From NCBI GenBank assembly GCA_029948255.1, contig JALIZF010001940.1, forward strand, positions 3,099,001-3,163,000: DNA of 64,000 bases, given 5' to 3'. A program made the position numbers and the translations under genes. A model generated the notes under the pieces. That model had not been told where the DNA came from and did not search any database. It saw only the letters and a list, made by a program, of their open reading frames with translations. Below, piece by piece: positions 1-64,000 of this stretch (positions are counted from its first letter, which is position 1; each line of letters opens with the position of its first letter). The DNA comes from Telmatactis stephensoni (Eukaryota; Cnidaria; Anthozoa; Actiniaria; Isophelliidae).

Positions 1-59
1 CCGAGTTTGAGTCCCCACTCTGGCCACTACCTGAGGCTGAATTTGTTCTGGGCAACCCC

Positions 60-135
60 TAGTTCAGATTCAGTTTCTTCAGACCATGCTTGTAATATAG
101 CCAACTGGTTCGCCTCCTTGCCAGTTGGGATTATG
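60..135. repeat. SINE-like repeat tail
   Basis: A short inverted repeat (101-108 with 121-128) sits in text that resembles the 3' part of dispersed tRNA-derived SINEs of anthozoans. It lies upstream of the first visible LIPT1 exon, so it is probably intronic. The assignment rests on remembered similarity only. Confidence 0.4.
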
Positions 136-313
136 AATTGAGGGCCATTATGTAAACTACCAGGTCACCAGTAATGTCTATACCCTCATTAAAATAAAGA
201 ATTTTTCTTTTCTTTTCTTTTATATTTAATTCATCAATGATAATGACATTTTCCAGGTAGCAACATTCTAAATTGGACAGATTTAGAGTTAAAATATTGT
301 TTTCTGTTTTTAG

Positions 314-2818
314 GTTGTTATTGGAAGGCATCAGGTAAAATGTTAATCCTTAGGGGCCGGGGGACCACTACAGGGTGCAGTGGTGGGTCCAGGGGGGTTG
401 AAGGGGTCCACGGAACCCCCTTGACGGCTTTAAGCCTTTTTTTGTCAAACATGGATCAAAGAATAGAGTATTGATACACAGCTGAGTTTAAGAGGAACCC
501 CCTGCTATGGGATGAGGATACTTATTGGAAATTTTGAAAATGACCCCTAAAAGGTACCTGAGTCTTATCTAGATGGGGATTAGCAGTAAACAGTTTTACC
601 TCTGAAAGGACACCCAAAAACAATGATTGAGTGAATCTTAAACTTGTAAATACCTTAATTAACTAGAGTTAGTGACAAAAGTCAGATGAATATGAAATCC
701 TGCACCCCCCAGACTCTTGGGTATTCAAGGAATTGATCAATGAGATTGACTCAAGTGTCTCATTGCTTCTGGGACAATAGCATAATAAATTAATGCAAGT
801 AATGAGCAGAGAACTTGTTTAGGGGTGTGTATGATATAATTTCCCTCTACTGTCCTGCAATTTTGAACCTTTTAGTAATAGCTGTAATGTTATCTAGTTT
901 TCATGAGCTATGTAAACAGAAGCAGAAGCATCATACACACTGACCTGGTATTGTATTTGTGGAGTCAGAGAAGACAATGAGCAGTGCATTACTGTGTTGC
1001 TGAGAGTCTGTATTTCTGAGAATGCTGCTTCCACTTCTGACTCTCATCAGTACATGCAAACTGCTAAGGCTCTTACTGACTCATGTAAACTCTGCTTCAC
1101 CACAGTGAGCTGATTGATAGTCCCATCCCTTATTCTTCAATATCTCAAAATCATTTTGCTTAAGCATAAATCTGATTGATGTGTTTTAGAATCCATGGCA
1201 CGAGTGCAATCTCAAGAAACTCAGAGAAAAAGACATCAAATTAGCAAGAAGGAAGAGTGGTGGTGGGACTGTTTATCATGTAAGAGAGGGTTTTATTTCT
1301 TTGTTATAAGAAACCATGGACATATACAGCACAGGGGAGGGGGGCAGGGGAGGGGAAGGGTAGCAGTCAACCCTCCCAACTAGCTATGGAAACTGATATA
1401 ATACTGCTTGCTATATATTACTTAGAAGAAATATAACTGACTGCCCCTGCAAACAATACATGTAACTGACTTTTGAGAAATGCTTCACTTAATTGCCCTA
1501 TCGCATAATGACGTCACAGTTTGTTTACATTGGGGATAGATGCTCAGAAACAGTGGAAATTGGGACCTATTAATATTCCTTCTCGAAGTAGAACTTCAAT
1601 GTATCGAGTTTTGTTATATATCATGTATCAGTGATTGCTCATCTGCATTATATTTGATATGCAATCACTCTGATGGAGCTTAGGAGGTCCACAAGTTTTT
1701 CAGTCCCTGACTGTAATGTGTTTTAACCTCATTAAATAAAGTTATTATTATTATTATTATTATTATCTGATCCCCTCTGGCAACCATAATCCTTAGCTTC
1801 AAAACAATATGTTTTGGTGTGACGTCATTATGTGATAGGGCAATTGCCACATACAAAAGTATCAAGATGAGGCTACGTGCATAGAGCTCATCAAGCGTAG
1901 CAATTAAGACAAAAGGTTTTAGCACCTACAGTCTTCATTGATAAAACTAGTTGGCACAATTGCTGTTTTATGTCATTTTTGTTTTTCCCTTCATTTTTTT
2001 CATTCCTCCACTCCCCCTGTTCAATGTTGCAGTGTCAAGGGAACAAGTGTGGCGTGCCCTTTTAGGAAAGCAAGGCCTGTGCAATGGTTGCCCTCTCAAC
2101 ATTCAACAGGGGGAGGGGGGGGGATAACATGAAGTGTGCATGGTAGTATTACGTTAGACCATCAGTGTGCACCAACTATGCCATCAGTTATTCTAAATCC
2201 ACTATTATTAATAGTGTATGTTTCAGGTTAAACAAATCTTGGAACTGGACTATTTGTAATATGTATGGGCCTGGAAACTATCAGACATCAACCATGGATG
2301 ACTAGTATAGATTTTTTTCTAATGAAGACTATGTTTGCTTTACAGGATCTAGGCAATCTGAACTTGAGTTTTTTTACACATCGGTCATTATACAATAGGC
2401 CTGAAAATCTAGCTCTTGTTGTTAAAGCACTAAAGGATAGATGGAAACTTGATGTGAAGGCCTCTCCTAGAGATGACATCCTGCTAGAAGATAAATACAA
2501 AATATCCTTGAATTATTTTCTTTGTGCATTTCTCCTTACCTTCCTTCCTTCCTTCATTCCTCCTTCCTTGCTTCTCTTCTCTCTTCTCTTCCTTCCTCTC
2601 TCCCTCCCTGCCTGCCTGCCTTCCTTCCTTCCTCCCTTCCCTCACTCCTTCCTCTCTTCTGTCCTTCCTTCCTCCCTCCCTTCCTTTCTTCTTTCTTTCC
2701 TATCTCCTTCCCTTCTTTTTTCCTTGTTTCTATTCAGTTATTCAGTTTACTTAGCCCCTAGGCTCTAATAATATTATTAAAGATTGTATTGTCAGTTAGC
2801 ATAGCAAACTTATTTACA

Positions 2819-2865
<47 letters not shown>

Positions 2866-5800
2866 TTAGCAATTTACTGTATTTTTTTCTTTTACAAAGA
2901 ACAATTCAATTCAATCTTTTGAAACTAAGCTTTTTCATCACAAACCCATCCAATGTGTCACGCCCTTAACAAATGTCATATATCTGGCACATCTTCCAAG
3001 CTAGGCAGAGTGATATCATATCACCACTGTACGTTATTACTGGATGCAGATGTGCAACTGTTACATGACGTTCTTAAACCAACTTATGTAAGACAGTAAG
3101 GATTAATTATTAATTAATAATAGATAAATAGATTCAGAGTTGATGGCTTGGTAATTTACCTTCCTGGCTTTAGGCTTTGCATTTGCATCACATAAAATAG
3201 ATTAGAATACATTAGAATAGGTACTAAAGAAGCCCACTGCCTCATGGGAATTTGAAAAACAAGATACCATTCATTTGTTCATTCATTCATCCATCCATCC
3301 ATTTATTTGTTCATTCATTCATTCATCCATTTATCCATCTATTTATTCATTTATTAATTCATTTGTTTACTCATTCGTTGTTTCTTTCATTCATTATTTC
3401 GTTCACTCATGAATCTATTCATTTATTTATGCATTTGTTCATTTATTCATTCATTTTTCACAGAACAAGATAACCAGTAATGCCACAACAAGTATAAGAG
3501 CTGTTGTCAAAAATCTCTGTAAAGTTGATTCTTCATTGGATTTTAACAATGTTGCTATGGCAATAGCAGAGGAATACAGTGCTACTTATTCAAGTGGTCA
3601 GCAGTTACAGTTGCAAATTGTCGACCCTGGTGATGAGAAACTGTTTCCTGGAATTTCAGAATTTGCCAGGGAATTACAAGTACGTTTTTAGATATTTATC
3701 TGGCTTATTTGTGTTGTTTTCCATTTCATTCTCTCATGCTTGCCTGTCTGTTTGTGTCTCTTTCACTTGTTTTTCTGTTCTCTCTTCATTTTCTCTCTTC
3801 CTTCCTTACTCCCTTTTTTCTTCATGACAGCTTCCTTTATTCCTTCCCTTTTTCCTTCCTTCCTTCTTTTGTTCCACCTTTCATTTATTCATTCCTTCAT
3901 CCATTCTTTTATGGTTGTCACAGGTCAGGGAAAAGTCAGGAAAAAGTTTTTTTCAAGGTCAGGGAAAAGTCAGGGAATTCTACTTTTAGTCAGGAAAAAA
4001 TTAGATTTTAAGAAAAAGTAAGGGAATTTTATTGTTCATACAGTATTTGAAAATGTATGGTCCCTCCTTGCTGGTTATCATGGTATGTGTGAAAAATGAA
4101 TGAATAAATGAACAAATGCATAAATAAGTGATAGATGAGTGAAAGAAACAATGAATGAAAGAAACAATGAATGAGTAAACAAATGACTGGAAATCCAAAG
4201 GTTGTGGGTTCAAACCACACTTAGGGCAGTGTTTCTGTATGGACCAGTCCGCTTGGGTTATCAGACAACATCTGTCCCACGCGCACTCAATATAAATAAC
4301 GAACTTCGACCTGCTCACTACTAGAGCCTTCTGATAGCTCAATGGTGGAGTGTCAGACTGGGAATCTGAAGGTTGTGGGTTCAAACCACGCTGAGGGCTT
4401 GGATTTTTTCTGAGTTAGAAATCCCACTCGAAGAAGCATTCATATCCAACCTACACATTTCCCAGTGACAATCCATTCATTAAATGAATAATTCATAATC
4501 ATTAATAATTGTTAATGAACGAATAAATAGTTAGATGAATAGGTGAATGGGAGAATGAATGAATGAACAAATGGATGAATGAATAAATAAATGAATGATA
4601 TCTTATTTTTCCCATTCCCATAAGGAAATGTGGTTCTTTAATACTTGTTTTAATGTATTATTATAATCTATTCATTTTTATCCAATGCAAATTCAAAGCC
4701 TAAAGCCAGGAAGGTAAAATTACCAAGTCATCAGCTCTGAATATATTAATCTATTATTAATTGATTAATCCTTGTCATTAGCCTCCTATGCAGCTGCTCC
4801 TTTGTGTCATCACGCAAGGCTTAGCTTCTTGGGGAGCTAAGCCTTGCGTGATGACACAAAGGAGCAGCTGCATAGGAGGCTACCTTGTCATCTGCTCAAT
4901 TTGCAAGCCATTGAGAAAAATCAAAAACATTGGAGTATATGAATTAGTGGGTCAGGGAAAGTATGCTTTAGTCAATTGAGATAATGTCACAGAAAAGTCA
5001 GGGAATTTTGTGATTGGATTGTTGTGGCAACCATACTTTTATTCATTCATTCATTTATTCACTCACTCACTCACTCATTCATTCATCCATTCTTCCTTTC
5101 TTTCTTTCATTTCTTTTTTTCTTTCATCCTATTTTTTATTCTTTCTTTTATCCTTCATCCTACTATTGCTAATACTTTTTTACTTGACTTATACTTTCAG
5201 TCCTGGCAATGGTTGTATGGCAAAACACCAAAGTGTAGCATTCCTTTCAAAACCAATCTTTCCTATGGCAATACAGTGAGTGTGCATTAATTTGTTTGCT
5301 TGTTTGTTTGTCTTTCTGTCTGTCTGTCTATCCATCCATCCATTTGTCCATTGGTCCGTCCGTCTATCTGTCTGTTTGTTTGTTCTTCTCCTTTGTGAAT
5401 TAAAATAAGGACAAAAAGTGCAGTTAATTTTGTATGATTAGCAATGGTGATTGCTGCTTTCCTATTCATAAAAAACTGCTCAAATCTCCACTGCATTCAC
5501 TCTTAAAATGAAGTGTGTGCTATCTTTCCAGTGTAAATTTTGTTGTTCTCTTCTTCTAGTCATTAACTTTCCAATGTTATCGTGGAATTATCCAAGAAAC
5601 ACAGATAGAAACAGACTCTGTGTACTTTAGTAAAATCTCAAGTACCATCAGCCACTCATTAAAAGGTAAACAGAACAAGAACCCTGTTTTGGGACTGTTT
5701 GTTGTCACACAGTCAACCTATCAATAATCATGGTTTTCTGTTGCTCAGGAGTAAGGTTTTGGCCAGAAGACATACACACAACACTAATTGATGTACAGAA

Positions 5801-5873
5801 GACAGTGAAATTATCCCAAGAGGAACAGCAATACCTTAAAGAAGTGATCAAATGGTTGAATAAAGTTTTATGA
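314..5873 (+). CDS. LIPT1: Lipoyltransferase 1, mitochondrial (3' part of gene, 8 exons)
   Basis: Transfers lipoyl groups to E2 subunits of mitochondrial 2-oxoacid dehydrogenases. Coding exons read from splice sites: 314-334, 1190-1279, 2346-2501, 2980-3087, 3464-3679, 5201-5275, 5560-5665 and 5749-5873 (TGA at 5871). Together they give 298 aa in one continuous frame. Family hallmarks appear in order: VVIGRHQNPW, the [15 protein letters not shown] ligase signature, [12 protein letters not shown] with the catalytic-site lysine, [21 protein letters not shown], and [13 protein letters not shown]. The human protein is about 373 aa, so the N-terminal roughly 70 residues (including any transit peptide) are encoded upstream of the window. 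All introns are phase 0 except the last (phase 1). The third visible intron (2502-2979) starts ATATCCTTG and ends in AT instead of GT-AG (see findings). A poly(A) signal AATAAA lies at 5888. Introns are full of microsatellites, and the gene is CpG-poor. Confidence 0.9.
490..640. repeat. Dispersed repeat with GGTACC core, copy 1
   Basis: Positions 527-566 are identical over 40 bases to 13920-13959. Degraded relatives lie near 28170-28240 and 36530-36960. It sits in a LIPT1 intron. No coding capacity is seen. Confidence 0.65.
1491..1845. mobile_element. MITE-like element with 27-bp terminal inverted repeats
   Basis: Arms 1491-1517 and 1819-1845 are reverse complements with one mismatch and contain TGACGTCA. 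The interior holds a (ATT)n tract at about 1741-1766. It has no ORF of note and lies in a LIPT1 intron. Confidence 0.6.
1847..1920. mobile_element. Partial foldback repeat, related to the element at 63.8 kb
   Basis: Starts GCCACATACAAAAG and contains a GAGGCTACG core followed by GACAAAAGG. The same blocks recur at 63796-63912, where they form a fuller foldback. This copy abuts the end of the 1491-1845 element. Confidence 0.5.
2530..2745. repeat. Polypyrimidine (CCTT/CCCT) tract in LIPT1 intron
   Basis: Degenerate CCTTCCTTCC and CCTCCCTCC strings. It lies inside the intron with U12-type signals, between its 5' site (2502) and branch-point-like sequence (2962). A purer (TTTC)n follows at 2820-2866. 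Translations of this tract are low-complexity Ser/Leu/Pro/Phe and are not genes. Confidence 0.85.
3262..3460. repeat. (ATTC)n / (ATTT)n degenerate microsatellite
   Basis: Tetranucleotide ATTC repeats with CATC and TTTA variants run up to the acceptor at 3463. The same type recurs at 4090-4190 and 4540-4600 (as ATGA), 5040-5090, 23880-25070, 26773-26905, 36080-36190 and 53970-54030. Confidence 0.85.
4195..4415 (+). mobile_element. tRNA-derived SINE pieces
   Basis: Two B-box-like segments, GGTTGTGGGTTCAAACC, lie at 4198-4216 and 4370-4388. The second has an A-box-like TGATAGCTCAATGGTGGAG upstream (4332). It continues into a tail with TTTTTTCTGAGTTAG. It sits in a LIPT1 intron and looks like a SINE with a truncated relative, not a tRNA gene. 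Confidence 0.6.
4779..4882. mobile_element. Perfect 48-bp inverted repeat with 8-nt loop (foldback MITE)
   Basis: Arms 4779-4826 and 4835-4882 are exact reverse complements around the loop TCTTGGGG. Ends start TAGCCTCC, and the arm contains TGTGTCATCACGCAA. Related pieces lie at 8021-8058 and 14591-14656. It is intronic in LIPT1. Confidence 0.8.
5300..5390. repeat. Degenerate TCTG/TCCA/TTTG tetranucleotide repeat
   Basis: Runs of TCTGTCTGTC, ATCCATCC and GTTTGTTTG lie just after the 5275 donor of LIPT1. No gene is seen here. Confidence 0.8.
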
Positions 5874-6699
5874 CAAGGTTTCTATTTAATAAAAGTCAAA
5901 ACAATGATACTAGTCTAGTATAATAGACTTATTTATCATTTTTCTGAAGTCTTTGATCTTTGTTTTTCTGGTCTTGATTTTTCCAACACCCCTATCAATA
6001 TATTGACCCTAAAAAACGAAAATGAGAGTGAGGGTCCTGAAGGGGTAATATGGGGGCTGGAATGCTGGGAAAATGGGATTTGATGCACTGGGGCTTGGAT
6101 TTGGCCACTGGAATGAGATTCCTTTTTTACAAGGAAAGCCAGAAAAAAAAAGAAACAAACAAACGAACAAAAAGCTATTAGATTATTTAAATATTTCTCA
6201 AAAAGTAGTTGAACACGTTTATATACACCAAAAGGATTCAATACTGAAGGTACATATAGGATTAATGAGTTTACAATTAGCAATTGAGGACCACCTTTTA
6301 ATACTTATAACTTTCAAATTGTGTCACTCTTGGGTCAAAAACAAATCAGCCCGTGATAAAAGTTTCCATAGATTCCTTTGGCCCTGAAAAACAAAATAAA
6401 ATTATTATTAGCATTTTCCACTTTTTTCAAGGCCAATAGGCCAAATGCTCATTTGCTGATAGCTCGTTTGAGGTCATAGTTACACATTTTTGGTTTTGTT
6501 TGTTTTTGTCTCTTTTTATTTTTTGTCCTTTTTTGTCTTTTCTTTTTTGTCTTTTTTTTTTTTTTTTTTTTTTTTTTGCAATGTTTTTGTTTGTTTGTTT
6601 GCTTGTTTTCATGTTTTTTTGGGGTTTCTGGTCATGCAGATTTGTATGTTATTCTCGGGTTACCTGTGGAATAGAGATAAAGCCACCCACTGGGAGACT

Positions 6700-6760
6700 G
6701 GGCGCGCCATCAGTGTTGACCAATCAGAATTCGATTTGATCAAACGTTCTTTTTTTGAAA
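6700..6760 (+). promoter_or_regulatory. Candidate KIF18 promoter: GGCGCGCC, CCAAT box and CHR-like TTTGAA
   Basis: GGCGCGCC lies at 6701-6708, a CCAAT box at 6720-6724 and TTTGAA at 6754-6759. CCAAT (NF-Y) plus CHR (DREAM/MuvB) spaced by about 30 bp is the known layout of G2/M-phase promoters, and the gene downstream is a mitotic kinesin. The start codon is about 290 bp further on. The rest of 5894-7047 holds a poly(T) stretch at 6550-6577 and nothing else recognisable. Confidence 0.45.
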
Positions 6761-7047
6761 TCAGCCCGCTGTCACATGTGATCACAAACAAACTTGACTA
6801 GGCGTCTGGGATTTTTGGTTTACTAATAAGATGTAAAATTGCAGTATATTTCTCACTTTGAACTCGACATAATCACAACTTGGGAAATTTGAAAAGAAAG
6901 CTGTCAGTGATAAACTGGAATCTCTGGAAGGCTGCAAATTCAGCTGATGTTTTAATGCTGAAACTCCCAAACGAACGATCTGCTGAAAAGCCACTATCTA
7001 CAAAATAAGTTGCTTTGATAATTCAAGTTCCAAATCTATAGTTCAAG

Positions 7048-17754
<10,707 letters not shown>

Positions 17755-18125
17755 ACATCGTTACATGTAAGTGATTCAATTTCACTCCATTTCTTGTGTG
17801 CTGGATCGCGACCAAATCTTACTTACTACGTTCCAGTTACTATGTCAGATAACTCATACACAGGGATCCCAATGTTGAAATAATTTTTAATTACGTATTC
17901 CATTTTCATCTCTCTACAGAAAAGACAAAAATAAACCGCTAGAGAAACCACGCTGGCACTGAATAGGCTTGTGACGAGAACGTCCAAGAATTTGAACCAA
18001 TTGAATTTCTTACAAATGTTAGATTATTCTCTTTGAAACGTTTGTAATTCTTGTAGGAGCTTTGCTCAATGAGAAATTTTACCATTGTGTTGTAAATATG
18101 TAGAATTTTAATTTGTAGTATTAAT
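17755..18125 (+). other. Probable 3' UTR of KIF18 with a spliced last exon
   Basis: After the stop at 17752-17754 a strong donor (GTAAGT at 17767) and an acceptor (CTCTCTACAG ending about 17920) suggest a further, untranslated exon. The poly(A) site was not determined. Confidence 0.4.
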
Positions 18126-18223
18126 ATAAATAAGGTGGACTATTTATTTGTGTTAGTTGTGAACCTGCGAGCAAGTTGAAAGTTAAACACGATCTATTTG
18201 TTGACAGGTTTGTGTACACCTGT

Positions 18224-18388
18224 TTCTTTCTTCCCTTCCCTTCCCTTCCCTTCCCTTCCCTTCCCTTCCCTTCCCTTCCCTTCCCTTCCCTTCCCTTCCC
18301 TTCCCTTCCCTTCCCTTCCCTTCCCTTCCCTTCCCTTCCCTTCCCTTCCCTTCCCTTCCCTTCTCTCCCCTCCCTCCTTCCCTCCCTC
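18224..18388. repeat. (TTCCC)26 pentanucleotide array in a pure pyrimidine run
   Basis: 26 exact TTCCC units span 18231-18360 inside a longer all-pyrimidine stretch. Translation in any frame gives Pro-Phe-Ser-Leu or Arg-Glu-Gly-Lys repeats, which are not genes. Confidence 0.95.
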
Positions 18389-19380
18389 ACGAGATACGAA
18401 TGACATGAAATACATGAGTGTTTCTACATGTATTTCTATGAAGTTTCAAGTCGTTTCGCGCTCGTTTGAGGGAGTTTTAGCGATTTGATATTTTTCCTTT
18501 CATATACATTTACTTGTGACCTGGTTTTCAGTAGTGATTTTTTTTCTAACCCGTCAGATAAATACAGCACTGAATCTTTTAGAACACTTGAAGCATCATC
18601 CACAGAATCAGTCTGTAATAATTCTATTACTGCTTAGCAGTGCTTGCCTTTTCTCACCCTACATGATGGGTAGGGGGTGAGTCATACTACACTAACTTTG
18701 TGTATCTGTATTTCCCCTGTAAAACCACTTCGGCTCGAGGAAGCTGTATGATATATTTAAGAATTTCAGACAAGAAAAATAATATTTTTAAATATATGAA
18801 CAAAAACAAACAAACAAAACCGTTTTGTGTAATATTATCTAATGTTTGGGCTACACTGCTAGAACATTTTGAAAGGCCTTTATGGAGGCCAGGAAATACC
18901 ATTTCCAAGACTTTCAGACAATTATATCGGTCGAAAAAGCTCAGTGAATTGGTCCTCATTTTAGTATTAGTAATTTCTAACTCTTGATTTTTTAATGACC
19001 CCTCAAGTTATTACAGGAAAATCTTTATAAAGATGACCCAACTCCTTTTGGCTGAATCCTCAGGCCAACTTCCGGCTTAAAAATGAATACTCTCTTAGAT
19101 ATATATCAACAATGTTCAGTAAAAAAGTAGTTTTTATTTATTTATGCAAGTGCGTACTTCATTTTCTTGGTTGCACCAAGTGTGGATAGCACTATCCGTT
19201 GGGTAAAACCTTATAGATAAAACGATAACATTTTCCTAGTGTATTAAACAAAGCCAAAATATTATTCCAAGAATATGAAGCAAAAGTACAAAATTTCTAT
19301 TAAGGAACACGGAAAGTCAAAACAAAAGAGATATACGAGCAAAGTACTTGAGCAGCAAAAATTTGTTGCCCCTACGGCCC
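18389..19380. other. Intergenic DNA, nothing recognised
   Basis: AT-rich sequence downstream of KIF18 with short open frames only. Its last part may belong to the LINE remnant that follows. No splice-consistent coding segment was found on either strand. Confidence 0.6.
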
Positions 19381-19389
19381 AAGTTAATC

Positions 19390-19865
19390 TAAAAAAAACG
19401 TATAAATATTGGTGAGCCAATAGATTGGGAGAAAGTTTACAACAGGATTTATAAAACCACAATTGATACATATCTAAGAATGTTTCAGTACAAGGTCCTA
19501 AATAATACGCTTTATCTAAATTACGACCTACTGTAGTACATCGTTTTAAGATTAAGGAGTTCTCCTCTTGCTCTCTTTGCCATGTATATCGAGAAACAAT
19601 TGATCATCTTTTTGTCGAATGTATAGAGGCAAAAAAATATTATTATGAGATTCGGACTTGGCTAGAAGAATTTGATGTTACCTTGCCAAGTTTAAACAAA
19701 TCCAACATATTATTAGGTGTGGATAATGAATTAATTAATTTTATAATTATAAATACTCTTTATACAAAACTAGAGAAAAAACAACTTTATTATCGGTTAC
19801 ATTATTCAAAAATTTAATAATGCAATATGAAAACATTGAACGAATGGTAGCAAGAACAAAATGAA
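19390..19865 (+). pseudogene. LINE (non-LTR retrotransposon) ORF2 3' remnant
   Basis: Broken frames read like the end of a non-LTR ORF2: VYNRIYKTTIDTYLRMFQYK, then VLNNTLYLNY, then the zinc-finger-like CSLCHVYRETIDHLFVEC (about 19567-19625), then WLEEF. The CxxC...H...C pattern is the zf-RVT module that follows reverse transcriptase. Stop codons and a frame break show that it is dead. Confidence 0.7.
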
Positions 19866-20690
19866 TTTTCACAATAAAAAATGGAGCAAATTATCTTCAA
19901 ACAAATCAACTTAGGTACTAATACGGCAAGGGAAGAAAATTAAGTGTATGTATGTGTGTGTTGATAAGTGTTAAGTGTGTACTGTATAAAGACTATTAAA
20001 AGTACCAAAATATGGACAGAAATAATAAAGTAGGAATTTAGAGCTGGTTGTTAACTAACTATGAAACTTTGCAGTATACATTAGTTAAAACAAAAATCTC
20101 AATAGTAAATATTATGTATGTTGTATGTAAAAAAAATGGAAATGGAAACAAATTTGTAAGTGTCTATATATATATATAGCATTTTTGTATTTCAGTGTGC
20201 AATAATTAAAAAAAACGATAACATTTTCCAATCACTACTCACTGCATTTATCCATCACATGGTATCCCATGGCAACACCCTGTTGGCTATCGTGATGTGA
20301 TATTGTTTGCCTTTGTTTATTTTTAAATCGCACATTTTTGCTAATCAAGACACGGTGATGTTTTCAATTAGCTACTTTTTTTATATTGGTTTATGCTCTC
20401 TTTTTTATGTTTTGTAGCTCAGGGTATTTCAAGAAACATGCATGAAATATTTTCATTACACAAGCTGGGTTCCCTGTGTGTATAAATAACCCAGGGCTCC
20501 TGCCCAGAAGTGACTCATCCAACTCTACTAAAGGATTATTACTTTTCAAAACATTTTCCCCTAGTGAAACCGTTTTCCTTTTATGCTTTTATTGTATAGC
20601 ACTGTTTTTCAGTTTCTTTTGCTTTTACCGTCCCCCTTTCCCCCTTCTTCTTACCCTCCCCACCCATGCATCCAAAGACCCTTTCTGTCG

Positions 20691-20775
20691 ACCAATCAGA
20701 GTTGAGTATTTTCCCGCCTTTTCACGTGTCTTGTCAAGATCTTTTTCAGTTCTTTTACTTGCAAGTCGTTCAAAG
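20691..20775 (+). promoter_or_regulatory. CCAAT, E2F and E-box promoter-like cluster
   Basis: CCAAT lies at 20692-20696, TTTTCCCGCC (a consensus E2F site) at 20709-20718, CACGTG at 20723-20728 and TTCAAA (CHR in reverse) at 20769-20774. The candidate first exon at 20801 follows directly. E2F plus CCAAT is typical of cell-cycle genes. Confidence 0.5.
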
Positions 20776-20800
20776 TTGGCGTCGTTTATTTGTTGGTTTT

Positions 20801-20871
20801 ATGGAGGGTTTTGACATCAATTTGTGCTCTCAAGTACACAGAGAAATTACAACCAATATCTCCACCTCATA
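20801..20871 (+). CDS. Candidate first coding exon, possibly SKA1-like (gene not completed)
   Basis: ATG at 20801 opens 23 codons (MEGFDINLCSQVHREITT...) ending at a strong donor GTAAGT (20872). LCSQVHREI weakly resembles the N-terminus of the kinetochore protein SKA1 as I recall it. A possible second exon at 20950-20982 (TTTCTTTCAG before, GTTAGC after) would give an in-frame stop, and no further exons were found before the opposite-strand NLR gene. It could be a first exon of a displaced gene, a remnant, or chance. Confidence 0.3.
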
Positions 20872-21177
20872 GTAAGTCAATCTTTGTCATTTTCAGTGTT
20901 TTTTGTCGTAAAAACGAGTTGTAAACGTGTTTTTGGTTTTTCTTTCAGAGAGTGGAGGTTGACACAGCGATCAACTGCCAAGGTTAGCTAAATTATTGCT
21001 GATGAAAAAAAGATTAAAACTTCATAGAGTTGAAATATAAATGATAGTAAAACAAGCAGAATTTCTACTTCAGTCTTTTCTAGTTTTTATTTCAAAAAAT
21101 CAGTGATTTTATGAAAGGATGAAATTTGCGGTGACTATTTGTAGGGCAACCGCACTCTTTCCATTTCTAAAAAACAA

Positions 21178-21281
21178 CTTTTACTGACTTCAAACTATCC
21201 TCTTTTTATTCATAAACATTAAGCACTTTTAGTTTAATGTTTCTAGATAAAGATTGGATAGTTTGAAATCAGTAAAAGAAG
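21178..21281. mobile_element. Small inverted repeat, 23-bp arms
   Basis: Arms about 21178-21200 and 21259-21281 (CTTTTACTGACTTCAAACTA and its near-complement) flank about 58 bp. It lies in the 3' flank of the NLR gene. The remainder of 20990-21714 shows nothing. Confidence 0.6.
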
Positions 21282-21714
21282 GATTTTTGCACAATTTTCT
21301 ATAGTGCGCATTTCATGTGAACCGTGCGGCAACCAAACCACAAAACTTGCTTTTCTTCACATTTTACTGACTTAAAACAACAGAAAACCAAAACCAAAAA
21401 TTATTTCATGAATGAAAAAGTTGAGATAAATGATCAATACTTGAAATTTCTTTGATAATTTCCTTCAATCTTTGAAGTTGAGCTAAAAAAAACAAGTGAT
21501 TTTCATTCAAACAATTGAAGACAATTTGTGAGTAAAACATGAATTTTATTTGTACAAAACATTGAATATTTTGACATCTCTAAACAACTAAATATCTTCA
21601 AGCTGTACAATACCTTATAGAAATTTCTATTTATTAAATATGGATATTCTTTGAACAACATTTGTAAATATTGGAGAATAAAGATGAAAAGTGGTTATTT
21701 ACAAGTGATTTAGT

Positions 21715-24700
21715 TTATTTATATATGGACAACTCAAGATGAGGATGTTTATCTTTAAACAATTCACGTACATGTTCTACATCAGTTATTTTATTATCAT
21801 ACAGCCATAGCAACTCTAGCTTATGATTACAATTAAGCAAGTGCTTCACACCATTATTAGTTATGTTATTAGCCTGCAGGACTAGACTGGTTAGTTTAGT
21901 GTAAGGTAAATGTGTACACATGCACTCTACACATTTATCATCTACATTACACCAAGACAGTGTCAGTGCAGTTATAGTGTTAGATGTGTTTGTTAAAGAT
22001 GACAACAGTAAATTAGTGCTGTGAAGTGTTAAAGGTGATTTAACAATGAACAAGCAGTGAGGAACAGGTGAAGATGAAAGTAAATGTTGTTCATTTAATT
22101 CACTAACTACATCTATATACATAACTAATACTTTATAGTCTATATTATCTAAATCAATCCATCCCTCACTATTCCAGTATTTATAGTGTTTGTTTTCCTG
22201 TACAACTTTTTTTGTTAATTCTTTGTCATCAAACTCGTACAAACAAGTTAACGATGCTGCACTTTGTGCACGTCTACCCTTCTCTTTTTCTATGATGTAT
22301 TCTAATAGTTTATACATTAGTTGTTTATCTCCATTCATCTGACCAGCTATAAACCTACAAGTTAAATCACTAAGAGTACTTTTTGCTGCTATTTTATTCA
22401 TATTTAAAACAAAATAACGAGCAGCAAAGTACTCTTGAATACTAGTATGACAGAAGCTATATTCCTTAACAACTTCTAAAGAAAATGCAGACTTTTTCAA
22501 ACTAGTTTCTACGTTAAGTAAACTACTTGACTTAAGGTAAGTTAGATCTAATTCATGAAGTTTTAGATTTGTAAAGTCTTCTTCGGTAAAACTGTATTTA
22601 CGTTGTACAAGTGACTTGGCGGCCAACTCGGACATTTTGTCCTTTATTAGTTTTATGTTCTCTACAATGAACGATGCAGGTTTCTCATCCAATTTATCTT
22701 TCTGAATGGCTCTATTATAGTTTATCTCTATGCAGTGAATAATTTCAGCGTAAAAGCTAGTTAATGTTGTAGGAAAAGTTTTTTTAGGATCTGTAGTAAT
22801 GTTGTGCTCAATGTACACGCACGTTAGAAGGCACATCAAAGGAACTTGACTAAAACGTAGATATTCTCGGTGTTCTTCGATGGTGCGAAGTGCTTTGGTT
22901 TGCATTTCTCGGTTGTTTTTGAAATGTTTTTCTGCATATTCTATGACTTGTTCTTCTGAAAAACCCATTATTTCAACATATCGGTCAAAACTAATGCTTT
23001 TAGAGATCTCAGCTGCTTCACTTGGCCTTGAGGTAACCATTACAACAGAATTGGGTAAGATTTTTCTTCTCAGGAGTTTGCTGACAAGAGCAGCTGCAGG
23101 CATTTTCGATCTCGGGCTATCAAAATAATCTTTCTCAAACTCCTGACTGACCATCTTTGTATTGTATTGTTCTTTGTATTCGTCGTAGCCATCAATAATG
23201 ATAAGCAACTGTTCTTGGTTTTCGATAATATAGTCGAATACAGAGTCATCAATCTTCTCCTCCAGAGACTCACTGAGTAATTCACAAAAGTTCATCTCCT
23301 TACTCAGCGTATTTAGCTGCCTGAATGTCAGTAAAAACGCAAACTTAATGTCAGGGCTGTCAGGATTTCGATCTCGGTAAAATATACAGTCTTGAGACCA
23401 GTCCTGGAGCAGTTTTCTGCAGAAAACCGTCTTTCCTATACCTGGTTGTCCTTCTATTAGAACTGATTTTAGGTTTTCTTGCTCTGTTTTACGAAGGAAA
23501 ACATCTTGGATGTTGTGGATTAATGTAGGTACTCTTGCTCTGTTGTGCATTGCTGTAGATACATCATTTGGTTTTCTTCTAGGGCCATGATACATGTTGA
23601 AATTGGTAAAAATGTCTTCAAGTTTCATTTTCTCAAGAAGAGGAGAGATTTGAAAACTTTCACATTTCTGTTGCACAGCCTTTTTGAGTTTCTTTGAAAA
23701 CAATTCAGCATCTGAAAAAGAAAAAGAGGAAAAAATATTAGGGATATTTATGTGGAAATGGTCGTTTCATTTCTCCACTAATGTTTCCTTCATATAAAAT
23801 GTACTATTATGAGATTTAATAATTGTCTTCTTGTTTATTTCTTTATCTATTTTTATTGATTCACATGTACTCAGCACTTATTGTTGTCAATTTATCAATT
23901 ATTTTATTCATTCAATCATCTTATGAATTCTTCCATCCCTTTACATTTTTTTACATTCATTCATTTGTCCATTAATCTATTCATCCATTCATTCATTCAT
24001 TTATTCATCCGCCATTTATGCTATCCAGCTATCCATACATTTTTTCATAAATTAATCCATTCAGTGCCATTTATTCATTCTCATTTATCATCCATCCATT
24101 CATTCCTTGATGCATTCATTGCATTCATTTCTCTTTGTACAGGTAGCCCCTATCATAACTTAACAGCGAAAAGTGAAGGTTTGGTGTGGTTACCCCAGTC
24201 TCATGAAACAATCCTAGACTTTGTACTACAATATCTCCAAAAGATAAAATCGTATTGCTGTAGATGAATTGCAGCAAAAAGTATGATCTCTGATTCAAGA
24301 CCTTCTTAAAGAAATTCTACAAACACTCCTTATCAAGCATTTTGAAGAGGTGAAACACAGTCATCTAATTATTCATTCACAGCCATTCATTTATTCATTC
24401 ATAGAAATTCATTTATTCACTCACAGTAATTCATTTATACATTCACAGTAATTCATTTATCTATTCCCAGTCATTCATTTATTCATTTTTTCACAGTCTA
24501 TCATTTTACTCATTCCCAGTCATTCATTTATTCACTCGAAGTCATTCATTTACTCATTAAGTCATTCATTCATTCATTATTCATTCATAACCATTCATTT
24601 GTTCATTCACAGTCATTCATTTATTCATTCAGTCATTCATTTAAGCATTCATTCAGGGTCAATCATTTTATTTATTCACAGTAATTCACTTATTCATCCA

Positions 24701-27700
24701 CAGTCTTTCATTTTATTTATTCATTTATTCATTCACAGTCATTCACTTATCCATTCACAATCATTTAGCTATTCACAGTCATTTATTTATTTCATTCACA
24801 GACATTCATTTTTTTATTTACAGTCAATCATTTACTCATTCAGAAGTCACTTGTTTATTCATCCATTCACTGTCATCCATTTATTCATTCACAGTCATCA
24901 TCAGATTGAGAAGTGGTTAGTTTTTATGTATCCTTTCATATTCATTCATTTGTCCATTTCTTTATTCATTGATCCATTCATATTCGTTCATCCATTTGTT
25001 GATTTGTTCAATCATTCATTCTTTCCTCCATTCATCCCTTCATTCACATATTCATATATATATATTCATTTATCATCCTGTTAACATAAAAAAAAAAAAC
25101 AAAAAAAACCAGGGGTGTGTTAGTGCTAGTTTTGGTGCTATGATAGCTCAAAACTAGAGGGTGAAAACCCAGTCATTTTGAAGGGAAAAACACATTTCAA
25201 AGTATGACGTCTAGCTTACGGTAAGTGTTTGCACTGTGAAAACTAAAGGCTGAGACATTATCAAGTGCCACTGGACAAAGTATCATACCTAACAAAATTA
25301 TAGAAATAGACCAGATAAGTGATTAGCATTTGTTTTTTGCGTAGAAAATTAGAATCATGGAATGTTGCTGGGCTAGACTTGTAGGCTCCAAATTACGCGA
25401 AATTCTATTCCAATAGGCCATATGCACTTACAGGTCACGTGACCCTATCTCCCCTAAATCAAGCAGCATATCAATATGAACTCCAAAAAGTGAAAGAGCA
25501 CCTCGATATTAGTAAAAGTGCAAAGTTTCAGTTTATAAGGTGATTTAGGGGAGATAGGGTCACGTGACCTGTTAGTGCATATTGTCTATTGCACAAAATA
25601 TGTAATTTCGATTTGATTCACAGACAGATTTCTTTGTATTTTTCCTGTAAAGATAGATATTATAAAGTAGTTTTAAAACACAATAAAAAAGGGCGGTCAC
25701 CGATTTCGTTTTTGAGATATTTATAGCTATTCAAATGTCATTCGATGGCCACCGTGACAGTGCGTGGCGTTATTCCTTGTATGTCACGCCTCACGTTTTT
25801 CGCTTTCTGCAAAACGTCTGGGCACAAAAATATTTCAAATAAATATTAGCATCCTTTCTATGGTTTTTATACACAAAATTCAAAAGAAACCGGATTTAAA
25901 ATTCGATCAAAAATAATAAATTATAAAAAGCTCCTCTCTGAGCGCATGCTTGATGACGTATGTACGTGATAGCGTGACGCCACAATCCAACCACTTTATA
26001 AACAAATATTGTTAAAAAAGCAAGAATAATGTTAAAGTTTTACAAAAGTTAAAACGTTTCCAAGGATTTTCGGCGATTTAAGAAATGCGCAGACAAAAAT
26101 CACAGTTCTATGCCTTCGTATTCGGTAAAGATAATTATAAGTATTCGCATTTGAAAAATGAAAATAAGTCGTACTAACATTCGAATGGATGTTTATACTG
26201 ACAATTTTTTTCAGAGAAATGTTTTACCTTTTTTACATGTTTTAGTTTTAAAATACAAGGCTTTTGAAATATTTTCGAACACAGGAATCCCGATCAAATT
26301 TCGATATTAGCGAGCGTGTGTGCAAAAATGCACAAACATGATGCGCGCACAAATTCCCTTAGAAAATCCTTTAGGCGGCTTGTAATAACTTAAATACGAA
26401 ACGTAAAATAAAAAGGTCCAGATGCATGGTTCTGAGTAGCCATCACATCAAGAAGTGTAATGATCCTCGAAAATACTTCAAATTTCAAAGTTTTGCTAAC
26501 TAATTTGGGTGTGCTCTTCTCAAATATATTTTTGTTTTTGTTGGATTAAAATTCAAAATGTCACGCCAGGTGTGCAAAATCAATAAATATGATCTCTGTT
26601 TCAATGTACAATTTGTTTAATTATTTTGCTTGGTAAAATCATTGACAAGCATTTTTAAAACTAAATTTTGAAAACAAACGTTCATTATAAATGGTCCAAT
26701 TAAACACGATTGGGAGATGGGAGGGAGGGGAGGGCTACGCATTCCATTTCTCAACAGTCCATCCATGCGTCCATTCATTCATTCATTCATTCATTCATTC
26801 ATTCATTCATTCATTCATTCATTCATTCATTCATTCATTCATTCATTCATTCATTCATTCATTCATTCATTCATTCATTCATTCATTCATTCATTCATTC
26901 ATTCATATTCATTCATTCATTCATTCAATCATTCATTCATTCATTTATTCGTCCATCCATCTATCCATCAATCAATACATCCATCCATCCATCTAGATAT
27001 TCATTTCATTCATTCATTCACTCATGCACTCATTTATTTATTTATTCTTTCATATATTTTTAGTCCCCAGCTGACGGGCACGGATTGCTTTAGTCTACAA
27101 AACGTTAACCCGCATGTTTATTATAATAGTAATTTAAGTACTCAAAAGATGGGCACGCTTTGTGTAAAGAGAACCAGATAGTTGTCTTTGATTTTTATTT
27201 TGTTATAAATACCTTGAGCGGCACTGGTCGGAGTTGATGAATCCTTCACCGTTCTTCCAATTTCGTTTAATTTCTGCATTAGTCTCTCTTCTGTTGCTTC
27301 CAGAGCATGTATTATTCTTTCGTCATGTTTGTCCCATTCCTCAAACAACTGAATGTAATATTCCTCATCTTCTGGTTCCATTGAGACAACTTTTAGCTTC
27401 TCGATATCAGGCTCATACTTTGTGCCCCCCAGTCTTATCAAGACAGTTTTAATGTCACTCCAATACCTGTTGAATTTAGTGTCTGAAAAAGCTGCTTTGG
27501 GAACATGTCCAACAAGTTCATTTCGCCACAGCCTAATCCTCACTATATCATCTGCTATGTTTATATCAATTGGTGCTGGTGGTTTTTTCCAACCTCCAAC
27601 AGGTGGAGGCAGTTTCCCGATGCTACGAAGGAGGGCACACAATAAAGTTATGTCAAAACCACTGGAATCCACTATTGTTGAGCCAGTAGGATACAGCTTC

Positions 27701-27906
27701 TTCCATTGTGGATCAGTCAAAATTCCTGATTTCTTTAACTTTTTGAGAGTAGAATGATTTGCTTTGAGAAAGTCATGCAATGACTGAGGTTTGTAGACAT
27801 TGTCAAATGTTTCTTTCAACACTTTTGTGCCTCCGTCAATCAGAAGTTTGCAAATCCTTGCAAAATTGGTGTTGTCTTTAGACACATCAGACAAGGCTGT
27901 TGCCAT
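21715..27906 (-). CDS. NLR-like protein: DZIP3-type HEPN, NACHT, LRR (2 coding exons, 896 aa)
   Basis: Probable intracellular innate-immune receptor. Minus-strand exons are 27906-27213 and 23711-21715. The phase-1 junction (CAAG|GTATTT, then TTTTTCAG|AT) restores one frame of 897 codons including the stop. Residues 1-180 resemble the HEPN domain of DZIP3-like proteins (RICKLLIDGGTKVLKETF, then RLWRNELVGH with an R-x5-H motif). NACHT carries Walker A GQPGIGKT (319-326) and Walker B LLIIIDGYDE (401-410). The C-terminus has about two LRRs (LTSLVLQANNITNNGV, LELLWLYDNKITD). The ATG at 27906 follows an acceptor (GATACAG|GTAACT), which implies upstream noncoding 5' exons. There is no RING, DEATH or CARD domain. 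The large second exon without introns is typical of expanded cnidarian NLR families. Confidence 0.93.
23880..25075. repeat. Long degenerate (ATTC)n field in NLR intron
   Basis: About 1.2 kb dominated by ATTCATTC with recurring CACAGTCATTCATTTATTCA blocks, a higher-order pattern of roughly 30-35 bp. A non-repetitive island lies at 24140-24350. Open frames rich in Ile/His/Ser/Phe are shadows. Confidence 0.85.
25411..25591. mobile_element. MITE-like element with 51-bp inverted repeats
   Basis: Arms 25411-25461 and 25541-25591 match with about four mismatches and contain GGTCACGTGACC. An 80-bp interior separates them. It lies inside the NLR intron. The remaining intron (25592-26690) is AT-rich with nothing recognised. 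Confidence 0.8.
26773..26905. repeat. Pure (ATTC)33 microsatellite
   Basis: About 33 uninterrupted ATTC units, then degenerate ATTC and ATCC copies to 27060. Its three open frames encode IHSF repeats and are not genes. It lies in the NLR intron near the first coding exon. Confidence 0.95.
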
Positions 27907-28159
27907 AGTTACCTGTATCAAATAAACAACAACACTGATTACATTATATATATATATATATAGGCAAAAGAGCACATGCAGCTAAAGCTCTTTGTAATTA
28001 CTCAAATTGTCAGATATTCACCCACCTATAAAAACGAAAACTATATATCTATAAAATATTGTTTTAATGTAATACTCTATGCTGCTTGTTGTGAAGGTGC
28101 ACTGTTATTCTAGCTTTCAATAAACTTTTTGTGCACTGCATCGAACCTTTGCACTGGGA

Positions 28160-28240
28160 AGTTCTCGTATATAGAGAATTTTGTGAATGGTCGTCGGAAA
28201 TTTCTAAAAACCCTCAAAGTCTAGGTGGGTGTGGCAACAC
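28160..28240. repeat. Degraded GGTACC-family repeat, copy 3
   Basis: Shares TCGTCGGAAATTT and GGGTGTGGCAACA-type blocks with 13915-13982. The surrounding 27980-28560 is AT-rich with several ATCGATTA-type motifs and shows no gene. Confidence 0.5.
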
Positions 28241-29041
28241 GTGGCAGTACTGTGAAAAAGTTGACTCTTAATTTTTGACAAAAAAGTCAACATTCACATT
28301 AATAAATGTCAAGCAGTGTTTTGTGTTTAATTGGAGCAAAAAGACGTTTTCATCCATCATCAAGAAGCCTTCGTAAAATAAAAAGTGGAAGAGTGTTCAC
28401 TAGAAAACTATTTTGAGCCACAAAGAAATATCGATATAAGACGTCAAAAATTTGCGACTCATCGATTAATCATCGACTATCATTATTAATTCATTAATTA
28501 GCATCGTTTATTATCGATTGTTATTGATGTTCATCGATTATTGGTTTCATCGATTAATTACTCCGGGGTGAGTCAATTCAGGAGGGAAAGACTTGCGGAC
28601 TTACATGAAGTAATAACCGAAGAAGAATAAGTTTTATTTCATGAATAAGTAGCTCCCCCCCAACGAGTGAACATTATGCAGAACATTCTATGATGACAAT
28701 ATGAACCCCCTACTGTTCCTGTACACATTCCTGTGATCAAAAACGCGAAGTTTCATATACAATCTGTTCTAAAGAACGCGAAGAATGAATAAATGGGGAA
28801 TGCAAGGGGGTATGGAAACCGCAAAACCGCAAAGAAAATTGAGAAGTAAAAAAAAACGCAACAAAAATCGTCGAAAATTCCAAAAACCGCAAACCGCGTA
28901 AGTTAAAAACCGAAAAACCGCTGCTTAAAATAACAAATAACCGCAAAACCGCATCAAAAATAACGCATCACCGCAAACCCTTAGTCGATCTCCCTCAATA
29001 AAGAAGTACCTGACACATGTCGCTAGCCAAGGATTACGTAG

Positions 29042-29044
<3 letters not shown>

Positions 29045-29131
<87 letters not shown>
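29045..29131. repeat. (GA)n array 1
   Basis: About 43 GA units, just downstream of a segment containing ACACATGTCGCTAGCC. Further (GA)n arrays occur at 29664-29700, 31823-31900 and 33959-34050, and a mixed GA/CAGA array at 31412-31455. SLSL and ERER open frames come from these. Confidence 0.95.
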
Positions 29132-29135
<4 letters not shown>

Positions 29136-29154
29136 GTGGAGTGGAGTGGAACTT

Positions 29155-29660
29155 TATTTACCCTCGGTATTCCTATCAACTTTACAATTGTTTTTCATGG
29201 AAGCCGAGCTTCTGATTGAATTCAGTTAAAAGTAATTACACGGTATGTTTGATAAAAATTAATTAAATGGCTTGACAGATGAGAGCTCTCTCTTAAAAGA
29301 CGACAAACTTTCAGCCTCTTTTATGTGGTCTGGAAGTTGGTTCCACATTTAAGCACCATCATAGATAAAAGCTTTTTTCAAGTTTTCGGTTCGAGGTCTG
29401 CCAAGAACCAGTTGATTATCATGATCACGAAGATTGCATGCATTATCCTTTTTTGTGAATAGATTTTGTAAACTAACAGGTGCATGATTATGTTGAGTCT
29501 TATACATCATGATGGCTTTGTGTCTAAAGTGCCTTTCCTCAAGTGTTTCCCATTTAAGAGTATTACGGATGTCGCAGGATCTGACGTCATAACCTTGTTG
29601 AGTCACAATACGTGCTGCTCGATTTTGTAACTTTTGGAGTCTTTCAGCCAAGGTGCTAGG
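29155..29660 (-). pseudogene. LINE ORF2 C-terminal remnant (CR1/L2/RTE-like)
   Basis: Minus strand reads LQKLQNRAARIVTQQGYDVR, LKWETLEERHFRHKAIMMYK, LQNLF, YDGA, a stop codon, then MWNQLPDHIKEAESLSSFKREL. This order is the conserved end of many non-LTR retrotransposon polymerases. The in-frame stop between YDGA and MWN shows that it is inactive. A (GA)n array lies directly at its 5' edge. Confidence 0.85.
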
Positions 29661-29705
<45 letters not shown>

Positions 29706-29940
29706 GCAAAACATTCTACGGAGACAGAATTAGAACCCCCTACTGTTCTCCTGTCCTCAAAGACGCAAAGAGATGAATACAGAACGCGACAAATTGAAGA
29801 AGAAAGAAAGCGAATAATGAATAAAGAAAAATATACATCACTGGACTCAGGCTGATCAAAGCGGTGTATGTAATTTATTATGCAGAACATTCTACGATGA
29901 CAATATGAACCCCGTACTGCTCCTTATTCCTGTGCTCAAA

Positions 29941-30897
29941 GACGCGAAGTTTCGTAAACAATCTGCAGGTTTTAGGTCTAATTTCGAAAAGAAAGCTGAA
30001 GTCATACTAAATGCTAACATGAAACGTGGCCTGCACCATAACTGAAACTACTAAATAGAAATTTAAGACTGAAAATTCTTTGGTTGCCGATAAGACTCTT
30101 TGAATGCTCCAATTATTGAACGGTGTGAACAAAAAGGAATAGTTTCTGAACAATACGGCTGGCAAAGCGACGCGCGCAGTAGTGATATTTCAAACTTCTG
30201 CTAGTCTACTCAGTAGTGACTGTCAGTGATCTAGCTATTCTGCCGACATCTGATGAAAGTGTAGCTTACCTTAATATGAAAGAAAGTAGGTTTTGTGAAG
30301 TCTTGGTCCTGGTTGTTAGTGCTTGCTAACTCTGCAAGAAGTTTATAAAGAAGAATTAGCAATGGGAAGATATCGAAAATATCAGCACTAGTGGACTATG
30401 GTGGTAGAAATGTTCAAATGTTTATGGACCATCCATATTTCTTTTCAGTTTACACGGAAAAGAAAGAGTAAAGTTGTTTGATGTGACACAAATATCGACT
30501 TTCGAAGATCGTACTGAAGTTTTCATCAAGACACTCAGCAAGTTAGACATTTTAGTAAAAATATAGTTATTGAATAAATTGGAAATATTGTACTTACTTA
30601 ATAGAAAATTAACAATTTGCTGTGATATCTCGTAGATAAATGAAATGCTTTATCAATCTGAACAGCTATAGAAACTTATCAACACGCACTCAAACGTCGA
30701 ACTAGCTCAACTTGGGCGGTGTCTAAAACTAATATAAGTATCCAACAAAAAAGATGATGAACCAATAAGATTGCTTGTAGAACCTTATGACGTCATTAGG
30801 GGTCTATTTTGGACTTTTCTTTGTTACGTTGTCGTTGTTTGATTGGTTGAACATAGAATAATGAAAATGGAATACGTTCAGGCCTGTAGCTACCAAT
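29941..30897 (-). other. NLR leader/promoter-like cassette, copy 1 (two candidate 5'UTR exons)
   Basis: On the minus strand this holds CCAAT boxes, then a candidate first exon ending at donor TTAA|GTAAGT (30598), then a 62-nt candidate exon 30331-30270 between TTCTTGCAG and GTAAGC. Neither exon contains an ATG, as expected for a 5'UTR, and the next acceptor downstream is that before the NLR start codon at 27906. Transcription is inferred. Confidence 0.45.
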
Positions 30898-31411
30898 CAA
30901 TATTTGCTTTACTAAAGATTTGAGCTCAATTTTTGAACCAGTCTCTTGACTTCTCAATTCCTTCCTTATGGACTTACATATTTACCATTGAACGCCATTT
31001 AGCAATTTTATGTCACAAATAATAATGTCGAACTTTTACATCAACATCAATTTTTTTTTCAATTCCCATGGTTCATGCTGAATAGACGCTAAATTTATTT
31101 ACACATTCCTGTGATCAAAGACGCAAAGTTTCATAAACAATCTGTTCTAAAGAACGCGAAGAATGAATAAATGGGGAATGCAAGGGGGTATAGAAACCGC
31201 AAAACCGCGAAGAAAATTGAGAAAAAACGCAACAAAAATCGTCAAAATCCCCAAAACCGAAAACCGCGTAAGTCCAAAACCGCAGTTTAAAATAACAAGT
31301 AACCGCAAAACCGCATCAAAAATAACGCAAAACCGCATCACCGCAAACCCTTAGTCGATCTCCTTCAATATAGAAAAACCTTACACATGTCGCCAGCCAA
31401 GGATTATAGTT

Positions 31412-31447
<36 letters not shown>

Positions 31448-31798
31448 GACAGAGAATAGATAGAGAGTAATATATTATGCGGAACATTCTACGATGACAA
31501 TATGAACCCCCTACTGTTCCTTATTCCTGTGCTCAAAGACGCAAAGACATGAATAAAGAACGCGACGAATTGAAGAAGAAAGAAAGCGAATAATGAATAA
31601 AGAAAAATATACATCGCTGGAATCACGCTGATCAAAGCGGTGTATGTAATTTATTATGCAGAACATTCTACGATGACAATATGAACCCCCTACCGTTTCT
31701 TATTCCTGTACTCAAAGGCCGGCGCGAAGATCAAAGAACGCGCGCGACGAGAAGAAATGAGAAGAAAATGAATAAGAAAAACCTGACACATGTCGCTT

Positions 31799-31902
<104 letters not shown>

Positions 31903-32195
31903 CCCCTGTCGCTGGAATCACTCTGATCAAAGCGCTGTATGTAATTTATTATGCAGAACATTCTACGATGACAATATGAACCCCCTACTGTTCCTTATTC
32001 CTGTGTTCAAAGACGCAAAGAGATGAATAAAGAACGCGACGAACTGAAGAAGAAGAACGTGAATAATGACTAAAGACAAATATTCGTCGCTGGAATCACG
32101 CTGATCAAAGCGCTGTATGTAATTTATTATAGGCAGAACATTCTAGGGAGACAAAATTAGAACCCCCTACTGCTCCTTATTCCTAGCTGTGCTCA

Positions 32196-33252
32196 AAGAC
32201 GCGAAGTTTCGTAAACAATCTGCATATGTTTTAGGTCTAATTTCAAAAAGAATGCTGAAGTCATACTTAATGCTAACATGAAACGTGGTTTAAAACATGG
32301 TTTAACCAAAGATCAGTCTGTCTGTTGTTGGCGGTCTTGTTAACGTACTGGCTCTCTTGACTTTTAAGTTTTATCAGTGTGTTACAGTCCATCAGACTGT
32401 AAACGTTGTAAAACCAAATAACTAAAACTACTAAATATAAATTTAAGACTGAAAATTCTTTGATTGTCGATTCTTAATCAAAAACCATCTAAATGTTCCA
32501 ATTATTGGACGGTGTGAACTAAAAGGAGTGGTTTCTGAACAATCAAAGCGACGCGCGTAGTAGTGATATTTCAAACTTGTCCAGCAGAGACTGTCAGTGA
32601 TCTAGCTATTCTGCTAACATCTGATGAAAGTGTAGCTTACCTTAATATGAAAGAAAGTAGGTCGATCTTTGTGAAGTCTTGGTCCTGGTTGTTATTGCTT
32701 GCTAACTCTGCAAGAAGTTTATAAAGAAGAATTAGCAATGGGAAGATATCGAAACTATCAGCACTAGTGGTGCGGACTATGGCGGTAGAAATTTTTCAAA
32801 CGTTTATGGACCATCCATTCTTATTTTTCACACGGAAAAGAAAGAGTATACAGTTGATTGGTGTGACACAAGTATCGACTTTCGAAGATCGTAGTGAAGT
32901 TTTCAAGACACTCAGCAAGTTAGACATTTAGTAATTTTATAGTCATTGAATAAATTAGAAATAATGTACTTACTTGATAGAAAATATACAATTTGCTGTG
33001 ATATCTCGTAGATAAATGAAGTGTTTTATCAATCTGAACAGCTGTAGAAACTTATCAATACGCACTCGAACGTCCAACTAGCTTAACTTGGGTGGTGTCT
33101 CGTCTTAAGTATCCAACACTAGTGGACACTCCTTAATAATAATGAACCAATAGGATCAAGTTTTCGACTTCTTTTTATTGTTACGTCATCGCTATTTGAT
33201 TGGTTGAATATAGGAAATAAAAATAGAATATGTTTTGCCTGTCGATACCAGT
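32196..33252 (-). other. NLR leader/promoter-like cassette, copy 2
   Basis: A duplicate of 29941-30897 with roughly 85-90% similarity by eye. Both candidate exons keep their splice sites (donor edge at 32974, and exon 32707-32641, which has a 5-nt insertion). It could be an alternative promoter for the NLR or the relic of a duplicated NLR gene. Confidence 0.45.
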
Positions 33253-33955
33253 TAAATAGAGACCCTTAAAAACGTTATGCAATTTATTCAAAACTGGCTT
33301 TATTGGTAAAAAAAAGTTTAAATTGAGTCCTAGATTCTTTTCCTTGATATATAGTTTATTGTCCGTACTATCAGTTGTTTACCAAGACTTGACGGCATGG
33401 AAAATTTTCATTTAAGCTTGATAATTTCAGCTATTTATTGGACGGCATATATGAATATCTTTTATAATCTAATAAGAACGTTTTAGTTCATAAATCAGTA
33501 CGTAGACCCTACTGCATGTGAATTGTAAAAATGTGAACAAAGTAAGAAATGAAAATGGAAAAACTATGAACGAGTGAATGAGTAAGTAATAAATGAATAT
33601 TCATGAATATTCAAAGCGCTGTATAATTTATTATGCAGAACATTCTACGATGACAATATGAACCCCCTACTGCTCCTTATTCCTGTGTTCAAAGACGCAA
33701 AGAGATGAATAAAGAACGCGACGAATTGAAGAAGAAAGAAAGCGAATAATGAATAATGAAAAATATATATCGCTGGAATCACGCTGATACGATCAAAGCG
33801 CTGTATAATTTATTATGCAGAACATTCTACGATGACAATATGAACCCCCTACCGTTCCTTATTCCTGTACTCAAAGGCCGGCGCGAAGATCAAAGAACGC
33901 GCGCGACGAGAAGAAAGGAAAAGAAAATGAATAAAGAAAAACCTGACACATGTCG

Positions 33956-34054
<99 letters not shown>

Positions 34055-34301
34055 GAAACAAAAAATATATAATATGTATATTAATATCTGTACATGTTCC
34101 AGTTCTTTTTCTACAGACTTTGGATTAAACCATTGTAAAAGTAGAATTTAATTATGCTTATGATTTGTGATGTGATTATAATTAATGTGAGATGTGATTT
34201 TTCAAATTATTTAATGTTTGAAAGATTTCTTGATATATTTTCATGATAATTATTGGTTATTGGCGTTAGCACAGGTAGACATCATACATAGCTGACCCAG
34301 T

Positions 34302-34742
34302 GTCCCGGATGAACCCTGGACACTTAGTTAAAAGGGTATCCCTGTGTTCCACATAGCATAAGTATGAGTTAGACTTCATAATATACAAAATGTATAGCTG
34401 ACCCACTGTCCCGGGTCGACCCGGGACAGTAAGTTAACAGAGGTGACCCAGTGTCCCAGTGTCCCACTAAGCATAAGCATGAGTAGACTTATAATATGTA
34501 AGTGTCCCAGTGTCCCGGGTCGACCCGGGACAGTAAGTTAACAGAAGTGGCCCAGCGTCCCAGTGTCCCACTAAGCATAAGCATGAGTAGACTTATAATA
34601 TGCAAGTGTCCTAGTGTCCCGGGTCGACCCGGGACAGTAAGTTAACAGAGGTGACCCAGCGTCCCAGTGTCCCACATAGAATAAGTGTGAGTAATATATA
34701 GAGTAATATATAGCTGACCCAGTGTCCCGGGACAGCCCAGGT
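34302..34742. repeat. Tandem repeat of about 105 bp, five units, each with a 20-24 bp palindrome
   Basis: Palindrome cores start at 34302 (degenerate), 34408, 34512, 34616 and 34722 (truncated), giving spacings of 104-106 bp. The core GTCCCGGGTCGACCCGGGAC is its own reverse complement. Units also share CACTAAGCATAAGCATGAGT and AAGTTAACAG. Confidence 0.85.
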
Positions 34743-35046
34743 AGCTGGCCTAGTGTTCTCATAAGCTTAGTGAGTATAAGATATATGTGTGGTGCCTTAG
34801 GGCTGAAGGATATGTGTCTATACAGTACAAGAGTATGTTTGGTGCTTAAAATTGCAAAAGATGTATATACAAAGAGATTGAAGGTTTGGTGCCTTGCAAC
34901 ACCAAGTAAGAGCCTGAAAATCGCTACCGTGACGAGTGTCTTTATATCTGATAAAGATTCGGCCTAATTTACATAAACTTTAACCTCGATTTTCTCCAAG
35001 ATAAATGAAGATATTTTTGAATTTCTTTTAGAGAACTACTCTAATA

Positions 35047-35184
35047 TGTGTTGGAGTTTTTTAAGCCGTATAAAGAACTCGAGATCGTGTTTTATCGGTA
35101 TAAAGATCCTCGCCTACGGCTCGGATCTTTATATCCGATAAAACACTCTCTCTCGTTCTTTATACTATACATAAAAACTCGACA
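35047..35184. mobile_element. Foldback element next to the satellite
   Basis: Arms about 35047-35109 and 35123-35184 pair imperfectly (TTTTATCGGTATAAAGATCC with its near-complement) around CTCGCCTACGGCTC. Its right end runs into the first satellite unit. Confidence 0.7.
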
Positions 35185-35191
35185 CAACAAG

Positions 35192-35980
35192 CATCTTGTT
35201 GTGTGCAACGTTGTAAGAAAAGTTCCATCGTGTAACACCCCAAAACCATCTTGTTGTGTGCAACGTTGTAAGAAAAGTTCCATCGTGTGACACCCCAAAA
35301 CCATCTTGTTGTGTGCAACGTTGTAAGAAAAGTTACATCGTGTGACACCCCAAAACCATCTTGTTGTGTGCAACGTTGTATGAAAAGTTACATCGTGTGA
35401 CACCCCAAAACCATCTTGTTGTGTGCAACGTTGTATGAAAAGTTACATCGTGTGACACCCCAAAACCATCTTGTTGTGTGCAACGTTGTATGAAAAGCTC
35501 CATCGTGTAACACCCCAAAACCATCTTGTTGTGTGCAACGTTGTAAGAAAAGTTCCATCGTGTAACACCCCAAAACCATCTTGTTGTGTGCAACGTTGTA
35601 AGAAAAGTTACATCGTGTGACACCCCAAAACCATCTTGTTGTGTGCAACGTTGTAAGAAAAGTTCCATCGTGTGACACCCCAAAACCATCTTGTTGTGTG
35701 CAACGTTGTAAGAAAAGTTCCATCGTGTAACACCCCAAAACCATCTTGTTGTGTGCAACGTTGTAAGAAAAGTAACATCGTGTAACACCCCAAAACCATC
35801 TTGTTGTGTGCAACGTTGTAAGAAAAGTTCCATCGTGTAACACCCCAAAACCATCTTGTTGTGTGCAACGTTGTAAGAAAAGTTCCATCGTGTGACACCC
35901 CAAAACCATCTTGTTGTGTGCAACGTTGTAAGAAAAGCTCCATCGTGTGACACCCCAAAACCATCTTGTTGTGAGCAATT
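35192..35980. repeat. 55-bp satellite, about 14 units
   Basis: Exact 55-bp period with sparse variants: AGTTCC/AGTTAC/AGTAAC, GTAACACC/GTGACACC and TTGTAAG/TTGTATG. Each unit contains GTTGTGTGCAACGTTG, which can form a small stem and includes the palindrome CAACGTTG. The minus strand has no stop in any frame across the array, so long open frames appear (up to 229 codons), but the period is not a multiple of three. Confidence 0.95.
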
Positions 35981-36039
35981 TCTGTGTAAAATATGTACAC
36001 AGACTGTCAGGCATAGAGACACAGAACTTTAATTGAATA

Positions 36040-36300
36040 AACGAACGAACGAACGAACTAACTAATATAACTCACATGGAAATAAAAAAATGAATAAATT
36101 AATTAATGAATAAATAAATAAGTAAATAACAAAATGAGTGAGTGAGCAAGCGTGTGAGTGAATAAATGAATAAATGAATAGATAAACAAACAAATACAAA
36201 GAAGAATAAATAAATATTTATAAATAAATAAATAATCACATACGAAAAAAGAAAAAGAAAAAGAGGAATTTAGAAAGAAAGAAAAGGAAAAAAAGGAATG
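36040..36300. repeat. AT-rich ATGA/ATAA and GAAA low-complexity DNA
   Basis: Degenerate tetranucleotide repeats. No gene is seen. Two similar segments follow at about 36280-36520 and 37130-37400, sharing GACGATT, ACATTCATAGAAGCTG and CATCCACGCTATCCCGGTGC, so these flank a duplicated repeat. Confidence 0.7.
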
Positions 36301-36529
36301 ACGCGGCTCGAACCTGGAGGGTATCCCCCGAAATAAAATAAATTATTGAAAAATAGAAATAATTTGAGAATTAAATTTTGGGACGATTATCTTAAGACAT
36401 TCATAGAAGCTGGAACATCGAATCGACTTACGTTACGCATGAAGATTTCGGTCCCATCCACGCTATCCCGGTGCTACATAAAACAGTTGTCTTAGCCGAA
36501 GGCCAGGGAGGGAGGCCCAGGGGATCCGT

Positions 36530-36960
36530 TCCGATCGGAAATAGGCGGGGATGCTTGTCGTACCTTTGAGGGGTCAAAACTCAGTGATCTGGTACCTTTC
36601 AAGGTGTCTCAGACTTAAGTAGACTACCAGAATTTTAGCTGTTACATTTTAGAGTGTTTTTCATTCATTGTTTTAACTAGACTGCGAGCAATCCCACTTT
36701 TCCCTCCAGATTCAGTAAAGATGAGTTTTTAGAATACGTGAACGAGCGGCAATACTTTTAACTCGTCTTTACTGAATCTGGAGGGAAAAGTGGGATTGCA
36801 AGCTAGCACTCAAATTTTAACGATCTGACTTTACTTGTGGCTCTTGATCATGAGCACATCGATAAAGGAGTTTTATTTGTTGAAATCTTCTTTTATTTTG
36901 TTTTGAATTGGTACCTTTTAGGGGTAGAAATTCAATTCTATACCCTTTGGATAATACTTT
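36530..36960. mobile_element. GGTACC-family repeat with internal 38-bp inverted repeat
   Basis: Inverted arms 36688-36725 and 36762-36799 differ at one base. The outer parts carry TAGGCGGGGATGCTTGTCG and GGTACCTTTTAGGGGTAGAA, as in the copies at 500 and 13900, so this is the fullest copy of that family. Confidence 0.7.
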
Positions 36961-37749
36961 GTCAACCTCGTCCAAGAATAGGGAAAGGGACTGGAAACAA
37001 AGTTTAATATTGATAATATCAAAATTAGCAGAGAAACATCAGCATTAAGAAAAAAAGCAGTCTACATATTTAAAACCGAAGATAAAGAACAATTGAAGAA
37101 AGAAAGGAAACGAAAAAGAGGGAAAAAAGAAAGAAGAAATGACGTCGACGGGACTCGAACCTAGAACTCTGAGATCGGTCCCCCCGGACACAATCTAAAC
37201 GAGAAATGAAAAATATTGAAAATCAATTGAAAAATATAATAAAATGAAAATGAAATTTTGGGACGATTCTCCCGAGACATTCATAGAAGCTGAGACATCG
37301 AATAGACTTACGTTACGGATGAAGATTTCGGCCCCATCCACGCTATCCCGGTGCTACATATTACAGTTGACTTAGCCCGAAGGCCAGGGAGGGAGACCGG
37401 ACCCTAATCCATACCTTTAGATATCACCTTAGACCGCTGCGCTATTGAGACACTTAATAATTATTATGTCTAATCGGGGTAGTCTATTCGGCGAAGTTTT
37501 ATTGTGATGCTAATATCCCGGTAATATGGCTGTTAAAATTCCTTGGGGAGATACCAGAACCAATGAAATTTCGATATTATAAAGTATTTAATATTTATGA
37601 AAAGTAGACTGCGAAACTGGACCCCTAGACTGATTAAAAATCGTCAGAGAGCGAACTGGGACCGACTTATGGAATCAGTCTACTGGACCCCTAGCACTTC
37701 GATCCCTTCTGACACCAACTGTGCAAACATCTCGCCAAAGCTGTGTAAC

Positions 37750-37763
37750 GTTGCCATGGAAAC
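37750..37763 (+). promoter_or_regulatory. X-box (RFX-binding motif)
   Basis: GTTGCCATGGAAAC matches the RFX X-box consensus (GTnRCC-AT-GGnAAC type). It lies 92 bp before the start codon at 37855. X-boxes within about 250 bp of the ATG mark ciliary genes in animals. Confidence 0.65.
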
Positions 37764-37854
37764 CACAAGGGCGCCATGTTGAATCAGCAGTGCGTAAAGT
37801 CAACTTCTGTCCGGCTGATTTCTTCAATTAACAGTCGCTTCTAAAGACCACGAA

Positions 37855-40800
37855 ATGCACATCAAGTATCCAAAACAAAAGGGATTCTTCACATGGGAAG
37901 AACTGGGGTAAGTTTTTGTTGTGATCGAGAAAAATATGTCGATGTTTTAACAACCTTTTTGCATAAATGGATGCTTCGTGTTTACATTCGCCTGTACTAA
38001 TTGCTATTCTGTTTTCGATAATTCACTTCTTTCTTCTTTATAATAAGTAAAACCGTCTTCTAATTTAGAAATTTTATCGTATTTTTTCAGATGTCTTGCG
38101 AAAGCTCTAGGGGTAAGTGTCAGAATTCCTTTAATGATTTTATTATATTACGATATTTACTGATTGTCGCTTTAGATTAGAGTACGTTTTCTAGATTTTA
38201 CTGATCTGTTGAATTCACTTATTAGAGAAAATTGTATTCTTTAGCATTTGATGATATTTATTGAGCTCATGCAGCTTCATGAACCCAGTAAAGTGCTGGA
38301 AACCAATTCAATGCAACATTCCTCGTGGAAGCCAATTAGGTGTTATTACAAAGCCAATTACATTCAGAAGTTTCATAACTCTTCAAATTTGGTTTCAAAG
38401 ATTGTAATCAACAATTCAATTCGTCATAATCCATGGAGTTTGTAGATAATTAAAAAAAATAGGAATCTAAAAAGGGAAATTTTGCAAAGTAAACAATTAA
38501 ACTGCAGGGTTTTTTTTAAATTAACAATTAATCTTAATTATATATTCAGTACCAGAAAACTCTATTTTACAAGAACATTCCACCTGAATATCATAAAGAG
38601 AAGATTCCAGGTCTTGATATCAAGGTCAGTGACTTATCCTATTTTTTTTCAGACTGTTCTTTTAGTACACCCTTAGAAAAAATTCTTATTGAACTACCTG
38701 GTGTGGGAGGGGGGGGGGGATAGAGGCTTATACAGTGAAGTGAAGTATTGAATCATTATGGTCCAATGCTAGCTGTCGATTTTTTTTGGAAATTTTTGTT
38801 TTATTTCCTTCCTTTGTCCATTCCTTCCTTCCTTCCTTCCTTCCTTCCTTCCTTCCTTCCTTCCTTCCTTCCTTCCTTCCTTCCTTCCTTCCTTCCTTCC
38901 TTCCTTCCTTCCTTCCTTCCTTCCTTCCTTCCTTCCTTCCTTCCTTCCTTCCTTCCTTCCTTCCTTCCTTCCTTCCTTCATCTGTTCATTCATTCATTTC
39001 TTCTTTGTTTATTTATTCATTTATTGAAAAATTATCAGTTAAAAAATACATCTAAAAAGATGTTATTTTATTTCTAGACCTTGTTTGTCATAATTGATAT
39101 GAAAGTACTTCATGGAGATCTCCATAGAACATACAACATGCATGATGCTTTGTACAACTCAAGAGTAATCGAGAAAGCTGCTGATATGCTCTCCAATAAG
39201 TATCTAAGGTATTATGCTTGCTAGGAATGAGTTTTCATCCTTATAAGAAGTAAAGTGTCCTGACCAGAGATCAATTGATTTGGCTGTTTAAACAAAGCAA
39301 AATTTATTGTGAAAAGGGCTGGCACGTGAGCATTTACAATAACATGCATTATCACTGTGCCTTCTAGGAGCTATCTGGGTTATTAGACCCAAATTAAAAT
39401 AGAAGGGGCAACTCTCACTCTTCCAAATTAATATGATGCAAAGATTATATATGGAGGTTAAAAGGGAAGCATGCACTCAGGGGGAAATGCATATGGGAAA
39501 TTCTGCCTGTGTCTTAATTTTAGTCAAACATGAAAAATTGGGAATTTTTAGCCAAGGTCATTTTATGCCAGTCTTCTTGTTATCTGTCAACTATAAATGA
39601 ATTGTTGACTTTTTTAAATTGTTTCTTTTTTATAGGCAGACAGATATCAAGTCAGTCAGTGAGTCCAGACAGTTAGTCATTTAGTCTGAATGTAAAGGAA
39701 AATGAGTCAGTTGGAAAGTATAGTTAGTCAATCAGTAATATAAGTCAGTCAACCAGCCAGCCAGCCAGCCAGTCCGTCAGTCAATCAGTCAGTGGGTCAG
39801 TCAGTCCATGAGTTAGTCAGTCAGACAGTGGACCAGTCAGTCAGTCAGTCAGTTGGTCCATCAACCTGTCACTAATCCGTTTAATGTTTTTTAGTTTTCA
39901 GGAATTACGAGAAGTAAGAGTAGCATTTCAGTTATATGAGCACGAAGACATGATGGGGCTTGTTATAGATGAACATATTTTGCTAAGAACTCTTAAGGTA
40001 TATCTTTCTAACATATTCATCTAAATTGATCTTAGAGAGGTTATGTTTTATTGCTACCATAGAGAACTGGTTGCGACAATTAAAGTTAAACTTGCAGGGA
40101 GGTCTCAAAGGAGATACTGTAGTTGCTCATATTAAGAGCAATTTTCAAATGACTGCGAAAAATTATTTGCTTTGACTTTTCATTTTGATTGGCTGATGTT
40201 GATCTTATTCAATCAACATATACTGAAACATGGCTCTGCAGAAAGTAGCAGAGACTTTTTCATGTTCATTTAATATTAACTTCTCCATAGAGAGATTGTG
40301 GTTTAGCTGAGATGGCTAAGTCACTGTTTTTGAAGGATTTTCAGAGGTTTGTATGTGTCTTTGTTTAAAACATTCTCTTATCTCTACAGGCATGTGGAAG
40401 ATCAGTATCACCAATGAAACTTATGCAACATGTAAGTGTAAACACCATTGTTTGTAAACACTGCTTCCTCCATTCTCCATTGACAAGTTATCCGATTGAA
40501 GCTTTAGCTCTCCTTCTTTACGAATCAGATGTTATATTGTGATTAATGCTCCCAACCATTAGAAAAGACAGCTGACAACAATTTGTGGGATAATGGGGAA
40601 TGGCAATAAGGCTTATAAAAATTGAGGTATCAAATACACGTGCTGACTAGTTGGCCATCATAGCACAGAGACATGGCTATGCCTCGTGTTCCTAAGATTC
40701 CTTTTTTAAGCTCTACACTTCCCAGCGTGTTATTCATGCGTATTTTATATTGCTTAAATAGTTCATCCTTGTATTGCAGATAAAACATACGGAAACACAC

Positions 40801-41412
40801 GTACAGGACAGACTGATGCTGTACGAGTTTCTGGAGTTGTTACTCTTGTAAGTATTTTGTATGAGTAGATAGATAGGTGAATAGTACGATGAATTTAGTG
40901 CAAGAGTGGAAATGAATGAATGGAGGGGATAAAAATACTTGAGGAAGGAAAGGATGGATAAATGGATAGAAAGGAAGGAAGGAAATGAAGGAAGGGAGAA
41001 GGGAGGGAAAGAGGGAGGAGGAAGGAAGGGAGGGAGGAAAGAAGGAAGGAAGGAAGGAAGGAAGGAAGGAAGGAAAATGATTTGTATCACTGAATTCAAA
41101 CACCATCTTGATATTTGCAGATGCGAAAGAGACTCTGACGTTCTTATCCCGACAGCCCCTCAAGCGTCAGGTATCGATCCCAGGAACAACCTTTACAAGG
41201 TGCGTAGCCATGGCAACTCCCGCCAAAACCACGCCAGTTGCATGTTCATCGTCGATTCTCACTTTGTTTGAGACTGTAATTGTCAGCTAGTTTAATTACT
41301 TCCACGTTTTGCTAAATGTTTTTCTTTCATTCTCTTCATGCTCTTTTACGCCCGGTTGGCTCAGTTGGTAGGGCGCCGGACTAGTTGTGCGGAGACCGGG
41401 TTCAAGTCCCGG

Positions 41413-41451
<39 letters not shown>

Positions 41452-41494
41452 GTGCTGCCTTTGTAATTACATCTGCAAATGGTTAGACTTCAAG

Positions 41495-41528
<34 letters not shown>

Positions 41529-44500
41529 TGTCTCCCATTCCCTTCCTAACCTGTATATGGGGGACATTAAAGAACCTGTTGAACTATTCGCATAAGAGTA
41601 GGGGATTGTCGCCCGGTACAACAGTCTTTCCTTACTACTTACAAACTCTAAGCGCATTTGATTATATTCATATAGATATTTGCGCTATATAAATGCTAAA
41701 ATTTCATTTTCATTTCATTTCTCTTTTATCCAGAAACAACGCATCAAAGATATATCACATAAGCGCGTACAGAGTGTAGAAATAGAGGAAAGGGGACTTT
41801 TTTCTAACATCTAAATTCCCTTTTATTCACAGCTATGTGACTTCAACTCAATTTTAGTCCCTCAAGACGAGAAGAAAATCACACATTTAAACAGCGCCTA
41901 TGAGGTAACAAGAAGCCTGTCAAATGAACTCGCACTGGGGAGCGAAAAACTCCACAGAGCATAAAGGCCTAAACATATGATGCAACTTTTTCTGCAATTA
42001 TCATTGCGCGCAACATAGTTCGTTGCACCGTTGTCAATCCCTGCAATGTTGCGCACAGAAAAAAATTGCACAAATAGAAGTCGATTCTAGACCTGCAACT
42101 CTTGCAGGGGTGAATTCTTGTTGTGCGCAACGTCACAAAAAACGTTGCAAGTATGGTTGCACCGTGAGTCCAGGCCTTAATTTAGAAGCTTGCTCAATAG
42201 AATGTAAATCGCGCCTTCAGTTCAAAGATGTTAGCACGCAACTCTGCAAAGGAATAAGCCATTTGCATGATGGCGTCATATACTACAACTACCAGAATGC
42301 TTTACGAATTTTCTTTCTTATTCAGATTTTTATTCCCTTTTGAGAATAGCAAAACAATTGGCACTAATTATTTTACAAAAGAAAGTGGGCAAAGCACTCT
42401 GGTAGTTGTAGTAAATGACGCCATTATGCAAATGGCCTATTACATGACGTTTGATGTGAGCTTCGTGAGGGCATCAAAAGTAACGCGTTGCTCATGTGTT
42501 GCGCGTTCTATTTACAGAGATCAGTAGAACTTGATCCTCATTTCTGTTGTTTTGTTCGCTAGTAAATGTGCGGTCATAGATCGGATGCACCTGTCCTGCA
42601 TTAACTCACTTTTGCAACATCGGGCGCAGATGTACTTTGCGTCAATTCCTAGAGTTGCGCAGAACTGTTTGACAGAAATACAACTCGATCCCGACTTCTG
42701 CAACTAAAATATTTTTCAGAATTAAATTAATGCGCGGTGCAACATTTCCTGTTACTTTTCCAAAACACGTGCATCAGCATTTGCACTTCGCGTTTATCTT
42801 AAATTTGCGCAGAACTGTTGCCGGCAGAACACAACTTAATGCTACTCCCGCAATTATTGCGCGCAATGTGACAAAAAGCTCCATAGTGTTCGAGCGATAT
42901 CGTGAAGGGAGATGCTCTCTTACGAGAGGACCAACAAGTAGATCTTCCGCTAGAGGTGTAAATGGTCACAGATCTTGTGTTGTCGTCATGTGTCCTCTAA
43001 CTACCACATAACTGAATTTGAACCCTTGTTCTTTAGCAAGGTCTTATGAAACCACGCCTTACTAGCAAGACAGACAAACAACCGTCATGGCGTGACCAGC
43101 AACCTTTTCTTGTCGATTTACAACCAAGAATGGAACTGGTAAGTACAACCAACTTTCTTGTTGAGATTTTCTTCTCGTGTTAGTGTAGCGAACATTAAAG
43201 TTTGCTGCAGCATTCAGTGATAGATGCACCTCCCTCGCTCCCCTCCCTCTCCTCCCTAAGAACAACACTTTGCCTCCTTCTCCTATTCTATGGAACAGCA
43301 CTCTGGGAGGTGCTCCGTGCTCGATCCCTCCCTCTGCTCCCTCCATCACTCTGATCCCTACCTCCTGTCTCTACAAACAACTCTTTGCCTTCCCTCTTCC
43401 CCTTCTCGGTAGAAAATCACTCTGACGAAGTGGTAGGTACACTAAAAATACTAAAAATATTCTTCTCCCATTTTTTGCATGAGAAAATGTAGACTGACAA
43501 CGTCATTTATCTTTTGATAGGTCAGTCGGCACCAACAACGAACGATTGAGCTGGCAGACCATTTAAATCACTCGAACAAAAAGGTGAGTCCACCAAACTA
43601 AACTGCAGTCGACAGCGTTTGTGCTGTAATTAGGATCAATTTTAGCTTGAGATTTTTATACCACGATGTTGGTGAAAAATTAGGTTTGCTTTCCTTCTTG
43701 GATTTTTTTCTGCACGCACAAGACAGAGTTGCGGCTCATCTTGCAACACCAAGAAAGACCCAGAGTTGCGCCGTGTGTTCACCCCTGCAACCGTCGCACA
43801 TAGTTTAGAATCGCGGCTCTTACTTGGTGTTGCAAGGCACCAAACCTTAGGTAAAAGTTCTTTACTTGCATTTACAACTGACACCAACTTCTACAACGCT
43901 TTCTGTAGCGATTTGCGCAACATTGTTGGGGTGAACACACGGTGCAAATGTGTTGCGCTCAATGTTGCAGAAATTAGTTGCATCGTGTTTCCGGGTCATT
44001 TAGTTTCTTGTTTTAAAATTTACTTCTTGTTTTACAGGTTATGAATGCACGGTGTGGTCGAACTGGTCGAGGAGCAGGACGTTCATTTGTGGACTTAAAT
44101 GACGTCGTAAGAACAGAGAAGCAAAAAAATCATAGAGTGTTAGAGGTAAATATAGACCAGTATGTAATTTGATTTGTTAAATATGACTAGTTTCAAATAC
44201 AAAGAATGACAATTCGCCACGACGATTGCTTATGGGAGCCTCGTCCGTAACTCCTTACAGACACCTATGTAATACGACCACCTCTCTAAAACGGACAGGT
44301 AGCTATTTCCCGACAGCTGGGATCTCCATACATCCCCTTGTAAATGAAACCTCTGTAAAAAGCACACCTCTATATGACGAACACTTTTCTTCCGCCCTTT
44401 GGCATCGGGTTTAAAGAGGTTTTGATGTATTTTTATATCTACAGACTGAAAGTCCACTTCACGATATCTCTGCACTCATGACAGATAAAGACGAAAGTAA

Positions 44501-45084
44501 GTGCTCGTAGTGAGGTTAGGTATATATTTTGTGAGAGCAGTTATTGTTTCTTGATACACCTTTGCCTGGGCATTCGAGGATCTGATGTTTTGCTAGTCTG
44601 TACGCATTCTGCTAGAAAGGAAGCAATTTATGATGAAATACAGAAAAACCAACACCCAAAGCAGTGAAAGACATGCACCACTGAGGGACCACCTCCACTG
44701 GTTCTCCTCATACAGCTGTTACAGTGCTGATGCCCTCAGAAAAAAGCTCAATTTTTGTCATAAGGAGTGTAAATTTAGTCCACATTATGACATTATAAAT
44801 TGATTGATTGATTGATTGATTGGTTGGTTGATTGGTTGATTACTTGATTGGTTGATTAATTGGTTGATTGATTGATTGATTACTTGATTGATTGATGAAT
44901 TGATTGATTGAAGGATTGAATGATTGATTAATAATAATAATAATAATGACGAATTTTATACAGGATATTTCACCCATCAGTGTAAAACACTGTTGTCCTT
45001 GGGGTCCTGTTAAAAAAATATCTATAAATAATAAATAAAATATAAAATAAAATATAAAAAATATAAAAATTGATTTATTGATTG

Positions 45085-45140
<56 letters not shown>

Positions 45141-48100
45141 ATTGATTGATTGATTGACCCAAGTTTTTAGGGCCAAAAAGAAGTGTTCTTGTGTGTTCTT
45201 GGCGCAGTACCTCTTGTCCACTTTTAAGAATTCACTTTTCGTATCACTTTTTTGTTCTTCTAGATCAAACTTCACGTGTCACCTTCTCTTCGCCACCACC
45301 CAAGGAATTTCCAATTACACCAGATCGACCGACTACAACAGACTCACAAGATTACCTAAGGTCGTATTCTGGAACTACGCCCCAGAAATTATCCAGAATG
45401 TCACGATCAAAGGAAAAAGAGATATTAGTAACACAAAGGGTACGGTTTGTGAAGTGTTTTAGTGTAGTTTAAGGTTTTTATTTGATGTATAGCGGCAGGA
45501 GCCCATTATGGGCTCCTGATAGCGGCAATTCCATGTGATTTTCCTCTGCTTGTTGATGTCGAGCTTCGTCATGCCAAGCCTGTGAACAGGCTCAGAAACG
45601 TACGGGGGAGGGACGGGAGGGACAGCCTTAAGTAATTCTATTCATGAGCCTTTTCCAGTATACCAGCTCCTGGTATCCCTCTCCCTTTTTCCCCTCCCCA
45701 AACCTTTTCGCTTTATTTCTCCCCTTCCCCTCCCCAGAGCGTCTTCACAGGCTATCATGAACCGTGCTAACTGTGTTTTCTTTGTCTGATAACTGTGTAG
45801 GACGTGCACAACTCCACTGCTAAAATAGAAAACCTTAACTGGGACATCGAGACGCAGGTAATTCAAAGACACTGTTTGGGGATTTGGATAGTTAGGATTA
45901 TTATGTCAGTGCGCATGCGCATAAAGCAAAATCCAGCAAAAGGCGCGATCATGCAAATCTGATTGTGCGTCGAGACGACCAACGCTTTTAATAAAGGCAC
46001 TAGAAGAATAGCGTCCTGTTGTCAAACAAACAACAATCTACTTAATTAGAACGAATTCTGCGGCGCTGATCGCACGTGAGTGTTCTCTTGACTAGAGAAG
46101 AAATTCTCGTTAGAATCGCGCAGAGATAAAAAGAATTGTCCTCACCTTATACCACGCCAATTGTGATATTTTCCCTAATCATCCTTAATCTATGTCGTTA
46201 ACTCTTTAGTCCGTTAGGTTGAAAAGAAAAACAGACAAATACTTACAAGAAAAATATCCACAACAGTATCAAATCATAAGACAACGTGTTGAAAAAAGAC
46301 AAAGTGAAAATTCATTCATCAGACGAGGTAGGAATGAATCATTGGGTACTAGATTTTATATAATTTGTATATAACGCGAGCTCTAATTGGTTGATCATGA
46401 GAACCGTGTGTGATATTACAGTACAACGCACAGATGACGTCACATCACACACAAATAGATTCCATTTTTCCTTGCGTCTTGTCTATCAGATGCACAGAAG
46501 ACGTCGACGTCTCGTGGCGTACTTATTATTCCCAAAACATTTTGACACCATGTGCATCTATTAGAGTACAGAAAATGTTAAATTGCAACCCCACGGGGAC
46601 TCGACTATAGGGCGTCACGTCCCATTCCCCTATCCCCAATGCACCAAGAGACCATAATACTAAGAGAGCGAAACTCAGTATTGATGTCTGTGCGATGTTC
46701 GCGGCGACTAAGGCTATTTTTAGTAACTTCGCCAGTCGCGCGCGCAAGGCCCTCAACCAATCGGATAGAATTTGCTTTTTGGCGTGCGCGCGGAAGGGAC
46801 CGTTTGAATTCTATTGTTTAAGTGCCTTGCGCGCGCGATGGCGAAGTTACTAAAAATAGCCTTAGCCGCCACGAACATCGCACAGACATCAATACTGAGT
46901 TTCGCTCTCTTATTATTATGGTCTCTTGAATGCACTTGGCTGCTTAGCTCAGAGCTAGGCAGCTACCGGACTTCCTGTGTTTTTTCATATTTGTTATACT
47001 CGTTTTCCTTGAAATTTTCGGGTTTTATTTTTCAGCAGGATTACCAGTACTTGACCAGCCAAAGGTATACCTAACTTTTTACTTGTAAAATAACTGGGTT
47101 TGGGGATCACGCGATAGCTATCGACACAAAGATAAAGCGTCTCTCGCTGTGTTGAGCTTGAATACGTAGATTTAGCAAACGTGACGCGACGCGTGATCAA
47201 GACGTGAAATGAATATATCACATTTGTTCGTTGCGTGACAACTGTGATGAAGTCACGATGCCGCGTTCAGGACGCCATGTCGATTGTTTACGTCCTTTTC
47301 TTGACGCCGGCGACGTTGGTCATTTTGAACATAATTCGTCAGCATGCGCGCGATTTCCTCCTTCACATCGTTGTGTTTGCTAAATCTCTAATACTGATAA
47401 GAGAGCAACCAGTTTTGTAATCACTCGATAACTTTATCGTTCGTTTAACGTTCGTTTCGATCGAGAAACATCCATAACCTTAATTCTTTTACGTGCCCGT
47501 AAAGCTATCGAATCCTTTGAGAAACGGGCCCCACGATTTTATAGTAAGGATTAGGGTCCATACTATCATTCAACTTTACCTTCTTTCGCTGAACAATTGC
47601 ATTGTCATATCAATTCATCGCATCATCTTGCTAGCAAGACGTTATGCAAAGAAGAAAAAAGAGTTCACTTTAGAGAGCTAGCAATGCTTAGGTTCAAAAG
47701 AAGTGAACTCTTTTTGGCACGATTTCAATTGTCGAATCTTGAGCCCTCAAGACACAAAAGATGGTGTACTTTAAAATTATCTAGCGCAAAAACGAACACG
47801 ACGACCCCCAAGTACCCCCATTTCTATTTTATTTTGGAGATATTATTACTGTTCGTGCGAAGTTTCGTGAAAATTCTATGTTTGGTCAGTTTTATTTCTA
47901 TGGAATTCCCTTAATAACTAAAGTGGCTTATACCTAATCCAAAGTAAAATAATCTCTTTAGGTCCATCGAGAAGAAAAATCCCCAGATCAACCCAAAGAA
48001 TCTCCTAGAAGAAATATTCCAACTAGAGAAAACATTTATAGCAATCTAAAATCCCGACTGCAGTCAACAAATACGCTATTAGACTTCGGTGAAATGGAGG

Positions 48101-48375
48101 TTCCCTATTCACCTTACTCACAATTCTTGTCCAAACAAATGGAAAAGAAAAGAATTCAAAATGATCAAAAAGACTTTCGTTTTGGCCCAAGAACGTTGAA
48201 GGTGGAGAACCTGGGTACGTTACCTGGTGAAGAAGACCTTAGGACAAATGTTCACCATGATGGAGAAGTCCTGGAATTACTGGAAAAGTTCCAAGAGGCA
48301 AACTTGGTGGCTAGTGGGAGGAGAGGCTTTGGTCAAAGCGAGAAACACGAGTGGAAACATACGACCCTTGTATGA
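37855..48375 (+). CDS. Uncharacterised EF-hand-like protein, probably ciliary (18 coding exons, 587 aa)
   Basis: I do not recognise the family. Exons: 37855-37907, 38091-38112, 38550-38624, 39078-39208, 39895-39997, 40390-40431, 40780-40847, 41121-41199, 41833-41904, 43037-43138, 43521-43583, 44038-44145, 44445-44496, 45264-45439, 45801-45857, 46210-46327, 47036-47064 and 47962-48375 (TGA). Phases close exactly to 588 codons. The N-terminus reads MHIKYPKQKGFFTWEELG. Residues about 98-165 look like a degenerate EF-hand pair (LREVRVAFQLYEHEDMMG ... LMLYEFLELLLL) whose loops lack the acidic calcium ligands. A Lys/Arg/Gln helix (KRKTDKYLQEKYPQQYQIIR) lies near 405-440. The acidic C-terminus is one 414-nt exon. 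Exon 17 is 29 or 26 nt through tandem CAGCAG acceptors. An X-box in the promoter suggests cilia or flagella. Alternatives are a scaffold protein or a diverged member of a known EF-hand ciliary family. Confidence 0.85.
38821..38979. repeat. Pure (TTCC)40 microsatellite
   Basis: About 159 bp of uninterrupted TTCC in intron 3 of the EF-hand-like gene. Its PSFL and EGRK open frames are artefacts. A mirrored (GGAA)n lies at 41040-41078 in intron 7. Confidence 0.97.
39645..39870. repeat. Degenerate TCAG/CAGT tetranucleotide repeat
   Basis: AGTCAGTCAG strings with variants in intron 4 of the EF-hand-like gene, ending 25 bp before the exon at 39895. Confidence 0.85.
41350..41715 (+). mobile_element. 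tRNA-derived SINE, near full length
   Basis: The head has an A-box-like TGGCTCAGTTGGTAGGGCG and B-box-like GGGTTCAAGTCCCGG, like a tRNA gene. A non-tRNA body of about 290 bp and a GCGCTATATAAATGC tail follow, then (ATTTC)n. The tRNA acceptor stem does not pair well, so this is a SINE, not a tRNA gene. It sits in an intron of the EF-hand-like gene. Confidence 0.8.
41975..42900. repeat. GTTGC-rich repeat, dispersed relatives of the satellite unit
   Basis: Several blocks of the TTGTTGTGCGCAACGT ... GTTGCACCGTG type (42035-42165, 42600-42690, 42720-42890). Similar blocks lie at 12615, 43715-43990, 51320-51455 and 53690-53760. They look like old single copies of the sequence amplified at 35.2 kb. 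Confidence 0.5.
42253..42441. mobile_element. MITE-like element with 50-bp inverted repeats
   Basis: Arms 42253-42302 and 42391-42441 are near-complements (CATTTGCATGATGGCGTCAT and CTACAACTACCAGA). The interior is 88 bp. It lies in intron 9 of the EF-hand-like gene. Confidence 0.8.
43715..43995. repeat. GTTGC-family repeat with a segment shared with 34.9 kb
   Basis: GTGTTGCAAGGCACCAAACC at about 43827-43848 is the reverse complement of a block at about 34883-34906. GTGTGTTCACCCCTGCAAC blocks repeat inside it in both orientations. It is intronic in the EF-hand-like gene. Confidence 0.55.
44790..45160. repeat. (TTGA)n / (ATTG)n microsatellite field
   Basis: TTGATTGATTGA repeats at 44801-44925 and 45068-45158 are separated by AT-rich DNA. 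They lie in intron 13 of the EF-hand-like gene. Confidence 0.9.
46380..46520. mobile_element. Copy of the CCAATCAG/TGACGTCA MITE family
   Basis: Contains CGCGAGCTCTAATTGG (reverse form of the motif array at 11.3-11.9 kb), GATGACGTCA and AATAGATTCCATTTTTCC, all present in that array. Confidence 0.5.
46646..46927. mobile_element. Element with inverted repeats of about 103 bp
   Basis: Arms 46646-46749 and 46825-46927 are near-exact reverse complements (AAGAGACCATAATA at both outer ends). The interior is about 75 bp. It is CpG-rich, lies in intron 16 of the EF-hand-like gene and ends about 110 bp before a 29-nt exon. Confidence 0.85.
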
Positions 48376-49106
48376 TTCGGGGCCTTGTTTCCGGGGACCT
48401 TTTCGACGCGCGCTTATGCACAGAGAAGTCGCGCCGTTTTGTGTCGTACCGTGTCTGAACGTTTTGATTGGACATTAAGACATCAACTTAGACCAATCAA
48501 AACGCCAAGACGTTTTTAGTCATATGAAGTTTTAGACTGATGACGGATTTTTTAAATCGGTCTTTTCATTCCTTTGTTGGGCTTCCTGTGGTGGTCGCGC
48601 GTACTTGGAAACACTTGGAACACCTGGAAACGTTACTGGTAGGTTAACGCGTTAGGGCATGTTTATAGAGTGATTATATTTAACCCGTGAAAAAATAGTA
48701 CGCATAACGGTTAGTAGTAGACTAAACCTGTTGTTTACTTGTGTTCTTTATCATCTAGTACTCAATACTGAGTCATCTTTTTTATATACACCTATTTCAA
48801 AAAAGGTTGTCGTATGAGAGCTCTCAATTGCAAGCATACGCGACTAAACTGAAAAGGAGTATGGGTAGTAGCAAAACTTGACTTACTTTTCCGCTTTGGT
48901 ATTGACTTTAGCATCAGTAAGTGAAGTTCTGCAGTGTATAAGGTCAGAGCAAGCTGAATTTGAGTAATCGTGTGGGATTTTTGTGGTTACGTTTTATAAC
49001 TTTAGTAATTTCTTTCCCATACTCCCTTTCTGGTGAGTCGCGTAGACTTGATAACGACAACGTTTGTTGAAATAGTTGTATATACGGGTTAATTCAAAAC
49101 CACTCT

Positions 49107-49525
49107 ATTAGCCACTTTCATACCGTGACGACTGGGAATGCGTCCCCTAAATTTTGATTAATGTCCCCACAAGAACTCACCTAAGAAACGGAAAGCCTAT
49201 CGAGCTTTGTAGAATCCCGGAAGTTTGGTGTTTCACTGGTTCAATTATTGGAACGCTTTACAGCCTGTTCTAATATGCGTAGGAATTACAAAGAAATGTA
49301 TGGTTGTAGGAAAAATATCGGACAATGTCCCCTAACCATTACATTTCTTTGTAAAATCTAGCAGTTTGAATGCCTGTAAATTCATTCAATATTGATCCGC
49401 TTAACACAAACTTCGGAATTTTTAAAGCTCGATGTGCTCTTTCTGGCACTATGTGAGTTTTTGTGTTGTCATCATCAAAGTTTAAGGGACTCGTACCCAG
49501 TCTTCACGGTATGAAAGTGGCTAAT
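49107..49525. mobile_element. Inverted-repeat element of about 420 bp
   Basis: Terminal arms 49107-49158 and 49474-49525 pair with few mismatches (ATTAGCCACTTTCATACCGT outermost). A second, internal pair is near 49287-49307 and 49337-49358 (TTACAAAGAAATGT). No transposase was found, so it would be non-autonomous. Confidence 0.8.
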
Positions 49526-49532
49526 GAAAACA

Positions 49533-49626
49533 AGTTGTTCCTGGTAACGAACCGGGATATCTCTTGTTTTCTTTTACCTGGAGGTACTTAAAACAAAAAG
49601 AGTTATTCTTGCTACCAGGAACAACT
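49533..49626. mobile_element. Short foldback abutting the previous element
   Basis: Arms AGTTGTTCCTGGTA (49533-49546) and its complement (49613-49626), with looser pairing inside. It begins 8 bp after the 49107-49525 element ends. Confidence 0.65.
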
Positions 49627-49748
49627 AGCCTTAATGTAAATATAGGACCATAGTAGATATTATACCAGGTTACAACTTTAAGTGTTGACAAAAATGCGTT
49701 AAAAATTGGCGTAGAGTAACATGGCGCGCGGGTACGTTCACATTCTTG

Positions 49749-49959
49749 CGTTACAAGCTACATGTCACGCTTGGCTGCAAGAAATCGATGGCAACATTGT
49801 AGTAAGTTTTTAAATAAAGCTTGTTCAAAAACCTACAGCGTGTTGCCGCAACAGTGTTTAGCGCAATATTGTTGCGGCAACATGTTGCACGTTTTTGAAC
49901 AAGCTTTAAAATCTTACTATTTGTCACATGTTGCAAGCGTGACATGCAGCTTGTAACGC
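49749..49959. mobile_element. MITE-like element, inverted repeats over most of its length
   Basis: GCGTTACAAGCT at 49749 pairs with its complement ending at 49959. Inside, AAAGCTTGTTCAAAAAC and TGTTGCCGCAACA pair with counterparts at 49850-49910. It is rich in GTTGC motifs. Confidence 0.75.
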
Positions 49960-50871
49960 AACATTATTGCACTGCTATTGTCCAAACATCACCTTGAGTT
50001 TGGTGTAATGCAATAGGTGGAAGTCTCCGGTGACCATGCTCAATTATGCATGACGTCATTCTTTACCCACTACTTCAGTACTAAAAGGAAGTTCCATTGG
50101 ATTGACAGTACACTTTTAGAACTTGATTTGGCTTCCAGCCCAAGGCTTTTGAAAGTGCGTGATTGAACTTTGGCGTCATTTGTCGCCGTTTTGAGAAGAT
50201 AAAAATAAAACGCAATGTGAAACTACTACCACAGGATATTCGCTTTTTCGAAAAATTGATAAAAGCACCGATTGTGGTATTCTATACTTTTGTGATATTC
50301 AAACGTCGTGCTCTATCAAAAAATCTGGGTTCTCATTGGCTCACCAGCGTGCGTTAATGGCCATTAACCCACGGTTTTTGCAGATTCTCCCAGCGAGCTA
50401 GGGACGCTACGCTGGCCGGAGAGAAAATCACTGACAGCTTTTCTTAAGTGACCTAACTCTCATAGTTTAGATTAACGCCTATTTTTATCAAATGGGGTTC
50501 TTTAGTTTATCATGTATGATAAGAAACCATAAAACCATACATCCGTACGAGCGGAGAGGTAGGGTTGCCGACAGCTATAAGATAAATTTAAGGTGGCCGG
50601 AACATTCAACTCTAATCTCTTTAAGTCCAAATAGCAATGTGGATTTTGGGCTTAAGACTTTTAAGTCTCTTGAAAGAAAAATAGATAAAAATTGTTTTTG
50701 ATAAGGAGCTGATTATAGAATGATTGCAGAAGACGCTTTGTTTTGCTGTTTGGCGAAACTACGATTTTTTTAATCAGTCCTATTTATCTCGGAGATTTTT
50801 ATTTATAAGCTCGCTTATTTTGTTGTTGGACCTGCGTCGAAGCTGAAGGCAGATTGGAAATTAGCCTTGGG

Positions 50872-51005
50872 TGTGTGTGTGGGGGGGGGGGGGAGTACTC
50901 CCTTACAAAAGTGCTAGGGGTGCTCGACGAGCCCTATGACCCTAAAAGGTCCGTCAAGCACCCTTACCACTTTTGTAAGCCGGGGAGTACCCGGCCCCCG
51001 GGATC
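50872..51005. repeat. G-run repeat with partial inverted ends
   Basis: A (GT)n and G-run (50870-50894) leads into GAGTACTCCCTTACAAAAGTG. The reverse form of that text lies at 50966-51000 with GGGGAGTACC. It resembles the head of the 13.86-kb repeat. Confidence 0.6.
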
Positions 51006-51075
51006 AGCCTATTACTAAGATTATGTCTATATTAATTCGAATATTTGAACACGATTTTTTCGTGCGATTTAGCCA

Positions 51076-51127
51076 GCGTTGCTGGCGGTCTGCGGTTTGG
51101 GGGCGAACCGCAGACCGTCAGCAACGC
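51076..51127. mobile_element. 22-bp hairpin
   Basis: Arms 51076-51097 and 51106-51127 are complementary with one mismatch around an 8-nt loop. It is GC-rich and lies in intergenic DNA. Confidence 0.75.
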
Positions 51128-51689
51128 AGGTTACCTGCGCTTAGGCCTTCCGTCCATTATTAAAACGGTTATTTTTCTCCAAGAAAAGATCTTTTTGCAT
51201 GGATAGCTTAACGCGGAAACGCACCGTAAAAAATATTCAAATTTTCGGATTTAGGCGTCATGACATAACGTTCGTTTTTCTGAAACGTATCTTGCCATGG
51301 CGATTAAGAAATTGCTCAAAGCTTTCAAGGTAGCAACGACGAAAAAAGTTGCTGCAATGGGTTTCTCGCAATTCTGTGCGATGCAGGGTATGTTGCACTC
51401 TGCATTAGTTTGCAACTCGAGTTGCAGAAAACAAATTGCACCGTGTAGCTGGCTGCTAGTGATTTTAGTGAGAGCGTAGCCTAAGCTTAAGGACGTATAT
51501 CTATCATAATTTGAGTTTACCACAGAACTGCGCTGGCGCAGCCGGTATATAGTTGACACTTAGATATTTATTGTGCACAGTATGTATACAATATGTACAC
51601 TAAGATATATCAATAAAACAGCACAATAGCAATAATGTACCTTATCATTTGCGTGATGTTATTTTCGTAGCTTACCGTGATTCTTCCCA

Positions 51690-52700
51690 GACACTCTCTA
51701 ACCAGCGCCCCCTAGCTAGAATAAGCGTCTTCTCGCAGACCAAAACGGTGCACGGAATAAGCGCGCGCCTCGATTAAGCACCTTTCCTCCGATAAGCACC
51801 CCAGGCTCCCTCCACATCAAAGCGAATAAGCGTCGCGCAGGACGCTTACTAAAAGAAATGAACTGCCTTATTTTTGATTTTTTTGATAGCTCAGATTTTA
51901 TTAGTCCGGAATGGTTGATGCTAAACACAGTACAGTTGACTCTGTCGTTAGCGACCATAAAAGTGGTCGCTTACGAGAACCCAACACAGGAAGCCCAAGC
52001 CATACGTAATATGAAATCCGGATAGATGTCAATGGAGAACGTGTTGTTTTATTATGGAGGCAAAAAATATCGATACCTTGGCTTCAGAAACAACAAAGGA
52101 CATGTACACTTGATTTTGACATCTTAGAAGCGATATAAAGTAGTTTTATAAAATCACTTGAAGTACACTGTTATACTGTTTGCTATAGTTGAAAACTTTG
52201 TCTAGTGTTACTAGAAATATATTACATGTATACAATCCGTGTTATTTTTACAAAAACATTCAACAGTTAATTGTGTTTATTGTAAGGATCTGTCATTATT
52301 ACTGACTCTGGGGTGGTCCCTTACAAGAGAGGAAAAACAACGAAAAATTCCAAAACTTGAACCCCAAAGGTGGTCGCGGTCACTTACGAGAGCGATGGCT
52401 TACGAGAGGGATTTATATAAAGTTTATATGGGAAACAAAACGGGAAATTGAAAGGATGGTCGCTTATGGGAGATGGTCGTTCAAAGGAGCGGAGAGGAAC
52501 AGGAGTCTAAATCTCCCTCCTCCCTACTTTTTGAGCCTATTTCTCCCTCCTCCCTACGTTTTTTCGGCCATTTCTCCTTCACTACATCTCATAATTGTTC
52601 TATTTCCTCCCTCCTCCAAAACCGATTTTTCTACCTCTTTTCTCCCTCCTCCCTACTTTTTGGGGGATATTTCTCCCTCCTCCCTAAACCGTTCCTCTCC
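51690..52700. repeat. Intergenic repeats (AATAAGCG, GGTCGCTTA, CTCCCTCCTCCCTAC)
   Basis: Recurring GAATAAGCG/CGATAAGCACC motifs at 51715-51850, GTGGTCGCTTACGAGA motifs at 51960-51985 and 52370-52490, and six TCTCCCTCCTCCCTAC-type blocks at 52510-52690. No coding signal is seen. The rest of 52700-55000 holds GA/GAAA tracts (54230-54300) and a short ATGA repeat (53970-54030). Confidence 0.55.
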
Positions 52701-55082
52701 GCTGTCAAAGAGAGTGAACTGTTTCTTGGTTTTCTGATTTAAAGCGGGACTGTGACTCAATAAATAGCTAGACACTGAATTTAGTTGAAATTTCGTTAAA
52801 TGATTCTTCAAGAGTCCAATGCTCACTAGTTAAAATCTTTTCTTGATATTCCGAAGGGAAGTACTATATTTTTATGAATCTTTAGAGGTGTCAGTGACGT
52901 CATTCACTCAACCCAAACCCAGTCAGCTCCATACATTGGGCAATAACATTTTATATCCCCACTCCCCCTTGTTTTCCAAAATAATCCCTTGGATTTCCAT
53001 GCATTTTAAGAATTTTAGACCCTACAGGATTTTCCAGTGGATTTTCAATGGACATTGAGGGACCCATGGATTTCCAGAGGGGTTTTAGTATATACCCTTA
53101 CTTCCTTGGAATTCCATGTGTCCTCGACAGGGGGAGTGCGGATAAAAAATGCAATAGCCCATCTCTTTTTATTTCATGATCGAAATATCTCTGCATGTTC
53201 TACAATGGAGAAAAGTGTCCAGAAAATCAATCTTAAGCACAAACAATTTAATAAAACTTCTTTATTCAAATGTTTAGACCGAAAGAAATATAACTGTTCA
53301 AGAAACTAAATTTTAAGAAATGTACATGAAGCGAAGTCGCAAGTTGAGTAGATGACCTCACTGACACCACTAATGATTCATTAAAATCTAATACTTCTCA
53401 TAGGAATTTTGAGAAAAATTAACCATTAATTTTTATGGCTCTTTGAGATTCTTTCAGTGAGGTCTCAGGTGAATTAAGTTTTGAGCGATTTTGACCACAG
53501 TCGACGTCCCGCTTAAATTTCTGACAGTCGGGCCCCTACGCGGGTTTTCTAGTTCTGTAGATAGATCTAGTAGAGTCACGACATTCGATTGATGGAGTTA
53601 ATGTTGCCACTCTTCTCTATACACTATATCTTCGAACTCCATTTTTCTTTATGTGTGACACTTAATTAAGGTTTGGGTTACTAAGACGCAACTTTTCTTG
53701 CTACGTTGATAATTGCGTGCAACAGATGCAAAAAAGTTCCATCGTGTGTTTGCATGTCGTAAATTCACATGTCAGTTTGAGGGGCGAATTCGAAACGGAA
53801 GGAGAAAACTGCGGGAGAAAGTGACCTGGCCAAAGTTAATGAGGTCAACTGATTGAAATGGAAACTAAAAAAGGATAAAGAATGAAGAATGAAAAACTAG
53901 GGGGAAAATCTCAATTTTAGGATAACATTCGGCCTGTTTATGAATAGTGGTGCTTTTCATTGTGAAACTTTCAATGAATGAATGAATGAACGAGTGAATG
54001 AATGAATGAGTGAATGAATGAATGAATATAAATAAATCACGCTGAATGAGTCACACTACTCAAATGTATCTTATCTGAAACCAACTGAACAAACAATGTT
54101 TATTTGGCACTTTATACTCTAAGTAAAATTCAAATATGTTAAATTGATCTAGTTTAAAGTTTATTTATTTACCGGCCCCACCCCCTCCCCGAACACCCCC
54201 GCCCCCACCCCAAACCCACACACACCAGAAAAAGAAAAGAAAAAGAAAGAAAGAAAGAATTCGAAAGAAAAGAAGAAAAAGAAAATAAGAAAGAAAGAAA
54301 CTAATTTGTATCTCGAAATCAGTCGAAATTTAAAATATACAACAATTATACTGCATACACAGTTCTGACCACAAGCCTAAAGACCTCGTCCCCTCCCCTT
54401 TTTCCGTCCTCCATTTTCCGTTCTAAAAGTAAATTGAGTTATCTCCAAAAACGTCTGATACCAGAAGCACTTTGGCCTCACATCAGTTGAAATCTCGTCT
54501 TATATTTAGCGGATAAATTTTTCCCCTACTTAAATCAGGAAGTTCTTGTGAATTAACGTCAAGGATTTTGGGAGTTACGGCGTATTTTGTTTAGTTATTA
54601 GACAAGGATTAGTACTATGACGGAAGTTCTTCAAGAGAATCTGTAGTTGATTGATGGCTTTAAAAAATGCCAGTCGTGTAACGAACAAAGATTTTTTTCC
54701 CTCTTCTTTGAAAATCTTTGATGAATATTTTTTAGCAGCAAAAGCTACTGCTCGTATTGGTTAACAAAAGACTGCATGATTGACATGAGAAACTGTCTAA
54801 AAACAATAGCTTTAGCTTTTTCATGCTTTCTTTTGTCTAAGTCGGCTCTTGATTGGCTGATGTTACGTCGTAAATTAGCGGTCACAATACCATCATTTTG
54901 ACGGCTTGCCAGTGATTTAATTATCCCTGAGTTCAAACTTCAAGAACGTGGTCTCGGATGAAAAAATATTTGATCTAAAAAAAACTTAAGTATTTTTTAC
55001 TTCAATTTTGTTAATGGTACGTGATTTGAAGACAGCACGTTTTTTTCCATACGTCAAATTTCCACCAATGATAATAAACTAG

Positions 55083-55115
55083 GTCACGTGCTATGATCTT
55101 GGGGACGTGATTGGC
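55083..55115 (+). promoter_or_regulatory. Candidate LRP5/6 promoter motifs
   Basis: CACGTG lies at about 55084-55089 and ATTGG (reverse CCAAT) at about 55109-55113, roughly 170-200 bp before the start codon. This is motif evidence only. Confidence 0.3.
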
Positions 55116-55285
55116 TAAGAGTGTTCGTGTCTCTACAATGGCTACTTCGTACGCCCGAGTGGGTACTGTGTTGTATGTGTGATTGTCTTGCAGAAAATTA
55201 TGGTGAAAATTTGGACGATTTCTTGATGTTGGATTGTCCATGAACGACTTTTCTAATGAACGAATTAGCGAAGGGTTGATTGAGG

Positions 55286-56901
55286 ATGCTTTCTAACGTG
55301 GTTCTGTTTCTGTGCTTGTTTTATTCACAGAGTTTCTCGTCAGGTAAGTCAAGACATTTTGTGGCATTACGCGGTTGTTGTCTTCGTTTTGGGTCGATAT
55401 TGCTTCTCTCACTGGACCAAATACACTCCTTTTCACTCTCTTGATCTCTTACTTGCGATCAAAAGAACTGTTTTGAACTTACTAAGCTCACATTTGTTCT
55501 ATCTACTTGCTATTTGTCGACCAGAAACCCCCCGTCGTCGCCAAAACATTGGAATAGACTGATCTATACTAGTTGTTGATCGAATCTATAGCATTCGATG
55601 TACTTGGCACAAAGATTGGGCATTTTAGCTCGACAAAGTTCACCAAAAACCAAACTTAGGGATTTATAGGTTGTCTAGAAGTAAAAGCTAGTTAATGTGG
55701 AGTTATTAACAGTTTATAATTGAAAGTCTAGGATAACTTTGATTTCAAATCTGTTTGAAAATATTTTGATAAACTGGAGCCTTTGGCACGTGGTAAAAGC
55801 GCTGACGATTTTAGCTTGTGTAACAAAATTATCCTGTATTTCTTATATGAAATATCCGTCAAACTTTGTCGCTTTTTGCAATGGATCTTTCTCGAGTATT
55901 TCAAAGTTATCCATTGGATGAAAAATGCTCAATTTTGACCCGTATAATGCTGAACTCAAAGCTACTTGCTAAATTGCTGGAATTTCCCGTTGTATACTTT
56001 TTGCGATTATGTTTTTGGGAGTCACTTGAAGTTATTTTAGAGAGCTTGCTTTCAAAACAAACGAGATTGTTTCTGCGGTCAACGAACTAGATTAATCAAC
56101 TTTTTTCACGTCAAATGCGATATTTGTTTACCTATAATTTAGCAAAGCTTTTGCAACAGTGCCCCAGAACTTGACCGGGTTAACATCAGTTTTGCTTGAC
56201 TTATTTTGTAGCATAATAATTTCCGATTTTGGAAGGAAATCAGATTACTATTAAACGAACAAAATTGTAAAACAGTTATCAGCAAAATAGGTGGATTTTT
56301 GGACGAGGTTGTTTGTTTTGTACCGAGTTTCGGCCGACTCGATGTACTATGAAACGAACAAGCTAGTAGTCTCCGTTGTTTTGACATAATGAATTTCATG
56401 CTGTTTTCGATCAATGGCGATAAGAAATGTGCATTTTTCCCCACTCAAAATAACTCATAAATGCAACAATCTAACTTTATTTCATTCTTCCACAGCATCT
56501 TCACCTCGACTTATTTACGCTAATCGAAAGGACATACGAATTCTCCGATACCAAAATCACGGATCGCCAAATGAAACAATTGTTGTGAATGGTTTAGAAG
56601 ATGCGATTGCATTGGACTTCGATTACGAGCAAAAATTGGTCTTTTGGACAGATGTTAGTGTGGAAAAAATAAGAAGTTGTGTGTTGGGAAAGAAGAACTC
56701 TGTCAGAGATGTTGTGTCTGTAGGATTGAAGCGTCCAGAAGGGCTAGCCGTGGATTGGAGTAGCAAAAAAATTTACTGGACAGACTCTGAGATTGAAACA
56801 AATCGAATCGAGGTTGCGAATTTCGATGGAACTTTTAGAAAAGTTCTATTCTGGCAAAATTTGGACCAACCAAGAGCCATAGCTGTAGACCCTATATCTG
56901 G
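55286..56901 (+). CDS. LRP6: LDL receptor-related protein 5/6, first two coding exons
   Basis: Wnt co-receptor at the plasma membrane. Exon 1 (55286-55343) encodes a signal peptide (MLSNVVLFLCLFYSQSFSS). A phase-1 donor GTAAGT follows. Exon 2 (56496-56901, phase 1 to 2) encodes the start of the first YWTD beta-propeller: PRLIYANRKDIRILRYQ, GLEDAIALDFDYEQKLVFWT, GLAVDWSSKKIYWTDSE, then NRIEVANFDGTFRKVLFWQ and LDQPRAIAVDP. The NRIEV-DG-RKVLFWQ-LDQPRAIA string is characteristic of LRP5/6 rather than LRP4 or LDLR. The gene runs off the window: no third exon appears in the next 7 kb. LRP5 and LRP6 are vertebrate duplicates, so this is the single pre-duplication type (Arrow-like). Confidence 0.9.
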
Positions 56902-58289
56902 GTAAGTATTCCTGAATCCATTGCACTAGAGTACCATCTAATCACAAAATCTATAAATGCTCTCAAATATTAGTAATTTCAACTCTTCGGGTAGAATTTC
57001 AAGGTTCTTACGTGAGATCGCAGTGGAATTTTGTTTGCGTGCTTCCTTTTTAAGGTTGCCCTCACAAACTTAATTATATCCTCGGTGCTTAAATATAAAG
57101 CGCAAAAGAGGCTTAGGAATGGAGTCATATTACTTGGATTATTATTATAAACGCCTTGGCGTTCTTTTAGAGTTGATTTACCATGGGAGTTCTATTAGAA
57201 CTCAAATAGAAAATGTGTTTTGCTCTGTGTTCTTGATAAGAGACTTATAGAATTCTCACGATGCAGAAGTAAATGTTCTCACTGATTGAGCCTAGTAATG
57301 TTGGGGTGCAATTAACACTTTATGACAGTTGAATGGAATCGTGTTGAGATTAACAATAGAAAATTCAAGGCTTGAGTCCAACCCTCTTTTGTACGTCCAT
57401 CTGCCTTCCTTAAAAAAATGAAAAATAATCTTAAATACTTCACCTACATCTACAAACTCCATTCTCCTCTACTGATCTCTGTAGATTCACCAAAGAATAG
57501 AATTCTGAATGATTTAGATGTTTTGTTTACGTATTGACTGAGAAAAACATTTAGTTGTAAATCCATTACCCAGGGCTAATAATGTGTTACTTTCATCTGA
57601 GAGGCAATACTGTTTGTAATGCTAAATTATTTACACAATAGAAACAGAGAATGGGCTTGTGTAATGGGTGATTAACAAATGAGAGGCTAATTAGTTTAGT
57701 GCCAAGACAGATTATAACAGTCGTCATTAACTAGAATTTAAAACTTAGCATACCCAAAATATAGTAGACATTATGTAAATGTAGATTATAGTAGCTTTCA
57801 ATAGACTATAGGCCTTATAGCTATATAATGGTCTGTTTTTTTGAGAATCTTTACAGATATAATGTCTTTAGGCAGGAAATATATTTAGAAATTTTCCTCT
57901 AAACTTTGTATAGGTGTTGGTATAGACCTTATAGCTTAATAATGGTCTGTCATTTGACTTATAGCCCTAACCAGTATATGCTTTAAAGCTATGTAATGGT
58001 CTATTAAACAGAATCATGACAAATATATAATCCGAAAATATATTGTGTAGTTCCAGAAAATATCCTTACCCCCATCACGGAAATGGGCCCCACTATCCTC
58101 TGGAACTTCCATTTTTCTTCCATACGAACTCTGTAATTTTGTTCTTTCTCTGACCCCCCTCCTCTCCAGAATAATTTTCAAAATCCCTTTGTAGTGAGGG
58201 TATGTATGTTTCCTAGAACTACACATTTACTATGGCCGTAGTCTTTTAAACTATATATCATCCAGTATATGCATTATTTAGCAATATAA

Positions 58290-58600
58290 GATATCTCTAT
58301 GTCTCTGTATTGTGATATAAAAATGATCAGAGAATGTATCTAGCACAAGAAAAAAATTATAAAAATAACTGTTTATTGAAGTGTCCAAAGCAAACTCAGG
58401 AATATAAAGCATAGCTATGTGTTTCTCTTGCTTTTTGAGCGCTCTATATCTTTTGAGTGTTTATATCACAGTATACAATATACATAAGCTATCACTTTGT
58501 ATTACTCTTCTAAAATGTTTTCAACATTTTAGTGAGTGCCAATATCTCTTAGTTCTCTGATATAAAATGGCAGCTAGCCAATCTGTGTGCATATAGTGAA
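58290..58600. mobile_element. CpG-decayed copy of the MITE at 8.9 kb
   Basis: Shares ATGTCTCTGTATTGTGATA, CTCTGATATAAA-ATGG and AGCCAATC with 8917-9050. Where the KIF18 copy has a CGCGCGCAT string, this copy has TGTGTGCAT. Confidence 0.6.
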
Positions 58601-60445
58601 AGAAACTACATTGTACCATAAACCCTGGATGATGACCAGTCCAACTTAGAGAAATATATTTTCTTTAGGCTCTTTAGTTCTTTAAACTCTATGATAGCAT
58701 TGATTTTGAACATAATTATTGACTTGCACCCAAAGTTACACTTCACACATTAGTTATCCTTTATCCTTCCACAAAGAGAATAGATCGTAAACTTGAACAG
58801 TGTTATTATATCATTTTATAACAATTAATATCAAGGCCAAACATAATACAGAGGTAGGGGGCCATTGCCCCCATAACTAACAAGGAAATGAATACCTTAC
58901 CATCTATATGCCTAAAATATTTCTTATAAAAGATAGAAAACTGACTGCCCCCAAGGAATTTTAGTTATGTATGGCCTTCAGTATCCCAACAAAGACTGTT
59001 GCTTTTTCAATAATAGAAAAATTATATCTACAAAAGGCAAATCTATACATTCAAGTAATAATAGATTCCAGTATGTTTTTAAAACTAAATATAATATCAT
59101 GGTATTTATAAATATAACAAATCCTATACTGAAGAATACCATCAAATATGATATCTAGATGCTACGATATTTGATATTTGTTTGATATTCAGATTATTCA
59201 TTTCAAAGATCAACTTTCTTGAAAGCTTATTTTGTAGTTTTGAAATAGGATTTTGAGTCTGTAGCACTTATTTACTATCTCAGACATCATTATCTTCAAA
59301 GAGTCAAGAGGATGCAAAGGAATAAAATAAAACTCTCAAGAGATAATCCTTGTTCTTAGACAACTTTAAAAGTAAATATGCAGTTTTAAATGACTTGTAT
59401 TGTCTGGAAATATTAGTTGTTTTTGAAGTTATGATGTTAAGGCTTAGAGATATGGTTTAAATGTGATACATACATTGTATATATTTACTGAATGTTCAAA
59501 AATTGAATTATTTATATGAAGATATTGAACATCTATGCCAATCTTCAAAATAATAGAAATTTTTATTCATATCAGAAAAATACACCACAGATTTTATATA
59601 TATATGTTTTTCATCTCATTTCAAACTAGTTCTCTATCATCTTGGTCATAAATAATTAATAATCTTGTCTTGTGTGTTTTATCCACTGGAAACATGTAAT
59701 AACTTCTATTGTTTTTGACCTGTGCAATTTTGCACATTTTGTCAGTCTGAATCTTTAGAAATAGATATAATAACTGTTAATAATGGTTTTGAATAATATA
59801 TTGCATCATTAGAATTTAGATTTACCCTTACATAACTTCTCAAAGATACAATCATATGCCTTCACTGCTCTCTCTGTGTTGAACTCTTAACCCAAGGCAA
59901 ACACCTCTCTAAAGTGAACACCAGGTAGCTGCATGCTTCCAAAAGTGTCCAAATTTGTTGGGAGCTAATATTGCATATATAGTAGTAAATAGCAGTCATG
60001 ATCTTAAATGACATTGAAGGGTTTTCCTTTTCAAATAAAGTAGAAGATGATTGAACTGTACCAGGTGGAGACTGACATAGTTTGTGAGTAACATTAAAAA
60101 CACCAAAAATTCTTGCCGACAAGGGAGCCCTTTACAGATGGCAAGAATTGCCAGTTGGTGGCAGCAAAGGAAAACCCTCGGGAGCTAGAATACCTTTAGA
60201 TTTAGTACAACTATGGAAATGACGTCACCAAATGGCTACGGCAGAGATTTTGAATGTTGTATAGGTATGGCACTGATACGGTCACGTCATGGGTTGGTCT
60301 GTTTCACACCTTGGGTACTTATCTTTAGAGAGTCTAGCTCTGCTTGCCTTTGTCTGGTTTGGAAATAATAATTGTGTATATTAGTGAATTATTAATTAAT
60401 AATTAATCAACTCAGTGATTTCTTCCTTATTGATTTATTTTTGTT

Positions 60446-60523
60446 AATAATTCAAACAAAAAAATTATACATTTGTTTTGAATCTATTCAAAACAAATGT
60501 ATAATTTTTTTGTTTGAATTATT
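60446..60523. repeat. Perfect 38-bp hairpin with 2-nt loop
   Basis: Arms 60446-60483 and 60486-60523 are exact reverse complements around CT. It is AT-rich and intronic in LRP5/6. Confidence 0.85.
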
Positions 60524-63500
60524 TGAAAATATTACAAATAATCAAAATGATCTTATTTAAGTCAAACATTTTAGTTCTTCCAGATAGAAGTACAGAGCAA
60601 AACATCTTTAGTTTTGAATTTCCTTAAACTAGTTGCTTCCTTTAGGTATTGAACACTAAATGTAATTTTTATTGTAAGAGAAGTGTGAGTTTTTTAATGT
60701 AAAATTTATGATGTGCAGAACGCTCTATTCCTTGGACTTTAGTTTGATAGAAACAATTATAGTAGATGTCAAACAAGACAGTATGAATAATGACAGTTTA
60801 AATTATATCTTTAATTCATGTTTCTCTAAAATTAATTTGAGTTTGACAATGGTTTTAGACTTTTTTTTCAAGTCTAGTCCATTTTTCCCCTTAAATCACT
60901 TCAAATCCTCTACCAATGAGCTCAAAGCTGTCTTACATGTTCACTTTAAAGTGACATCACTTCTTTTTGAAGGCAATTTGTCAAATTCATATCAACCTAG
61001 GAAATCATTTTATTGTCAAACTTTTGCACCTGGACCATTTAAAGCCTTATATACTGTTTGATTTGACAGTCTTGATGATCTTAAAATATGGGAGGGAGTT
61101 TTGTCACTTAAGCTGTTATTATCTGATTTATTTTGAAGTAGCAGCTTTTCTTTATTCCTTGTTTGCTTGTAGAAATGCCAAAATCCTGATAAAGATTATG
61201 TCTGAGCTTTGAAAATAGACGATTTTTGTAATTAATGGAGATTGAATGTCTAGTTTAAAAATTCAATTCAAAATTAAAATCTGATTTGAAAAATCTTTCA
61301 AAGAAATATAAAATCTTTGCTTTGAAGAGAACATATTTTACTCTGAGAAGATAGAATTAAATTGATTTAAAAGGGAAAAAATCAGATTTTATAAAACTTG
61401 AAAAGAAGTACTGCCAATTTATTGGTTACCCATATGTTCTGACAGTGAGTTCTCATATAAAGAAAAAAATAGTTCAAAAACACAGAAAAAACTCTCTTAA
61501 GATGAAAAATTGTATTTCATGTAGTATTTTATGCCCTCTATAAAGCACAGTCACACCCAGATTTTTGAAAAACATTCATGTCTGTTGAAACACAAAAAAC
61601 AGATAATGCCAAAAATGCCCACGATCTTTGAGAGGTTTTAACTTAATCCCCCCTTTAGATTCCTCCTCTGGTCGACTTAAAAAGGTGGTTTGTTTCTTAT
61701 CTTAATCTTGTGGTAATAAGATTTTACTATATTCATTTCTGTCTTTTCTTAAATTCCTTCCATCATGCAATACAAATTGTCAAAGGCTAGTATTAGTAGG
61801 CTAGTAGGATTCTCTGAAACCAAGTTTTTAAAATTGTCATGCCTTTTCTGAAGTGTACTATGGCGTAAATGTTAAAAGACTACAAGTGTATTTATTCCAG
61901 AAAGAGGGTTAATTTTTGAGACTTTCTTCAAAAGTTTAAAAAATGAAGTCTTGCTAAAAACAACAACAACATGCAATGGCAAAACAAATAAGCAAATGAC
62001 AAAAACAATAAAAAAACAAATAATAAAACCAATGTGAAAACAAACAAAGAATCATTATCGATCAGCATAACAAATGCAAGCAAAAACAAACCAAACATTT
62101 ATAGATAAATTGTAGACTGTTTGTACCATTGTTGTTATAAATTAAGATGATTTATTATGAAAGAGGAAAAAGTTCCAAAGAACAATACAGCAGCAAAGTC
62201 CCTTGCTGGGTTTCGTTTACAACTTCCAGTTACCCTTAACACAAGCCTTTCAAAATGCTAAGCATTTCCTGACATTCCAAGAGCAATATTTATATATAAT
62301 AGACATTCAATCCCCCATGCTTAGAAGATAAGATTTATTATTATGACAATCCTTTCCTATGAAAGCAAATATTTTGTGAAACAGCTAGCTGTAACTGAAT
62401 ATAATTAAGCCTTTAAGATGACCTAGAAAAATTAAAATCTGTGATTTTTCAGACTTAAACCAGCAAATAAAAGAAGATTAAGGAAGTACCAAAATATTGA
62501 ATTCAATTTTGGAAAAAAAAGTTTAAATGTCCTTGATGATACAAACTTTCAGGCTTTTCATGGTAACTGCTCAATTTATTATAACATCAAAATCCCATTT
62601 TCCTAGCAATTTTATATACTTTATTCAAAAAATGTTTCTTAAGCATGTTGGATCTCTGTAAATTTAAGTTTGTTGTACTTATGAAACATTTGTTTTTGTC
62701 ACTGAAAGATAAACTTGATATCTTCGCCCCACTGTGCAATATCCTCTATTTTATGAACATCAAAAGTTCATGAAAACATAGTCAAATTAAATTCTTGTTA
62801 CATAAATAATGTAGTATTTTAATTGTAGTTGGGATAAGAATGAGATATTATTTTTGCTGTTTAGAAAAGTGGTGGAATATTACACGCATTTCAAAATTAT
62901 TTTTGAATGCATTATGTTATTTCAGAAACTATTTTTAAGGAAAATTAAGAAGATAATATTTAAGCATTGTGAGGTGTGAGTCCTTGGCACATGTTGTGAA
63001 GTTTGTGAATTTTCTAATTTTATATTATTTTACATGTTGTGTTTTTAATAAACTTATTGTTTATAAAATAATAAATTTTTAATTTTTAATAATTTTAAAA
63101 AAGATCCAGGTCATTGCGTGCCTTTAATTGTAAATGTTCTTACACAGTTTAATGACTTTGAATTGGATATCTATCAATTCAAGTGACAACTTCTCAGATA
63201 ATTGATAGCAGTCTTCAAAAATTGACACATAATTAATATAACTTATAGATCATTTATATCTTTAAGTGGGTGAATTATTCTTTTTAAGGAATATAATATT
63301 GGACCAAGTAAGAGGAATTAGAAATATTTCCCCTTTGTTTTAAAACAAAAAACAAAACAGAATTTTCTTTAATTTGATAAAAATTCACAGAACAATGATG
63401 CTAAGTTTAAGAGGCATTTTGAAACTGTTGATTGAAGGGATGCTAATAAAAACGACCAAAGTGACTACACAGGAAAGTACATTTGATACCCCTAAACCAC

Positions 63501-63795
63501 ATAAGAAAACTTTGAAAAAAATGTCTAAAAAGTCACTTTAGCCATTTTTAGGTAGCTCTTCAAAATCTTATTAATTCTTAAACAGGCTATCAAACAATAT
63601 GCATTGCTGTTCATGTTAATCATTTTAATTGTCACTTTTGTGACATTTATCTTAATGATGATAAATCAGCACTGTTAATTGTTGCAGAATTTTTTGGCGT
63701 TTCAATATTTACCATCAATAATACCATCTCCAATATAATCTCTATCATTTTCCTCCACAACAAGTGCCAATGCAATAGTCCACTTCTAAGATATG

Positions 63796-63912
63796 CTTCA
63801 CCTGCCACATACAAGGATTTAGAATGAGGCTACGTCTTAAAACTTTTGTCTTGGTATGAATGACTGAGCTTTATGCATGTAGCCTCGTCTTGATTCCTTT
63901 ATATATGGCAAG
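63796..63912. mobile_element. Foldback element, relative of 1847-1920
   Basis: GCCACATACAAGGATTTAGA and GAGGCTACG on the left pair with CGTAGCCTCGTCTTGATTCC-type text and ATATATGGC on the right. The middle has AAAACTTTTGTCTTG, matching 1897-1918 in reverse. Confidence 0.6.
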
Positions 63913-64000
63913 CAAAATGTATCTCGCAAGTCGGCTGTTACTAAAATTTAAGAAGTGGTAATGAAAATAGCTGACTTTGGTGATGATATCAATAAATTTT

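What the first reader, a model, noticed from the sequence alone, without database searches (positions are those of the whole stretch)
2502..2979. Apparent U12-type intron with AT-AT ends in LIPT1
The exon ends at a Lys codon (2499-2501) and the intron starts ATATCCTTG, 8 of 9 to the U12 5' site consensus. Near its end GCCCTTAAC (2962-2970) matches the U12 branch-point element TTCCTTAAC at 7 of 9, about 10-12 nt before the next exon, with no polypyrimidine tract between. The exon resumes at 2980 with Ile-Ser-Gly-Thr, so the essential KISG motif is rebuilt exactly. Sliding the boundary within the shared ATATC never gives GT-AG or AT-AC. The 3' end is AT, a rare U12 subtype. It splits the catalytic lysine from its motif.
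Basis: partly seen in the sequence, partly recalled or inferred. Interest (0 to 1): 0.75.

Follow-up and report, generated by a model that had tools for sequence, protein, structure and literature searches.

The report
AT-AT minor intron in cnidarian LIPT1
A gene for a mitochondrial enzyme in a cnidarian genome is interrupted by a rare intron that the minor spliceosome most likely removes, with unusual AT...AT ends; that subtype is already known, but this genome's U6atac splicing RNA looks oddly altered at the very place that should read such introns.

Summary
LIPT1 has eight visible exons and seven introns between them; six are GT-AG, the one between Lys 2499-2501 and Ile 2980 is not. Of six possible registers only 2502-2979 scores as an intron: ATATCCTTG (8 of 9 to the U12 5' site), GCCCTTAAC (7 of 9) with its branch A 10 nt from the end, AT-AT, phase 0. 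A second haplotype has the same ends and 0 changes in 897 exon bases, so this is hardly an assembly error or a decaying gene. The genome holds U11, U12, U4atac, U6atac and a CENATAC-like family, and its PHB2 gene has a classical AT-AC minor intron with the same spacing. AT-AT is published as the second commonest non-canonical minor terminus in animals (PMC10639083): a new member of a known kind. No RNA evidence could be had. Followed outward, something odder: 4 of 4 U6atac copies found carry GCCGAGAGA instead of the AAGGAGAGA box that pairs with the 5' splice site; no copy with the usual box was found, yet U11 and the two minor 5' sites examined look normal.

The parts
2502..2979 (+). U12-type (minor) intron of LIPT1, AT-AT ends, phase 0, 478 bases
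   Evidence: register scores; reading frame; second haplotype
2502..2510 (+). U12 5' splice site ATATCCTTG, 8 of 9 to consensus
2962..2970 (+). branch-point element GCCCTTAAC, 7 of 9; branch A 2969; the other haplotype reads ACCCTTAAC
2978..2979 (+). 3' splice site AT, 10 nt after the branch A
   Evidence: identical in second haplotype
2346..2501 (+). LIPT1 exon ending at the Lys of KISG
   Evidence: homologs
2980..3087 (+). LIPT1 exon starting Ile-Ser-Gly-Thr
   Evidence: homologs
314..334 (+). LIPT1 21-base exon VVIGRHQ (first one identified; earlier exons were not found and presumably lie outside the window)
1190..1279 (+). LIPT1 exon
3464..3679 (+). LIPT1 exon
5201..5275 (+). LIPT1 exon
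5560..5665 (+). LIPT1 exon
5749..5873 (+). LIPT1 last exon with stop codon

Best explanation
Bases 2502-2979 are a minor (U12-type) spliceosomal intron of the A-type (AT-AN) subclass, with AT-AT ends. U11 pairs with ATATCCTT and U12 with CCTTAAC (letters shown; pairing computed, binding inferred). Between the branch element and 20 nt behind the branch A there is no AC or AG (the first AC ends at 21 nt and shifts the frame), so the AT at 10 nt is used as the 3' splice site (inferred). Removal joins Lys to Ile-Ser-Gly and restores LIPT1 exactly (shown at sequence level). Splicing in vivo is inferred, since no RNA could be examined.
For: Only one of six registers looks like any intron: 8 of 9, 7 of 9, 10-nt spacing. 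The other six introns between the eight visible exons are GT-AG and the frame is open to the stop codon. The predicted protein matches LIPT1 of Porites at 52% and Nematostella at 50%; K, S and G of the motif are nearly invariant in 13 aligned proteins. A haplotig (C622) repeats the gene: 0 of 897 exon bases differ while the two BLAST pieces over window 1-6500 show 42 and 38 mismatches; both intron ends are the same. Minor snRNAs: U12 (2 matches), U4atac (1), U6atac (4), U11 (1), each over the Rfam cut-off. CENATAC family PF14968, the published AT-AN factor: 6 matches, three on each of two contigs (PMC8280824, passages). Control: PHB2, whose AT-AC U12 intron is shared by fly and human (PMC2831892, table passage), has ATATCCTTT ... 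TTTCTTAAC ... AC at 10 nt in this genome.
Against: No cDNA or RNA-seq. The branch element mismatches at its first two positions, such a match is common by chance (4% of positions), and computed U12 pairing is weaker than for the consensus (-5.3 against -9.0 kcal/mol). Phase 0 is the least favoured phase of minor introns (around 22%, PMC10639083, passages). The orthologous position could not be read in any other genome; 4 of 6 cnidarian gene models named in the listed hits have KISG intact (P0001, P0002, P0007, P0008), which says nothing of the intron type. The genome's U6atac box mismatches this 5' site at two positions in the usual register.
Confidence: 0.9

Rival explanations
1. A 478-base insertion with a 5-base target duplication (ATATC at both ends) that broke LIPT1 and is not spliced.
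For: ATATC stands at both ends.
Against: The repeat is partly what Ile-Ser codons spell; the segment showed no dispersed full-length copy, only repeat-like and small partial matches besides the haplotig, in a search that skips very common words; both haplotypes hold it and keep 0 of 897 exon differences with a clean frame, unlike a dead gene; a duplication would not explain the CTT that completes the U12 5' site or the branch element.
Confidence: 0.03
2. A minor intron with the same 5' site but another 3' site: AC at 2969-2970 (adds Lys-Cys-His) or AG at 2999-3000 (drops ISGTSSK); both keep the frame. AC at 2989-2990 shifts it.
For: AT-AC and AT-AG are known A-type ends; both keep the frame (sequence).
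Against: The first lies inside the branch element, the second ends 31 nt behind the branch A; each destroys or splits the KISG motif, whose K, S and G are nearly invariant.
Confidence: 0.06
3. Assembly or sequencing artefact hiding a GT-AG intron.
For: Non-canonical ends are often annotation errors (general point made in PMC10639083, passage).
Against: Two separately assembled haplotypes agree at both ends and differ within the intron.
Confidence: 0.01

Closest known systems
A-type (AT-AN) minor introns, subclass AT-AT
   Same: 5' site ATATCCTT, branch element, short branch-to-end distance, AT-AT ends; published as second commonest non-canonical minor terminus in animals (PMC10639083) and named among the A-type introns affected by CENATAC depletion (PMC8280824).
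   Different: Host gene LIPT1: a search for 'minor intron', 'U12' and 'LIPT1' together found 0 papers in the open-licence library. Branch element weaker than the consensus.
PHB2 AT-AC minor intron of the same genome
   Same: A-type 5' site, branch A 10 nt from the end.
   Different: Ends AC, not AT; 5' site ATATCCTTT is 9 of 9 and the branch element TTTCTTAAC 8 of 9 (counted by eye).
U6atac (Rfam RF00619)
   Same: Four full-length matches of 90 to 103 bits; long computed pairing with this genome's U4atac.
   Different: Positions 12-14, AAG in the family consensus, read GCC in 4 of 4 copies, changing the 5'-splice-site box.

Membership tests
U12-type (minor) intron | 5' splice site RTATCCTT(T) | tested here: met
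   ATATCCTTG, 8 of 9
U12-type (minor) intron | branch element like TTCCTTRAC | tested here: inconclusive
   GCCCTTAAC 7 of 9, core CCTTAAC exact; such a match in range occurs at 4% of positions; computed U12 pairing -5.3 against -9.0 kcal/mol for the consensus
U12-type (minor) intron | branch to 3' end 10-20 nt, best 11-13 (PMC8199999, passage) | tested here: met
   10 nt, at the low edge; the PHB2 control is also 10 nt
U12-type (minor) intron | no polypyrimidine tract before the 3' end | tested here: met
   no pyrimidine run of 6 or more after 2936; the nearest are 2930-2936, 2915-2920 and 2882-2893
U12-type (minor) intron | host has U11, U12, U4atac, U6atac | tested here: met
   the U6atac box is unusual
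U12-type (minor) intron | same intron position kept in relatives | tested here: inconclusive
   only protein models could be seen; Oculina P0009 hints at it
U12-type (minor) intron | removed by the U12-dependent spliceosome in vivo | not testable with these tools
   no RNA data
A-type (AT-AN) subclass | starts AT, ends AN | tested here: met
   AT-AT, both haplotypes
Major (U2-type) intron | GT-AG or GC-AG ends in some register | tested here: not met
   0 of 6 registers
LIPT1 (lipoyl amidotransferase) | sequence kinship and KISG motif | tested here: met
   best named hits are LIPT1 or lipoyltransferase 1, apart from some unnamed products; motif

The most novel reading that the evidence does not exclude
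The minor spliceosome that removes this intron runs with a naturally rewritten U6atac: both U6atac loci carry GCCGAGAGA in place of AAGGAGAGA, while U11 and the minor-intron 5' sites stay canonical, so that the U6atac/5'-splice-site helix held to be essential is much weakened or re-formed in another register, and 5' site choice rests more on U11 and proteins.
Probability: 0.35. Interest if true: 0.8.

Novelty: new member of a known kind. Interest (0 to 1): 0.45.

Why it matters
The intron makes LIPT1 a candidate for the list of genes with AT-AT minor introns and shows how gene prediction that demands GT-AG can lose a nearly invariant motif (an Oculina gene model lacks just the 13 residues around it). 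The U6atac box, if confirmed as the only one in this animal, would question how much of the U6atac/5'-site helix the minor spliceosome needs; with human U6atac that pairing was shown by compensatory mutations (PMC4980772, passages).

Tried and rejected
Looked for intronless LIPT1 copies or dispersed copies of the insert: the DNA search with 2230-3460 gave 116 matches; only the window itself and the C622 haplotig span both exons, the others are short partial matches (a list of best candidates, a lower bound). A protein search for LIPT1 paralogs was planned and not run. The six RTATCCTT sites in the window were listed; apart from 2502 none was followed up. The first U6atac pattern had wrong spacing (5 N instead of 4) and found 0; corrected. 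A two-mismatch search for the usual box found one place, which does not look like U6atac in its surroundings; the reversed control pattern gave 4 and 4. The search for voltage-gated channel D1S1 introns, meant as a second control, did not complete. A protein search with a cnidarian alignment added one cnidarian-named model, Montipora foliosa X5 (skips a larger stretch, so uninformative).

Full report
What is there. A LIPT1 gene lies at the start of the window on the + strand. Eight exons were identified (314-334, 1190-1279, 2346-2501, 2980-3087, 3464-3679, 5201-5275, 5560-5665, 5749-5873), 897 bases with an open frame to the stop codon. Of the seven introns between them six are GT-AG; 2502-2979 is AT-AT. 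The genome is 483.5 Mb in 1782 contigs.

The intron. The exons share ATATC, so six registers exist. Only 2502-2979 resembles an intron: ATATCCTTG (8 of 9), GCCCTTAAC (7 of 9), branch A 10 nt from the last base, ends AT-AT; the other five match the 5' consensus at 2 or 3 of 9. A 5' match this good occurs at 44 of 127,760 positions of the window on both strands (the site itself included), a branch match this good in range at 5,120 of 127,760; the product is 1.4e-5 per site. The frame is restored as K-ISGT, whose K, S and G are nearly invariant over 13 LIPT1 proteins. Other 3' ends can be written: AC at 2969-2970 and AG at 2999-3000 keep the frame but break the motif, AC at 2989-2990 shifts the frame (read).

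Second haplotype. The DNA search found contig C622 with 93% identity over the whole query. Aligned, the two haplotypes agree at both intron ends, differ within the intron (substitutions, a 26-base gap, microsatellite length) and by one base in the branch element, G or A at its first place. None of 897 exon bases differs, against 42 and 38 mismatches in the two BLAST pieces that cover window 1-6500, exons included. This speaks for a gene under selection with a real intron and against an artefact or a dead gene.

The machinery. Rfam models above cut-off: U12 at C79 and C153, U4atac at C94, U6atac at C170, C53, C696 and C9, U11 at C104; alignments. CENATAC (PF14968) matches on C283 and C864, three each, probably two haplotypes; two of the six stretches hold a stop, as exon ends read through would. 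In each of these five family searches the tool's 14 control genomes gave 0. CENATAC promotes AT-AN introns in human cells, AT-AT named among them (PMC8280824, passages seen).

Positive control. PHB2 has a minor AT-AC intron in both fly and human (PMC2831892, table passage seen). Here the PHB2 gene on C118 has an exon ending before ATATCCTTTAAT, a TTTCTTAAC element and AC 10 nt behind its branch A, joining AAKL|LGEAL in frame; an AC inside the branch element would also keep the frame with three extra residues. So an A-type intron of the classical kind exists in this genome, with the same spacing as in LIPT1. That is one control; a second (calcium/sodium channel D1S1, PMC6259924, passages seen) could not be run.

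Comparative hints. Six models named as cnidarian turned up in the listed hits, which were capped at 120 of 1958 and 120 of 5376: Porites, Nematostella, Montipora capricornis and Orbicella have KISG; Oculina patagonica (P0009) lacks exactly 13 residues, from after DDIL to before LGQ, as if a predictor had used a GT and an AG in the flanking exons to step over a non-GT-AG intron; Montipora foliosa isoform X5 (P0121) skips a larger stretch. Of the 154 proteins held, these two alone lack K[ILVM][SA]G. This hints at an intron in the same place in Oculina but does not prove it; no cnidarian DNA other than this genome could be read.

What is known. A survey of over 3000 genomes gives non-canonical ends in about 3.8% of orthologous minor introns of animals, with AT-AA first and AT-AT second (PMC10639083, abstract start and passages seen). 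The subtype is thus known, and the finding is a new member. Library searches for minor intron + U12 + LIPT1 and for lipoyltransferase + intron + coral each found 0 papers; these cover only the open-licence library.

Unexpected: U6atac. All four U6atac copies found read GTGTTGTATGAGCCGAGAGAAGG where the Rfam consensus has GUGUUGUaUGAAAGGAGAGAAGG, that is GCC for AAG at positions 12-14. Their flanks fall into two pairs, as two loci in two haplotypes would. Upstream of all four lies a CCCACACGTG stretch; the C170 and C53 copies also have TATAAATA and the C696 copy TATAAGTA; a T run ends the gene. U4atac of the same genome pairs with U6atac over a long stretch by computation. So they look functional, save that the C9 copy has lost two bases in its 3' stem. 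An exact pattern with the four box bases left free found these four and no other; a two-mismatch search for the usual box found one unrelated place. [quoted passage not shown] Computed pairing of the variant box with the LIPT1 site is -3.9 kcal/mol, in a shifted register with a bulge, and with the consensus site -2.0, against -5.5 and -6.4 for the usual box; of four sites compared, ATATCGGCT pairs best with the variant (-10.4). U11 begins UAAAAGGGCC and U12 holds GAGUAAGGAAAA; in the pairing stretches both agree with the family consensus. U11 pairs with the LIPT1 site at -4.4 and the consensus site at -5.2, but also with the CGG site at -6.7, so energies alone do not separate them. Both minor 5' sites examined, LIPT1 and PHB2, are ATATCCTT. 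Either an ordinary U6atac is missing from the assembly, or this lineage tolerates a much changed helix. Searches for U6atac with Nematostella, with cnidarian and related words, with GAGAGAAGG, with anthozoa and with coral listed no paper whose title or abstract start reports such a box; passages were looked at in PMC11067881, PMC2846911 and PMC2831892, and none of these papers was read whole.

Verdict. By itself the intron is a modest addition to a known class. The U6atac box is the part a specialist would want checked first.

Noticed in passing
L022-L025 at 1501 (G000 C170:726686, C53:179840, C696:205179, C9:311061): All four U6atac copies found (two pairs by their flanks) have GCCGAGAGA instead of AAGGAGAGA in the 5'-splice-site box; no copy with the usual box found in the assembly.
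   Followed up: partly
L038 (G000 C118:328800-335200, minus strand): PHB2 has a classical AT-AC minor intron, ATATCCTTT to TTTCTTAAC and AC.
   Followed up: yes
P0009 (Oculina patagonica LIPT1 model): Lacks exactly 13 residues around KISG, as if a gene predictor stepped over a non-GT-AG intron at the same place.
   Followed up: partly
window 314-334: A 21-base exon of LIPT1 (VVIGRHQ); the Orbicella gene model P0008 goes wrong just there.
   Followed up: no
window 4779-4882: A perfect inverted repeat, two 48-base arms 8 bases apart, inside a LIPT1 intron.
   Followed up: partly
window 4326-4399: tRNA-like sequence inside a LIPT1 intron, called tRNA-Pro(ggg) by ARAGORN and 40.7 bits (4334-4392) by Rfam; whether it is a gene or part of a repeat was not tested.
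   Followed up: no
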